Of a stretch of 64,000 nucleotides of DNA, positions 1 to 64,000 are shown one piece after another. The DNA is from Flavobacteriaceae bacterium CG2_30_31_66. GTDB lineage: Bacteria > Bacteroidota > Bacteroidia > Flavobacteriales > Flavobacteriaceae. The notes under the pieces are model-generated. The model worked only from the letters and a program-made list of their open reading frames with translations. It searched no databases and had not been told where the DNA came from. Within the stretch, counting starts at the first letter, position 1. Every line of letters starts with the position of its first letter. The position numbers and the translations under genes are program-made. The stretch spans positions 26,805 through 90,804 of the forward strand of contig MNYM01000005.1 in assembly GCA_001873065.1 (NCBI GenBank). The letters are read 5' to 3'.

Positions 1-801
1 AGAGGAAGTTCATTATCAACAAGAATTATTGATTTATTTTCTCCAATTGGAAAAGGCCAACGTGGAATGATTGTCGCACAACCAAAAACAGGAAAAACAA
101 TGCTTTTGAAAGACATTGCCAACGCAATTGCTTCAAATCATCCAGAGGTGTATCAAATTGTTTTATTGATTGATGAACGACCTGAAGAGGTTACTGACAT
201 GCAAAGAAGTGTTCGTGGAGAAGTCGTAGCTTCAACATTTGATGAGCCTGCTGAAAAACACGTTCGCGTGGCAAATATTGTGTTGGAAAAAGCAAAAAGA
301 TTGGTTGAATGTGGTCATGATGTGGTCATACTTTTAGATTCAATTACACGTTTGGCAAGAGCTTACAATACTGTTGCACCAGCTTCTGGGAAAATATTAT
401 CTGGAGGTATTGATGCCAATGCGTTGCACAAACCAAAACGTTTTTTTGGAGCCGCAAGAAACATTGAAGGCGGAGGTTCATTGACAATAATTGCAACTGC
501 GCTTACAGAAACTGGTTCAAAAATGGACGAAGTAATTTTCGAAGAATTTAAAGGAACAGGAAATATGGAATTGCAATTAGATAGAAATATTTCAAACAGA
601 CGAATTTATCCTGCGATTGATTTGATCAAATCATCCACAAGAAGAGATGATTTATTGTTAGATGAAAAAACAGTCCATAGAATGTGGGTTTTGCGAAAAT
701 ATTTGGCTGATATGAACCCCATTGAAGCTATGGAATTTATCAATGACAAAATTAAATTCTCTAAAAATAATGATGAGTTTTTGATTTCAATGAATGGATA
801 A
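1..801 (+). CDS. rho: Transcription termination factor Rho, C-terminal part (5' truncated by window edge)
   Basis: Frame 1 is open from base 1; '[28 protein letters not shown]' Walker A, '[15 protein letters not shown]', '[35 protein letters not shown]' are Rho signatures. Confidence 0.97.
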
Positions 802-820
802 AAATCTTTTTCCTAAATAA

Positions 821-858
821 AAAAAGTCCGTTTAAAAGATTTTAAACGGACTTTTTTT
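821..858. terminator. Bidirectional intrinsic terminator between rho and the convergent histidine kinase
   Basis: AAAAAGTCCGTTTAAAA-GAT-TTTAAACGGACTTTTTTT perfect inverted repeat with T-run on both strands. Confidence 0.9.
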
Positions 859-872
859 ATGAATTTAAATTT

Positions 873-3800
873 TTAATGTTCTACCCAAAAGGAAATTTTA
901 TGAAGAAATTGTTCCTCTTCAAATGGTTTTGATAAATAATCAGACATTCCTGCTTCAAGACATTTTTCTTTTTCTCCTTTGATGGCATTTGCGGTTAAAG
1001 CTATGATTGGAATATTTAATTTTAACTCTTCTCTGATGGCTTTAGTTGCCATTATACCATTCAAAACAGGCATTTGAATATCCATTAAAACCAAATCACA
1101 TTCGTTATTTTTTAAAAAATTAATAGCTTCTAACCCGTCACCTGCCTCAGCAAATTGAACTTCGTATTCTTTTAAAATAAATGTTGCCACCATTCTGTTT
1201 AATAAATTATCATCAACCACCAATATTTTTTTCCCTTTTAAATTTTTTACAGATATAAATTGATTGTCTTTTTTTGGAAGATCTTTTGCTGTGCCTTTTT
1301 CGAATCTTATTCGAATCATCATTTCAGTGCCTTTATTTTTCTCACTTTCTACAATGATTTTTCCGTTCATATTGTCGAGAAGCGATTTTGTAATGCTCAT
1401 TCCAAGACCAGTTCCTCCATAATTTTTAGCAATTGTTTTATATTCTTGACTGAATTTTTGAAATAAATTGTTTAAGAATTCTTTTTCCATTCCAATGCCA
1501 GTATCAACAACTTTTATTTCGATTTCTTGGTGTGATTTTTCATCTTTTAAAACACTACAACTTATTTTTACACCACCAACTGCCGTAAATTTTATAGCAT
1601 TTGAGATAACATTTAACAAAATTTGATTAATACGAAAAGGATCGCCCAAAAGAATAGGATGAATTTTAGAATCAAAAAAAGTATTGATCAACTCGATTCC
1701 CTTTTCTTCAGCTTTGTGCATCATCACTTGTAGAGCCCTTTTAATGACAATTTTTAGTTCAAAACCGATTTTTTCAATAGACAATTTTCCAGCTTCTAAT
1801 TTGGCAAGGTCTAAAACATCATTGATAATTACGAGCAGGTTTTCAGAAGCGTTTGTAATATTATCCAAATAACTTTTTTGTTCTTCGGTCAATTTTGATT
1901 TTGATAATTGACGACTCATTCCCATGATTGCGTTCATTGGAGTTCTAATTTCATGGCTCATATTTGCCAAAAAATTGTGTTTCGCATTTGCCAATTCTTC
2001 AGTTACTTTTTTGGCTTTTTTTAATTCTTTTTCAACCAAAATACGTTTAGAAATATCTACGGCAAAACCAATTACATAGGGTTCTTTTCCTAGTTCTTCT
2101 TTGAGATAATTGTTATAAAGCGTATAAACAATATGACCGTCTTTGTGCAAAACTCTGAAAATTCCTGTCGCTTCTTTTTTAATTTTTATTTTATCTAAAT
2201 AGTTGATATTAAATACTTTTTTATCTTCTTCAATCATAAAATCAGTCAAATAATGACCAATAAATTCCTCATCAGTATAACCAAATATTTTTTTAATCAT
2301 TGGATTGGCATTTAAAAATTTGCCATCCATATCATGAGTTGTGATGATTGCCAAACTATTATCAATAATTTCTTTGTATTTCTTTTCGCTGTCTTCTTTT
2401 TGTTGTTGAATTAATTTTATGTCTGTGATATCAACACCATAACCAATAACCAAATCTACTTCGTTTTGATTATTTAATAATGGATACATATTTCTGAGAA
2501 TAAATTTACTAGTTCCATCGAGCTGTTTTAGCTCTTCTTCCCAACTTTTTAATTGTTTCGATTGGATGATATCGTTGAATAATTTTCTTCTTTTTTCAAA
2601 AATTAAAGGTGATTTTCCACGCATTTGAATGTAATCTTCATCTCGTTTTCCAATAATCCAATTTCGTGTCTCTGCGTCTTTAATTCCTGTTGGATTAACG
2701 TATAAATAATGATGTTCTTTATCAAAAACAGCAATATCAGAAGGAATATTGTCTAAAATTTTCTCGTAGAAAATTCGCAAATCTTCCATTTTTTTATTAG
2801 CTGTAATTTTTTCTGTAATATCAGAATACATCCACAAGTGACCTTCATAATTGCCTTCATTCCATATTGGAATAAAACTTCTCTCTAAAATATTGCCATT
2901 GATAAGCGTTAATTGTTCTCCAATAACGAGCGATTTATTTTTGATTAAAGCATTAATATTATTTTCAAAATTTTCAGGATCACTGAATAAATGTTTTGAT
3001 TCTTGCGCCATTTTTGAAAAATCGAAACCAATCATTTGCTCCGGAGTTATTGGGATATTGAACATTTCGCAGAAACGATCGTTCACAAATTCAATTTTTT
3101 GAGAATCGTTTTCGAGTAGAATGCCACTTTGAAGATTAGAAATTAGCGAATACATTCTACTTGATGCCGCTTTGATTTTTTCTTGGGATTGTTTTTCGAG
3201 TGTAATGTCTTCTTCGATAGCGAAAAAATTGGTTAAATTTCCTTTACTATCAAAAATTGGTTGCCCATTAATTCGCAACCAATACATTTCTCCAGACTTT
3301 TTATAATTTAATATTTCACATGTAAAGGGTTCGCATTTTTTTATTTGCGCCTTCATGTATTGAACCGTTTCCTTGTTGGTATCTTTTCCTTGCAGAAAAA
3401 ATCCAGGTCTTATTCCTTTCACCTCCTCAAGAGAAAACCCTGTCAATTTTTCAAAAGATTTGTTTACCCAATCAATATTTCCATCAGCATTTGTGATAAT
3501 GACTGCATTCATTGTTTGTTGAACAATGAGCGATAATTTTTCAAGTTCTTTCTGATTTATTTTTTGTTGGGTAATGTCTCTACCATAAATATTGATATAT
3601 CCATCTTGTGGCATTGCAACGCAATCAAAAGAATAGTCGATTTTGTTAGAGCCTGCTTCAAAACTCCATCGTTTTGATTCTTTGTCAATACCCTCAACTA
3701 TATGTTTAAAAAAAATATCGTTCCTGAAGGTTTTTCCATCATAATCTATAAAATCTAGATTAGATGCTGCAGGATTGTTTTGCAAAACATCACCTTCATA

Positions 3801-4355
3801 ATTGATTCTTATATTAGGATCAGGATTTTGTTTTGGAAAAAGTGCAATATTGTAAAGGTCATTATTTTTTTGTTCTAATTCTTCAACATATTTGCTTTTT
3901 GAATCAAGTAAAGCTTTTAAATCATGATTGTTTATCTCAGCATTTTTCAGTAAACTTAAAAGATTTACATGAAAATTAGTTTTTAAGAAATTGTCATCAG
4001 CAATGGTTTGATTTTTAAAATATTCAAAAGTGTCAAATATTGGGGAACCTAGAAAAAGCATTTCATCTGATTGCTCCATGAATTCAAACTGACCACGAAA
4101 TTGAATTTTAGCATTAACAATAGATTTGATAAAAACCAACTGACTTTGTAATTGAAATAATTCGGCAAAAGTTTGAAATCCTTTGGAAAAAGACGAAACC
4201 GAAAAAATATTTTGAAAACTTATTCCTGTTTTAAAATCTCCAAATTTTAAAATTGATTTTCCCAAATCAGTAATAATCAAATCTCTATTAATTTTGATGA
4301 AAAAAGGGAAAATCCTTTCGAACTGTTGGCTATTAAAATAGAAATGATTCGACAT
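873..4355 (-). CDS. Hybrid sensor histidine kinase/response regulator with N-terminal HNOBA-like domain, several PAS domains, HisKA, HATPase and C-terminal REC
   Basis: H-box 'NFLANMSHEIRTPMNAIMGMSRQ', N-box 'ILLNVISNAIKFT', G-boxes 'VVDTGIGM'/'GGTGLGMSI', REC 'KILVVDDNLLNRM...LVLMDIQMPVLNG...LSKPF'; repeated PAS motifs (e.g. 'VNKSFEKLTGFSLEEVKG'). Confidence 0.93.
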   Translation of the reverse strand: MSNHFYFNSQQFERIFPFFIKINRDLIITDLGKSILKFGDFKTGISFQNIFSVSSFSKGFQTFAELFQLQSQLVFIKSIVNAKIQFRGQFEFMEQSDEMLFLGSPIFDTFEYFKNQTIADDNFLKTNFHVNLLSLLKNAEINNHDLKALLDSKSKYVEELEQKNNDLYNIALFPKQNPDPNIRINYEGDVLQNNPAASNLDFIDYDGKTFRNDIFFKHIVEGIDKESKRWSFEAGSNKIDYSFDCVAMPQDGYINIYGRDITQQKINQKELEKLSLIVQQTMNAVIITNADGNIDWVNKSFEKLTGFSLEEVKGIRPGFFLQGKDTNKETVQYMKAQIKKCEPFTCEILNYKKSGEMYWLRINGQPIFDSKGNLTNFFAIEEDITLEKQSQEKIKAASSRMYSLISNLQSGILLENDSQKIEFVNDRFCEMFNIPITPEQMIGFDFSKMAQESKHLFSDPENFENNINALIKNKSLVIGEQLTLINGNILERSFIPIWNEGNYEGHLWMYSDITEKITANKKMEDLRIFYEKILDNIPSDIAVFDKEHHYLYVNPTGIKDAETRNWIIGKRDEDYIQMRGKSPLIFEKRRKLFNDIIQSKQLKSWEEELKQLDGTSKFILRNMYPLLNNQNEVDLVIGYGVDITDIKLIQQQKEDSEKKYKEIIDNSLAIITTHDMDGKFLNANPMIKKIFGYTDEEFIGHYLTDFMIEEDKKVFNINYLDKIKIKKEATGIFRVLHKDGHIVYTLYNNYLKEELGKEPYVIGFAVDISKRILVEKELKKAKKVTEELANAKHNFLANMSHEIRTPMNAIMGMSRQLSKSKLTEEQKSYLDNITNASENLLVIINDVLDLAKLEAGKLSIEKIGFELKIVIKRALQVMMHKAEEKGIELINTFFDSKIHPILLGDPFRINQILLNVISNAIKFTAVGGVKISCSVLKDEKSHQEIEIKVVDTGIGMEKEFLNNLFQKFSQEYKTIAKNYGGTGLGMSITKSLLDNMNGKIIVESEKNKGTEMMIRIRFEKGTAKDLPKKDNQFISVKNLKGKKILVVDDNLLNRMVATFILKEYEVQFAEAGDGLEAINFLKNNECDLVLMDIQMPVLNGIMATKAIREELKLNIPIIALTANAIKGEKEKCLEAGMSDYLSKPFEEEQFLHKISFWVEH

Positions 4356-4409
4356 GTTTTAACAATTTACTTTGACCAATAAATAAGTTTTTTTATTTTA
4401 ATTTTTATA

Positions 4410-5549
4410 TTAATCTTCATAAAATGAAGTAATAGTCATGGTTTGGTTGTGCAATTGGCAACTTCCACCATCATTAAAAGGAGAAATTTCTCCATAAGAA
4501 TAAAATCCTGCTAGCAGAGTTTCGTCATTAAAAGAGCTACTTACAGCGGCTACTTCTTCGGAAGTTTGAGAACCAAGAATAAGTTTTCTTCCAACACAAC
4601 TTATCAATAATGAAAAAACAGGTTTGTCATGACGATTTATAGTAGTTTGGATTGCTGCACCCGAAGCTGCTTCTTTTATGTTTTTAAAGTTAGCCTTCAT
4701 AAATCTTACTTCAGATCCTACAGGAACGTCACCAGCAAAAGTCATGGTTTTGTCTTCTTCATTTATAGACAATATTGTGCGCACAATAGGTTTTGTAGCT
4801 CCAGGAATAATCACTGATAATGGATATAAAAGTGCAGCGCCAGGAAGATTTTTAGACTCAGAACCTAAATATTTTTTATACAACTCTAAGGCATTTTGCC
4901 CTTCTAACTCGTACAAAACATTCCCAGATGAATTGGTGACTCTTTTTTCTAAACCAAAAATATCCCAACCACCTTGAGAACCATTGGTTACTATCAAGTT
5001 TTTTCCATAAAATCCAATTGCAATAATTTCCCCTTCTTTTGGCTGCTCATTTAAACCTAATAAAGTAGATTTAAAATCTGTTCCATCACCGGCAAGACCA
5101 CCAGTTACCAAAATATTTTTATCAATTTGAGTTGATAATCCTTTCACAAGTTCACTTCCGTTTACCATACTTCCATCTGAAAAAATCATCACATAAGTCA
5201 GATTTTCTTTTGGAATTTTTTTTGCCAAACCTATAGCCGCACTATAACTATTACTGTAATCTTTGACATTTACTCTTGAGGTTTCAATAGCTGTTTTTTG
5301 AAAATCAAAGGCAACAGCTATTAATGATTCATTAAAAACACTGTCTTGATAAATTTCTCCTGCAGTACTGCAAAAAGCGATTTGTGAAGTTGGAAATTTT
5401 GATTGAACTGTTGCATAAATATTATCGACTCGCAACATTGAGTTGGAACCAAAACACAACACCAAGTTTACTGAGTTTTCGTCAACTAATTGACTTTTTG
5501 AATGTTTAGACCATTTGTTCTCTAAAAAATGGTAAAGAGCTGTCTTCAT
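4410..5549 (-). CDS. FIST N/FIST C domain sensory protein
   Basis: 'VLCFGSNSMLRVDNIYATVQSKFPTSQIAFCSTAGEI', 'VTGGLAGDGTDF', C-terminal 'LAGFYSYGEISPFNDGGSCQLHNQTMTITSFYED' typical of FIST proteins. Confidence 0.88.
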   Translation of the reverse strand: MKTALYHFLENKWSKHSKSQLVDENSVNLVLCFGSNSMLRVDNIYATVQSKFPTSQIAFCSTAGEIYQDSVFNESLIAVAFDFQKTAIETSRVNVKDYSNSYSAAIGLAKKIPKENLTYVMIFSDGSMVNGSELVKGLSTQIDKNILVTGGLAGDGTDFKSTLLGLNEQPKEGEIIAIGFYGKNLIVTNGSQGGWDIFGLEKRVTNSSGNVLYELEGQNALELYKKYLGSESKNLPGAALLYPLSVIIPGATKPIVRTILSINEEDKTMTFAGDVPVGSEVRFMKANFKNIKEAASGAAIQTTINRHDKPVFSLLISCVGRKLILGSQTSEEVAAVSSSFNDETLLAGFYSYGEISPFNDGGSCQLHNQTMTITSFYED

Positions 5550-5983
5550 GAAATTATATAATAAGGTCTTAATAATTGAAAACTCAAATTTTATTTAAAA
5601 TCTAACGAAAAAATAAGGTACTTAAAAAATAATTTGTTGCGTTTAAAAATTTTTTTTCACTTCAAAAAAAATTTCAAAAAGTAGTAAACTTGGGGAAATA
5701 TTTATCGATATGACAAAAAAATAACTATATAAATTATTTTTCAATAACCAATGCAAGATAAACAATATTTTTAAAATTAAATAGCTTTTACTTTTCATAT
5801 TTTTAACGTTATTTTTATGAATCGCTATTAAAAAAATAACTTTTGAAAAAAAATCATCATAAGTGTTTTACACCAAAAAAAGAAACAATAGAAAATGAAT
5901 AAACTTTGAAAAAAAAATATTAAGAAATATCTAAGAAATATATTGTATATTTATGCTTGAAATTAACCTTAAAAGAATTTATA

Positions 5984-7312
5984 ATGAAAGTTACAATCGT
6001 TGGAAGTGGATATGTAGGACTTGTTACAGGTGCTTGTTTTTCTGAAGTTGGTATTGATGTTATTTGTGTTGACATTGATGCAAAAAAAATTGAAAATTTA
6101 AATAACGGCATTATACCTATTTACGAACCTGGTCTTGAGGAGATGATCATCCGTAATATGAAAAAAGGACGTTTGAATTTTACGACCAATATTTCTGGTG
6201 CTGTGAAAGAATCGGAAGTGGTTTTTATCTCAGTAGGAACTCCACCAGATGAAGATGGAAGTGCTGATTTAAAATATGTATTAGCAGTTGCAAGAGAATG
6301 TGGTAAAAATATGGACGATTACCTATTAATAGTCACAAAAAGCACGGTTCCTGTTGGTACTTCAATAAAAGTAAAAAAAGCGATTCAAGAAGAACTAGAC
6401 AAGCGAAATGTTGATATCCCATTTGATGTTGCTTCTAATCCTGAGTTTTTGAAAGAAGGTGCTGCCATCGCAGACTTTTTAAAACCTGACAGAATTGTGA
6501 TAGGTCTTGATTCGCCGAGAGCCGAGGACTTAATGAGAAGTTTATACAAACCATTTACTATGAATGGTCATCCAGTTATTTTTATGGACATTGTTTCTGC
6601 TGAAATGACAAAATATGCCGCAAACGCAATGCTTGCGACAAAAATTAGTTTTATCAATGACATTGCCAATCTTTGCGAAATAGTTGGCGCTGACATTAAT
6701 TGGGTAAGAAAAGGAATTGGCTCTGATACAAGAATTGGTTCTAAATTTATTTATCCAGGCATTGGTTATGGAGGTTCTTGTTTTCCAAAAGATGTTCAAG
6801 CATTGATAAGAACCGGAAATGATTACGATTATCAACTAAGAATCTTGAAAGCTGTTGAAGAAGTTAACAAAGATCAAAAAGAGATTATTTTCAATAAAAT
6901 AAATACCTATTTTAAAGGAGATTTAAAAGATAAGACCGTTGCAATTTGGGGACTTTCTTTCAAACCTCAAACTGATGATATGAGAGAAGCACCTGCATTA
7001 ATTGTTATTAAAAGGCTATTAGACGCTGGCGCAAAAGTAAATGTTTATGATCCTGTTGCAATGAAAGAAGCCAAACATCATTTTGGCGAAACTGTTTCTT
7101 ATTTTGAAGACCAATATGAAACTTTAATTGATGCTGATTGTTTAGCAATACTTACTGAATGGGCTGAGTTTAAAATTCCAAATTTCAAAATTATTCATAA
7201 ATTATTGAGCAATCCTGTGATTTTTGATGGACGAAATATTTATGACAAAGATGAAATGAAAGACAATGGATTTAATTATCATTGTATTGGTGTTGATACA
7301 TCAAAAAAATAA
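5984..7312 (+). CDS. UDP-glucose 6-dehydrogenase (start set at internal ATG 5984)
   Basis: '[23 protein letters not shown]', '[24 protein letters not shown]', '[17 protein letters not shown]' catalytic Cys motif. Confidence 0.96.
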
Positions 7313-7354
7313 TTGAACTCAAATAAAATTTAATTACCCAAACTTATAAAAAAT

Positions 7355-8296
7355 ATGAAAACCTCTAAAAAGATTCTTGTTACAGGTGGTGCTGGTTTTG
7401 TTGGCTCACATCTTTGTGAACGATTGTTAAATGAAGGAAATGAAGTGTATTGCCTTGACAATTTTTTCACAGGACAAAAGAAAAATGTATTGCATTTGTT
7501 GGACAATCCTTTTTTCGAATTGATAAGACACGATGTTACAACCCCTTTTTTTATTGAAGCAGACGAAATTTATAACCTTGCATGTCCTGCATCTCCAATT
7601 CATTACCAACACAATCCCATCAAAACAGTAAAAACCTCTGTGATGGGCGCAGTAAATATGCTGGGACTTGCAAAAAGAATCAATGCAAAAATATTGCAAG
7701 CCTCAACAAGTGAAGTTTATGGAGATCCACTTGAGCATCCACAAAAAGAATCTTATTGGGGAAATGTGAACCCAATTGGCGAACGCTCTTGTTACGATGA
7801 AGGAAAACGCTGTGCAGAAACTTTGTTTATTGATTATCACAAACAAAATAAAGTAAAAATTAAAATCATCAGAATTTTCAATACTTATGGACCAAGAATG
7901 CATCCAAATGACGGAAGAGTTGTTTCTAACTTCATTGTTCAAGCATTAAAAAACCATGATATTACTGTTTATGGCGAAGGCCAACAAACCAGAAGCTTTC
8001 AATATGTTGATGATTTAGTTGAGGGAATGATTAGAATGATGGCTTCACCCAATCATTTTATAGGGCCTGTAAACATGGGAAATCCGAATGAATTCACGAT
8101 TCTTGAATTGGCAGAAAAAGTAATAAAACTTACTGGCTCAAAATCTAAAATCGTTTACAAACCAGCTCCTTCTGATGATCCAATGATGCGTCAACCAGAT
8201 ATTTCTATTGCAAAAAAAGAATTAGATTGGGCTCCAAAAATAGAATTAGAGGAAGGTTTGATTAAAACTATTGAATTTTTTAAGTCTATCATTTAA
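7355..8296 (+). CDS. UDP-glucuronate decarboxylase / NAD-dependent epimerase (SDR)
   Basis: '[19 protein letters not shown]', '[12 protein letters not shown]', '[10 protein letters not shown]' extended SDR signatures of UXS. Confidence 0.93.
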
Positions 8297-8360
8297 AAAA
8301 ACTTCAAAAGATTTTTTATCATCAAATAAAAAATTTAAACTTAAAGTAAATCTTAAAAAA

Positions 8361-8723
8361 ATGAGTGATAACATCCCCCAAGAAAAACTGTATGATCTTC
8401 AAATAATACATCAAATGTGTCGTGGAAACCATGATCAAGTAGAAAAGATGGTAGCGGTTTTTATAATCGAAGTTTCAAAAACTATTGGAGATATTGAAAG
8501 TGCACTTTCAGAAAAAGATTTTTCAAGAATCAAAAATTTAGCTCACAAAGTGAAACCAACACTCAATTATTTTGGTACAGTTTCGCTTGAAAAAGAAGTT
8601 ATTGAAGTAGAATCTTTATTGTCTAAAGATTTTAATATCAACGAACTACAATCAAAAATAGCCACAATAAGCGACATTTCAAAAAAGGTAGTTGACCAAT
8701 TAAAATCACATTTTAACTTATAA
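8361..8723 (+). CDS. HPt domain phosphotransfer protein (ATG at 8361 preferred over track start 8271, which overlaps the upstream gene)
   Basis: 'IKNLAHKVKPTLNYFG' HxxK HPt motif in about 120 aa single-domain protein. Confidence 0.85.
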   Translation: MSDNIPQEKLYDLQIIHQMCRGNHDQVEKMVAVFIIEVSKTIGDIESALSEKDFSRIKNLAHKVKPTLNYFGTVSLEKEVIEVESLLSKDFNINELQSKIATISDISKKVVDQLKSHFNL

Positions 8724-8742
8724 ATTATAAATCTTTAAATTT

Positions 8743-9129
8743 ATGAAGAAAAAAATATTAATAGTAGATGACGAAAAAAGTATTTGTCTTTTATTAGAAA
8801 ATTTTCTGGCACAAGATTATGAAGTTGTCTCATTTAATGATGGTATTGAAGGATTGGTATGGCTTGAAAAAAATCTCCCTGATTTAATTATCAGTGATAT
8901 TCAAATGCCAAATATGGATGGTTATGAGTTTTTGACAAGCGTTCGTCAAAAAGGTTTTACGAAACACACTCCTGTTATCATGTTATCAGGAAAATCTGAA
9001 AGTAAAGAGCGTATAAAATGTTATAGACTTGGTGCGCAAGATTACTTAACGAAACCATTTAATCCTGAAGAACTTGAAGAGTTAGTAAAGAAAAACATGT
9101 TTCCAATTCACTTTGCAATAGAATGGTAA
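8743..9129 (+). CDS. Single-domain response regulator
   Basis: 'ILIVDDEKS...DLIISDIQMPNMDG...VIMLSGKS...DYLTKPFNPEEL' full REC active site. Confidence 0.95.
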   Translation: MKKKILIVDDEKSICLLLENFLAQDYEVVSFNDGIEGLVWLEKNLPDLIISDIQMPNMDGYEFLTSVRQKGFTKHTPVIMLSGKSESKERIKCYRLGAQDYLTKPFNPEELEELVKKNMFPIHFAIEW

Positions 9130-9172
9130 TGAATTGATAGTCAATTTTTAAAATAACCATACACAAGCTAAA

Positions 9173-10375
9173 ATGACAAACCCTACTCTTACAATAATGT
9201 ATATTGGCAAAACATCATCGTATTTTGAGAATATCAAAATACGAAATGAAATCTCGCTAGTTTCAATGGAAAATAGCATTGCCGCCACAAATTACCTCAA
9301 TGAAAATAAATCACCAGATGCCATTATTTGCGAATATAATTTGGCAGGAAATAATGGGTTATTTTTTTTTGATTGGATTAAAAAGCAAGAAAAATTTCAT
9401 GGAGTGCCATTTATCTTGTTGACCAAAGAATTTAGTATTGATGTTTATAAACTCTCTTTCACACAATCTGTTGACGATTATTATGCTACTTCGGTCACAA
9501 AACCTGAGGATATTATAAACAGAATTGAATTTTTCAATAAGTACATAAAAAATAATATTAAAATAAATACTCCAAGAGACAAAGAAGAAATTTTTAAAAT
9601 GCCACTTTCAAAAAGAATTTTTGACATTTTTGTAGCCTCATTTGTACTTTTGGTTGCTTCTCCTTTTTTACTATTGATACTACTTGCAATAAAATTAGAA
9701 TCAAAAGGAAAAGTATATTACATCTCAAAAAGAGTTGGCAGAAAAACATTTGATTTTTATAAACTAAGATCAATGAGAACAGGCTCTGATGAACTTCTTA
9801 AAAAATTAGCTGCAGAAAAAAATCAATACAACACCCAACCTAAAGCTAACGAAAACATTTTTGATATGCCTTGCCCAAGATGCAGCAAATTAACAATAGG
9901 AGAAACTTGTTCGCCATTGATGTATATTGAAAATCATCAAATTTGTGACTATTGGTACAATCATCAAAAAAATGAAGCCGCAAATAATAGTGCCACATTT
10001 GTAAAAATTGTAAATGATCCACGAGTTACAAGAGTTGGAAAATTCATCAGAAATACAAGTATTGATGAATTGCCTCAACTTATCAATGTTTTAAAAGGCG
10101 ATATGTCTATTGTTGGCAACAGACCATTACCAGTTTATGAAGCTGAATTGTTAACTGCAGACGCTTTATCAAACCGATTTTTAGCTCCAGCAGGAATCAC
10201 AGGCTTATGGCAAGTAGAGCTGAGAGGGAAAGGAGGAAACATGTCCGAAGAAGAAAGAATTAGATTAGACAACGAATATGCAGAGCATTTTAAGGGTGAT
10301 AATTATTCATTTTGGTACGATATGAAACTTATTTTGAGAACCATTCCTGCTTTGCTTCAAAAAGATTCTGTTTAA
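9173..10375 (+). CDS. Pseudo-receiver domain fused to polyprenyl-phosphate sugar transferase (initiating glycosyltransferase)
   Basis: N-terminal REC-like fold pattern without acidic pair; C-terminal 'KRIFDIFVASFVLLVASPFLLLILLAIKLESKGKVYYISKRVGRKTFDFYKLRSMRTG', 'TSIDELPQLINVLKGDMSIVGNRPLP' (bacterial sugar transferase). Confidence 0.9.
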   Translation: MTNPTLTIMYIGKTSSYFENIKIRNEISLVSMENSIAATNYLNENKSPDAIICEYNLAGNNGLFFFDWIKKQEKFHGVPFILLTKEFSIDVYKLSFTQSVDDYYATSVTKPEDIINRIEFFNKYIKNNIKINTPRDKEEIFKMPLSKRIFDIFVASFVLLVASPFLLLILLAIKLESKGKVYYISKRVGRKTFDFYKLRSMRTGSDELLKKLAAEKNQYNTQPKANENIFDMPCPRCSKLTIGETCSPLMYIENHQICDYWYNHQKNEAANNSATFVKIVNDPRVTRVGKFIRNTSIDELPQLINVLKGDMSIVGNRPLPVYEAELLTADALSNRFLAPAGITGLWQVELRGKGGNMSEEERIRLDNEYAEHFKGDNYSFWYDMKLILRTIPALLQKDSV

Positions 10376-10398
10376 TAAAAAATTGAGACCAGAAAAAC

Positions 10399-11142
10399 AT
10401 GAAATTAAGCTTAAAATGTATAGTAATTGTTGTGATAAATTTTTGTTGCAACTGTTATTTATCCGCACAAAATACCCCAATTGAAAAAGTTATCGCAATA
10501 AAAAGTAAAATAAATATTCCTCCTTTGAACGTTATTATTGATTCTGTCTTAAAAAATAACGCAATGCTTAAATTCCGAAAACAAGGGATAGGTGTAAAAG
10601 AATCAACACTAGAGTCAGAGAAAATTTATTGGACAAGAAATTTGGGTATTCAAGCAGAAACGAGATATGGAACTTTAAATAGCTTTTCAACAAGTGCTGA
10701 CGGAAATTCAACAGCCGCTTTTGCAACAACTGCCACTCAATTTAATTATAGTGCGGGAATATATTTGAAGTTTCCCGTTTTTGATTTTTTGAACAGAAAA
10801 AAGCAAATAACGCTTGCAAGACTTGAAATTGAACAAGCAATAAGTATTGAGCAATCTTTAAAAGATGAAATAAGACAAAATGTGATAAAATTATATCATG
10901 ATTTACTATTAAAACAAAGAATACTTCAAATACGATCTGAAAGTTTGGGAAGTGGACGAGTTAATATGCAAATGGCTGAAAAAGAATTTAGAAATGGAGT
11001 CATTCAAGTCACAGAATATGCTCGAATTTCTGGAATTACTTCAAATTTAGAGGCAGATTATGAATTCGCAAAGTCAGAATTTATCATCGCTAAAAGTATC
11101 TTAGAAGACATGGCAGGATTTAATTTTGGCATCACTAATTGA
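10399..11142 (+). CDS. TolC-like outer membrane efflux family protein, short form
   Basis: Signal peptide, 'VKESTLESEKIYWTRNLGIQAETRYG', coiled-coil OEP-like 'ARLEIEQAISIEQSLKDEIRQNVIKLYHDLLLKQRIL'; about half of normal OEP length. Confidence 0.7.
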   Translation: MKLSLKCIVIVVINFCCNCYLSAQNTPIEKVIAIKSKINIPPLNVIIDSVLKNNAMLKFRKQGIGVKESTLESEKIYWTRNLGIQAETRYGTLNSFSTSADGNSTAAFATTATQFNYSAGIYLKFPVFDFLNRKKQITLARLEIEQAISIEQSLKDEIRQNVIKLYHDLLLKQRILQIRSESLGSGRVNMQMAEKEFRNGVIQVTEYARISGITSNLEADYEFAKSEFIIAKSILEDMAGFNFGITN

Positions 11143-11149
11143 AAAAAAA

Positions 11150-13537
11150 ATGAATATTATTGAATTTTTAAGACTCATTATAAAGCATTTAAGGCTGTTG
11201 ATTATTGCGCCTTTTTTGCTTGCTATTTTGGTTATAATGCTCACGATGAAACCTAGTTTTAAATATTCATCCCAAACCATTTTATATACAGGTCTTGCAA
11301 CAGGCAGCTCTATTGAAATGGAAAAAACGTTTAATTATTTTGCCACAAATTCTGCTTTTGACAATTTAATTAACATCATAAATTCAAGAGAAACCCAAGA
11401 AGAAGTTGCCATCAGATTGTTAACGCAACATTTAATGCTTCCTGGGGCAAATCCAAAGTATATATCAAAAAAATTATATGACGAATTTAAAATAAAAATT
11501 CCGAGTCACATTTACAATTACATCGAAAAAGATGAGATTACTGATGTTTCAAAAAAAGATTCAATCGAAAACTATTATAAGAAAAAACCACTATTTCCCA
11601 GAGAAATAAATCCTATTAATTATGAAAAAACAGTTAAAAATTTGACAGTTTTAATGAGAAGTAGCAATGATAATTTTATTTATGAAATACTCAATTATGA
11701 AGATGACCATTATTCTTTGAAAGAATTATCAACCATAAGTGCCACTAGAATCAATTCAAGTGATTTGGTAAAAATGAGTTACACCACAAACGACCCAGGA
11801 ATTTGCCAACAAACATTGGCAATTTATAATGAAGTTTGCATCAAAAATTATAAAAATATCAAAGAAAATAGGTCTGATGCTGTTGTCAAATATTTTGAAG
11901 AACAACTCGTAGAAGCCAATAAAAAACTTAAAATCGCAGAAGATAAATTATTAGAATTCAATAAATCCTACAATATCATCAATTACTATGAGCAAAGTAA
12001 AGCTGTTGCAGTAGTAAAGGAAGATATGGAAGTAGATTATAATAATAAAAAAGCAAAATTGGCTGGAACGATTGCAGCAACAAAAAAAATTGAAGAAAAA
12101 CTAGAAATCCAGAAAAAAATTCAAATTTTAAACAATGAGGTTTTAGATAAAAAGAAAAAACTGGGCAATTTGAACTACGAAATTGCAATTAATGAAACAA
12201 TGTTAACTTCGGATAAAAACCAAACAATTGCCAAAGAATTAATTGCATTAAAAAGTGAAAGAGAAAAACTAACGGACGATATTCAACAACAAGTTAATCA
12301 AATATATCAATTTGAAAATTCTATTGAAGGCATTCAAAGAGGAAAAGCACTCCCTGAATGGTTAGATAATGTGATTGAAACCGAAAATTTGAAAGCAAGT
12401 ATTGGCGTGATGGATAAACGCAACAAAGATTTCAAAGAGCAATATTCCATTTATGCTCCTGCTGGGGCAAATATCAAAAGAATTGAACGCGAAATTTCGG
12501 TTTCAGAACAAGGCTATTTAGAAATTTTACATGGATTAAACTTAGCCAAACTGAAACTCCAAGACAACGAATTATCATCCAATTTAAAAACAATTGATGC
12601 ACCATACTATCCATTATCTCCAATTCCAGGAAAAAGAAAAATTCTTGTTGTGGCTGCTCTGTTTTTAGGAACTATATTAATTTTAGCTATCATTTTATTA
12701 ATGGAATTTTTTGACAACACGCTGAAAAATTCAGAAAAAGCAACAAAAAAATTAGGGTTAAAATCATTGGGAATGATTCCGAAAATTTTATTAAATCCTG
12801 GAAATATGAATTTTCAATTTATTCAAAATAGATTAATAGAAATCATCACTCAAAATATCAAACAATTTATAAATACACATTCAACAGCAAATGAGGTTAA
12901 AACCATAACTATTTTTAGTACTCAAAAAATGGAAGGAAAAACAGTTTTAGCTGGTAATATTTTAAAAATTTTAAAAAAAGAAGGAAAAAAAGTACTATTT
13001 TTAACCTATTCTGAAAAACAAAAAGCTTTATTTCAATCAAAAAAATCTCCAATAATTAATAAAATTTTTGGTTATCCTGATCCACGAGTTGATGTTGATA
13101 ACATTTTTTTGGCTGACGTTTCATCTTATCTTGAAAATCGAGAAATCAGAATCTATAATTTGAATGAACAATTTGATAAAGTGTCAAATTATACTGATAT
13201 TTTAGAACAAAGTAATTTAAAAATTGATTATATCCCTGATTATGTGATGATTGAGTTACCTGCAATGATTTATAATAATTATCCAACAACTTTGATTAGC
13301 AATGCCGACTTTAATATTTTGACTTGTAGATCAAATAGAACTTGGGCAGAAGCAGACAAAACAATTCTCGAAAATTTGTTGCAATTATCCCCTTCAAAAA
13401 TTAATTTTATTTTGAATGGTGTAAATATCAACGAAATTGAGGCTGTTCTTGGTGATCTTCCTAAAAAAAGAAGTACCATTAGAAAAAAAATAAAATCTAT
13501 ATTTAAGTTTCAATTTTTTTCTAAAAATCAAATTTAA
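11150..13537 (+). CDS. Wzz/Wzc-like exopolysaccharide chain-length/export protein with degenerate BY-kinase-like domain
   Basis: Two TM segments flanking long coiled coil, 'PYYPLSPIPGKRKILVVAALFLG' PCP motif, 'FSTQKMEGKTVLAGNIL' P-loop-like; ATG 11150 preferred. Confidence 0.85.
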   Translation: MNIIEFLRLIIKHLRLLIIAPFLLAILVIMLTMKPSFKYSSQTILYTGLATGSSIEMEKTFNYFATNSAFDNLINIINSRETQEEVAIRLLTQHLMLPGANPKYISKKLYDEFKIKIPSHIYNYIEKDEITDVSKKDSIENYYKKKPLFPREINPINYEKTVKNLTVLMRSSNDNFIYEILNYEDDHYSLKELSTISATRINSSDLVKMSYTTNDPGICQQTLAIYNEVCIKNYKNIKENRSDAVVKYFEEQLVEANKKLKIAEDKLLEFNKSYNIINYYEQSKAVAVVKEDMEVDYNNKKAKLAGTIAATKKIEEKLEIQKKIQILNNEVLDKKKKLGNLNYEIAINETMLTSDKNQTIAKELIALKSEREKLTDDIQQQVNQIYQFENSIEGIQRGKALPEWLDNVIETENLKASIGVMDKRNKDFKEQYSIYAPAGANIKRIEREISVSEQGYLEILHGLNLAKLKLQDNELSSNLKTIDAPYYPLSPIPGKRKILVVAALFLGTILILAIILLMEFFDNTLKNSEKATKKLGLKSLGMIPKILLNPGNMNFQFIQNRLIEIITQNIKQFINTHSTANEVKTITIFSTQKMEGKTVLAGNILKILKKEGKKVLFLTYSEKQKALFQSKKSPIINKIFGYPDPRVDVDNIFLADVSSYLENREIRIYNLNEQFDKVSNYTDILEQSNLKIDYIPDYVMIELPAMIYNNYPTTLISNADFNILTCRSNRTWAEADKTILENLLQLSPSKINFILNGVNINEIEAVLGDLPKKRSTIRKKIKSIFKFQFFSKNQI

Positions 13538-13548
13538 ATTAAAATTTT

Positions 13549-14931
13549 ATGAAAACCCTCAAAAAAATTATTCGCGAAGATAATTTTCTTTCATTAACAG
13601 GAAATGTTGTAATTGCTATTTTAGGAATTGCAAGTTTTGCTTTGCTTGCCAGAAGTTTGTCTTTGGAGGTTTTTGGTGAATGGGTTTTATTTATTGCAGC
13701 AGGTTCATTTGTTGAAATGTTTCGTTTTGGAATTACCAATACTGGACTCATAAGGTATTTATCTGGCGCAGATGATTCTTCAAGAATTAAATTGATTGGT
13801 TCAAATGCTTTGATTGGTTTTGGAGCTACAACCCTAATTGCCATAATCATTTATGTATGTAATATTTTTTTCTACGAATCAATCAACAATGCTGGTTATG
13901 GATTGTTTTTTAAATGGTATCCATTATTGGCATTTTTAAATTTACCATGGAATAATGCCTTGGTTGTATTGCAAGCAGACAGAAAATATGCACAAATTCT
14001 ACTCTTAAAAACAATCAATAGTGGCGTTTTCTTTTTAGTAATTGTAGCTCATTTTAGTAAACTTAATTTGAGTTTAAATCAATTGGTTATTGCATTATTG
14101 ATTATTAATGCTATGACTTCTTTGATCAGTTTAATTTTGGGTTGGGACGGCATAAAACACGTTGTAAAAGCAACAAATGAAACCAGTAAAACTTTATTAA
14201 ACTTCGGAAAATACACCACTTTCACGCTGATTGGCACCAATTTATTGAGAAATGTTGATACGTTAATTCTTAGTTTAAGCCCTCTTGGAAATGCTGCTGT
14301 AGCTTTGTATAGTATTCCATTAAAACTCACTGAATTGCAACAAATTCCTCTGAGAAGTTTTGTGGCAACTGCATTTCCTAAAATGTCAAAAGCCAGCGTT
14401 CAAGGAAAAGCGGAGGAAGTAAAAGAGTTGTTTTATCAGTATTCTGGGGCATTATCTTATCTATTTGTTTTCATAAGTCTCTTTACATTCATTTTTGCCG
14501 AATTTTTCGTTCAATTACTCTCTGGAAATCAATATCTAGAAACTAGTCCTAACGGATTTAATGTGGTAAATATCGTACGTGTTTTTTCACTTTACGGACT
14601 TTTATTACCTATCGATAGAATGACTGGGATTGCACTTGACAGCATCAATAAACCAAAAATAAACGCAGTTAAAGTATTCATTATGTTGTTTGCAAATATT
14701 TTAGGTGATTTAGTGGCAATTTTTATTTTTAAATCATTGATGCTAGTTGCAGTTGCTTCCATTGTCTTTACTGCCATCGGCATCTGGATGGGAATGTATT
14801 TTTTAACAAAGGAAATACCATTGTCTTACAAAGAAATTTTTTCTTCTGGTATCAAATTTTACCTTTCTATGTTCAACAAAATCACAAAACATCGATATGA
14901 AAATATTGTAAAACTTGAGAGAAAATTTTAA
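13549..14931 (+). CDS. Polysaccharide flippase (Wzx/MATE-like oligosaccharide translocase)
   Basis: Poly-TM; 'LTGNVVIAILGIASFALLARSLSLEVFGEWVLF' flippase N-terminus. Confidence 0.88.
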   Translation: MKTLKKIIREDNFLSLTGNVVIAILGIASFALLARSLSLEVFGEWVLFIAAGSFVEMFRFGITNTGLIRYLSGADDSSRIKLIGSNALIGFGATTLIAIIIYVCNIFFYESINNAGYGLFFKWYPLLAFLNLPWNNALVVLQADRKYAQILLLKTINSGVFFLVIVAHFSKLNLSLNQLVIALLIINAMTSLISLILGWDGIKHVVKATNETSKTLLNFGKYTTFTLIGTNLLRNVDTLILSLSPLGNAAVALYSIPLKLTELQQIPLRSFVATAFPKMSKASVQGKAEEVKELFYQYSGALSYLFVFISLFTFIFAEFFVQLLSGNQYLETSPNGFNVVNIVRVFSLYGLLLPIDRMTGIALDSINKPKINAVKVFIMLFANILGDLVAIFIFKSLMLVAVASIVFTAIGIWMGMYFLTKEIPLSYKEIFSSGIKFYLSMFNKITKHRYENIVKLERKF

Positions 14932-14934
14932 ACC

Positions 14935-16416
14935 ATGGAAACAGAAAGTAACATCAATCCATTTGAAAATTATTCAGGGTCAAACAACCTTGCAAAACCA
15001 GGATTTTTACTTTCTGTTTTGGCTTTTATTGCTTTTGTGGCAATTGTCATAGCAAAATTTCAAATCATTGGCATTGGACTATTTTTTGCAGTGGTTATTG
15101 GAATTGTTTACTTGAATTATATTTTTAATCATCCAATAATTGGTTTTTATACAGCTATTTCACTCAATTTTATTTTATTGGGTTTAGGGCGTTATGTTAC
15201 AGGTTTACCTCTTGGATTTGGCATTGATGGCATTCTTATCTTGACTTATGTTGCACTATTTTTTAATAAATTTAAAGAGCGAATAGATTTAACTCCTATC
15301 AAAAAAGATGTCACAATTTTAGTGATAATTTGGTTTGGATATTCCATTTTACAACTTGCAAATCCCGAAGCAAGAAGCGTTTCTGCATGGATTTCAGGTA
15401 GAGGAATTGCTTTTTATCCATTGTTGTTTGTTCCTCTCACACTCTACTTCATTGATACTCACAAAAAATTAAATATTTTTTTATATGTTTGGGCTATTTT
15501 CTCAATACTCGCTACTTTAAAAGGCATTATGCAACTGTATTTTGGCGTTGATGCGGCAGAACAAGCTTGGCTTAATGAGGGGAGTTACAAAACTCATATT
15601 TTATTTGGCAAACTTCGGGTATTTTCATTTTACAGTGACGCAGGACAATTTGGTGCAAATCAAGGATATACAGGAGTTGTTTTCTTGATATATTCACTTT
15701 CACAAAAAGAATTACTATCTAAAATATTTTTCATTTTAGTAGGACTTTTAGGGATTTATGGTATGGTAATTTCCGGAACAAGAGGTGCATTGAGCGTTCC
15801 AATGGCTGGCTTTATGACGTACTTTTTTTTGAGTAAAAATATAAAAGTATTGAGTGCTGGTATTTTATTTTTAATTTGTGTTTTTATATTTTTTAAGTTT
15901 ACCATGATTGGTCAGGGAAATTCCCAAATACGAAGAATGAGAACTGCTTTTGATCCAAATGATGCCTCACTTCAAGTCCGCTTAAACAATCAAAAAATAC
16001 TAAAAAATTATCTTGCATCAAGACCTTTTGGGGGAGGAATTGGTCATGGAGGAACAAAAGCCCAAAAATATTTACCAAATGCTTTTCTATCAAATGTAGC
16101 AACAGATAGTTGGTATGTTTTAATTTGGGTTGAACAAGGAATTATTGGATTATTACTTCATTTAAGTATTCTTTTCTATATCATGGGAAAAGCAAGTTTC
16201 AATGTAATGTTCAGAATTCGCGATCCAATTTTAAGGTATAAAATATCAGCTTTGATTGCCGGAATGGCAGGAATCATGGTGGCTTCTTACGGAAATGCAG
16301 TTTTAGGTCAAATGCCAACTGCGCTTCTAATTTATGCAACAATGGCAATCATCTTAAATACAAAAGTCATAGAAGATTCAGAAAAAAATTCTGAAGAAGC
16401 AATTTTAAAAAAATAA
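14935..16416 (+). CDS. O-antigen ligase/polymerase family (Wzy-like) membrane protein
   Basis: Poly-TM, 'VISGTRGALSVPMAG', 'RPFGGGIGHGG' O-antigen ligase-type motifs. Confidence 0.83.
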   Translation: METESNINPFENYSGSNNLAKPGFLLSVLAFIAFVAIVIAKFQIIGIGLFFAVVIGIVYLNYIFNHPIIGFYTAISLNFILLGLGRYVTGLPLGFGIDGILILTYVALFFNKFKERIDLTPIKKDVTILVIIWFGYSILQLANPEARSVSAWISGRGIAFYPLLFVPLTLYFIDTHKKLNIFLYVWAIFSILATLKGIMQLYFGVDAAEQAWLNEGSYKTHILFGKLRVFSFYSDAGQFGANQGYTGVVFLIYSLSQKELLSKIFFILVGLLGIYGMVISGTRGALSVPMAGFMTYFFLSKNIKVLSAGILFLICVFIFFKFTMIGQGNSQIRRMRTAFDPNDASLQVRLNNQKILKNYLASRPFGGGIGHGGTKAQKYLPNAFLSNVATDSWYVLIWVEQGIIGLLLHLSILFYIMGKASFNVMFRIRDPILRYKISALIAGMAGIMVASYGNAVLGQMPTALLIYATMAIILNTKVIEDSEKNSEEAILKK

Positions 16417-16460
16417 AATATTTACGATTAATCATTCAATAACCCTAAAATAATTACCTC

Positions 16461-17399
16461 ATGAACTACAGAAATATAACAGCCCTTAACAATATCATTC
16501 TCAAAAGATTAAGTATTATTCCACGTGATTTTGATTTGATAGTTGGTGTTCCTAGAAGTGGTATGCTTCCAGCAAATTTGTTAGCACTTTATCTAAACAG
16601 ACCATACACAGATATTCATTCGTTTTTGAATGGTCACATTTATAAAGCTGGTGCAAGAAGTCAGTTTTTTGATATTTCTGAGTTTAAAAAAATCTTAGTA
16701 GTTGATGATAGTATTGCTTCTGGTTCAGCAATGATTGAGGTAAAAGAAAGTCTAAAACACTTAGAATCAAAGTTTGATATTAAATATTGTGCGGTTTATA
16801 TCATTCCAGGAAAAGAAAAAATGGTTGATTATTTCTTTGAAATTGTGCCACTTCCAAGATATTTTCAATGGAATATTTTGAATCATACAACACTTGAAAA
16901 AGCGTGTTTTGATATTGATGGTGTTTTGTGTGAAGATCCTTTACCAGAACAAAATGATGATGGTGAAAAATATATTGATTTTATTTTAAACGCGCCACCA
17001 TTATTTATTCCTGGAAGTAAAATAGGTACAATTGTCACTTCAAGATTGGAAAAATATCGAAAAGAAACCGAAACGTGGCTAAAAAACAACAACATCAAAT
17101 ACAATGATTTGGTAATGCTTGATTTGCCAAACATGGCTGCTCGTCAAAAGGCAAACAATCATGGAGACCATAAAGCAAAAGCATATATGGCAAAACCTTA
17201 TGTGCTATTTGTTGAAAGTGAACTTCATCAAGCAATTGAAATCAATAGAATTTCTAAAAAACCAGTTTTGTGTACAGCAAATTTTGAAATGATTTTTGAA
17301 TCTGAATCTTTTATGTACAATCTTAAAAGCGGAAAACACCTTCCTTTTTTAAGAAAATATGGATTAAAATTGAGAGATTTTCTAAAAAAATTCAAATAA
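16461..17399 (+). CDS. Phosphoribosyltransferase domain fused to HAD-like domain, EPS-locus protein
   Basis: PRPP motif 'ILVVDDSIASGSAMIE' and 'VGVPRSGMLPANLLALYL'; HAD motif I 'ACFDIDGVLCEDP'. Confidence 0.75.
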   Translation: MNYRNITALNNIILKRLSIIPRDFDLIVGVPRSGMLPANLLALYLNRPYTDIHSFLNGHIYKAGARSQFFDISEFKKILVVDDSIASGSAMIEVKESLKHLESKFDIKYCAVYIIPGKEKMVDYFFEIVPLPRYFQWNILNHTTLEKACFDIDGVLCEDPLPEQNDDGEKYIDFILNAPPLFIPGSKIGTIVTSRLEKYRKETETWLKNNNIKYNDLVMLDLPNMAARQKANNHGDHKAKAYMAKPYVLFVESELHQAIEINRISKKPVLCTANFEMIFESESFMYNLKSGKHLPFLRKYGLKLRDFLKKFK

Positions 17400-17446
17400 A
17401 TCTCTCCAATGAAAAACCCTAATATTCATTAAAAATTAGCTGATTT

Positions 17447-18649
17447 ATGATGACACTATTTAATCTTATCCAAATTCTGCTCCTTGTTTTACTTGGATTG
17501 GCAACACTTTATATTTTTATTTTTTCAATAGCTGGAATTTTTTACAAACAAAAACCATATTCTTTAAATGGAAAATTAAAAAAAATTGCAGTACTTATTC
17601 CTGGTTATAAAGAAGATGCTGTGATTATTGAGGTTGCAAATGCTGCTTTGCAACAATCTTATCCATCAGATTTTTTTGATCTAGTGATTATAGCAGATTC
17701 TTTTCAACCAAAAACTATTGAATCTCTAAAAAAATTACCAATTAAAGTGATTGAAGTTAGTTTTGAAAAAAGTACCAAATCAAAAGCACTAAATGCAGCA
17801 ATGGCATCATTAACAAAAAAATATGAAATTGCAGTGGTTTTAGATGCTGATAATGTGATGGAAAAAGATTTCTTGCACAAAATAAATACGACTTTCGAAC
17901 AGAATTTTATCGCAGTTCAAGGGCATAGAACTGCAAAAAACACCAATAATTCTTGGGCAATTCTTGATGCAATTAGCGAAGAAATTAACAATCATATTTT
18001 TAGAAAAGGTCACAGAGTCTTAGGACTTTCATCTGCAATTATTGGTTCAGGAATGGCTTTTAGATACGATTATTTTAAATCGCTCATGTCAACAGTAACT
18101 GCTGTAGGTGGTTTTGATAAAGAAATTGAATTAAAAATGCTCAAAGACGGACACAAAATCATGTATTTGGAAAATGCAATGGTGTATGATGAAAAAATCC
18201 AGAAATCAGAAGTATTCGAAAATCAACGCCGAAGATGGCTTTCTGCACAATTTCATTACTTCAAAAAAGATTTTTTGAATGCTTTGAAAGATTTGATTTT
18301 GAAAGGAAATGTTGATTATTTTGATAAAGCAATACAATTTATTCAACCACCAAGAATCTTATTATTAGGAGCTGTTCTAGTATTTAGTTTACTTTTTATT
18401 ATTGTAAATTATTTTTTTGAAAATTCAATTCCTTACTCAAAAATTTGGATTTTAATTTGTATTCTCTGTGTTTTATCATTCGCTTTTGCAATTCCAAGAT
18501 CATTTTATAATCGGAAAACACTTAATGCTTTGGCAAGTTTGCCAAAAGGAATGTTGGTGATGTTGCTGTCTTTATTTAAATTAAAAGGCGCAAATAAAAC
18601 ATTTATTCACACAGAACATACTTCAACAAACGAAAAATCAAAAACTTAA
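17447..18649 (+). CDS. Glycosyltransferase family 2, membrane-anchored
   Basis: 'IAVLIPGYKEDAVIIEVANAAL', 'VVLDADNVMEKDFL', 'QRRRWLSAQ' (Q/RxxRW). Confidence 0.9.
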   Translation: MMTLFNLIQILLLVLLGLATLYIFIFSIAGIFYKQKPYSLNGKLKKIAVLIPGYKEDAVIIEVANAALQQSYPSDFFDLVIIADSFQPKTIESLKKLPIKVIEVSFEKSTKSKALNAAMASLTKKYEIAVVLDADNVMEKDFLHKINTTFEQNFIAVQGHRTAKNTNNSWAILDAISEEINNHIFRKGHRVLGLSSAIIGSGMAFRYDYFKSLMSTVTAVGGFDKEIELKMLKDGHKIMYLENAMVYDEKIQKSEVFENQRRRWLSAQFHYFKKDFLNALKDLILKGNVDYFDKAIQFIQPPRILLLGAVLVFSLLFIIVNYFFENSIPYSKIWILICILCVLSFAFAIPRSFYNRKTLNALASLPKGMLVMLLSLFKLKGANKTFIHTEHTSTNEKSKT

Positions 18650-18671
18650 AATACAGAAATAATTCAATACA

Positions 18672-19727
18672 ATGAGTTCAAAAAGATTTGAAAAATTAGA
18701 GGCAATTAGAGGATTTGCAGCCATTTATGTGGTACTTTTCCATGTTTTGCCTCAAAAGATTTTCCTTTTTGGCATCAATATAGGAATCCTTTTTAGGTTT
18801 GGATCAGAAGCTGTGATTGTGTTTTTTATTTTGAGTGGTTTTGTAATTCGATATTCATTTGATAGATATCCAGATAAATCATTTAAATATTATTTTATAA
18901 GGCGATTTATAAGATTGTATGTCCCTTTAATTTTTATTTTTTTACTGGGTTATATTCTAAAATCGGTTCAAGAAGGAATGCTTGCAAATCCAGAATGGCA
19001 ATCATTATTTGGCAATTTATTGATGTTACAAGATGTCATTTCTTTAAAACCAAACGTAATTTCTGCCACTTATTTAGGAAATGGTGTGCTTTGGTCTTTG
19101 TCTTATGAATGGTGGTTTTACATGCTTTTCTTTTTAATTATCAAATTTTTTCCTGATAAAACTCGAAATAAATGGGTATATATATTATTGATAATTAGCG
19201 CATTATCCTATCTTTTTTTTCCATTTATCATCAATAGAGTGTTGATGTATTTTGCCACTTTTTGGATTGGTGTTTCACTTGCTGATTTATACCTCAAAAA
19301 CAAAGAAATTACCTTCAAAGCAATCCTACCATTTATCTATATTTTTGTTGGAATTCTATTGATTTTAAGTTTAAATCTTTATTTGAATTTTTCTTACACA
19401 AAAGTCTATGATTATCCTTTGGTTGCCTATCCAATTATTGAGTTAAGACATCTAACAGCCGCGTTTTTATTGATGTTTGCGGGTATCATTTGGCATCAAA
19501 TCCAATGGATTGGTTTTGACAAAATCTTTAGAATATTCAAATATTTAGCGCCATTTTCTTACGTGATTTATATTTCACATCATGATTTGGTTGTGGAAGC
19601 TACCTATTTGGATTTTATTGAAAATAAAGTCCTAAAATACAGTCTTTATATTCTAGTAATGTTGCTATTTTCTTACGTTTTGGAAGTTGTAATTTATGAA
19701 AGAATTAAAAGAAAAATAATACATTAA
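18672..19727 (+). CDS. Acyltransferase family 3 (OafA/OatA-like)
   Basis: 'KLEAIRGFAAIYVVLFHVLP', 'GSEAVIVFFILSGFVIRYSF', 'SLSYEWWFYM'. Confidence 0.92.
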   Translation: MSSKRFEKLEAIRGFAAIYVVLFHVLPQKIFLFGINIGILFRFGSEAVIVFFILSGFVIRYSFDRYPDKSFKYYFIRRFIRLYVPLIFIFLLGYILKSVQEGMLANPEWQSLFGNLLMLQDVISLKPNVISATYLGNGVLWSLSYEWWFYMLFFLIIKFFPDKTRNKWVYILLIISALSYLFFPFIINRVLMYFATFWIGVSLADLYLKNKEITFKAILPFIYIFVGILLILSLNLYLNFSYTKVYDYPLVAYPIIELRHLTAAFLLMFAGIIWHQIQWIGFDKIFRIFKYLAPFSYVIYISHHDLVVEATYLDFIENKVLKYSLYILVMLLFSYVLEVVIYERIKRKIIH

Positions 19728-19748
19728 AAATAACAAAAGAGGTCAAAA

Positions 19749-20909
19749 ATGAAAATAGGAATAGAAGGTCAACGACTTTTTCGTAAAAAAAAGCATGGCA
19801 TGGATATGGTTGCTTTAGAGTTGATAAAAAATCTCCAAATCATTGATAAAGAGAATGAATATTTCATTTTTGTAAAACCTGATGAAGATTACACAGCACT
19901 TAAAGAAACATCCAATTTCAAAATTATTCAATTAAAAGGAGGTCCTTATCCAATTTGGGAACAATTTGCGTTGCCAAAAGCAGCAAAAAAAATGGGATGT
20001 AATATATTGCATTGTACCAGTAATACTGCCCCAATTTTTACTGATATTCCATTGATAACTATTTTACATGATATTATTTACATGGAGAGTAGTTATTACA
20101 AAATTCTCACAGGAAGTGCATCTCCATATCAAAAGTTTGGAAACGTTTACCGAAAAATTATTGTGCCTTGGGTTGTCAAAAAAAGTGATAAAATTATCAC
20201 AGTATCTCATTTTGAAAAAAAACGAATTGCAGAATTTTTTGGAATGAAAAATGAAGGCAAACTCGATGCAATTTATAATGGAGTAAGTGAACATTTTAAG
20301 CGAATTTCCGACGAAAATGAATTGAAAAGAGTGCGAGAAAAATATCATTTGCCAGATCATTTTTTCTTCTTTTTAGGAAATACTGATCCAAAAAAAAACA
20401 CCTTAGGAACATTAAAAGCATTTTCTGATTTTTTAAAAGAGAGTAACTCCGATTATAAATTGGTGATGCTTGATTATGACGCAACTGAACTTCAAAAAAT
20501 ATTAATTGAAATTGGAGACACACAACTCATCAATCAAATTGTATTAACAGGCTACGTTATCAATACTGATTTGCCAGCAATATATTCATTATGCACCATT
20601 TTCTTATATCCATCTTTGCGCGAAAGTTTTGGAATTCCAATGCTTGAAGCTATGGGTTGTGGCGTTCCAGTAATCACCTCTAATACTTCATCAATGCCAG
20701 AAGTTGCAGGTGATGCCGCACACATTGTCAATCCTTTTCACCCACAAGAAATCACACAAGGATTGCATAAAATTATTTCTGATAAAACCTATTATCAAAC
20801 TCTTAGCGAAAAAGGACTGGAAAGAAACCAACTTTTTTCATGGAGAAACATGGCAAAAGAATATTTGAAACTTTATGAAATTATTTACACAAAACATTCA
20901 AAAAAATAG
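19749..20909 (+). CDS. Glycosyltransferase family 4
   Basis: '[40 protein letters not shown]' GT4 E-x7-E motif. Confidence 0.95.
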
Positions 20910-20915
20910 GCAATC

Positions 20916-22118
20916 ATGACAGAAGGTAAAAATATTATTTGCATTTCTCAAACAACTTGGTATGGAGAATTTACCAAATCAACTGTTCAATTATTATCAT
21001 TGTTAGCCGCTAAAAACAACATTTTTTTTGTTGAGTATCCATTCACGGTCAAAGATGTAATCATGTCAATTCTAGGAAAACAGCGAGCACAAGTTGCTAG
21101 AATGTTTGGTTTTAAAAAGCGAATTCAAACAATAAAAACACCTTTTGAAACAACCATAAATCACCTTGTGATGCCTCCAGTTTTACCTGTCGATTTTATA
21201 AAAAACGAAACTATTTTCAACTTTTTCTTCGGAATTAATGCCTTTATCTATAAATATCAATTAAAAAAAATTATCAAAAAATACCAACTTAATAATCCCA
21301 TAATTATTACCGCTTACAATCCAATGTATGGCTTGGCAATGGTTGGAAAATTGAAGGAATTTTTGAATATTTATTATTGTTATGATGGAATGGATACCCA
21401 AAGACACAAATCAAGAATTTATGATATTGAGACGGAATTTTGCAAAAAAGTTGACGGAATTATCACTACTTCAGATTATTTGAATTCAGAAAAATTGAAA
21501 TTAAATAAAGAAAGTTTTGTAGTAAAAAATGGTGTTGATTTTAATTTATTTGTTCCTCATGCAAAAAAATCGGTTTCTGAAAATACTCTTGAAAAAAAAG
21601 TGGGTTATATTGGAACCTTGGATTTTCGATTTGATATTGACATAATGGAATTTGCAATTAAAAATTTACCACAAGTCACATTCGAATTTACTGGTTATTT
21701 ATTGAATCATCAAATTGTTGAACGTTTATCAACTTATAAAAATGTGTCATTTTTCGGCTCTGTAAAAGCAGAAGAAGTTCCAAAATTGTTGGCAAAATAC
21801 GATGCAGGAATTATTCCATACAAGATGGATGAAGTCAATAAAAATATTTATCCATTGAAAATTAATGAATATTTAGCAGTGGGAGTTCCTGTAATTATGA
21901 CAGCTTTTGCAAATTTAACCGATTTTGAAAACATGGTTTCTTCTGCAAAAACCAAAGAAATTTTCAAAGAATGCATTGAAAATGAGCTAACTAATGATTC
22001 TCTTTCTCAAATCGAAAAACGAATTTCATTTGCAAAACAAAACTCTTGGGAAGGAAGAGCAGTAGAATTTGAAAATATTTTAGAGTATTTCATCAAACAA
22101 AAAAATAAAAAAGCTTAA
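20916..22118 (+). CDS. Glycosyltransferase (GT-B, GT1/GT4-like)
   Basis: 'VGYIGTLDFRFDIDIMEFAIKNLPQVTFEFTG', 'IIPYKMDEVNKNIYPLKINEYLAVGVPVIMT'. Confidence 0.85.
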   Translation: MTEGKNIICISQTTWYGEFTKSTVQLLSLLAAKNNIFFVEYPFTVKDVIMSILGKQRAQVARMFGFKKRIQTIKTPFETTINHLVMPPVLPVDFIKNETIFNFFFGINAFIYKYQLKKIIKKYQLNNPIIITAYNPMYGLAMVGKLKEFLNIYYCYDGMDTQRHKSRIYDIETEFCKKVDGIITTSDYLNSEKLKLNKESFVVKNGVDFNLFVPHAKKSVSENTLEKKVGYIGTLDFRFDIDIMEFAIKNLPQVTFEFTGYLLNHQIVERLSTYKNVSFFGSVKAEEVPKLLAKYDAGIIPYKMDEVNKNIYPLKINEYLAVGVPVIMTAFANLTDFENMVSSAKTKEIFKECIENELTNDSLSQIEKRISFAKQNSWEGRAVEFENILEYFIKQKNKKA

Positions 22119-22128
22119 AAATAAAGCC

Positions 22129-23319
22129 ATGTTCACACTTAAAATTTTATTCTGGATATTACTTTTTATCATCGTTTACACGTATGTTGGTTATGGAATT
22201 TTATTATTTGCCATTATAAAAATCAGAAGAGTATTTAAAATTGGTCAAAAAGAAAAATATTTTCCAAATTTTGAACCTGAAGTTACCTTGTTTATTGCTG
22301 CATACAATGAAAAAGATTTTGTAGATGCAAAGATGAAAAATACTTTAGAACTTGAATATCCGAAAGAAAAATTGAATATTGTTTGGGTAACAGATGGTTC
22401 TGATGATGGAACTCCAGATTTGTTGAAAAAATATTCCAATACTCAAGTGCATCATTTGCCAGAAAGAAATGGAAAAATTGGCGCAATGAATCGTGGAATG
22501 AAATTCGTAAAAACACCTATTGTGATCTTTAGTGATGCGAATACGATGCTTGGAAAAGAATCTATCAGAAAAATTGTGAGTCTTTTTGGAAACCCAAAAG
22601 TAGGCTGTGTTTCAGGAGAAAAAAGAATTATGAGCAAAGAAAGTGATGCTGCATCTGGAGCTGGTGAAGGTTTGTATTGGAAATATGAATCCGCTTTAAA
22701 AAAATGGGATGCAGAGCTTTATTCTGTAGTTGGTGCTGCAGGTGAACTATTTGCAATTAGAACAGAATTGTATAAACACATGGAACAAGACACACTTTTG
22801 GATGATTTTGTAATCTCTTTGAGAGTGGCACAAGATGGATATACCATTCAATATGACCCAGATGCGTATGCCATTGAAACAGCTTCAGCCAATGTAAAAG
22901 AGGAATTAAAACGTAAAATACGAATTTCAGCTGGCGGCATTCAAGCAATTGTTAGATTGCGTTCTTTGTTGAATATTTTTAAATATGGGACTCTTTCTTT
23001 TCAATATATTTCTCATCGCGTTTTACGTTGGACACTGACACCTCTTTGTTTGATAATTCTAATTCCAGTATCATTTTTAGTAGCTTTTAACGAAGGAATT
23101 TTTTCTTTTAGATTCTATGCAACATTTTTTTGGTTGCATTTAATTTTCTATATAGCCGCTTTGACAGGTTGGTTTTTGGAAAATAGATCTACAAGAATTA
23201 AAATATTATTTATTCCTTATTACTTTTTTATCATGAATTTATCTGTTGTTTTAGGATTTTTTAGATACATGAAAAAATCACAATCTGTGAATTGGGAAAG
23301 AGCAAAAAGAGGAAATTAA
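22129..23319 (+). CDS. Glycosyltransferase family 2 (processive-type, membrane)
   Basis: 'VTLFIAAYNEKDFVDAKMKNTLEL', 'WVTDGSDDGTPDLL', 'IFSDANTMLG', 'DDFVISLRV'. Confidence 0.93.
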   Translation: MFTLKILFWILLFIIVYTYVGYGILLFAIIKIRRVFKIGQKEKYFPNFEPEVTLFIAAYNEKDFVDAKMKNTLELEYPKEKLNIVWVTDGSDDGTPDLLKKYSNTQVHHLPERNGKIGAMNRGMKFVKTPIVIFSDANTMLGKESIRKIVSLFGNPKVGCVSGEKRIMSKESDAASGAGEGLYWKYESALKKWDAELYSVVGAAGELFAIRTELYKHMEQDTLLDDFVISLRVAQDGYTIQYDPDAYAIETASANVKEELKRKIRISAGGIQAIVRLRSLLNIFKYGTLSFQYISHRVLRWTLTPLCLIILIPVSFLVAFNEGIFSFRFYATFFWLHLIFYIAALTGWFLENRSTRIKILFIPYYFFIMNLSVVLGFFRYMKKSQSVNWERAKRGN

Positions 23320-23340
23320 TTGATGAAAAAATTATAAAAC

Positions 23341-23380
23341 AAAAAAAATCCGTTCAAAGAAATTTGAACGGATTTTTTTT
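23341..23380. terminator. Bidirectional intrinsic terminator at the end of the EPS operon
   Basis: AAAAAAAATCCGTTCAAA-GAAA-TTTGAACGGATTTTTTTT perfect inverted repeat. Confidence 0.92.
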
Positions 23381-23392
23381 GAGCATTTTGAA

Positions 23393-25483
23393 TTAGTTTA
23401 CAGAATAAACATTCGCTCTATTATCTTCAATTTCTGAAGCTTTTTTGATGGCTTCATATATTTTATAAGTTGCATTTTTTCTGCTATCAGCAATTCTTTT
23501 TCTGTTGATTTCATAATTAGGTAATAGAACAGGCAGCTCTTTTTTAGTCATTTTAAAAGTATAAACACCTCTATCACCAACAACTGAATTATAAATTTTG
23601 TTTGGTTGTGCAAAATACATGGCTCCAACAATTTTTGGTTCAACACCAACACCTGATAGAGTAGGACTTTTTAATGAAACGCCAACTGCAGTCATTACAT
23701 TTGTATTATTTAACTTTGCTATATCTTGCAAATTTGAACCTTCTAATTTTTTAGTTAAAGTTTCCGCTTTTTTCTCGTTAATCAAAATAGGTCTCACCGT
23801 ATTTATCGCTTTATCAGCAGACATTAAGCCTTTTTCTTGAGACGAAGTTAATGAAACAACCACATGAAAACCTTCTAAATCAAAACGTTTAAAATCGCCT
23901 GGTTTTGTATCTTTATTGAAAGCCCAAGTAACTATTTGTCTTTGGTTTCCTAAACCTGGAACATTTTCATCCAAAGCTTTAATGCCAATTGCTGGTTTGA
24001 TTGTATATGTCATTTTATTGGCAACATCCAAAAAATTATTGTCTTTTGTTACAGCCAGTGAAAACTGCTCAGCATTTCTAAAAATAGCATTTTCTGTTGC
24101 TTCAGAGGCTACAATTTTTCTGCTAAACGTAGCTAATTTCACAACGTTTTGAATATTTCTTTGATTATCAATTTTGATGACGTGAAAACCAAATGGTGTT
24201 TTCACAACCCCTAAATCTCCTTTTTTCCCTTTGAAAGTATAATCTCTAAATTCAGGTGTCATTCTTGTGTACGTAAACCAATCTAAGTTTCCTCCTTTTT
24301 CTGAATTTGATTTGTCTGAAGAAAATTCTTTCGCTAAACTTTCAAATTTATCAACTTTACTTTTTACGATAGCAAGAATACTGTCTGCTAATTTTTTAGC
24401 ACTTTCTTCAGTTCTTATTACTTCGGGGGCAACTCTTTGAGCGCCAACAAAAGGAATTAAAATATGGCTTGCTTTAACTGAATCTGGCATTCTTGAAATT
24501 TCAGTAATTTTAGAAATTTTCAGGAAACCATTGTCTTTATATGGGCCTACAACTTTTCCTTTGGCACTTGAAAAAATAGAATCAGAAACTTGTTTATTTA
24601 CTTGGGACTTGTATAAAAAATTATCTTCAATGTAAGTATCAGATTGATTTTCTGACAAAAATAAATTGTCATTGGTTGCCAATTTAAAATCTTCAATTAA
24701 TGATGAAACTTCAGTTTTTAAAGCATTTTCGTCATCAGATGTTGGAACGATTTCAAAAGTTACATAATCAATGTCTCTTGAAGCTTCCACTTCATAATCA
24801 GCTTTATGGTTTTTAATATATGATTCAACTTCCGATTTTTTTATTTTTACTAAACTATCTTGAATTGTTGTGTATGGAATATATACAAAATCTGCATTTA
24901 GCTTGGTATTTTCATACAAGTATTCAAATTCTCCCTCTTTTAAAGACGCACCCAAACCAGCAGTTATCAAATTATTATAAGTAGTTGTTGACAAATTATC
25001 TTTTAATTGCCCCATATAAGCAGCCCATTGAGCCCAAAGTTCTTTGTTGTTTTCTTTGGTATCTGCCAAGAATTGTTTGAATTTTTGTTCATCAAATAAT
25101 CCTGCTTCATTTTGATATTCAGGACTGTTTTGAACAAATGGAATCGAAATTAATTCATTCCAAACATCGGCTTCACCGATGGTAATACCAGCCTCAGACA
25201 ATTGATTCTGGTAGATTTTTTTTCTTAAAATATTTTCCCAAACTGCGTTTACAGCCTGCATTTCAGAGACATTGCTCCCAACTTGTTGTTTGTAACTTTC
25301 TAATTCTTGGATAAATTCTTGTCGAGTAATAGCTTCTCCATTAATTTCTCCTACTTCATTGATTTTGTTAGAGCTAAAAAAATCTTTTAAAGTAGAAGGA
25401 TCCAATACGAAAGCAAAAAGTGCCAATCCAATAATAATGATTAAGAACATTGAACGTTCTCTAATTTTTGATAAAACTGCCAT
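23393..25483 (-). CDS. Peptidylprolyl isomerase, PpiD/SurA-type (SurA_N + parvulin domains)
   Basis: 'MAVLSKIRERSMFLIIIIGLALFAFVLDPSTL', parvulin 'VKASHILIPFVG', 'FSSDKSNSEKGGNLDWFTYTRMTPEFRDYTFKGKKGDLGVVKTPFGFHVIKI'. Confidence 0.95.
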   Translation of the reverse strand: MAVLSKIRERSMFLIIIIGLALFAFVLDPSTLKDFFSSNKINEVGEINGEAITRQEFIQELESYKQQVGSNVSEMQAVNAVWENILRKKIYQNQLSEAGITIGEADVWNELISIPFVQNSPEYQNEAGLFDEQKFKQFLADTKENNKELWAQWAAYMGQLKDNLSTTTYNNLITAGLGASLKEGEFEYLYENTKLNADFVYIPYTTIQDSLVKIKKSEVESYIKNHKADYEVEASRDIDYVTFEIVPTSDDENALKTEVSSLIEDFKLATNDNLFLSENQSDTYIEDNFLYKSQVNKQVSDSIFSSAKGKVVGPYKDNGFLKISKITEISRMPDSVKASHILIPFVGAQRVAPEVIRTEESAKKLADSILAIVKSKVDKFESLAKEFSSDKSNSEKGGNLDWFTYTRMTPEFRDYTFKGKKGDLGVVKTPFGFHVIKIDNQRNIQNVVKLATFSRKIVASEATENAIFRNAEQFSLAVTKDNNFLDVANKMTYTIKPAIGIKALDENVPGLGNQRQIVTWAFNKDTKPGDFKRFDLEGFHVVVSLTSSQEKGLMSADKAINTVRPILINEKKAETLTKKLEGSNLQDIAKLNNTNVMTAVGVSLKSPTLSGVGVEPKIVGAMYFAQPNKIYNSVVGDRGVYTFKMTKKELPVLLPNYEINRKRIADSRKNATYKIYEAIKKASEIEDNRANVYSVN

Positions 25484-25606
25484 GCGTCATTGATTTAATT
25501 TCAGTTGGCGAATATACGATTTTTGACTTGAATATTACAACCGATTTTACAGATAATCTTGTTGGGTTAAGTACTTGTTTTTGAGTAGTATTTATTAATA
25601 CTTTTT

Positions 25607-26869
25607 CTAATTAGCTTCTATTATTTTTAATTTTACTTTTTCAATTTTTGCACCACTCATTTTTAAAATTGTCATTTCAAAATCATCAATAATAATTTTT
25701 TCTTTTTCTTCGGGAATATTTTCAGTGTGGTTAATAATAAAACCTCCTAATGTCTCATAGGCCTCAGATTTTGGAATCTCTAAATCATATTCTTCATTTA
25801 AATAATCGATTTCTAGCCTTGCAGAAAAAACAAACTCATTGTCACTTATTTTTTCTTCAATAAATTCTTGAACATCATGTTCGTCTTCAATTTCACCAAA
25901 AAGCTCTTCAACAATATCTTCAACAGTAATCATTCCTGAAGTTCCTCCATATTCATCTACAACAACCGCAACGCTTTTTCGCTTTTTGATGAGTGTATTT
26001 AAAATGTCATTTATCATCATTGATTCAGGAACAATTTCTAAAGGAATTAAAATAGACTTGATAGTTTTTGGTTTTTTAAATAATTCAAAAGCATTTACAT
26101 ATCCAACAACATCATCCAAAGAGGTTTGAAAAATTAATATTTTTGACAATCCAGTTTCAATAAATAAATTTTTTAGTTTTAGAACTGAATCATGAATTTC
26201 AAGTGCTATAATCTCTGTTCTTGGAACCATTACTTCTCGTGCTTTTACATTTTGAAAAATCAAAGCATTTTGAAAAATTTGAATTTCAGAATCCATTTTA
26301 TCGTCATCGTTCCCTGTTTCTAATTGTTCGTTAATGTAGTTTTCTAATTCTTCTTTACTAAATTCAGTTTGTTGTTCATCAGGACTCACTTTAAAGATTA
26401 CTTTTAAAAAAAAATCTGAAATTGACGTAATAAATGCAGAGAAAAAATGGAACAAATAGTAAAAGAAATAAGCAGGAACCGCAAAGATTCTCAAAACATC
26501 ATTGGCATAAATTCTAAAAATGGCTTTGGGTAAAAACTCGGCTGTAATCAAGATAACTATTGTAGATATAATTGTCTGAATCAATAAGTTATAAAATTCA
26601 TTAAAGTTTTCTAGTGGCAAAAGCCTCACTAAAAATCTTCCCATATAATAACTGTAAATCACCAAAGCAATATTATTTCCTACCAACATTGTAGTAATAA
26701 ATTTTGATGATTTATGGGTAATTTTCTTTAGGATTTTCGCAATCAATCCCTCTCTTTTTTTCTCTAATTCAATATGTAATTTATTTGCAGAAACGAATGC
26801 GATTTCCATTCCAGAGAAAAAGGCAGATAATAGAATAGAAATAATAATGATAATAAGTTCGATTTCCAT
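25607..26869 (-). CDS. Hemolysin/CorC family protein (DUF21-CBS-CorC_HlyC)
   Basis: 'FSGMEIAFVSANKL', 'VMVPRTEIIALE', 'VVVDEYGGTSGMITVEDIVEELFGEIEDEHD'. Confidence 0.95.
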   Translation of the reverse strand: MEIELIIIIISILLSAFFSGMEIAFVSANKLHIELEKKREGLIAKILKKITHKSSKFITTMLVGNNIALVIYSYYMGRFLVRLLPLENFNEFYNLLIQTIISTIVILITAEFLPKAIFRIYANDVLRIFAVPAYFFYYLFHFFSAFITSISDFFLKVIFKVSPDEQQTEFSKEELENYINEQLETGNDDDKMDSEIQIFQNALIFQNVKAREVMVPRTEIIALEIHDSVLKLKNLFIETGLSKILIFQTSLDDVVGYVNAFELFKKPKTIKSILIPLEIVPESMMINDILNTLIKKRKSVAVVVDEYGGTSGMITVEDIVEELFGEIEDEHDVQEFIEEKISDNEFVFSARLEIDYLNEEYDLEIPKSEAYETLGGFIINHTENIPEEKEKIIIDDFEMTILKMSGAKIEKVKLKIIEAN

Positions 26870-26883
26870 GAAAATCTGATAGA

Positions 26884-27084
26884 CTATTTATTTTGACGAT
26901 TTCTTGTTTCTATTTTTTTTCTAAAATGTCTTTTAAAGAAAAACACTAAGGTAATCAAAATAGCGAAACCAAGAAATAAATAAGACCTTGACCTGTCAGA
27001 ATTCCAACGAACAATGGCTTCTACTGTGCAAATAAATGCAATCATTAAATATCCGTATTGAAAAAATTTCCAAAGTGTATTCAT
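26884..27084 (-). CDS. Small membrane protein, conserved hypothetical
   Basis: 66 aa ORF with two TM segments in tight minus-strand operon context. Confidence 0.6.
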   Translation of the reverse strand: MNTLWKFFQYGYLMIAFICTVEAIVRWNSDRSRSYLFLGFAILITLVFFFKRHFRKKIETRNRQNK

Positions 27085-27087
27085 AAT

Positions 27088-27654
27088 TTAGTTTTCTATT
27101 GTTTCTAATTTTCCTGTTGTTTTTTTTGACAGATGCTGGGTTAAATCATCTTTTGATTCAAAACCTATTCCAAAAATAGTGTCTTTTTCTTTCATCAAAG
27201 TGAATGCTTTTTCCGAAATAAAATACTTTGTTTTTTCATCCCAAAAAAGTTGCTCAGTTTCCAATCGTGATTTATCTGTATGATTAATTACAATCACATG
27301 TCCTTTGATTTCAGAAATGGAAGTTTTTGAATAGCTTATCGCATATTGACCGGTTATTGTTACGGAATCAATGTCACTTTTTCTAAAATTTACAATTTTT
27401 ATGCCATTGGGAAACTCACTATAAGGATGCTCACTTCGATTGCTAAAATCGAGCATTAAAGGAGTAATCAATCTTGAAGTGATTTTTCCAGAATCTTTAT
27501 AAACATGGTTTGCATCTCTTGCGATTCCAACTGGTAAATTTTTATCTACCAAAAAATCACGTACTTTTTGGGTATCGCTTGTGCATGAAAAAAGCATTGT
27601 TGTAAAAAAAAATACAACAATGCTTTTCGAAAAAAATTGTGAAAATAGTTTCAT
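27088..27654 (-). CDS. lptC: LPS export ABC transporter periplasmic protein LptC
   Basis: Lipoprotein signal 'LFSCTS', 'LITPLMLDFSNRSEHPYSEFPNGIKIVNF...ISEIKGHVIVINHTDKSRLETEQLFWDEKTKYFISEK'. Confidence 0.85.
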   Translation of the reverse strand: MKLFSQFFSKSIVVFFFTTMLFSCTSDTQKVRDFLVDKNLPVGIARDANHVYKDSGKITSRLITPLMLDFSNRSEHPYSEFPNGIKIVNFRKSDIDSVTITGQYAISYSKTSISEIKGHVIVINHTDKSRLETEQLFWDEKTKYFISEKAFTLMKEKDTIFGIGFESKDDLTQHLSKKTTGKLETIEN

Positions 27655-28997
27655 TATTTTCCGCTAGACTCAATGGTTACGGTTTCGTTTATCCAACATT
27701 TTATTGTATAAGGGGTTCCTTCATTTGCGCCATAAGTAAAGATTGTTTTCTTGTCTGGTAAATTTCCTCTGTAACTTGCAATATATTTTGCGGCAACTGA
27801 TGAAATACTTTGATCAATACTTGCTGCTTTTTGAGCTTGTCTGAGAGCCGCCGCATAAACCATTCTTTTTTCAAATTCGTTTTTCCCACAGTCATTTACG
27901 CTTGCTTGATATAATCTTCCAATTAACAAATACGCTTTACCATAATTAGGATTGTAACTCAAAGCTTCTCTGGCTAGGACTCTTGCATTTGCTAATTGCC
28001 CTCTTTGTTTTGCTTGTTCAGCAAAATTTAATTTATACCTCGCTTTTTTTAATGGGTCAGTTTCCAAATCAAAAGCTTTTTTTCTCATTGCTGCAGCACC
28101 CGAATTATCTCCATTTTTCTCTAAAATCCCTGCATAAAAGGAATAGGAATCAGAAGAAGGCGTTGATTCTGCATATGCTTTTGCAAGTGTTTCAAACATT
28201 GGATCTTCTTGACAACCTTTGTTAAATAATCTTGAAACTGCTCTTCTTAACCAAATTGGGTCTTTTTTAAAGGTTTCAAACTCTCTTTTGTACAATGGTA
28301 TCAATCTGTCACAAGTAGCTATATCAGAAATAATATTATCTAAACCGCCTTCAATTTGTCCTAAAGCAGCAGAATTTGTTTGATATATATTTAATAATCT
28401 TTTTTCTTTGTTATCTAAAACTTTTGTTGAGTCTTTAGTAATTTCATTGATTTTTGTGGTGTAGTCATCTAGTTTTTCTCCAATAGATTCTAAAACATCA
28501 TCATAAGTATCAAAAACTCTTTGAGGATCTGTGTCTTTAAATTTATCAGTTACTCCCTGAAAATATTTATAGATATTTTTCACACTCATATCTCTCGGAG
28601 ATATTTTATAGGCTTTTTGAAGAATTTCAAAAATCTCTTCATCGGTTGCTAGTTTATTGTCCGCTAAATAATCAGCATAATCACTGTGAACTTTTGCTGG
28701 GTTATCAGTCGAAAAATACTTGAGTCTTTGCTCATATACTTTTTTTGAAAGGATAGGATCTTTTTTTACATCTTGAGCCAATGTTGAACCATATTTGTAG
28801 ATATTTACCGATAAATCAGGACATTTATCCATTAAAAAAGTCCAATTTTCAAAAGCATCAACATATTTTTTTGATTGAAAATCTCCTTTAAATAGATTGT
28901 ATTTTATGGTACATTCTTGTGTTAAATCGTCTTGGGCATTTGTTTTTCCGATTGCAAATAATGCAATAACTGTTAGTAATAATGTAATTTTTTTCAT
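27654..28997 (-). CDS. TPR-containing secreted/periplasmic protein
   Basis: Signal peptide, TPR-like 'LARNARVLAREALSYNPNYGKAYLLIGRLYQ'; 1-nt overlap with lptC. Confidence 0.7.
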   Translation of the reverse strand: MKKITLLLTVIALFAIGKTNAQDDLTQECTIKYNLFKGDFQSKKYVDAFENWTFLMDKCPDLSVNIYKYGSTLAQDVKKDPILSKKVYEQRLKYFSTDNPAKVHSDYADYLADNKLATDEEIFEILQKAYKISPRDMSVKNIYKYFQGVTDKFKDTDPQRVFDTYDDVLESIGEKLDDYTTKINEITKDSTKVLDNKEKRLLNIYQTNSAALGQIEGGLDNIISDIATCDRLIPLYKREFETFKKDPIWLRRAVSRLFNKGCQEDPMFETLAKAYAESTPSSDSYSFYAGILEKNGDNSGAAAMRKKAFDLETDPLKKARYKLNFAEQAKQRGQLANARVLAREALSYNPNYGKAYLLIGRLYQASVNDCGKNEFEKRMVYAAALRQAQKAASIDQSISSVAAKYIASYRGNLPDKKTIFTYGANEGTPYTIKCWINETVTIESSGK

Positions 28998-29012
28998 TTT
29001 AGTAGGTATTTA

Positions 29013-30308
29013 TTAATCAATTTTTCTCTGTACGAACCAATTTACGTCTGTTAAAGATAAACTTACTCTTAAGTTGAAATAATTTTCTTGAATCAAATTA
29101 TTTTGCAAAGTACCTCTTTTTCCAAACTCAAAGCCCATGTTTATAGTTGATAATCTTTGTAATGGTAATCCTAATCCAAAAGATATGCCAAAATCGTCAA
29201 TTTGTGAAAAACTTGTATTACTTCCAGAGCCGTCAACCAAAAGACCCGTATTCTCAAAACGTATTCCTGCTCTATAAGTTACTCTTTCCCAGTAACTTGA
29301 GATAGAATTTACTTTTGGAAGATAAAAACCTCCAAATGACAAACGGCTCGATTTTCTATATTTATAAGCACTATCAACTCCACCAGATAACAATCCAGTA
29401 GTTGATAAAGCATCTTGAGATTCATATTCAATTCCTGCATACCAATTATCAAATTTACCGACACCAACACCAAAATTTGTGGTTAAAGGCATGTTAAAGC
29501 TTCCTGAGACGATTGTTGATGAGATAGTGTCCCTCGGAAATTCGGAGCCAGTTGCAGAAAAAGTTAATGAATAAAGATAATCATTACCTTCAACATTCAT
29601 TTTATTTGAAAGTTTTACAGTGGCACCAGTGCTTATTATTAATTTATTTTTTAACTCTTTTTGGTATTGGGCACCAACTTTTATTGATTTACCTCTAACA
29701 GTAGAAACCTCATTGTATTTGGTTGAAAGCGCAACATTTGATCTTAAAACACTGATGCTGTTTTCAATATTTCCAAAATTAAAATCTCCTTCGGCTCCAA
29801 GTGAGAAATTTTTTGTGATTTTCATACCCAAACTACTATAAATGCGATTAACGCCCCCATTTCCTTCAAAAAGGGTTATTTGAGTTAAATCGCCATTAAC
29901 ATCTAAAACCGAAGTTGTTAACGAATATCCTATGGAAGAAATAGGTTGCATTCCAAAAGAAAAACCTGCTTTTGAACCTATTGGGAAAGCCAATGCAATG
30001 TATGACAAACTTGTTGAAATACTACTTTGCTTCGTAGTTGCACTTTTGATAGTGAGATCATTATTTAACATTCCAACTGAATAGGTTGTGTATCTTAAAT
30101 CCGCGTAAGCAGCTGGATTTGTAAAATTTAAAAATTTATAATTGCTAAATGCAACTCCAATACCTCCCATGGCACTTTGCTCAACAGTTGTTGCTTTAAA
30201 TTCTTCGCCGATTCCAAAATAAGAATAGGGTGATGAATTGGTTCTTTGAGCTAAAAGTGAAATAGCAGAAATAAAAAAGAAAAAAGTTATTAGAATATTT
30301 CTAATCAT
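29013..30308 (-). CDS. Outer membrane beta-barrel protein (FadL-like/hypothetical)
   Basis: Signal peptide 'MIRNILITFFFFISAISLLAQ', 'SPYSYFGIGE', alternating beta-barrel pattern ending aromatic. Confidence 0.7.
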   Translation of the reverse strand: MIRNILITFFFFISAISLLAQRTNSSPYSYFGIGEEFKATTVEQSAMGGIGVAFSNYKFLNFTNPAAYADLRYTTYSVGMLNNDLTIKSATTKQSSISTSLSYIALAFPIGSKAGFSFGMQPISSIGYSLTTSVLDVNGDLTQITLFEGNGGVNRIYSSLGMKITKNFSLGAEGDFNFGNIENSISVLRSNVALSTKYNEVSTVRGKSIKVGAQYQKELKNKLIISTGATVKLSNKMNVEGNDYLYSLTFSATGSEFPRDTISSTIVSGSFNMPLTTNFGVGVGKFDNWYAGIEYESQDALSTTGLLSGGVDSAYKYRKSSRLSFGGFYLPKVNSISSYWERVTYRAGIRFENTGLLVDGSGSNTSFSQIDDFGISFGLGLPLQRLSTINMGFEFGKRGTLQNNLIQENYFNLRVSLSLTDVNWFVQRKID

Positions 30309-31033
30309 TTGTTTTTATTAAAAATAAATAGTCCGTTCAATCCTTCTAAAAGGAAATTTTGATTGGCAAATATGCTACTTTTTAATTGTTTTGACAAGAA
30401 ATTTGTATCTCCTCCTGTTAAAACAATTGTTAAATCAAGATATTTTTTTTTATGCTGACCAATTACACCTTCAATTTCTTGAATTACACCGTTTACAACA
30501 CCAGAATTTATGGATTCTTGCGTATTTTGACCAATGAAATTATCGAGTAGCTTTTTCTCTAAAAGTGGTAATTTTTTAGTGAATTTATGAAGTGCTTTGA
30601 ACCTCATTTCAATTCCTAAAGAAATTGCCCCCCCAAAATAATTGTTGTTTTTATCTAAAAAATCAAAAGTTATGCAAGTTCCAGCATCAATAACTAATAC
30701 ATTTTTATTTGGAAATGATTTTGTTGCAGCCGCAATAAGTGCTATTCTATCAGCGCCAAGAGTTTTAGGAGTTTTGTAAAGATTATGAAAAGGGAGTTTC
30801 ATCGCTGATGAAACCTCTAAAAGCACAAGGATTTTTCTTAATTTTTCTAATTTTTTTTCTGAAATAAAAGCAACACTAGATATGATTGCATCATTTAAGG
30901 TGTATTTTTTCGTTATAAATTTAATTTCAGAAATGATTTTTTCAACAGGAAAAATAGTGACTTCAATTAAGTTATCTCCATGAAAAACAGCTGTTTTCAC
31001 CCTTGTATTTCCAACATCAATTGCTAAATTCAT
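30305..31033 (-). CDS. coaX: Type III pantothenate kinase
   Basis: 'MNLAIDVGNTRVKTAVF', 'TLGADRIALIAAA', 'VIDAGTCITFDFLDKNNNYFGGAISLGIEMRFKALHKFT'. Confidence 0.95.
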   Translation of the reverse strand: MNLAIDVGNTRVKTAVFHGDNLIEVTIFPVEKIISEIKFITKKYTLNDAIISSVAFISEKKLEKLRKILVLLEVSSAMKLPFHNLYKTPKTLGADRIALIAAATKSFPNKNVLVIDAGTCITFDFLDKNNNYFGGAISLGIEMRFKALHKFTKKLPLLEKKLLDNFIGQNTQESINSGVVNGVIQEIEGVIGQHKKKYLDLTIVLTGGDTNFLSKQLKSSIFANQNFLLEGLNGLFIFNKNK

Positions 31034-31053
31034 TCCTAATTTTAAATGAAGTT

Positions 31054-31061
31054 CAAAAATA
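31054..31061 (-). promoter_or_regulatory. Bacteroidota -7 box (TATTTTTG on minus strand) for coaX operon
   Basis: Plus-strand CAAAAATA = TAnnTTTG consensus on minus strand, 21 bp before coaX ATG. Confidence 0.5.
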
Positions 31062-31107
31062 CAACAGATTTTTTTAAATTTTAGTTAGTAGATATAAAAA
31101 AACATTT

Positions 31108-31115
31108 TATATTTG
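31108..31115 (+). promoter_or_regulatory. Bacteroidota -7 box (TATATTTG) for tRNA-Phe
   Basis: TAnnTTTG match 16 bp upstream of the tRNA. Confidence 0.6.
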
Positions 31116-31130
31116 CATCCGCTTAAGAAC

Positions 31131-31203
31131 GGTATCTTAGCTCAGTTGGTAGAGCAAAGGACTGAAAATCCTTGTGTCCCTGGTTCGATTCCTGGAGATA
31201 CCA
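31131..31203 (+). tRNA. tRNA-Phe (GAA anticodon)
   Basis: 73 nt cloverleaf: acceptor GGTATCT/AGATACC, D-arm AGCTCAGTTGGTAGAGC, anticodon loop ACTGAAAAT (GAA), T-arm CCTGGTTCGATTCCTGG. Confidence 0.96.
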
Positions 31204-31206
31204 CAA

Positions 31207-31240
31207 TAAAACCCAAAAACATCATTGTTTTTGGGTTTTA
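31207..31240. terminator. Intrinsic terminator after tRNA-Phe
   Basis: AAAACCCAAAAACA-TCA-TTGTTTTTGGGTTTTAT inverted repeat. Confidence 0.8.
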
Positions 31241-31301
31241 TGTTTTTAGAAAAATAAATTACAAATAAAAAAAACAAGCATTTTGCTTGGTTTTCAATTC
31301 A

Positions 31302-32135
31302 TTATTTCATCATTTGCAAATTGCTGATTTCCAATTGAGTGAGTTCTCTCCATCTTCCTCTTGGTAAATTTTTCTTGGTCAATTGTGCAAACACGACTCT
31401 ATCCAATTTGGTTACTTTATAGCCAATATGTTCAAATATTTTTCGAACAATTCTATTTCTTCCTGAGTGAATTTCAATGCCAACTTCCGTTTTTGATTCA
31501 CCTTCTACATAAGAAACAGCATCAATAAACACTTTTTTTCCTTCAATAATCACTTCTCCTTTTAATTTTTCTAAATCTTTTGCATCCAATTTTCTATCTA
31601 AAGAAGCATGATATAATTTACGCACATTGTGTTTTGGATGCGTTAATTTTTTGGCTAAATCTCCATCATTGGTAAACAATAATAAACCTGTAGTGTTTCT
31701 GTCCAACCTTCCAACAGGATAAATTCTTTCTTTTGTCGCATTTGCAACCAATTCCATCACTGTTTTTCTACTTCGATCATCTTCCATAGTTGTGATGTAA
31801 TTTTTAGGTTTGTTGAGCAAAATATATTTTTTTTGCTCTGGAGTAATTCCTGTTCCATCAAACTGAACAACATCTGTTGGCAATACTTTATAGCCCATTT
31901 CTGTGACTAATTTGCCATTTACTTGAACACTCCCTTGTTGTATAAAAGTATCTGCTTCTCTTCGTGAACAAACGCCTGAATTGGCAATGTATTTGTTTAA
32001 ACGAATCCCTAAAGATTCATCTGCAACAACAGTTGGTTTTATTTTTCTGAACTCTTTTTTTACAGGTTTTCTGTTCAATGGCGTACTTTTTTTTGGCTCT
32101 TGTCGTCTTCGCGACGAGTTTTTATTTGATTCCAT
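31302..32135 (-). CDS. rRNA pseudouridine synthase (RluB/RsuA family), S4 domain; ATG start at 32135
   Basis: 'RLNKYIANSGVCSRREADTFIQQGSVQVNGK', 'VGRLDRNTTGLLLFTNDGDLA'; the track's TTG start at 32153 lies inside a TATTTTTG -7 box. Confidence 0.93.
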   Translation of the reverse strand: MESNKNSSRRRQEPKKSTPLNRKPVKKEFRKIKPTVVADESLGIRLNKYIANSGVCSRREADTFIQQGSVQVNGKLVTEMGYKVLPTDVVQFDGTGITPEQKKYILLNKPKNYITTMEDDRSRKTVMELVANATKERIYPVGRLDRNTTGLLLFTNDGDLAKKLTHPKHNVRKLYHASLDRKLDAKDLEKLKGEVIIEGKKVFIDAVSYVEGESKTEVGIEIHSGRNRIVRKIFEHIGYKVTKLDRVVFAQLTKKNLPRGRWRELTQLEISNLQMMK

Positions 32136-32150
32136 TTTTAAAAATTTTTC

Positions 32151-32158
32151 CAAAAATA
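32151..32158 (-). promoter_or_regulatory. Bacteroidota -7 box (TATTTTTG, minus) for the pseudouridine synthase
   Basis: Plus-strand CAAAAATA 15 bp before ATG 32135. Confidence 0.5.
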
Positions 32159-32173
32159 GGCAATTAAACCCTT

Positions 32174-33091
32174 CTAATTCAATCTATCAATCACTTTTTC
32201 TAATAATAGAGAGGTATCAATAAAAACCAAACTTAAAACACCAATCAACAATAACAATTTTAAAATGTTATGTAAAAATTGGTATTGCTTCTTTGTTTTA
32301 GATTTCCAAAGATATATGGCAACAAATAAAAGTGTAATAAGCGCTCCATAAAAATAATAGCACATAAAACCCAACTCAGGAAGTCTGAATAAAATTGCGA
32401 TGGGGAAAAAACTAAAAAGCAATAATGATATGGATAATTTCTTGGTTTTTTGCTCTCCATGAACTACTGAAAAAGTTCGGTAATTGTTCGCAATTGCACC
32501 TTTTATATTTTCCAAATCTTTGATTAATTCACGCACCATAATCACTAAAAACAAGAAAATAGCATGTACAAATATGATGTTTGAAAAATTCTTATAATAC
32601 ACAAAAATCACAAAAAAAGGTAAAATGGTAAGCATAGTTGCTGAAATCAATCCCATTAATGGATATTTTTTTAATTTATGCGAATAAAACCAAATTCCAA
32701 AAATGTAAATTGCAAAAAATAAACCTGCTCTCCACGAAACAAAAAATCCAAATAAAAACCCAAGAAAATTCAAAAAGAAATACAATTGCAAACGCGTGCT
32801 TTGTTTTACAAAAGTATCCAATCCTGTTTTTAATGGTCTGTTGATGCGATCTACTTTTACATCGTAAAAATTATTGATGATATATCCTGCAGCAACTACA
32901 CAAACTGTCGCAAGAATTATAAAATGTAAGTGAAGATCAAAAAGAACATATTTCAAAGATTTTTCGGGCGAAAAGATAAAAATAGAGGCTAAATATTGGG
33001 CAATAATTAGAACAAGAATATTATATCCTCTAATCACTGATACTAAACTCAGCATTTTTAGGATGAATCTTTTTGCTTTGAAACAAGTCAT
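32174..33091 (-). CDS. UbiA-type prenyltransferase (geranylgeranylglycerol-phosphate geranylgeranyltransferase-like)
   Basis: 'AAGYIINNFYDVKVDRINRP' and 'RELIKDLENIKGAIANNYRT' NDxxDxxxD / DxxD-type motifs, poly-TM. Confidence 0.88.
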   Translation of the reverse strand: MTCFKAKRFILKMLSLVSVIRGYNILVLIIAQYLASIFIFSPEKSLKYVLFDLHLHFIILATVCVVAAGYIINNFYDVKVDRINRPLKTGLDTFVKQSTRLQLYFFLNFLGFLFGFFVSWRAGLFFAIYIFGIWFYSHKLKKYPLMGLISATMLTILPFFVIFVYYKNFSNIIFVHAIFLFLVIMVRELIKDLENIKGAIANNYRTFSVVHGEQKTKKLSISLLLFSFFPIAILFRLPELGFMCYYFYGALITLLFVAIYLWKSKTKKQYQFLHNILKLLLLIGVLSLVFIDTSLLLEKVIDRLN

Positions 33092-33100
33092 GAATTGTTT

Positions 33101-34042
33101 TTAGAACCTGTAAACCAATTCTAATTTATAATCTTTGAGGCTTTTTTGTGCTTTTTGATAATCTTCTGTAAACCCTAAAATATAGCCACCACCACCTGAA
33201 CCACAAAGTTTTAAGTAGTAATCATTCGTGTCAATTCCTTTTTTCCAAACTTTGTGAAACGCATCAGGAATCATAGGTTTGAAATTTTTAAGCACTATTT
33301 TTGACAAACTTTTTACGTTTGTAAACAACGAAGTCACGTTTCCTTTTAAGAAATCGTCAATACAAGCGTCTGTATAAATGGCAAATTCTTCGCTCAACAT
33401 TTTTCTGAAACCTTCGTTTTTCATCTTGTTCATAAAAATGTTTACCATTGGCTCTGTTTCACCAATTTGTTCAGAATCTAATAAAAAAACCGCTCCTTTT
33501 CCTTCTTTTTGAGATGGAATTCCAGCTGGTTCAATGTTTTCTTTGGAATTGATTAAAATCGGTAAACTCAAATACGAATTTAAAGGATCTAATCCTGAAC
33601 TTTTTCCGTGAAAAAAAGATTCCATTAACGAGAAAATTTCTTTCAATTTCAATAATTTTTCTCTGGTCAAATTCTCTAAAACAGTGATTTTATCTTGCGC
33701 ATATTGATCGTAAATAGATGCCACTAAAGCTCCTGAACTTCCTACTCCATAACCTTGAGGAATAGAGGAATCAAAATACATTCCGTTGTCTAAATCTTTC
33801 TGAAAAGCCGTTAAATCAAAAGCGACTAAATCCGAATTTAAACTGGCAATATGATTGTAAAATCTTCGTAAGTTTTCGTTTGATTTTTTTGAAAATTCAT
33901 CAAAATTATCAGTAGTTTTCAAAGCGCCTCTATAAGCATTGAATGGAATTGCCAAACCTTTTGAATCTTTGATGATTCCATATTCTCCAAAAAGAAGAAT
34001 TTTAGCATAAAACAATGGACTTTTCATTTTTCTTTTTTTCAT
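33101..34042 (-). CDS. Mevalonate kinase (GHMP kinase)
   Basis: 'KILLFGEYGIIKDSKGLAIPF', 'PQGYGVGSSGALVASIYD' GHMP motif 2, 'KLCGSGGGGYILGF'; located between prenyltransferase and MVD. Confidence 0.88.
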   Translation of the reverse strand: MKKRKMKSPLFYAKILLFGEYGIIKDSKGLAIPFNAYRGALKTTDNFDEFSKKSNENLRRFYNHIASLNSDLVAFDLTAFQKDLDNGMYFDSSIPQGYGVGSSGALVASIYDQYAQDKITVLENLTREKLLKLKEIFSLMESFFHGKSSGLDPLNSYLSLPILINSKENIEPAGIPSQKEGKGAVFLLDSEQIGETEPMVNIFMNKMKNEGFRKMLSEEFAIYTDACIDDFLKGNVTSLFTNVKSLSKIVLKNFKPMIPDAFHKVWKKGIDTNDYYLKLCGSGGGGYILGFTEDYQKAQKSLKDYKLELVYRF

Positions 34043-34050
34043 TTTAGGTA

Positions 34051-34058
34051 CAAAATTA
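34051..34058 (-). promoter_or_regulatory. Bacteroidota -7 box (TAATTTTG, minus) upstream of mevalonate kinase
   Basis: Plus-strand CAAAATTA 9 bp before the ORF start. Confidence 0.45.
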
Positions 34059-34107
34059 CGAATTATTTGTATTCAATTGAAAATTACGAATTAACAATTA
34101 CGAATTA
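34054..34107. repeat. Three copies of AATTACGAATTA
   Basis: Exact 12-mers at 34054-34065, 34082-34093, 34096-34107. Confidence 0.85.
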
Positions 34108-34135
34108 ACATTTTTTTGACTAAATTTTGAAATTA

Positions 34136-34531
34136 TCAATCATTTTTGTAAAACACTTTCCAAATACCTACTTTTTCGCCATTGGTGTATTTTCCTTTGC
34201 TTTTTATTTTTCCTCCTTTATAGTATTCTTTCCAAATTCCTTCTCTCAAACCATTTTCATAAACGCCTGTTTCTTTGAGTTCGCCAGTTTCATAATATTC
34301 ATAAAACATGCCATTTAACTTTCCTTTACTATAAAAAACCTTTCTGAATTTTGTTCTTTTTTTGTAATATAAGATAATTTCTCCGTCTAATTTTTCATCA
34401 ATTCTGTAAAAATCAGCTTTTTCTTGTGAGGTTTTCTCCAAATTTGCATCCAACCAAATAATATCTTGAGATTGTAAAGAACTCGTCAAAAAAATCAAGA
34501 AAAAAAATGAGAAATTTAAAAAATGCTTCAT
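34136..34531 (-). CDS. MORN-repeat (YwqK-like) secreted protein
   Basis: 'GKLNGMFYEYYETGELKETGVYENGLREGIWKEYYKGGKIKSKGKYTNGEKVGIWKVF' MORN_2 repeats. Confidence 0.85.
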   Translation of the reverse strand: MKHFLNFSFFFLIFLTSSLQSQDIIWLDANLEKTSQEKADFYRIDEKLDGEIILYYKKRTKFRKVFYSKGKLNGMFYEYYETGELKETGVYENGLREGIWKEYYKGGKIKSKGKYTNGEKVGIWKVFYKND

Positions 34532-34551
34532 CTGTTAATTAATAAACAATT

Positions 34552-35634
34552 TTATGATAGTTGTTTTGCTCCAAAACCTGCGTAATCGCAAATATACTCT
34601 TTTTTATGACAAAAGCTAGCCAATTTATTTTCAATAAATTGCATCACTTTATGTATTTCATTTTCTGGAAAAAGCACATGAACATTGGCACCTGCATCTA
34701 ACGTAAAACAAATATTACTATTATTTTCTGAACGATATTTCCAAATTTTATTGATGATTTCCAAGGTATTTGGTTTCATCAAAATAAAATAGGGATTGCT
34801 TGTCAGCATCATCGCATGCAACGTTAATGCTTCACTTTCTAATAAATTGATAAACGATTTGATATCTCCATTTTGAAGAATTGTTGACATTTTGGTCAAA
34901 TTATCATTCGCTTGTTGAAATCGATTTTCTGCAAAAGGATGATCAAACATCAATTCATGCCCAACAGTGCTTGACACTTGTTTTTCGCCTTTGTCAACCA
35001 ATAAAATAACATCTTGATAATTGCTAAAAATTGGATGAATTGCAAATGGAAATTTCACCCCAAACAAATCAGAACTCCCTTCAATTGCAGGATGATTTCC
35101 CCAAACAACCAAAGGTCCTTCAATACTTCTTGCAGCACTTCCTGAACCTAATCTTGCCAAAAATGAGGCTTTTTTAATCACAAAATCTGAATTTAATGCA
35201 GGAATCAATTTTTGCTCTAAACTCATCAAACACATGGCAATCGCACTCAAACCGCTTGCAGATGAAGCAATTCCACTGGAATGTGGAAATGAATTTTGAG
35301 AATGAATCATCATTTGATATTCAAAAATATAGGGACAATATTCTTTAATTCTCTGAAAGAATTTAGCAATTTTTGGCTTGAATTTTTCTTTTTTACTTCC
35401 TTCAAAAAACACTTCAAATTGAACTTCGTCCGATTTTTCAATCTTTTCAAATTCAATAGTTGTAATAGTATGGCAATTGTTTAACGTAAAACTAATGGAA
35501 GCGTTTTTTGGAATTTGAGGTTCGCTTTTTCCCCAATATTTTACCAAGGCAATATTACTTGGTGTTTGCCAAGTAAAACTCGCTTTATCAACAAACTGCA
35601 ATGACGATTTTACTAAAAATTGATCTATATCCAA
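34552..35634 (-). CDS. mvaD: Diphosphomevalonate decarboxylase
   Basis: 'WQTPSNIALVKYWGK', 'NSFPHSSGIASSASGLSAIAMCL', 'SGSAARSIEGPLVVWG', 'TLDAGANVHVLFPE'; apparent TTG start. Confidence 0.95.
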   Translation of the reverse strand: MDIDQFLVKSSLQFVDKASFTWQTPSNIALVKYWGKSEPQIPKNASISFTLNNCHTITTIEFEKIEKSDEVQFEVFFEGSKKEKFKPKIAKFFQRIKEYCPYIFEYQMMIHSQNSFPHSSGIASSASGLSAIAMCLMSLEQKLIPALNSDFVIKKASFLARLGSGSAARSIEGPLVVWGNHPAIEGSSDLFGVKFPFAIHPIFSNYQDVILLVDKGEKQVSSTVGHELMFDHPFAENRFQQANDNLTKMSTILQNGDIKSFINLLESEALTLHAMMLTSNPYFILMKPNTLEIINKIWKYRSENNSNICFTLDAGANVHVLFPENEIHKVMQFIENKLASFCHKKEYICDYAGFGAKQLS

Positions 35635-35650
35635 TGTAAAAATATTTTGA

Positions 35651-35658
35651 CAAAGATA
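35651..35658 (-). promoter_or_regulatory. Bacteroidota -7 box (TATCTTTG, minus) upstream of MVD
   Basis: Plus-strand CAAAGATA. Confidence 0.5.
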
Positions 35659-35703
35659 GGATTTCTAGTAGATTTTTATCCCAATAAATTATGAAGTCTT
35701 TCG

Positions 35704-35711
35704 TATTTTTG
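35704..35711 (+). promoter_or_regulatory. Bacteroidota -7 box (TATTTTTG) immediately upstream of thiamine pyrophosphokinase ATG
   Basis: TAnnTTTG match ending 4 bp before ATG 35716. Confidence 0.5.
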
Positions 35712-35715
35712 ACAA

Positions 35716-36321
35716 ATGAAAAAAAATACGGTTTTTTTATTATTAGACGGAGAATCTCCCAATAATTTGCCTGATTTTTCTGATTATAGCTTGATTTGTG
35801 CTACTGATGGTGCCTATAAATATCTGCAAGAAAACCAAATTACACCAAATTTTGTGAGTGGTGATTTTGATGATGCTCATTCTATCTCTAATGATATTGA
35901 GGTAATTCAAACACCCGACCAAAATTTTACTGATTTTGATAAAATCTTACAAATTTTGTTTGAAAAAAGCTATAAAAACATTGATGTTTATGGTGCAAGT
36001 GGCAAAGAACAAGACCATTTTTTGGGAAATTTACACACGGCTATTTGCTGGAAAAACGAACTAGAAATTACATTTTTTGACAATTATGGAACTTATTTTT
36101 TGGCAAAAAAAAATACGAAGATTTCAAACTGTTTGCATAAAATAATTTCATTACTCCCATTGCCAAATGCAACTAAAATCAACACAACAGGATTGCAATA
36201 TCCTTTAAATAAAGAAGATTTGACATTTGGAAAACGCATTGGTACAAGAAATAAAGCGATTGAAAATGAAGTAACCATTTCTTTTGAAGAAGGAGAATTG
36301 GTAATATTTGTAAATGATTGA
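35716..36321 (+). CDS. Thiamine diphosphokinase
   Basis: 'LLLDGESPN...ICATDGAYKYLQENQITPNFVSGDFDD', 'QTPDQNFTDFDKIL', 'DVYGASGKEQDHFLGNL'. Confidence 0.93.
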   Translation: MKKNTVFLLLDGESPNNLPDFSDYSLICATDGAYKYLQENQITPNFVSGDFDDAHSISNDIEVIQTPDQNFTDFDKILQILFEKSYKNIDVYGASGKEQDHFLGNLHTAICWKNELEITFFDNYGTYFLAKKNTKISNCLHKIISLLPLPNATKINTTGLQYPLNKEDLTFGKRIGTRNKAIENEVTISFEEGELVIFVND

Positions 36322-36424
36322 AAAGAATTTAAAAGTCAAAAAGCCGAAAGTCGGAAAGTCAAAAAATCTTTGCTAAGCTATCTGATTTGACTTTAGAAAC
36401 TTTGCGGTTAATCTTTGAAACAAA

Positions 36425-36658
36425 ATGAACAGAAAAATAAAGCTACTATGGGATTTTAGAGGCGAAGATGCCTCAGAAACCGCCAAACATCACACCATCC
36501 ATTTGAAAGAATTTGCAACTTTAGAACAATTGCATTTTTATGAAATTGATGTTTCAGAAACAAATCCAATGTTGGTTTCAGCATTTATAGTTGTTGATGA
36601 AACTGATATGAGAACATTTAGAGACGCTTTAAAACCTCAAAGAGGTGAGATTGCTTAA
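36425..36658 (+). CDS. Conserved hypothetical, 77 aa
   Basis: 'KIKLLWDFRGEDASETAKHHTIHLKEFA...' compact ORF with own ATG. Confidence 0.65.
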   Translation: MNRKIKLLWDFRGEDASETAKHHTIHLKEFATLEQLHFYEIDVSETNPMLVSAFIVVDETDMRTFRDALKPQRGEIA

Positions 36659-36990
36659 ACTGTTAATTTTGTTATTATTAAAATAGATTTACCCTAAAAG
36701 TTTCTGCCAAATATTTTTATTTAAGAGCAGGTATAATTCTTTTTTTTATAAATTAAAACTATTTTTATGGACTCGCATATCATTCTTAAAATATTCGTTT
36801 TAATAACAAGTAAACCCCACAATAAACAATTAATTTTCAAAACGATGGTTAAATTACAACACCAGAATCATAAATATAGAAAATACTTAACTCCAAAAAT
36901 ATCATTTTTTTAAAGATACAAGTCTCAGAATTATCCTTTAAAAATGCTTATTTAATTACTCAATTGTTTTGAATAAGGGTTTAAAAAATC

Positions 36991-36998
36991 TATTTTTG
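36991..36998 (+). promoter_or_regulatory. Bacteroidota promoter: TTTTG (36967-36971) - 19 bp - TATTTTTG
   Basis: Both -33 (TTG) and -7 (TAnnTTTG) elements with correct spacing, upstream of SulP gene. Confidence 0.6.
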
Positions 36999-37142
36999 CG
37001 ATCAATATGAAAAATATAATTTCATTTATTCTAATCACTTCGCCACAAATACCAACCCATTATCCAGAATTTCTATCAAAATTTAAATTAAATTTATTGG
37101 TGATTGAATATTAAATTATCAACTCAAGAAAATATCAACCAA

Positions 37143-38720
37143 ATGAAAAAAGTATTTAATTTATTCGATTTAAAACAAAAAGTAAATTATAAAACCGAAA
37201 TTTTATCAGGGTTAATTGTGGCTATTGCCCTAGTTCCAGAGGCGATTGCGTTTGCGATGATTGCAGGATTTTCGCCATTAACTGGATTGTATGCAGCTTT
37301 CATAATGGGATTGATAACCTCAATTTTAGGAGGAAGACCAGGTATGATTTCTGGTGCAACAGGTGCAGTTGCAGTTATTTTTGTTGGATTAATCCATGAA
37401 TTGCGAACTATGAACCCAACTATTTCATCAGAAACTATTTTGCAATATGTTTTTGCAATGGTAATTTTTGCTGGAATAATTCAGATTTTAGTTGGATTTC
37501 TACGATTGGGAAAATTCATACGATTGGTGCCACACCCTGTGATGTTTGGATTTGTAAACGGTTTGGCAATCATCATTTTTATGGCACAATTCCCAAACTT
37601 TTATAAAAAAGGCACTTCTGAATTTTTAGGAAGCACCCAATTTTTAACAATGCTTGGTTTTGTGCTTTTGACCATGCTTATTATTTGGGGATTACCGAAA
37701 ATTACCAAAACTGTTCCTTCTTCTTTGGTAGCAATTTTGTTTGTTTCAGCGATTGTAATTATTTTTAATATTGATACCACAACTGTGGCTGATACGTTGA
37801 ATGCAGGTGAATCTATCAAGGGTGGCTTCCCTCCTATTACAATTCCAAACGTCGATTTTACTTGGGTAAATATCAAATTGATTTTGCCTTTTTCATTTAT
37901 CATGGCTGGAGTCGGATTGATTGAAAGCCTGTTATCATTAAATTTAATTGACGAAATTACAGAAACTCGCGGACGAAGTAATAAAGAATGTATCGCCCAA
38001 GGAATTGGGAATATTTTTTCGGGATTTTTATCAGGAATGGGTGGTTGTGCTATGTTAGGACAAAGTTTGATTAACATTTCTGCAGGTGCAAGAGCACGAT
38101 TATCAGGAATTGTTGCAGCAATCGTATTGTTGATTTTCATCATGTTTGGTTCAAGTTTGATTGAAAAACTTCCAATGGCAGCTTTGGTTGGATTGATGTT
38201 TATGGTTGCCATTGGCACCTTTGAGTGGGCAAGTTTAAAAACGTTTAAAAAAATGCCACGAGTAGATGTTATTGTGATGGTAATGGTTACTTTGATTACC
38301 GTTATTACACACAATTTGGCTGTTGCAGTGATTATTGGAGTTATTTTATCCGCACTTGCTTATTCTTGGGAAAATGCAAAACGCATTCGTGCTAGAAAAC
38401 ATTTTGATGAAAATGGTGTGAAACATTATGAAATTTACGGTCCTTTATTTTTCGGTTCGACCGCCGGTTTTGCAGAAAAATTTGATGTTTTGAATGATCC
38501 AATTGAAATCATCATTGATTTCAAAGAAAGCAGAATTGCAGATATGAGTGCTATTGAAGCTGTCAATAGTTTGACTCACAGATACGCAAAACAAGGAAAA
38601 AAAGTACATTTGCGATATTTGAGCAAGGATTGTATCAATTTATTGAACAATGCAGAGGCTATTATTGATGTGAATATTATGGAAGATCCAAGCTATAAAG
38701 TGGTGATTGATAGAATTTAA
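37143..38720 (+). CDS. SulP family inorganic anion transporter with C-terminal STAS domain
   Basis: 'ILSGLIVAIALVPEAIAFAMIAGFSPLTGLYAAFIMGLITSILGGRPGMISGATGAVAV', STAS 'IEIIIDFKESRIADMSAIEAVNSL'; ATG 37143 preferred over TTG 37104. Confidence 0.95.
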   Translation: MKKVFNLFDLKQKVNYKTEILSGLIVAIALVPEAIAFAMIAGFSPLTGLYAAFIMGLITSILGGRPGMISGATGAVAVIFVGLIHELRTMNPTISSETILQYVFAMVIFAGIIQILVGFLRLGKFIRLVPHPVMFGFVNGLAIIIFMAQFPNFYKKGTSEFLGSTQFLTMLGFVLLTMLIIWGLPKITKTVPSSLVAILFVSAIVIIFNIDTTTVADTLNAGESIKGGFPPITIPNVDFTWVNIKLILPFSFIMAGVGLIESLLSLNLIDEITETRGRSNKECIAQGIGNIFSGFLSGMGGCAMLGQSLINISAGARARLSGIVAAIVLLIFIMFGSSLIEKLPMAALVGLMFMVAIGTFEWASLKTFKKMPRVDVIVMVMVTLITVITHNLAVAVIIGVILSALAYSWENAKRIRARKHFDENGVKHYEIYGPLFFGSTAGFAEKFDVLNDPIEIIIDFKESRIADMSAIEAVNSLTHRYAKQGKKVHLRYLSKDCINLLNNAEAIIDVNIMEDPSYKVVIDRI

Positions 38721-38841
38721 AAGAAAATTTACCAATTAGTTACATTTTTTACAGTTGCAAAATCAACAAATTAAGATTAATTTCGTTGAGATATTTTATT
38801 ACTATTATACCTAATTGCACGTATTTAAAATAAGACACAAA

Positions 38842-38859
38842 CCTGCCTGCCTCAGGCAG
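38842..38859. repeat. GC-rich palindromic REP-like element CCTGCCTGCCTCAGGCAG
   Basis: CTGCCT-C-AGGCAG perfect inverted repeat (38847-38859) in otherwise AT-rich DNA. Confidence 0.7.
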
Positions 38860-38886
38860 ATTAGTTTCCAAAAAAAATAAACAATC

Positions 38887-40749
38887 ATGAAAAAATACCT
38901 TCCAATACTTTTTTGTTTGCTTTTCACAAGCATTTATTCTCAAAATATTTCAGAAAAAGAAGTGAAAACTGAGGTGAAAGAAGTCACTGTTTTTCTAAAA
39001 AACACACAAATTACCCGTGAAAAATCGGTAGATGTTGTATCAGGAAAAAATAGCATCAAGTTTGTGAATTTGTCACCATTTATTGATGCCAAAAGTATTC
39101 AAGTAAAAGCAAGTGGTGCAATCACAGTGTTGTCTGTGAATCATCAGCAAAATTATTTAGAAAAACGCAGCAAAGAGACAACTCTTTTAGATTTGGAATC
39201 AAAAAGTGAGTCATTACGCCAAAAAATTGAACTCGAACAAACTTATTTAGATATTCTCAATGAAGAAATCGCTTTCTTGAAAGAAAATAGAATGATTGGA
39301 GGAAAAAATGATGTTGTTACTGTCACCAATCTAAAAGAAACCGCCACTTTTTATGGCGCAAAATTGACTACTTTGAAACTAAAAGAAATCGAACGAAACA
39401 ATACAATTGCAGCATTGAACAAAGAAAAATTTGATATTGACAGTCAAATCAAAACAATTTCGGGAAAAAAAGAATATCCTTTTAGCGAAATTGTGGTAAC
39501 TATTGATGCAAAAAACGCAACAAAAGTGCGTTTTGAATTCTCATATTTGGTTGACAATGCAGGTTGGTTTCCGTCTTATGACATCAGAGCAAAAAATGTA
39601 AATGAACCCATTGAAATGATTTACAAAGCCAACGTGAAACAAGATACAAAAATTGATTGGAAAGATGTAAAATTGAAACTTTCAACAGGAAATCCAACTC
39701 TTTCCGGAGTTGCTCCTGAGCTAAAACCCTATTTTTTAAACTTTAATATTGCACCTCCAACCTATTCAACGGTTTCAAATTCGGTGAGCGGTTTTGTTTC
39801 AGATTCTCAAGCTGCATTGCCAGGAGTTTCTGTAAATGTAAAAGGGACAACAGTTGGCACTACTACTGATTTTGACGGAAAATATTCTTTGACAATTCCT
39901 AATGGCGCCAAAGAATTGGAATTTTCATCTATTGGAATGAAAACTCAAGTGGTTTCCATTTACAATAGCATTATCAATGTTGTGATGAGAGAAGATGAAA
40001 CTATGCTAAATGAAGTTGTGGTAATAGGTTATGGCAGTACGATTCGAAAAAAATCGATGGAAAAAATGGAAAGAAAAATGAGTATTTCTGAAATTAAAGA
40101 AGACGCTAGTTTGGAAATTCCTGTAGATCAAATTCAAAAACAAACTACTGTTGATTTTGAAATTCAGCTGCCATATTCTATAAAATCGGACAATAAAAGT
40201 TATGCTGTTGATATCTCAAGTAATCAATTACCTGCTGAATATCAATACTATAGCGTTCCAAAAATCAATAAAAGTGCGTACTTAATTGCGAATATTTCAG
40301 ATTGGGAGAAATACAATTTATTGGAAGGTGAAGCCAATATTTTCTTTGAAGAAACATTTGTTGGAAAATCGCTGTTGGATGTAAGATTTGCAAAAGATAC
40401 CTTGCAAATTTCGTTGGGAATTGACAAAAATATTCAAGTGGAACGTGAAAAAATAACTGATTTTAAATCTAAAAATTTCTTCGGAAGTAAAAAGGAAGAA
40501 CTCAGAAATTGGAAAATAAGCATTAAAAATAATAAAAACCAAGCTATTAATATGTTGGTTTTTGATCAAGTACCAGTTTCTACGAATGAAGAAATTAAAG
40601 TGGAATTGATGAATATTTCAAATGCCATTCAAAATTCAGAAACTGGCGAACTTAAATGGCTTTTTAAACTCAATCCAAAAGAAACCAAAACTTTTGAATT
40701 GAAATATGCTGTAAAATATCCTAAAAATAAAAATTTGATTATTGAGTAA
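38887..40749 (+). CDS. MuiA/DUF4139 family protein with inserted CarboxypepD_reg-like domain
   Basis: DUF4140 'VKEVTVFLKNTQITREKSVDVVSGKNSIKFVNLSPFIDAKSIQVKA', DUF4139 'SYLVDNAGWFPSYDIRA'; insert 'SGFVSDSQAALPGVSVNVKGTTVGTTTDFDGKYSLTIP...LNEVVVIGYGS'. Confidence 0.85.
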   Translation: MKKYLPILFCLLFTSIYSQNISEKEVKTEVKEVTVFLKNTQITREKSVDVVSGKNSIKFVNLSPFIDAKSIQVKASGAITVLSVNHQQNYLEKRSKETTLLDLESKSESLRQKIELEQTYLDILNEEIAFLKENRMIGGKNDVVTVTNLKETATFYGAKLTTLKLKEIERNNTIAALNKEKFDIDSQIKTISGKKEYPFSEIVVTIDAKNATKVRFEFSYLVDNAGWFPSYDIRAKNVNEPIEMIYKANVKQDTKIDWKDVKLKLSTGNPTLSGVAPELKPYFLNFNIAPPTYSTVSNSVSGFVSDSQAALPGVSVNVKGTTVGTTTDFDGKYSLTIPNGAKELEFSSIGMKTQVVSIYNSIINVVMREDETMLNEVVVIGYGSTIRKKSMEKMERKMSISEIKEDASLEIPVDQIQKQTTVDFEIQLPYSIKSDNKSYAVDISSNQLPAEYQYYSVPKINKSAYLIANISDWEKYNLLEGEANIFFEETFVGKSLLDVRFAKDTLQISLGIDKNIQVEREKITDFKSKNFFGSKKEELRNWKISIKNNKNQAINMLVFDQVPVSTNEEIKVELMNISNAIQNSETGELKWLFKLNPKETKTFELKYAVKYPKNKNLIIE

Positions 40750-40772
40750 CATTCAAATAAAAATTTATGGAT

Positions 40773-41984
40773 TTAATTTTCAGCCAACGCTTTTGCACAA
40801 ATATAACCACTTGTCCAAGCATTTTGAAAATTAAAACCACCTGTAACTGCGTCAATATCCAACACTTCACCAACAAAAAATACGTTTTTATGAAGTTTAC
40901 TTTCAAAACGTTTAAAATTTATTTCTTTCAAATCAACGCCTCCTGCAGTGACAAATTCGTCTTTAAAAGTAGTTCTGCCATTGGCATTATAGATTGCTTT
41001 TGTCAATTCGTTTGCTAATTTTTCAAGTTGAATATTAGTGATATCAGCCCAATTATCAGTCACTTTTATATCCGAAAAAATCACAAATCGCTCCCACAAA
41101 CGTTTTGAAATTTCTGGAAATGGGGATTTTAACAAAACTGTTTTTCGTGCTTCACGTTGTTTTAAATTGGATAAAAAAGCAACAATTTCTGATGTAGGTT
41201 TGGAAATCCAATTTACTTCTACATTGTATTGATAGTTTTTTGCTGCTAAAAATCGGGCACCAAAAGCAGATAATTTCAAGACTGCAGGACCACTCATTCC
41301 CCAATGTGTAATTAACAAAGGACCTGAAGCTTCAAAAGTTGAATTGACAATTTTTACAGTTGCATTTGGCACAGAAATCCCTAGTAAATCTGTCAATCTT
41401 TTGTCTTTGATATTAAACGTAAATAATGATGGAACAGGTTCAATAATTGTGTGATTTAACGTTTTACATAATTCCCATATTTTATGAGAACTTCCTGCAG
41501 CAATCACTACTTTATCTGCTATAAAATCTTGATTTTTTGTGTTGATAACCCATTGATTTTCTTCTTGATAAATGGAATTTACGCCACAACTTGTCAACAC
41601 TTTTATTCCTAAGTCATCAACCGAATTTTGAAAACAATTGATGATTGCCTGACTTGTATTTGCTTCAGGAAAAACACGATTATCGTCTTCAATTTTCAAA
41701 GGAACTCCCCTATTTTCAAACCATTCAAAGGTGTCACCTGTCATAAACTGATGAAAAGGACCTAACAATTCTTTGTTGCCTCTTGGATAAAATTTCACCA
41801 ATTCTTTGGGCTCAAAACAAGCGTGTGTGACATTGCATCTTCCTCCTCCAGAAATTTTTACTTTTTGCAAAACATCGTTGCTTTTTTCAAGAATGATGAT
41901 TTCCAAATCAGGATTCATTTCTTTTGCATTGATTGCCGTAAAATATCCTGCAGCTCCACCACCAATGATAATTATTTTACTCAT
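40773..41984 (-). CDS. HI0933/BaiN-family NAD(P)/FAD-dependent oxidoreductase
   Basis: 'IIIIGGGAAGYFTAINAKEMNP', 'KVKISGGGRCNVTHAC', 'VTAGGVDLKEINFKRFESKLHKNVFFVGEVLDIDAVTGGFNFQNAWTSG'. Confidence 0.95.
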   Translation of the reverse strand: MSKIIIIGGGAAGYFTAINAKEMNPDLEIIILEKSNDVLQKVKISGGGRCNVTHACFEPKELVKFYPRGNKELLGPFHQFMTGDTFEWFENRGVPLKIEDDNRVFPEANTSQAIINCFQNSVDDLGIKVLTSCGVNSIYQEENQWVINTKNQDFIADKVVIAAGSSHKIWELCKTLNHTIIEPVPSLFTFNIKDKRLTDLLGISVPNATVKIVNSTFEASGPLLITHWGMSGPAVLKLSAFGARFLAAKNYQYNVEVNWISKPTSEIVAFLSNLKQREARKTVLLKSPFPEISKRLWERFVIFSDIKVTDNWADITNIQLEKLANELTKAIYNANGRTTFKDEFVTAGGVDLKEINFKRFESKLHKNVFFVGEVLDIDAVTGGFNFQNAWTSGYICAKALAEN

Positions 41985-42907
41985 AAAATCATTTTTTCAA
42001 AGCCAAGAATCGTTTCAAATCCTTTATTTTTAAAATAGCTGATCGATTTTTCATTTCCTGTTGCCAACACAAAATCTCCACCCCAAGCTCCTAAGCTTTT
42101 AATTTCTCCAAAATAATCAGGAAAAAGTTCCGATTTTACCGGTTTTTGTTGAATAATAGCACTGATTATTTTTTCATGTTCAATCATTAATTTTTCAAAA
42201 TCTAAGAGTGATTTGGCCTGTAAAAATCCATCAGAAATCATAGAAATATCATGGATTTGTTGTGAAATATTTTCTTTTTTTTCTCGAAATTTCGCGATTC
42301 CTTTTTTTGAATCTTGTTTTTGATTCAAATGGACAAAAAATAAATTTTCTTTGAAATTTGGATTAAAATCCACTCTTTCAACCAATGGTTTTTTGTATGA
42401 TAATTGATAAAAAATAGGCGAATTATTTTGAGCGCAAGCAATGTCATAACCACTTCCTTTAAACGAATTCCATAACAATTGAAATGCGTCTACTTTTGCC
42501 CACGAAGCGATGGAATTAATCAAAGTTGATGAACTTCCTAAACCCCAATTTCTTGGAAATGTTAAGGTAGTTTTTACTAAAAATCCTGCATTTGAATTTA
42601 AAAAATCAGGATTCAATTTTTTGGCTTCTGATAAAATTTCTAATAAGGTTTCTGCAATTTTGTCTGAATTTCCATCAACATCTGAATCAAATGTTGCAGA
42701 AATCAAACGCAATTTTGGCAACTCAAAAATGGCTTCAAACCAACAGTTTCCATTCAGATCAAAACTTCCCCAAATCAATTGTGGTTCTTTGATAGAAATC
42801 ACTTCTAAATCTTGCCCAAATTTCGTCGGAATTGCTAACGCTTTTGCGCCTTCCAAAACGAGGTATTCTCCTGTTAATAATAATTTTCCGTTCGAATAAA
42901 AATGCAT
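41981..42907 (-). CDS. GYDIA family GHMP kinase
   Basis: 'YSNGKLLLTGEYLVLEGAKALAIPTKFGQ', 'NWGLGSSSTLINSIASWA', 'GSGYDIACAQNNSPIFY'. Confidence 0.93.
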   Translation of the reverse strand: MHFYSNGKLLLTGEYLVLEGAKALAIPTKFGQDLEVISIKEPQLIWGSFDLNGNCWFEAIFELPKLRLISATFDSDVDGNSDKIAETLLEILSEAKKLNPDFLNSNAGFLVKTTLTFPRNWGLGSSSTLINSIASWAKVDAFQLLWNSFKGSGYDIACAQNNSPIFYQLSYKKPLVERVDFNPNFKENLFFVHLNQKQDSKKGIAKFREKKENISQQIHDISMISDGFLQAKSLLDFEKLMIEHEKIISAIIQQKPVKSELFPDYFGEIKSLGAWGGDFVLATGNEKSISYFKNKGFETILGFEKMIL

Positions 42908-44640
42908 TAAATCAATTCAAATTGTTTAAAATGATGGGTAAAATGTTTGGTTTGAAACTTTTTCCAATACTCAAAATCCAATTCTCCAAAAAATGGATGA
43001 ACCACTAATTTAGAGGGATTTTTTTCAAAAAGACTTACAAAAAACTTGATTTGTGTAATCAAATCTTCAATGGCTTCTTCAATTGTCTCAAACTTTTCAA
43101 GAGCTGGTTCTTCAGCTAATAAATTGGGTTTAAAACCGATTTCCAATTCATTTTCTGTATCTAAAAAAGGTTTTCTTCTGGCTGATTTTTCATCCGAAAC
43201 AAAAGCGTTCACTTGCCAATTTCCGTTCGCAATTTGTGTAATTGCACTTAAATGTTCAATCATTTGTTGCGCATTCATGATTCCAAAAATCGGTTTAGCA
43301 TTTTTAGACAACTTCTGTAATTTTTTTCTTATAAATGTTTCATCCAAAAAATCAACCCAAACAACTTTTGGAGTTCTTAATTCATTGAACTTAGAAACTA
43401 CTGCCGCATGCGAAACTGTTTGGTTTTTGAAAAATTCAATCAAAATATTTTTTTCAGTTTTGGTTGCACCTAACTGATTTAGAATGTTTTGTAAGTGCAT
43501 TTTCATGTGCCCATGTTGAATTCCTTTGGTTGTCAAAGCGCGTAGAGCTGCAAAATTTTGTGCCAAACCAGCAGCAGCCATAATTTGCATCAACTCTTTT
43601 GCTGACGGATTTTGCAACATTTCCAACGAAATTTTTGACATGGGATGCAAAGCCGTTAAGCCACCAACAGTTCCAAGAGCTAGTGGAATTTCAATCCAAA
43701 ATTTAAAAATTCCATGATCAATGGAACAATGAGACAAACTCGTATATTTTCCTGAGCGTGAAGCAAAAGCATGAACGCCAGCTTCAACAGCTCTAAAATC
43801 GTTCCCAGTTGCCAAAACTACAGCGTCAATTCCGTTCATAATTCCTTTGTTGTGCGTCACAGCTCTATAGGGTTCAATTTCAGCAATTTTTACAGCCTGA
43901 TAAAATTTTTCAGCAAATTTTTGCGGATTTTCTACACCTAAATCTTCAATGTTACAACTCACTTCAGCACGCACCAAACACTGAGGAACGTAATTGGAAA
44001 GTATGCTCATGATGATTTCAATTTCGTCGTTTCGAAATTTATTGGCAATTGCCTCCAAACAAGAATTGATAAAATTTGCTCCCATCGAATCTTTCGTTTC
44101 AAAAGTGATGTGCAACTGATAATAATTGGCTAATTTGTTTGTTTTATCAATCAATTCAATATCCAAAATTCCACCTCCACGTTTTTCCATATTTTTGGTA
44201 ATGGAAGCAGTTGCAGCAAATAATTCTGTTTTATTTTCTTGAAAATACTTTTGTAAATCTGACTTTTTTCCAGCAAATAAAAAATGTACTTGACCAATTT
44301 TGGTAGTTCCTAAAACTTCGGATTTGAATCCGCCTTTTGTACTCCAAAATTTCGCTACCAAAGATGCAGCAGCCACAACAGAACTTTCTTCAATAACCAT
44401 TGGAATGACATATTCTTTGCCATTGATGATAAAATTAGGCGCAATTCCAAAAGGCAAATAAAAATTGGTAATGGTATTTTCTATAAAATCGTCGTGTAAA
44501 TGTTGAAGTGCTTCATTATCATTCCAATATTGTTTGATAATTTGAACAGATTCAGAAGGGTTTTGAAAGAAATTATTCGTTAACCAATCAATTTTTTCAT
44601 CCTTGGTAAACTTCGAAAAACCTGAAATAATTTTTGTCAT
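42907..44640 (-). CDS. Hydroxymethylglutaryl-CoA reductase (class II/degradative type) with extra C-terminal DUF1569/DinB-like domain
   Basis: 'AVVLATGNDFRAVEAGVHAFASRSGKYTSLSH', 'LAQNFAALRALTTKGIQHGHMKMH' HMGR motifs; about 150 aa C-terminal extension with 'GIMNAQQMIEHLSAITQIANG...HPFFGELDFEYWKKFQTKHFTHHFKQF'. Confidence 0.9.
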   Translation of the reverse strand: MTKIISGFSKFTKDEKIDWLTNNFFQNPSESVQIIKQYWNDNEALQHLHDDFIENTITNFYLPFGIAPNFIINGKEYVIPMVIEESSVVAAASLVAKFWSTKGGFKSEVLGTTKIGQVHFLFAGKKSDLQKYFQENKTELFAATASITKNMEKRGGGILDIELIDKTNKLANYYQLHITFETKDSMGANFINSCLEAIANKFRNDEIEIIMSILSNYVPQCLVRAEVSCNIEDLGVENPQKFAEKFYQAVKIAEIEPYRAVTHNKGIMNGIDAVVLATGNDFRAVEAGVHAFASRSGKYTSLSHCSIDHGIFKFWIEIPLALGTVGGLTALHPMSKISLEMLQNPSAKELMQIMAAAGLAQNFAALRALTTKGIQHGHMKMHLQNILNQLGATKTEKNILIEFFKNQTVSHAAVVSKFNELRTPKVVWVDFLDETFIRKKLQKLSKNAKPIFGIMNAQQMIEHLSAITQIANGNWQVNAFVSDEKSARRKPFLDTENELEIGFKPNLLAEEPALEKFETIEEAIEDLITQIKFFVSLFEKNPSKLVVHPFFGELDFEYWKKFQTKHFTHHFKQFELI

Positions 44641-44665
44641 TAATTTTTAAAATTCTATAAGAGAA

Positions 44666-44673
44666 CAAAGATA
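44666..44673 (-). promoter_or_regulatory. Bacteroidota -7 box (TATCTTTG, minus) upstream of HMGR operon
   Basis: Plus-strand CAAAGATA 26 bp before the HMGR ATG. Confidence 0.5.
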
Positions 44674-44782
44674 ATTGAAACGATCAAAACAATTTTCAAT
44701 TATTAAGATTTCTAAATTTTTCAGCTTTTTTTGCTGATTTTTGCGTAAACTTGACAAACTTTTGATTTAAATAAATATTTGT

Positions 44783-46972
44783 ATGAGAAATATACTGATT
44801 TTAACAGGATTTCTATTATCGAACTTTGGAATTTCATTTTCACAAACCAATGAAACTGCACGTAAAAATTCGAAGGAAATTTCACTCACAGAGATTTGGA
44901 ATGGTACTTTTTCACCAGAAAGAATGAATGCTTTGAATTCTATGAATGGTGATTTTTATTCTTTATTGAATTACAATCGTCAAACTAGAGAAGCAACTGT
45001 TGACAAATACAGTTACAAAACTTTGGAAAAAGTAGCCACTATTGTGAGTAGTAAAGATCTTTCTGAGATGAATTCGATTTCATCTTACAGCTTTAATAAT
45101 GATGAGACAAAATTGATTTTAGGAACCAATTTTTCAGGAATTTATAGACGTTCTTTTAGCGGTACTTTTTACGTGTATGACATTGCCTCCAAAGAACTTA
45201 TTTTGATTGGAGAAAACATTCAAGAACCTATTTTTTCTCCTGATAATCAAAAAGTTGCATTCGCAAAAGACAACAATATTTTTATCAAAGATTTTGCAAA
45301 AAACACAACTACACAAATCACAAAAGATGGGTTGAAAAATAGCATCATCAACGGAATTACAGACTGGGTTTACGAAGAAGAATTTGGATTTGTGCGCGCG
45401 TTTGAATGGAGTGCAGATAGCAAACATTTGGCTTTTTTGAGATTTGATGAAACAGCTGTTCCTACATTTTCAATGGATATTGTTGGAAAAGAATTGTATC
45501 CAACACAACAAGTTTTTAAATACCCAAAAGCTGGCGAAAAGAATGCAATTGTTACCTTGCAATTATTCAACGTTTCATCTAACAAAACTCAAAAAATTGA
45601 GTTAGGAAATTATGAATATATTCCAAGAATCAAATGGTCAAATGATGCCAATTTCTTGATTGCTAACACGTTGAATCGTCATCAAAACAACTTAAAACTA
45701 TATAAAATTGATGCTCAAAAAAGCAGTTCAACTATCTTATTAGAAGAAACTGACAAAGCCTATGTAGATATTCACGATAATTTGACTTTTTTGAATGACA
45801 ACAGCTTTATTTGGACCAGTGAGAAAGATGGTTTCAATCATATTTATCAGTATGATTTTAATGGAAAACTCATCAATCAAATCACCAAAGGAAATTGGGA
45901 AGTAACTAATTATTACGGATTTGATGCCTCAAAAAAAACCATTTATTATCAATCTGTAGAAAATGGCTCTATCAACAGAGGCGTGTATTCTATTGGTTTG
46001 AATGGAAAAAACAAAAAATTATTGAGTGAAAAAGACGGGCAAAATAGTGCTGCTTTTAGTAAAAACTTGAACTTTTTTATCAATACTTTTCAGTCAACAA
46101 CAAATCCTCCTGTTTATTCACTTTTCACTTCTGAAGGAAAAAAATTAAAAGTGATTGTGGACAATGCCGATTTGAAAACCAAATTAGCTACCTATAAAAT
46201 GAGTCCGAAAGAATTTTCGACTATAGAAATCAATGGAAATCAATTGAATATGTGGATGATAAAACCGTTGGATTTTGATGCATCCAAAAAATATCCTTTG
46301 TTCATGTTTCAATATTCAGGTCCAGGTTCGCAACAAGTTGGCAATACTTGGAATGCAGCCAATGATTATTGGCACAATATGTTAGCACAAAAAGGCATGA
46401 TTGTGGTGTGTGTTGATGGTCGTGGAACTGGCTACAAAGGTGCTGGTTTTAAAAAAATAACCCAAAAAGAATTGGGCAAATATGAAGTGGAAGATCAAAT
46501 TGCAGCTGCCAAAAAATTGGCTGAATTGCCTTACATCAATAAAAATAAAATTGGTATTTGGGGTTGGAGTTATGGTGGATTTATGAGCAGCAATTGTATT
46601 TTAAAAGGCAATGATATTTTTTCAACAGCGATTGCAGTTGCACCTGTAACTTCTTGGCGATTTTACGATTCCATTTATACAGAGCGTTACATGCAAACTC
46701 CAGAAGAAAATGCAAGTGGTTATGATGACAATTCGCCCATCAATTACTCAGAAAAATTGAAAGGAAATTTCTTGTTAATTCACGGAACTGGAGATGACAA
46801 TGTGCATGTTCAAAACTCGTATAGAATGATCAATTCGCTGATTGAAGCCAACAAACAATTTGATTTATTTATAGTTCCTGATAGAACTCATGGCATTTAT
46901 GAAGGTAAAAACATGCGCTTGAATTTATATACTAAAATGACGAATTTCGTTGAAAAACATTTATTGAATTAA
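44783..46972 (+). CDS. S9 family peptidase (dipeptidyl peptidase IV-like)
   Basis: DPPIV_N beta propeller and 'KIGIWGWSYGGFMSSNCIL' GxSxGG serine nucleophile, 'LIHGTGDDNVHVQNS', 'DRTHGIYEG'. Confidence 0.96.
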   Translation: MRNILILTGFLLSNFGISFSQTNETARKNSKEISLTEIWNGTFSPERMNALNSMNGDFYSLLNYNRQTREATVDKYSYKTLEKVATIVSSKDLSEMNSISSYSFNNDETKLILGTNFSGIYRRSFSGTFYVYDIASKELILIGENIQEPIFSPDNQKVAFAKDNNIFIKDFAKNTTTQITKDGLKNSIINGITDWVYEEEFGFVRAFEWSADSKHLAFLRFDETAVPTFSMDIVGKELYPTQQVFKYPKAGEKNAIVTLQLFNVSSNKTQKIELGNYEYIPRIKWSNDANFLIANTLNRHQNNLKLYKIDAQKSSSTILLEETDKAYVDIHDNLTFLNDNSFIWTSEKDGFNHIYQYDFNGKLINQITKGNWEVTNYYGFDASKKTIYYQSVENGSINRGVYSIGLNGKNKKLLSEKDGQNSAAFSKNLNFFINTFQSTTNPPVYSLFTSEGKKLKVIVDNADLKTKLATYKMSPKEFSTIEINGNQLNMWMIKPLDFDASKKYPLFMFQYSGPGSQQVGNTWNAANDYWHNMLAQKGMIVVCVDGRGTGYKGAGFKKITQKELGKYEVEDQIAAAKKLAELPYINKNKIGIWGWSYGGFMSSNCILKGNDIFSTAIAVAPVTSWRFYDSIYTERYMQTPEENASGYDDNSPINYSEKLKGNFLLIHGTGDDNVHVQNSYRMINSLIEANKQFDLFIVPDRTHGIYEGKNMRLNLYTKMTNFVEKHLLN

Positions 46973-46996
46973 TCACATCAAACATCAAAAAAAATT

Positions 46997-48421
46997 ATGA
47001 GCATAACAGTAAAACAACCCCATGAAAAAGAATTATTTGGACATCCAGTAGGATTGTATGTATTATTTTTTGTGGAAATGTGGGAACGATTTTCTTATTA
47101 TGGGATGCGTGCTATTTTAACATTATACCTTGCAGCCCCAATATTATTGGGAAATCCTCAATCAGGTTTTGGTTGGTCTAATACTGAAACCATCTCATTC
47201 TATGGAACATATACCATGTTTGTGTATTTGACTTCAATTCCTGGTGGGTGGATTGCGGATAAATTTATAGGTCAGAAAAAAGCAGTAATGATTGGTGGGA
47301 TTTTATTGTGTATAGGACACGGAATTTTAGCGGTCAACTCAGAATTGGCATTTTTCTCAGGACTTATTTTCATTGTTATTGGCGTTGGTTTTTTGAAACC
47401 AAATATCTCAACAATGGTTGGCGGACTTTATAAAACAGGTGATGACAGACGAGATAAAGGTTTTTATGTGTTTTATATCGGAATCAATTTGGGTGCTTTT
47501 TTAGGAGCACTCATTGTGGGACTTGTTGCAGCTAAATATGGTTGGCATTATGGATTTGGATTGGCTGGAATAGGAATGGCACTTGGTCAAATTGTATATA
47601 TGTATGGCTTAAAATACTTAACAAATGTAGGAGAATTTATAGGAAAAGCAGGTTCACCTAATAAAGATTTGCTAAAAAAACCTTTGAATAAAGTTGAAAA
47701 AGACAGAATGTTGGTGATGTTTTTATCTTTTTTAATCATTATTGTTTTTTGGGGTGCTTTTGAACAAGCTGGGGGTTTGATAAGTCTTTACACAGAGCAA
47801 AAAACAAATAGAGTTTTATCATTTACAGTGCCACTTATTGGTAATGAAATCCCTGCAGCTGTTTTTCAATCAATCAATGCTTTTTTTATCATTGTCTTAG
47901 GAACTGCCGTTGGTGGATTTTGGTATAAATGGAAAAACAAAGGAAAAGAATCATCATCACTCTTCAAAATGGCAGTTGGAGTAATTATCATGGCTTTTGG
48001 ATTTTTCTTTATGAGTAAAGCAGCAACAGAGGTAGTTATGAACGGAAACGAAATTGTTGAAAAATCCGCAATGATTTGGCTTGTGTTGGCTTACCTTTTT
48101 CACACCATTGGTGAATTGTGCGCTTCACCAGTTGCACTTTCATTTATCACAAAATTAGCACCTATTAAATACGCTTCGTTTATGATGGGCGCTTATTTTG
48201 CTGCAACTGGTTTAGGAAATAAAGTTGCAGGATTAATTGGTGGAATGTCGGAAAATGCTGGTGATTTCGAAGTTTTTACTGGAATTGGAATTACATGTAC
48301 TATTTTTGGTTTGCTAATTCTCGCAATTCTCAAACCGTTAAAAAGATTAACTCATGGAGCTGAAGATAGAGACGAAAATTATATCAAAGAAATTGAAAAT
48401 TTAAAAGTAACAGACAACTAA
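46997..48421 (+). CDS. Proton-dependent oligopeptide transporter (POT/PTR2 MFS), copy 1
   Basis: 'VEMWERFSYYGMRAILTLYL', 'FYIGINLGAFLG', 'GELCASPVALSFITKLAP'. Confidence 0.96.
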   Translation: MSITVKQPHEKELFGHPVGLYVLFFVEMWERFSYYGMRAILTLYLAAPILLGNPQSGFGWSNTETISFYGTYTMFVYLTSIPGGWIADKFIGQKKAVMIGGILLCIGHGILAVNSELAFFSGLIFIVIGVGFLKPNISTMVGGLYKTGDDRRDKGFYVFYIGINLGAFLGALIVGLVAAKYGWHYGFGLAGIGMALGQIVYMYGLKYLTNVGEFIGKAGSPNKDLLKKPLNKVEKDRMLVMFLSFLIIIVFWGAFEQAGGLISLYTEQKTNRVLSFTVPLIGNEIPAAVFQSINAFFIIVLGTAVGGFWYKWKNKGKESSSLFKMAVGVIIMAFGFFFMSKAATEVVMNGNEIVEKSAMIWLVLAYLFHTIGELCASPVALSFITKLAPIKYASFMMGAYFAATGLGNKVAGLIGGMSENAGDFEVFTGIGITCTIFGLLILAILKPLKRLTHGAEDRDENYIKEIENLKVTDN

Positions 48422-48488
48422 AATTTTACTTTATAAGAACCTCATATACATAAATTTATGAGTTTCTCACTTTTTAAAAAGGCTCTCT

Positions 48489-50027
48489 ATGAACCCAATT
48501 GCCAACAAAGAATTTAGCTTATTAGGTCATAAACCTGCATTATTTGTATTGTTTTTTACTGAAATGTGGGAACGTTTTTCATACTATGGAATGCGTGCCA
48601 TTTTTGTCCTTTTTTTGACAGCTTCTTTTTCTGACGGTGGCTGGGAATGGACTAGAGAACGTGCATTAGGACTTTTGGGAATCTACACAAGTTCGGTTTA
48701 TTTAACACCTTTAATTGGTGGAATTATTGCTGATAAATTGTTAGGTTATCAAAAAGCAGTGGCTTTGGGTGCTTTGATTATGACACTTGGGCATGCTTGT
48801 ATGGCATTCGAAAGTGAAGTGACTTTATACTTAGGAATTGGTTTTTTGATTATTGGAAATGGTTTATTTAAGCCCAATGTTACTTCAATTGTAAGTGGTT
48901 TGTATGACACATATCCTGAACGAAAAGATGGTGCATATACTATTTTTTATATGGGCGTAAATGCGGGTGGATTTTTGGGCGTATTACTTTGTGGATTTTT
49001 AGCCAATAATTTGAATTATTCTTGGGGATTTGGACTCGCAGGTATTTTTATGTTTTTAGGTACTCTTCAGTTTTGGTTTGGTAAAGATATTTTTGAAAAT
49101 GTTGGCACTACTCCATCAAAAAAAGAAATTATTATTGAGGATAATGCAACTTCAGAAGCCCTTGAAAATTCAAATAAAATTCAAAAAGACAGGTATATTG
49201 TTGTTGGATTATTGGCTTTTTTTACGGTTTTCTTTTGGTGGGCTTTTGAGCAAGCTAGTGGTTCTATGAACATTTTTGCAAGAGATTATACGCAAAGAGC
49301 CTTGACAGGAAATTCAGCAATCATTTTTAAAATTGTAGATATCTTAGTTTCTACAGTGCCTTTGATTATTATTTCGTGGGTTTTGATAAAATTATTTAAA
49401 CAAACCATCTCCAAAATTACCCTGTCAAATATTATTTTGGGAATCAGTTTTGTAAGTATTTGGGGAATTGTTTTTTGGAAATTAAGTGTCATTATTCCTC
49501 AAGAAAATGCTGAAATAGAAGCCTCCTGGTTTTTGATTTTAAATTCACTTTTTATCATTTTTTTAGCGCCTTTATTTTCAAAATGGTGGGAAAGCAAATT
49601 CAATCCTTCGGCTGCAGTAAAATTTGGAATCGGAATGATTTTGCTCGGTATCGGATTTGCAGCTTTGGCTTATGGCTCAAGTGGCATTCCACAAGGTGCA
49701 AAAACAGCATCAGTTAGTTTGGTTTGGTTGTTTTTGGCTTATTTATTTCATACAATGGGAGAATTGTGTGTATCACCTGTTGGCTTGTCTTATGTTTCAA
49801 AATTAGTGCCCGCCAAAAAAATTGGTATGATGTTTGGAATTTGGTATTTGGTAAATGCTTTGGGAAATTATTTAGCAGCAAAAACAGGAAGTTATATTGA
49901 TCCAATTGTCGAACAATATTCCATGTCTTTTTTCTTTTTAATTTTTACTTTTATACCAATGGTTGTGGGACTTATTTTTTTAGTTTTGCATCCGATTATT
50001 AAAAAATTAATGCACGGAATTAGATAA
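48489..50027 (+). CDS. Proton-dependent oligopeptide transporter (POT/PTR2 MFS), copy 2
   Basis: 'TEMWERFSYYGMRAIFVLFL', 'FYMGVNAGGFLG', 'GELCVSPVGLSYVSKLVP'. Confidence 0.96.
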   Translation: MNPIANKEFSLLGHKPALFVLFFTEMWERFSYYGMRAIFVLFLTASFSDGGWEWTRERALGLLGIYTSSVYLTPLIGGIIADKLLGYQKAVALGALIMTLGHACMAFESEVTLYLGIGFLIIGNGLFKPNVTSIVSGLYDTYPERKDGAYTIFYMGVNAGGFLGVLLCGFLANNLNYSWGFGLAGIFMFLGTLQFWFGKDIFENVGTTPSKKEIIIEDNATSEALENSNKIQKDRYIVVGLLAFFTVFFWWAFEQASGSMNIFARDYTQRALTGNSAIIFKIVDILVSTVPLIIISWVLIKLFKQTISKITLSNIILGISFVSIWGIVFWKLSVIIPQENAEIEASWFLILNSLFIIFLAPLFSKWWESKFNPSAAVKFGIGMILLGIGFAALAYGSSGIPQGAKTASVSLVWLFLAYLFHTMGELCVSPVGLSYVSKLVPAKKIGMMFGIWYLVNALGNYLAAKTGSYIDPIVEQYSMSFFFLIFTFIPMVVGLIFLVLHPIIKKLMHGIR

Positions 50028-50076
50028 AATTTGTTTTAATTTGTAAAATTGTTTTAAAATTTTCGACCGATAAATC

Positions 50077-50601
50077 ATGAAAAAAATCAATTTAATTTTA
50101 GCAACACTACTACTAAGTTTCACAGGAATATCTCAAGAAAAAGTAAATTGGCTATCGTTTGAAAAAGCCATTGAACTAAATAAAACCAATCCGAAACCAA
50201 TTTTAATAGATGTTTACGCAGATTGGTGTGGTTACTGTAAAAAAATGGACAATGAAACCTATGCAAATAATACAATTGCAAAATATATCAATGAACATTT
50301 TTATGCTATAAAGCTTGATGGTGAAGGAAAAGAGGATATTCAATATAAAGGAAAAACTTTCCAACATAGAAAAGAAGGACGGACGGAATTTCATGAACTT
50401 GCTTTGGCATTTCTGGATGGTCAATTATCGTATCCAACGACACTTTTTTTAACAAAAAACGAAGAACTCCTTCAAAAAATTCCTGGCTATTTATCCAAAG
50501 AACGATTTGAAAAAATACTTGCCTTTTTCAATACAGAAGCATATCACAATAGCACTTGGGTAGATTTTGAGAAAAATTTTAAAAGTACTTTAAATCCTTA
50601 A
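50077..50601 (+). CDS. Secreted thioredoxin-family protein
   Basis: Signal peptide; 'PILIDVYADWCGYCKKMDNETY' CGYC active site. Confidence 0.93.
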   Translation: MKKINLILATLLLSFTGISQEKVNWLSFEKAIELNKTNPKPILIDVYADWCGYCKKMDNETYANNTIAKYINEHFYAIKLDGEGKEDIQYKGKTFQHRKEGRTEFHELALAFLDGQLSYPTTLFLTKNEELLQKIPGYLSKERFEKILAFFNTEAYHNSTWVDFEKNFKSTLNP

Positions 50602-52613
50602 TCACTTTTTATAAAAGCACCTTTTTGACTTGTATTATGAAAAGGTATTTTTAATTTTTGAGCGGTTTTTTCCCAACGTGTTGCATACGACTTGTAGTTG
50701 CTACCATCCACAATTATTTGAGTTGGCTGCAAGGTTCGTATCATTCTTTCAAGATTTATTTTTGGTGAATTGTGCAGAACAACAATTGGTTTTTTAAGAT
50801 TTTTTAGCTGATAAATTCCCAAAGTATCAATAATTAAAATTGGGTTGTTTTGATAAAAATAGATGTTTGAATTCAATTTTGTAAACGATTCTTGCACATT
50901 TTCAGCAATTTTATAAGAATCCGTAATCGAATTCATGCTCTGTATGCTATCAAGGTTGTGAACAAATTCGACCTTGTTTTTATCTCTAAAACCAAAAACA
51001 GTTTGCCTTGTTTTATGAAAAACAATCCATTCATTTTTTTTGTTTTTTTGGACTTTTTCAAGCAGAAAAAGACTTTGAAAAACAATACAACTAACCAAAA
51101 AATACGTTACTTTTTTAGTATTCAAATCCGCAAAGAAACGAATCCCAAAAAATATCATTCCATAACTTGCCAACATCAACCAGAGAGACAAGGAAATATC
51201 TTCGAATAAAAAGGCCTCTTGATTGGAAATCCAATTGATAAATGTATTCATTGTTGAAATAATAAATCCGTAAATAGTAGCCATAATTGGTGGCAAAACT
51301 TGAAAAACCGATAAAAAAATAACCACAATTCCTGTTACTAAAATAATTTCTAAAAAGGGAATAATGACAATATTAGAAAGAAAAAATAAACCAGGAAATT
51401 GATGAAAATAGTACAAACTCAAAGGCAAAACTCCTATTTGAGCTGCCATTGAAACAGTGGTTAATTGCCAAAAAAAGTCGAGAATTCTTGACTTTACTTT
51501 TATAAGAGAATACAATTTTGGTTGAATTGTAATAATTCCTAAGACCGCTAAATAACTCAATTGAAAACCAACATCAAACAGAAAAAATGGGTTGAAAATT
51601 AAAAGCAAAAACATCGATGAAAAAAGTGAAAAAAGGATGATTCTTTTGCTTCCAAATTGTTGACCAATTGCTAAAAACGAGAACATGGTTACTGCTCTCA
51701 CTACAGAAGCTGACAATCCAGCAACAAAAGCAAACATCCAGAGAATCAGGATAATGATAATTGTTTTTATTGTTTTTCCGTATTTAAAATGCTCCAAAGG
51801 TTTGAAAATATTCAATAACAAAATTAAAATAATTCCCACATGCAATCCAGAAACTGCTAAAATATGAATGGCTCCTGCTCGTGAATAATCATTCAAAAGT
51901 TGTTTTGATAAATCTTGTCTTTGACCCAACAAAAGCGCCGTTATTACTGCCAATTCGTCCCTTTCAAAATGATATTTCTCCATGGAAACTTGCACCAAAT
52001 CTCGAAATTGTTCAGACCAACCTTTAATGGTTCTTGTTCCTAGACCCAAACTTTTGAACTCACTTTTGTCAAGAAAAATTTGCTGACGAATTCCTTGTTT
52101 TTCTAAATATTTTTGAAAATTAAATTGGTGCGGATTTAATGGCGCATTTACTTCCAAAAAAGTAGGTTTTGAAATCAATAATTCATTAATCTTTAATTGA
52201 TTAAGCAAACTATCCTTAGTAAGATTTAACAGAACTGTTCCTCGTGTTTTTTGGTTATCAATTTGTATAACATCCACTTGATACTTATCATGAGAAGCAC
52301 TGGATTTTAATACTTTATCAACTTTTAAAACAACACTTAAATTGTCTGTAAAAAAACGCTCGTAATAATTGGAATAATTGGCGTCTTCCTGAATAAAAAC
52401 AGTCGAAATTCCAATAAAAAAAAAGTATCCAAAAGTTAAAAAAGTAACTGATTTTCGAAAATTTATAAATAAAATAATCCCTAAAAATAACAAGTGAATG
52501 ATTGCTAAAACCTTAAAATCAAACTGCCAAATTCGAAAATAGTATTGAACACAAATTCCTAAAATTAGAAATAATGTAAAGTGGAATGGTAAAAAATACA
52601 GTAACTTTCTCAT
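50598..52613 (-). CDS. comEC: ComEC/Rec2 family competence protein
   Basis: 'LLLGQRQDLSKQLLNDYSRAGAIHILAVSGLHVGIILILL', 'GLSASVVRAVTMFSFLAIG', 'FDVGFQLSYLAVLGII'. Confidence 0.93.
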   Translation of the reverse strand: MRKLLYFLPFHFTLFLILGICVQYYFRIWQFDFKVLAIIHLLFLGIILFINFRKSVTFLTFGYFFFIGISTVFIQEDANYSNYYERFFTDNLSVVLKVDKVLKSSASHDKYQVDVIQIDNQKTRGTVLLNLTKDSLLNQLKINELLISKPTFLEVNAPLNPHQFNFQKYLEKQGIRQQIFLDKSEFKSLGLGTRTIKGWSEQFRDLVQVSMEKYHFERDELAVITALLLGQRQDLSKQLLNDYSRAGAIHILAVSGLHVGIILILLLNIFKPLEHFKYGKTIKTIIIILILWMFAFVAGLSASVVRAVTMFSFLAIGQQFGSKRIILFSLFSSMFLLLIFNPFFLFDVGFQLSYLAVLGIITIQPKLYSLIKVKSRILDFFWQLTTVSMAAQIGVLPLSLYYFHQFPGLFFLSNIVIIPFLEIILVTGIVVIFLSVFQVLPPIMATIYGFIISTMNTFINWISNQEAFLFEDISLSLWLMLASYGMIFFGIRFFADLNTKKVTYFLVSCIVFQSLFLLEKVQKNKKNEWIVFHKTRQTVFGFRDKNKVEFVHNLDSIQSMNSITDSYKIAENVQESFTKLNSNIYFYQNNPILIIDTLGIYQLKNLKKPIVVLHNSPKINLERMIRTLQPTQIIVDGSNYKSYATRWEKTAQKLKIPFHNTSQKGAFIKSD

Positions 52614-52649
52614 AGTGAGTGAAAGTTACTAAATTTATTAATTGAAAAA

Positions 52650-53129
52650 CTAAAAAAAAGTAACTGCTTTTGCAAAAGTATTTTTCCAGTTATTCTCATA
52701 CATCGAAGAAATAATTACACCTCTCGTGGTTGTTGAATGAATAAACTGAACTTCACCGTTTTTAACACTGGTAATTAATCCAACATGATCAATAACTTTT
52801 TTTCGATTTCTGGTGACAAAAAAGACCAAGTCTCCTTTTTTGGCATTTTTTAAAGCGACCTCTTTTCCTGCCACAGCAATGTCTCTTGAAGATCTTGGAA
52901 TGATAATATTTTGTTCTTTAAAAGCTGTAGTAACCAATCCTGAACAATCCATTCCTTTATCAGATGTTCCTCCATACCTATATTTTGTTCCCAAATAATT
53001 CAGGGCATTGTCAACGACATTTTTGGGTTTGATGATAGATTTGCTGTTTGAAGAAAATGCCTCTTTCGTAGAAGTACATGCTCCCAGAAAAAGAGAGACT
53101 ACTAATAATAAAAAAAAGATTTTGTTCAT
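52650..53129 (-). CDS. C40 (NlpC/P60) peptidase lipoprotein
   Basis: 'LGACTS' lipobox; 'YRYGGTSDKGMDCSGLVTTAF', 'KKVIDHVGLITSVKNGEVQFIHSTT'. Confidence 0.94.
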   Translation of the reverse strand: MNKIFFLLLVVSLFLGACTSTKEAFSSNSKSIIKPKNVVDNALNYLGTKYRYGGTSDKGMDCSGLVTTAFKEQNIIIPRSSRDIAVAGKEVALKNAKKGDLVFFVTRNRKKVIDHVGLITSVKNGEVQFIHSTTTRGVIISSMYENNWKNTFAKAVTFF

Positions 53130-53133
53130 TTTG

Positions 53134-54246
53134 TTATTTTTTTAACTCGCTTACAATCATTTGCGCTACTTTTTTTGAAGCTCCTTTTCCACCTAATTTT
53201 TTTTCTAAATCGTAATATTGCAAAAATAGTTTTTCTCTTTGGTTTTTTGCCAAAATTTTTGAAAGTTCTTTTTGAAGGTTCTTTTTATTGAAATCATTTT
53301 GAATTAGTTCTTTAACAACTTCTTGGTCCATGATGAGATTTACCAAAGAAATATACTTCAATGTAATGATTCTTTTTGCTATTTGATAGGAGATATTTCC
53401 GCCTTTATAACACACTAGTTGTGGCACTTTGAACAACGCAGTTTCTAAAGTTGCGGTTCCTGAAGCTACCAAAGCTGCATAAGAAACGCTCAATAAATCA
53501 TAGGTTTTATTGTTGATAAACACCACTTTTTTATTGCCAATAATTTGATTGTAAAACTCGATTTCCTGACTTGGTGCACCTGCAATCACAAATTGATAGT
53601 CTTTATAATCATCAATAATTGAGAGCATTACTGATAACATTTTGGTGATTTCTTGCTTTCTACTTCCTGGTAAAATCGCAATAATTGGTAAAGTTGACAA
53701 GTGATTTTCTTCCCGAAATTGTTGCAAACTAACTTGAGTTCTATTAGCAATTGCGTCAATCAAAGGATGGCCAACAAACGTCACTTGATAATCAAATTTT
53801 TGATAAAAGGCTTCTTCAAAAGGCAAAATAACGAACATGTGATCAATATCTCTTTTAATGTCTTTGACTCTGCCAGCTCTACTTGCCCATACTTGCGGAG
53901 AAATATAATAATTAGTTCGAAAACCTTGCTGTTTTGCCCATTTCGCAATTCGCAAATTAAATCCTGAATTGTCAATAAAAATGACTACATCAGGCTTAAA
54001 TTTAAAGATATCTTCTTTGCATAACTTGATGAATTTCAACACTTTAACCAAGTTTTTTACGACTTCAAAGAAGCCCATGAAAGCCCTTTCTTTGTAATGA
54101 CTGACTAAAGTGCCTCCAACATTTTGCATTAAATCACCACCCCAAAAACGAATATCTGCACTTTTATCTTCCTCTAAAAGTGCTTTCATCAAGTTTGAAC
54201 CATGCAAATCTCCGGAAGCCTCGCCTGCAATTATATAATATTTCAT
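53134..54246 (-). CDS. lpxB: Lipid-A-disaccharide synthase
   Basis: 'YYIIAGEASGDLHGSNLM', 'IDNSGFNLRIAKWAK', 'YYISPQVWASRAGRVKDIKRDIDHMFVILPFE', 'LPGSRKQEI'. Confidence 0.97.
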   Translation of the reverse strand: MKYYIIAGEASGDLHGSNLMKALLEEDKSADIRFWGGDLMQNVGGTLVSHYKERAFMGFFEVVKNLVKVLKFIKLCKEDIFKFKPDVVIFIDNSGFNLRIAKWAKQQGFRTNYYISPQVWASRAGRVKDIKRDIDHMFVILPFEEAFYQKFDYQVTFVGHPLIDAIANRTQVSLQQFREENHLSTLPIIAILPGSRKQEITKMLSVMLSIIDDYKDYQFVIAGAPSQEIEFYNQIIGNKKVVFINNKTYDLLSVSYAALVASGTATLETALFKVPQLVCYKGGNISYQIAKRIITLKYISLVNLIMDQEVVKELIQNDFNKKNLQKELSKILAKNQREKLFLQYYDLEKKLGGKGASKKVAQMIVSELKK

Positions 54247-54534
54247 TTAAAAAAACTTTAAAAATAAGGTTGTTAAAGCCGTTAAAATTGTCGCCAACAA
54301 AACCCCTTTTGCTCTGAGATCTTGGTTCTTTTTAAGAAAGATAAAAAACACAAATAAGTTGGGAATTGCTGCAATTGACAATACTTTTCCGTACAATTTT
54401 CCGTCGGCTATGAGTCGTAATGTTTCATCAAAAGAATATCTAGAAAAATATTCTATATAAATAAATATTCCTCCAAAAGTGGCGAAAATTGCTACCAAAA
54501 AGCCAATCAATATGTCTTTTTTTACAACTCCCAA
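54247..54534 (-). CDS. Conserved membrane protein, about 95 aa
   Basis: Three TM stretches; tightly coupled between surE and lpxB (overlaps surE start region by 13 bp). Confidence 0.65.
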   Translation of the reverse strand: MGVVKKDILIGFLVAIFATFGGIFIYIEYFSRYSFDETLRLIADGKLYGKVLSIAAIPNLFVFFIFLKKNQDLRAKGVLLATILTALTTLFLKFF

Positions 54535-55292
54535 GAATTCAGTTTTTGAATCATGTGATGTGCTGTCAAATCAAACTGAACAGGAACCACTGAAATATAG
54601 TTATTTTCTAACGCAAAAATATCAGTATCTTGCCCTTTATCTTTATTGATAAATTCGCCTGAAAGCCAATAGTATTCTTTTCCAAACGGGCTTTTCCTTT
54701 TGTCGAAAGTTTCTTTCCAAAAACCGTTGGCTTGCCTACAAATTTTCACACCTTTCAGTTCTTCTTTTTTTATATTTGGAATGTTTACGTTCAAAACAAT
54801 TCCTTCAGGCAACCCATTTAAAAGGGTATTTAAAGTGATGTTTTTGATAAAATCTTCCGCAGGTTTAAAATCAGCATGCCATTTAAAATCCAATAATGAA
54901 AATCCGATAGCAGGAATTCCTTCAATTCCGGCTTCAATTGCTGCACTCATAGTACCAGAATAAATGACATTTATTGAAGAATTTGATCCATGATTGATGC
55001 CAGAAACACACAAATCTGGCTTTCTGTTTAGAATTTCACTCACAGCCATTTTCACACAATCAGCAGGTGTGCCTGAGCAAGTATATTCTAATTGAGGCCC
55101 TTCATCAATAGTTATTGGATTACAAGTCAATACATTATCAACAGTAATAGCATGACCCATGCCACTTTGAGGACTGTCTGGAGCTACTACTACAACTTCA
55201 CCAATAGTGTTCATGATGTTGATCAATGCTCTAATTCCAGGTGCGGTAATTCCATCATCATTGGTGACTAAAATTAAAGGTCTTTCTTGCAT
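54522..55292 (-). CDS. surE: 5'/3'-nucleotidase SurE
   Basis: 'PLILVTNDDGITAPGIRALINIM', 'VVAPDSPQSGMGHAITV', 'CSGTPADCVKMAVSEIL', 'SGINHGSN'. Confidence 0.97.
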   Translation of the reverse strand: MQERPLILVTNDDGITAPGIRALINIMNTIGEVVVVAPDSPQSGMGHAITVDNVLTCNPITIDEGPQLEYTCSGTPADCVKMAVSEILNRKPDLCVSGINHGSNSSINVIYSGTMSAAIEAGIEGIPAIGFSLLDFKWHADFKPAEDFIKNITLNTLLNGLPEGIVLNVNIPNIKKEELKGVKICRQANGFWKETFDKRKSPFGKEYYWLSGEFINKDKGQDTDIFALENNYISVVPVQFDLTAHHMIQKLNSWEL

Positions 55293-55309
55293 AATTACTC
55301 TTTTAAATG

Positions 55310-55317
55310 CAAATGTA
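55310..55317 (-). promoter_or_regulatory. Bacteroidota -7 box (TACATTTG, minus) upstream of surE
   Basis: Plus-strand CAAATGTA 18 bp before surE ATG. Confidence 0.45.
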
Positions 55318-55500
55318 AATTATTTTAAATGAATTTCTTTTTAACATTTTCTAAAGAGTAAAACTATCTAAAAATCTGTAACATTGTCGCTTTAATTTAA
55401 AGATAAGTAATAAAAAAAACTAAAAAATAACAACCAAAAATTTTATTGAAAAAGTACCTTAAAAAAACTTAAAATTAAAAAAATGGCACTATTTTAGTGA

Positions 55501-57675
55501 TTGATAAGAACAAAATATAAAAATATGATTGATAGTAGATTTATGAATACGAAATTTAAATTCAGTTTTGCCATATTTGCATTGGTGTTTTTGGTAAATA
55601 CATCAAGTTTTTTTGCAAATGAAGACAAAGAAAGTGCGGATCCTGAGAAAGATAAAGTGTTGATTTATGTACTAAAAAATATTTTGACAAGAGGTCATTA
55701 TATCACTAAAGAAATCAATGATCAATTTTCGGAGCATGTTTTTAATCACTTTATTGAAAGTTTAGACCCAAGCAAACGCTATTTTACACAAGAAGATATC
55801 AAAGATTTTTCAAAATTTAAATATCAAATAGACAATCAATTATTGAAAGATGATTTGAGTTTTTACAATTTGGTTTATGGTTGTTTTTTAGAACGAATCA
55901 AGAAAGCAAAAACGTTTTATAGTGGTATTTTGTCAAAACCTTTCAATTACAGCAAAGAGGAAACAATCAACTTAGATTACGAAAAAGTGCCTTTTGCAAA
56001 AAATAATATTGAACTATTCGATTATTGGAGAAAGCAACTAAAATTGCAAACTTTGGATAAAATTCAGCAAGAAACGGTCATTGAAAAAGACAAAATAAAC
56101 AAAGATAAAAACTATAAAGTCAAACCTTTTTCAGTTATCGAGAAAGAAGTCAGGTCAGAAGTGCTAAAAAGCATGGAAGAATTGTATATGAGAATTGATG
56201 AATTGGAACATGAAGATTGGTTTTCTTCTTATTTAAACGCTATTGTTAGCGGTTTTGATCCACACACAACCTACATGCAACCTGCTGTTAAAGAAGTTTT
56301 CGACCAAAATATTTCAGGAAAATTAGAAGGAATTGGAGCACGTTTGCAAAAAAAAGGTATTTACACACAAATTTTTGAATTGGTCTCTGGAGGACCTGCT
56401 TGGAAACAAGGAGATTTGGAAGAAGGTGATATTATTTTGAAAGTTGCCCAAGGAAATAAAGAACCTCTAGATATTGTAGGAATGCGTTTGGATGACGCCA
56501 TCAAATTCATCAAAGGTCCAAAAGGAACAGAAGTGAGATTGACAGTAAAGAAAAAAATTGATGGTTCAACCAAAGAAATTGCGATTATTAGAGATATTGT
56601 TGAATTGGGTGAAACGTATGTAAAATCGAGTATTGTAATGAAAAACAACAAGAAATATGCAATCATCGATTTACCAAGTTTTTACATTGATTTTTCCGAT
56701 GAAAACTACAGAGATTCAGCCAAAGACATGGAAAAAGAAATTGAACGACTAAAATTAGAGGGAGTTGAAGGAATGATTATTGATTTAAGAAATAATGGAG
56801 GAGGTTCATTGAAAACTGCGATTGAAATTTCAGGGTTATTTATTGATCATGGACCTATTGTTCAAGTAAAATACAGAGGAGAAAATCCTGTAATTAAAAG
56901 AGATACAGACCCAAAAATACAATGGGACAAATCATTAGTTGTATTGGTGAATGAGTTTTCAGCGTCAGCTTCAGAGATTTTTGCGGCAGCCATGCAAGAT
57001 TATAAAAGAGCTGTGATTCTTGGAGGAAATCAAACTTATGGAAAAGGAACTGTTCAAAATATTTTGCCAATCAATCAGTTTTATCCAAAATATGACAAAG
57101 ATTTAGGCTTTTTAAAGATGACTATCCAAAAGTTTTACAGAATTAATGGAGGGTCAACTCAAAAAGAAGGTGTTTATTCTGACATTGCCATGCCAACAAG
57201 ATTGAGTTATTTGAAAAACGGAGAAAGAGATTTGGATGGTGCTTTGGGTTGGGATAAAGTGGCACAAGCAGATTATAAACAAACCAATTCGTATACAAAT
57301 TTTGCAGATGTTGTCTATAACAGCAAAAAGCGAATTGCATCAGATGAAAAGTTTAAAAAAATCAATGAGTATGCAAAATGGTTGAAAGAAAGTCAAGCAA
57401 ATTCTTCTTATTCATTAAATTATCAAAAATTCATTAAAGACAACGAAAATAAAGAAAAAGAAGCCAAACAATTTTCATCTGTCTTTGAATACAAATCAGA
57501 CATTACATTTTTATCCCCAAAATATGAGGTTTCTTTAATAAAAGAGAACAAAGATTTGGCTTCAAAAAGAACAGCTTGGCATAAAAATCTGACAAAAGAC
57601 ATGTATGTTTCTGAAGCATTAAATGTATTGAGTGATTTGAAACTTAGTACAAAAGCGACAATTGTAAAAAAATAA
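55501..57675 (+). CDS. Carboxy-terminal processing/tail-specific protease (S41, PDZ)
   Basis: 'SGKLEGIGARLQKKGIYTQIFELVSGGPAWKQGDLEEGDIILKVAQ', 'MIIDLRNNGGGSLKTAIEISGLF', 'VLVNEFSASASEIFAAAMQDYKRAVILGGNQTYGKGTVQ'; start may be 55525 or 55543. Confidence 0.95.
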   Translation: MIRTKYKNMIDSRFMNTKFKFSFAIFALVFLVNTSSFFANEDKESADPEKDKVLIYVLKNILTRGHYITKEINDQFSEHVFNHFIESLDPSKRYFTQEDIKDFSKFKYQIDNQLLKDDLSFYNLVYGCFLERIKKAKTFYSGILSKPFNYSKEETINLDYEKVPFAKNNIELFDYWRKQLKLQTLDKIQQETVIEKDKINKDKNYKVKPFSVIEKEVRSEVLKSMEELYMRIDELEHEDWFSSYLNAIVSGFDPHTTYMQPAVKEVFDQNISGKLEGIGARLQKKGIYTQIFELVSGGPAWKQGDLEEGDIILKVAQGNKEPLDIVGMRLDDAIKFIKGPKGTEVRLTVKKKIDGSTKEIAIIRDIVELGETYVKSSIVMKNNKKYAIIDLPSFYIDFSDENYRDSAKDMEKEIERLKLEGVEGMIIDLRNNGGGSLKTAIEISGLFIDHGPIVQVKYRGENPVIKRDTDPKIQWDKSLVVLVNEFSASASEIFAAAMQDYKRAVILGGNQTYGKGTVQNILPINQFYPKYDKDLGFLKMTIQKFYRINGGSTQKEGVYSDIAMPTRLSYLKNGERDLDGALGWDKVAQADYKQTNSYTNFADVVYNSKKRIASDEKFKKINEYAKWLKESQANSSYSLNYQKFIKDNENKEKEAKQFSSVFEYKSDITFLSPKYEVSLIKENKDLASKRTAWHKNLTKDMYVSEALNVLSDLKLSTKATIVKK

Positions 57676-57696
57676 ATTTTAATTCTAAAAACCAAC

Positions 57697-57725
57697 ACCT
57701 GATGTCAAAAACATCAGGTTTTTTT
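57697..57725 (+). terminator. Intrinsic terminator after the tail-specific protease
   Basis: ACCTGATGT-CAAAA-ACATCAGGT-TTTTTT. Confidence 0.92.
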
Positions 57726-57736
57726 ATTCAATAATT

Positions 57737-58177
57737 ATGAGTTTTCAAGTAACCTTTTCTACAAAATGGGCTGATTTTGACCCAAATAAACACATGCGTC
57801 ACACAGCCTATAACGATTATGCTGCAGAAGTAAGAGTTCGATTTTTTAAAAAAAACAACTTTACGATGGACGATTTTAATAGATTGAATTTAGGTCCGAT
57901 TTTGTTTTCAGAAGAAACCTATTTCAAAAAAGAGATTTTAATGGGTGAAGATATTACCGTTAATCTCAAATTGGCTGGACTTTCAAAAAACAACGAACGT
58001 TGGAAATTTACGCATGAAGTTTTTAATGAAGCAGGAAAATTATCCGCAACTATTAAAGTTTATGGTGCTTGGATTGATTTAACGAAACGCAAACTCACAA
58101 TTCCGCCAATAGAGACCTCAAACTTATTTACAGATATCGAAAAATCAGTGGATTTTGAAGAGATTTTGGTGAAATAG
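57737..58177 (+). CDS. Acyl-CoA thioesterase (4HBT-like)
   Basis: 'KWADFDPNKHMRHTAYNDYAAEVRVRFF' hot-dog thioesterase motif. Confidence 0.9.
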   Translation: MSFQVTFSTKWADFDPNKHMRHTAYNDYAAEVRVRFFKKNNFTMDDFNRLNLGPILFSEETYFKKEILMGEDITVNLKLAGLSKNNERWKFTHEVFNEAGKLSATIKVYGAWIDLTKRKLTIPPIETSNLFTDIEKSVDFEEILVK

Positions 58178-58204
58178 CCGACTACGAATTAATACACGAC
58201 TTTA

Positions 58205-58239
58205 CAAAAAAAACCACCCCTTAAATAATTAAGAGGTGG
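58205..58239 (-). terminator. Terminator-like hairpin with minus-strand T-run (orphan)
   Basis: Minus strand CCACCTCTTAA-TTAT-TTAAGGGGTGG followed by TTTTTTTT. Confidence 0.6.
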
Positions 58240-58856
58240 AAAATTGCTATGAAAAAGACAGAATGTCTTCGTTTCAAATATTTAAAAAATTAGAATACCA
58301 CAACCTCTTTTTATCAATATTTTTTACTCTTTTTTAAATTAGAATCAGTATTGCTAATAGTAATTTACTTATGTTTTACTATTAAACAGCATTGAATTTG
58401 TTTATGTTTAGGTCAATTAAACCATTTCTAAGAGGTTTTTTTGAAGTAACCTAACCAATTTGTGGTATTTAAGATTTTAATGCAATATAATGCGTTAAAA
58501 CGCTTTTTTAAGTAATCGCAATAGAATCAAGGGTTTACAAGGATTTTGTTTTATAAAGTATTGTTTATTAGATGATTGTGTTTTTGCTGATTCCTGCTAA
58601 AAATCGCAAAAAAGGTCAATTTGTTGAAAACTTCAAGGTTTTTGTGAATAAGTATCACTTTATTTATAAAGGAATAAGTTGCAATTTTACAAAGTAAATA
58701 TATAGTGACAATGAAGGAAGCTATGAAACTTTAAAAATGTCATTGAGCAGGCTAACGAACAGTTAGAAAAAACAGAGCAATGCATTTCTATAAATTGTGA
58801 ATAAGCCATCCCCCTTTTTTTATAGTAGTTAAATACTAGCTCTCTATATTTACAGC

Positions 58857-58896
58857 ATAAAAAAAAGCCTTAAAATTGGACCTTTAAGACTTTTTA
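58857..58896. terminator. Bidirectional terminator-like hairpin (orphan)
   Basis: AAAAAGCCTTAAA-ATTGGACC-TTTAAGACTTTTT; on the minus strand ends in TTTTTTTT. Confidence 0.55.
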
Positions 58897-59221
58897 GGTA
58901 ACACTTTGAGAAGTGTATTTGTTTTCACAAAGCAATATTACGACTCTATTCAAAGCTTACCAAAATTTATTTACAATTGTTAATAAAAAAACGGCTATCC
59001 AAGCTGTGACGGTAAAAGCTTATGAAATAGTTTCAACAAATTGAATGCGGCAAACAGTTCAAATTTAAAAAACGGTTTGTATAGAGTATCACGAAAAATC
59101 GTTCGTCTTACTGCCATATCCGGCAACATTCTTCCGAAAACGTAGAGATAAGTGTCGTTCACCAAACTCTATAACATCAAGGTGATTTTATATTTTAAAA
59201 ATTAAAAAAAATAATAAATTT

Positions 59222-59608
59222 ATGGTAAGAATTATACCTATAAGTAAGAGTAACCCGCAAGATACAACAGCGGTTAACAAGTTTTACGCGCAAGCAGTAG
59301 CAACCGGTAAAACAGATTTAGAACGATTGGCATACCTAGTATCCAATCAAAGTACAGTTAGAGAAGGCGATTGTTATGCCGTCATCTTGTCATTGGTGCA
59401 CAACATCATTGACGAGTTAAAGCAAGGACGTATTGTGAAACTTGATAAATTAGGGTCTTTCCAAATTGGTGTTAGCTCAGAGGGAGTTGCCAGCATTGAG
59501 GAAGTAGGGAGTAATCTTGTCAAAGACGTGCGTGTCAATTTTAGACCTGACCAGCGATTGAAAGACGGTATCAACATGACTACCGTTTCTTTTACCAAAG
59601 GCAGTTAA
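59222..59608 (+). CDS. HU-like (HU_rel/HU-HIG type) DNA-binding protein
   Basis: 'TDLERLAYLVSNQSTVREGDCYAVILSLVHNIIDELKQGRIVKLDKLGSFQIGVSSEGV...VKDVRVNFRPDQRLKDGI'. Confidence 0.9.
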   Translation: MVRIIPISKSNPQDTTAVNKFYAQAVATGKTDLERLAYLVSNQSTVREGDCYAVILSLVHNIIDELKQGRIVKLDKLGSFQIGVSSEGVASIEEVGSNLVKDVRVNFRPDQRLKDGINMTTVSFTKGS

Positions 59609-59646
59609 ATAGCCGTCTTTTTACAAACGAGTATTTTATGAACGAA

Positions 59647-59678
59647 AACCTCAACAGCCTTGCTGTTGGGGTTTTTTA
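59647..59678 (+). terminator. Intrinsic terminator after HU-like gene
   Basis: ACCTCAACAGC-CTT-GCTGTTGGGGT-TTTTT. Confidence 0.88.
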
Positions 59679-59700
59679 TTTGCCCTTTTTTTTGATGAAT

Positions 59701-59780
59701 TTGCAGCACTGCTCTTAAGAATTTGCTCAGTAGCTTTGTGTTCATTGCATTGCAGCAACACAGGCATTGCAGCACTGCAA
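59701..59780. repeat. Short repeats of TTGCAGCACTGC
   Basis: Exact TTGCAGCACTGC at 59701-59712 and 59767-59778, related ATTGCAGCAAC between them. Confidence 0.6.
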
Positions 59781-59830
59781 CCAAATGAAAGCTGTGCAGT
59801 AATTTTTTATTGCTGCGCTGGTTTTTTTAA

Positions 59831-59953
59831 AGACCCATTTTGGGGCATTAAGTGGGTGTATTTTACCTAAAAAAAGACCCCAAACCTACTCTTTTAAAGC
59901 CCACAAAACGGCTTAAAGTTATGCACAAAAAACACCCATTTTTAGGCTAAAAA
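59831..59953. repeat. Cluster of nested short inverted repeats
   Basis: TTTGGGG 59839-59845 / CCCCAAA 59878-59884; TGGGTGT 59853-59859 / ACACCCA 59932-59938; TTTTTAG-G-CTAAAAA 59939-59953. Confidence 0.6.
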
Positions 59954-60202
59954 GTGGCTTACAATGACCTAAAACGAGACTTTTTTGGTAGTATTTGCCC
60001 TCCAAAATGCTCCTAAACCGAGTAAAAATGATAGTGAATTTGACTTTTTTTAGGGGATTTTTCCGGTATTTGGTATTGGGTTGCAGAGGGTGTTGGTTTT
60101 ATTTGTATTTTGGGAGCTGTATATGGGTTTTATATTTTTTATAAATGTTATATAAACTTGAGCATATATAGTAGTTGTAGCAAATACTAAAAAACAAACT
60201 TG

Positions 60203-62260
60203 ATGACATTACCACATAATTCAACAAATCTCAGAAACAGAGTAAAAAAACTTTATTTACCCAAGACAAAAGCTCTATATCCATTATTTGAGGTAATAAG
60301 TAATTCAATACACGCTATTCAAGAACATCAAATTTTACAACCTGATTTCAAAGGAGAAATTAAGATAATTGCAATTCGTAACGGAAATGTCGAAACTTTA
60401 AGAAAAATTTCAAACATTGAAGAATATCCAATAAATTCATTTGAAATTATCGATAATGGTATTGGATTAAATGAGGAAAACATTAAATCCTTCTCAGAAT
60501 TTGATTCTGAAAAAAAATCAGAAATTAGAGGAAAAGGGGTAGGAAGACTTATATGTTTAAAAGCTTTTAAAAAACTATCTGTAGAGAGTATATATCAAAG
60601 TGGCTTTACATACAAAATGTTGCGATTTGACTACAAAAAATCTAAAGAAGGATTCGATAATTTTGAGGATAATTTAACCACCCCAAAAACTAAAACTGGA
60701 ACAAAAGTAATATTAGAAAATTATGAAGATAATTATGACAAATATGTTCCTAAATCTTTAAAAGAAATAGCAAGACAAATTATTACTCATTTTCAATTGT
60801 ATTTTATTCAAAAAATTGAACCCGAAATAATTATTACTAACCAAGATGATGTAGAAATAAATTTAAACAATTTATTTTTAAAAGATTTTGAGAAAGAAAT
60901 ACAGGAAGATTCTTTTGAAATCTCAAATCAAGTTTTCAAAATATTTATTTCAAAATCTCATAAAGTAAAAAGTCATAAATTGCATTATTGTGCTCACGAA
61001 AGAACAGTGAAAGATGAAGGGTTATCTAAATACTTAATAGACTTAAATAATAAGATTAGTGTAGAAAATCAAGATGGGTATTTTTTTCAAGTTTTCGTTA
61101 TTGGAGACTTCTTAAATAAAAATGTAAACGAGTCTAGAACTAGTTTTAATTTCACATTAGAAGAAGATGAAGAAGAAATAGATTTAAAAGAAATTACATT
61201 ATCTAAAATTAGAAAACAAACAATTTTAAGCATAGAAAAACTTTTAAACGATTTTCTCAAAAAAGTTAGAGAAGAAAAACTAGAAGTCTATTTTCCCATT
61301 ATTGAAGAAGAATACCCAAATTATCACAGTGTAATTCATTACAACAGAGATAAAATAGAAAAGCTTCCTGCAGATTTATCAAAACAGGAATTGGATTTAA
61401 AATTATACGAAATTGAAAGCGATTGGAGGATTGAGGTTAAAACTAAAGGAATTGAATTAATAGATAAGAAAAAAGATATAACAAATTTAGAGGAATATAA
61501 AAATCTTTATAGCGACTTTCTTACTCAATTCAATGAAATTGGTCAATCAGATTTAACTAGATATGTCATACACAGACGAGCCGTAATCGACTTATTAGAT
61601 AAATTAATAGAACTAAATGAATTAGAAAAATTTGCAAATGAAGATATCGTTCATAGCCTTTTTTATCCAATAAAAGAAACTGGTAAGACAGTAACTACTG
61701 AAAAGCAAAACCTTTGGTTACTAGATGAAAGACTTACTTACAATTCGCTACTTGCGTCTGACAAATTATTTCAACATATTGAAGAAATAGATTCTAATTC
61801 CCCTAAACGTTCTGATATTATTATCAAAAAAGAAGAAGTTTTTGAAAACGCTACTTTATTTTCTGAAGACAATTACCCTTTTGAGTCTTTTACAATAGTT
61901 GAATTCAAAAAACCTGAAAGAGATAATTATAAACACGGAACTTATAAAGATGACCCAATAAAACAAGTAAGAACATATATAGAGGAAATTATAGAGGGAA
62001 ACCAAAAAGTAAAAGGAAAAAGAATTGAAGCTAATAAATTAACTCCTTTTTATTGCTATATAGTTGCAGATAAAACACCAAGTCTTGAAAAGATTTTAAA
62101 ATACGAGGGATTTGACCCAACTCCTGATGGTCTAGGTTCATTTAAATTTTATAATACAGAAACGTCTAGAGCTTATATTGAAGTTCTTCCTTTTAAAAAA
62201 ATAATTAAAGACTCTAAACAAAGGAATAAAATTTTATTTGACAAACTAAAAATGAGCTAG
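60203..62260 (+). CDS. GHKL (MORC/Hsp90-like) ATPase with probable C-terminal PD-(D/E)XK nuclease domain; candidate defence protein
   Basis: GHKL motifs 'FEVISNSIHAIQEH', 'FEIIDNGIGLNEENIKSF', 'RGKGVGRLICLKAF'; C-terminal 'PKRSDIIIKKEE...FTIVEFKKPERDNYK' (D...ExK); ATG 60203. Confidence 0.82.
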   Translation: MTLPHNSTNLRNRVKKLYLPKTKALYPLFEVISNSIHAIQEHQILQPDFKGEIKIIAIRNGNVETLRKISNIEEYPINSFEIIDNGIGLNEENIKSFSEFDSEKKSEIRGKGVGRLICLKAFKKLSVESIYQSGFTYKMLRFDYKKSKEGFDNFEDNLTTPKTKTGTKVILENYEDNYDKYVPKSLKEIARQIITHFQLYFIQKIEPEIIITNQDDVEINLNNLFLKDFEKEIQEDSFEISNQVFKIFISKSHKVKSHKLHYCAHERTVKDEGLSKYLIDLNNKISVENQDGYFFQVFVIGDFLNKNVNESRTSFNFTLEEDEEEIDLKEITLSKIRKQTILSIEKLLNDFLKKVREEKLEVYFPIIEEEYPNYHSVIHYNRDKIEKLPADLSKQELDLKLYEIESDWRIEVKTKGIELIDKKKDITNLEEYKNLYSDFLTQFNEIGQSDLTRYVIHRRAVIDLLDKLIELNELEKFANEDIVHSLFYPIKETGKTVTTEKQNLWLLDERLTYNSLLASDKLFQHIEEIDSNSPKRSDIIIKKEEVFENATLFSEDNYPFESFTIVEFKKPERDNYKHGTYKDDPIKQVRTYIEEIIEGNQKVKGKRIEANKLTPFYCYIVADKTPSLEKILKYEGFDPTPDGLGSFKFYNTETSRAYIEVLPFKKIIKDSKQRNKILFDKLKMS

Positions 62261-62425
62261 AAGTAATGGTTAAAAAATCACCTATACGCAAGTGTGGGTT
62301 CCGTAGTTTTATGAAAGTTAAGTGCTAAATCCAAGTTCTCAACTTTTAATGAAGTTCAGTGCTGAAAATACCCAACTTGCCACTACCTGAATCCACTAAA
62401 CTCAATACCCCCACAAAACCAAAAA

Positions 62426-64000
62426 ATGAAATCAACCGAAATAAAACATAATGTTCAGAACCTCATTGACAATTTCTCGAAAGAAGAATTTGTCTTTGAT
62501 TTGTTGGTTGCCTACGGTATTTCTAAAACATCTGTAACTCGACTTAAAAAAGGAGATTACAATTTATCTAAGGTTGACGGAGAAATCCTTTACAAAAAGA
62601 AGATTTTCTTTAAAGTTGAAGCATCTGACAAACTGCTGAGTAGCATTGAGGATGTTTCTAAAGAAGAACGCATTTTAAAACAACAACCTAGATTTGCAAT
62701 TCTCACCGACCATAAACAAATTGTTGCTAAAGATTTAAAACTAGGCAAGAATTTAGACATACAATTAAAAGAGCTGCCCAACTATTTTGATTTCTTTTTG
62801 CCCTTAGCAGGTAGCGAAGTTTACAATGCTACCAACAACAATGAAGCCGACAGAGACGCTTCGTACAAAATGGCATCTTTATATGATTTGTTGATTGATG
62901 AAAACCCGAAAATTTACAATTCAAAAGAAAGCATTCATAATCTCAATATTTTCTTATCTCGTTTGCTTTTTTGCTTTTTTGCAGAAGATACCGAAATATT
63001 TCAGCAAGAAAGTATTTTTACCAATACACTGGCTCAACATACTGCCGAAAACGGCAAAGATACGCATGCTTTTTTAGATGATTTGTTCGACCGTTTAGAC
63101 ACTGAAAATGTAGAACATCTGCCTGAGTATCTCAGAAAGTTTGAATACGTAAACGGGGGCTTGTTTAACCAAAAAATAAACTCCCCACTATTTAATGCTA
63201 AGGCTAGAAAAACCCTTATTGAGCTTGGTGGATTGCAGTGGAAACATATCAATCCAGATATTTTTGGGTCTATGATACAAGCGGTGGTAATTCCTGAATA
63301 CCGTAGCGATTTAGGAATGCATTACACTTCCGTTGAAAACATCTTAAAACTCATAAAACCATTATTTCTTGATGAATTGTATGAAGCTTATGAAAACGCT
63401 ACAACCAATAACCAATTAAGAGCGCTCATCACAAGAATTTCGAAAATCAAATTCCTTGACCCGGCTTGTGGTAGCGGAAATTTCTTGATTATCACCTACA
63501 AAGAAATACGCTTACTAGAAATACTCATTTTAGAAAAAATTACGGATTTAGAGGGTAATGCCCCAACCATAAAATGGACTGACATACAACTTTCACAATT
63601 TTACGGTATTGAAATAGACGATTTTGCCCACGAAATGGCAATACTTTCACTATGGTTGGCAGAACACCAAATGAACAAAGTGTTTGAAGAACGCTTGTTT
63701 GATTACGGAAAATCGAAACCAATTCTTCCCTTAAAAGAAGCAGGACAAATAAAACAAGGCAATGCTACCAGAGTAGATTGGAATGCCGTATGTCCAATTT
63801 CTTCAACAGATGCCCGCACTGAGCTTAGCCGAAGTGAAGTGTATGTAATTGGAAATCCGCCTTATTTGGGAGCTCGTTTGCAAGATGCTGAGCAGAAAAA
63901 AGATATGAGAATTGTATTCAGCGGAAAGAATGGATACAATAATATGGATTACATTTCTTGTTGGTTCTTCAAAGCAAAAGGCTATATAAAAGGATTTAAT
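62426..64000 (+). CDS. MmeI-like / type IIG-style class I SAM-dependent DNA methyltransferase (3' truncated by window edge; absent from ORF track)
   Basis: Open frame of 525 codons from ATG 62426 to window end: 'MKSTEIKHNVQNLIDNFSKEEFVFDLLVAYGISKTSVTRLKKGDYNLSK...', 'IFGSMIQAVVIPEYRSDLGMHYTSVENILKLIKPLFLDEL', motif I 'KFLDPACGSGNFLIITYKEIR', 'FYGIEIDDFAHEMAILSLWLAEHQMN', motif IV 'VIGNPPYLG'. Confidence 0.9.
   Translation, partial: MKSTEIKHNVQNLIDNFSKEEFVFDLLVAYGISKTSVTRLKKGDYNLSKVDGEILYKKKIFFKVEASDKLLSSIEDVSKEERILKQQPRFAILTDHKQIVAKDLKLGKNLDIQLKELPNYFDFFLPLAGSEVYNATNNNEADRDASYKMASLYDLLIDENPKIYNSKESIHNLNIFLSRLLFCFFAEDTEIFQQESIFTNTLAQHTAENGKDTHAFLDDLFDRLDTENVEHLPEYLRKFEYVNGGLFNQKINSPLFNAKARKTLIELGGLQWKHINPDIFGSMIQAVVIPEYRSDLGMHYTSVENILKLIKPLFLDELYEAYENATTNNQLRALITRISKIKFLDPACGSGNFLIITYKEIRLLEILILEKITDLEGNAPTIKWTDIQLSQFYGIEIDDFAHEMAILSLWLAEHQMNKVFEERLFDYGKSKPILPLKEAGQIKQGNATRVDWNAVCPISSTDARTELSRSEVYVIGNPPYLGARLQDAEQKKDMRIVFSGKNGYNNMDYISCWFFKAKGYIKGFN

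Follow-up and report, generated by a model that had tools for sequence, protein, structure and literature searches.

The question raised by this locus is whether a gene encoding a GHKL ATPase fused to a nuclease-like domain forms an under-described two-gene defence system with the DNA methyltransferase gene beside it, as proposed in a first-pass annotation made from the sequence, or whether it belongs to a kind of defence gene that acts alone. In the window, by which is meant the whole 64,000-nucleotide stretch of DNA that was analysed, the gene (P0001) and the features assigned to its product are the following.

60203..62260, + strand: predicted GHKL-Shedu (paraMORC3-type) ATPase-nuclease gene P0001, an intact ORF of 685 aa with an ATG start and no internal stop.
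60290..60304, + strand: GHKL N-box, E30 to N34 in SNSIHAIQ, with E30 and N34 invariant in 73 sequences.
60452..60466, + strand: GHKL G1 box, D84-N-G86-I-G88, invariant in the 73-member alignment.
60527..60547, + strand: GHKL G2 box, G109 to R115, with G112, G114 and R115 invariant and G109 conserved in at least 90%.
60815..61663, + strand: S5/transducer-like middle domain and long helical region, residues 205-487 (Foldseek, secondary structure).
61670..62257, + strand: predicted C-terminal Shedu-type PD-(D/E)XK nuclease domain, residues 490-685 (hhalign to the SduA_C alignment).
61814..61909, + strand: nuclease core, D538...E567-x-K569, all three residues invariant in the 73 sequences.

The GHKL boxes named in the first-pass annotation ('SNSIHAIQ', 'DNGIGL' and 'GKGVGR') are all present, and their key residues are invariant in the 73 relatives. 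The C-terminal 'SDIII...FTIVEFKKPERD' is present as well, and its assignment to the D...ExK core of PD-(D/E)XK nucleases is borne out by the invariance of D538, E567 and K569 and by the profile comparison given below. Invariance across the 73 relatives indicates that the motifs of P0001 are not due to chance. E30 is presumably the general base, and E480 is also invariant in the 73-member alignment, giving the pattern E-D-ExK. Against Pfam, P0001 is matched by HATPase_c (E=1.4e-5) and HATPase_c_3 (E=6.3e-5), both of which narrowly miss the curated cut-offs. Pfam matches to TnpV and T3SS_CopN are sub-threshold noise and were discarded. Searches of PDB sequences with phmmer and hmmsearch returned no useful relative, and a promoter and terminator scan at the locus found sites no more numerous than in shuffled sequences.

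The AlphaFold2 model of P0001 has a mean pLDDT of 87.2 and a pTM of 0.71. In Foldseek comparisons the ATPase and middle region resembles the ATPase modules of Hsp90/TRAP1, SMCHD1 and GyrB with E values down to 5e-12, the alignments covering the GHKL and S5/transducer domains over ∼330–470 columns. The region of ∼250 aa that had been described as a linker is thus present, but in the model and the Foldseek comparisons it is a middle domain of the transducer type that leads into long helices. In the C-terminal part of the model, the D and the ExK occupy neighbouring strands, D538 being within 536-544 and E567-K569 closing 561-568, and helix 585-598 and strand 615-621 come next; as modelled, this is the usual PD-(D/E)XK order of strands and helices around D538...ExK. 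Structure prediction, which the first-pass annotation had suggested as a check, yields a nuclease-like C-terminal domain, with marginal support from Foldseek, for which the top three matches are all McrBC entries (E 0.025–0.046). McrC is a PD-(D/E)XK nuclease. No Shedu structure appears among the best 50 Foldseek matches of the C-terminal model; 8ti8 and 8ps4 are solved structures of classical Shedu SduA.

Comparison of residues 490-685 with the Shedu SduA_C alignment using hhalign gives P=3.3e-6 and a probability of 88%, with the D and the ExK in register. Control comparisons give P=0.83 for the N-terminal third of P0001, P=0.55 for its middle third, P=0.29 for McrC and P=0.26 for DnmA/MmeI, and the best of 30 column-shuffled Shedu alignments reaches P=0.05. 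At the level of sequence profiles these values argue that the C-terminal domain of P0001 is homologous to the SduA nuclease. The Pfam model SduA_C (PF14082/DUF4263) does not match P0001 and matches only one of the 73 members, at E=0.014; a Vibrio relative having the same architecture is likewise missed, indicating that the model is not sensitive for the GHKL-Shedu group. P0001 is also matched by no model of PADLOC 2.0.0 or NCBIfam 20.0.

An ATPase-nuclease fusion of this architecture has already been described and experimentally tested, as VcSduA. The paraMORC3 proteins were defined by GHKL and S5 domains followed by a C-terminal E-D-ExK restriction-fold domain, a subset of them being standalone genes in Proteobacteria and Bacteroidetes, and their function was predicted, not tested, in that work (Iyer, Abhiman & Aravind, 2008; PMC2292703). 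P0001 shares the GHKL domain, the S5/transducer region, the E-D-ExK C-terminus and the standalone gene, and no difference was found. VcSduA of the Vibrio cholerae WASA lineage, reported in 2025 as GHKL-Shedu, Shedu type I-D (PMC12137116), is likewise encoded by one gene and has an N-terminal GHKL domain, a clamp-like middle and a C-terminal Shedu-type PD-(D/E)XK domain. Its mutations E27A in the ATPase and K557A in the nuclease each abolish phage defence, and its hosts grow at all MOIs, fitting direct restriction (PMC12137116). The spacing of the catalytic residues, compared by position only, is equivalent (E27...K557 in VcSduA, E30...K569 in P0001), and two Vibrionaceae relatives of P0001 carry E27 and K556. 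P0001 differs from VcSduA in coming from another phylum, Bacteroidota, the nearest Vibrionaceae relatives found being 31% identical, and its placement in the VcSduA family is proposed from architecture, motif position and profile comparison. Classical Shedu SduA has a C-terminal nuclease domain related at the profile level to that of P0001, but its N-terminal domains are different ones, with no GHKL ATPase among them, and PF14082, which misses P0001, detects it.

P0001 is very probably a defence gene, and it can be assigned with considerable confidence to the GHKL-Shedu kind (paraMORC3; Shedu type I-D, VcSduA-like), as an anti-phage nuclease that acts alone. By analogy with Hsp90, MutL, GyrB and MORC, ATP binding would close an N-terminal GHKL dimer gate, so that a clamp forms around DNA; judging from relatives, the middle domain may relay gate closure to paired C-terminal nuclease domains, which would cut the trapped DNA of the invading phage without killing the host. 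DNA-end sensing has been reported for other Shedu types, as cited in PMC12409362, and GHKL-Shedu offers a diverse family for testing what the GHKL gate senses in Shedu. The weak Foldseek support for the nuclease fold would also suit a C-terminal domain whose PD-(D/E)XK-like fold is merely a generic one or is inactive, making P0001 a non-cutting DNA-binding ATPase or an abortive-infection effector, and there is a parallel in WonAB, another ATPase and PD-(D/E)xK defence pair, which halts translation instead of degrading DNA (PMC12137116). Such a role is highly improbable given the invariance of D538, E567 and K569 in the 73 relatives, the loss of VcSduA activity on mutation of the nuclease lysine, and the survival of VcSduA hosts noted above.

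The neighbouring gene has to be considered together with the operon to which it belongs. Its features in the window are as follows.

62426..64000, + strand: 5' part (524 codons) of a MmeI/DnmA-like adenine methyltransferase gene (Pfam MmeI_N, MmeI_hel and MmeI_Mtase).
63458..63484, + strand: methyltransferase SAM motif I, DPACGSGNF, invariant in 8 homologues.
63854..63865, + strand: methyltransferase catalytic motif IV, NPPY (N6-adenine type), with NPP invariant in 8 homologues.

The encoded P0002 (METHYLTRANSFERASE) comprises the N-terminal 524 aa of an MmeI homologue (MmeI_Mtase E=1e-69) and is incomplete, contig C24 stopping exactly at window position 64000. Orthologues in the same genus are 900 aa long, that of genome G015 being 81% identical, and in 5/5 same-genus windows the orthologue is the first gene of an operon that also encodes an SF2 helicase and a T5orf172 protein; in two of the five, the methyltransferase and helicase genes are separated by one or two additional genes. 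Another contig of the same genome as P0001, C35, opens inside a helicase gene (residues 206-653, G000:C35:1-1350) whose product shares 92% identity with its G015 counterpart; a T5orf172 gene, 79% identical to that of G015, follows it (G000:C35:1-2548 overall). The earlier statement that no helicase is visible therefore reflects the end of the contig, and is corrected by the helicase remainder on C35. We infer from operon order that a DnmA-YeeB-YeeC-type operon is split between C24 and C35, with a gap of ∼1.75 kb as sized from the G015 operon. A search of the genome with the MmeI_C and MmeI_TRD profiles did not find the remainder of the methyltransferase, consistent with its falling in this gap. 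The DnmA-YeeB-YeeC cluster is known from B. subtilis and Vibrio crassostreae; DnmA is an MmeI homologue without a nuclease motif, and the B. subtilis cluster did not protect against the phages with which it was challenged (PMC9973331). The order of an MmeI homologue without a nuclease motif, an SF2 helicase and a T5orf172/GIY-YIG protein matches the neighbouring operon and not P0001. The methyltransferase probably belongs to a separate modification/restriction system, so that the locus brings together two systems of known kinds as neighbours.

This bears on the proposed partnership, in which the GHKL nuclease would supply the restriction activity for the MmeI-like methyltransferase in a two- or four-gene system, with methylation state directing cleavage. 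The two genes are on the same strand and 165 bp apart, P0002 has no visible ExK in its N-terminal domain, and in the Alphaproteobacteria Mesorhizobium (L057) and Devosia (L058) methyltransferase, helicase, T5orf172 and GHKL-Shedu genes run in one direction (∼3900–12037), with ∼35 bp before the GHKL-Shedu gene and the same layout in both. Such a system is nevertheless very unlikely: an MmeI-like gene is near only 3/133 GHKL-Shedu relatives, in the reverse check a GHKL gene adjoins 0/24 other Bacteroidota MmeI/DnmA loci, the GHKL gene is absent from 5/5 same-genus operon windows, the methyltransferase operon has a helicase and a nuclease of its own, and the two other Bacteroidota genomes with both genes carry them on separate contigs. 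The neighbourhood survey that the first-pass annotation had suggested thus finds that GHKL and methyltransferase genes are not conserved as neighbours. The idea of an under-described two-gene layout is not supported, the fusion itself had been described and tested before (PMC12137116), and a false lead, a helicase-less GHKL and methyltransferase system, is removed. It is very unlikely that GHKL-Shedu was recruited as an extra DnmA-YeeB-YeeC effector, its ATP-gated clamp sensing either methylation state or translocation by the helicase; the instances would be the window, L057/L058 and L112, the identical layout of L057 and L058 perhaps representing one event.

The same surroundings might suggest that P0001 is a prokaryotic protein of the MORC type serving in a restriction-modification operon that includes a helicase, as it has GHKL and S5 domains and, in its own genome, methyltransferase and helicase genes nearby. 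This assignment is extremely improbable, as the C-terminal E-D-ExK nuclease domain marks paraMORC3 and not MORC (PMC2292703), and no helicase is a conserved neighbour among 132 GHKL-Shedu loci. Type I M/S genes are the most frequent neighbours, found at ∼10/132 loci, and no neighbour recurs more often; others include CBASS, type I restriction, SIR2-ATPase, AbiE, classical Shedu, integrases and insertion sequences. An alignment query of genome contigs recovered at least 550 relatives of P0001 from many phyla; a single-sequence query of the same contigs recovered none. Relatives occur on 56 plasmids, 41 IMG/VR contigs and one phage, and 9/396 sampled Bacteroidota genomes (∼2%, the genome carrying P0001 counted) have GHKL-Shedu. 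GHKL-Shedu is a mobile standalone family without a conserved partner. A validated defence architecture is therefore common yet missed by PF14082, PADLOC 2.0.0 and NCBIfam 20.0, and hundreds of loci, prophage-borne copies included, would be annotated by a profile made from the 73 aligned sequences.

The flanks of the island were compared with empty sites in the same genus. The S41 peptidase and thioesterase genes to its left are conserved in 8/8 same-genus genomes, and the GHKL gene and operon are absent within ∼10 kb beyond them in all eight. The conserved block stops at window position 58177; the right flank of the island was not found in these eight genomes. Just left of the defence genes, two stretches of ∼1.0 and ∼0.6 kb (58180-59221 and 59609-60199) contain no sizeable ORF, and a small HU-like gene (59222-59608) sits between them.

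Three loci among the relatives have features of their own. In same-genus genome G014 (L178:7861-9729) a GHKL-Shedu gene has decayed into three ORF pieces. On Vibrio fluvialis plasmid NZ_AP028130.1 (L141:8613-12007) a type I restriction operon is followed by a classical Shedu gene and a GHKL-Shedu gene that overlap by 4 bases and are possibly a translationally coupled Shedu pair. In phage vB_RanS_PJN03 (L019:2485-4509) the phage-borne GHKL-Shedu gene adjoins an integrase and is annotated as an N-acetylmuramoyl-L-alanine amidase.
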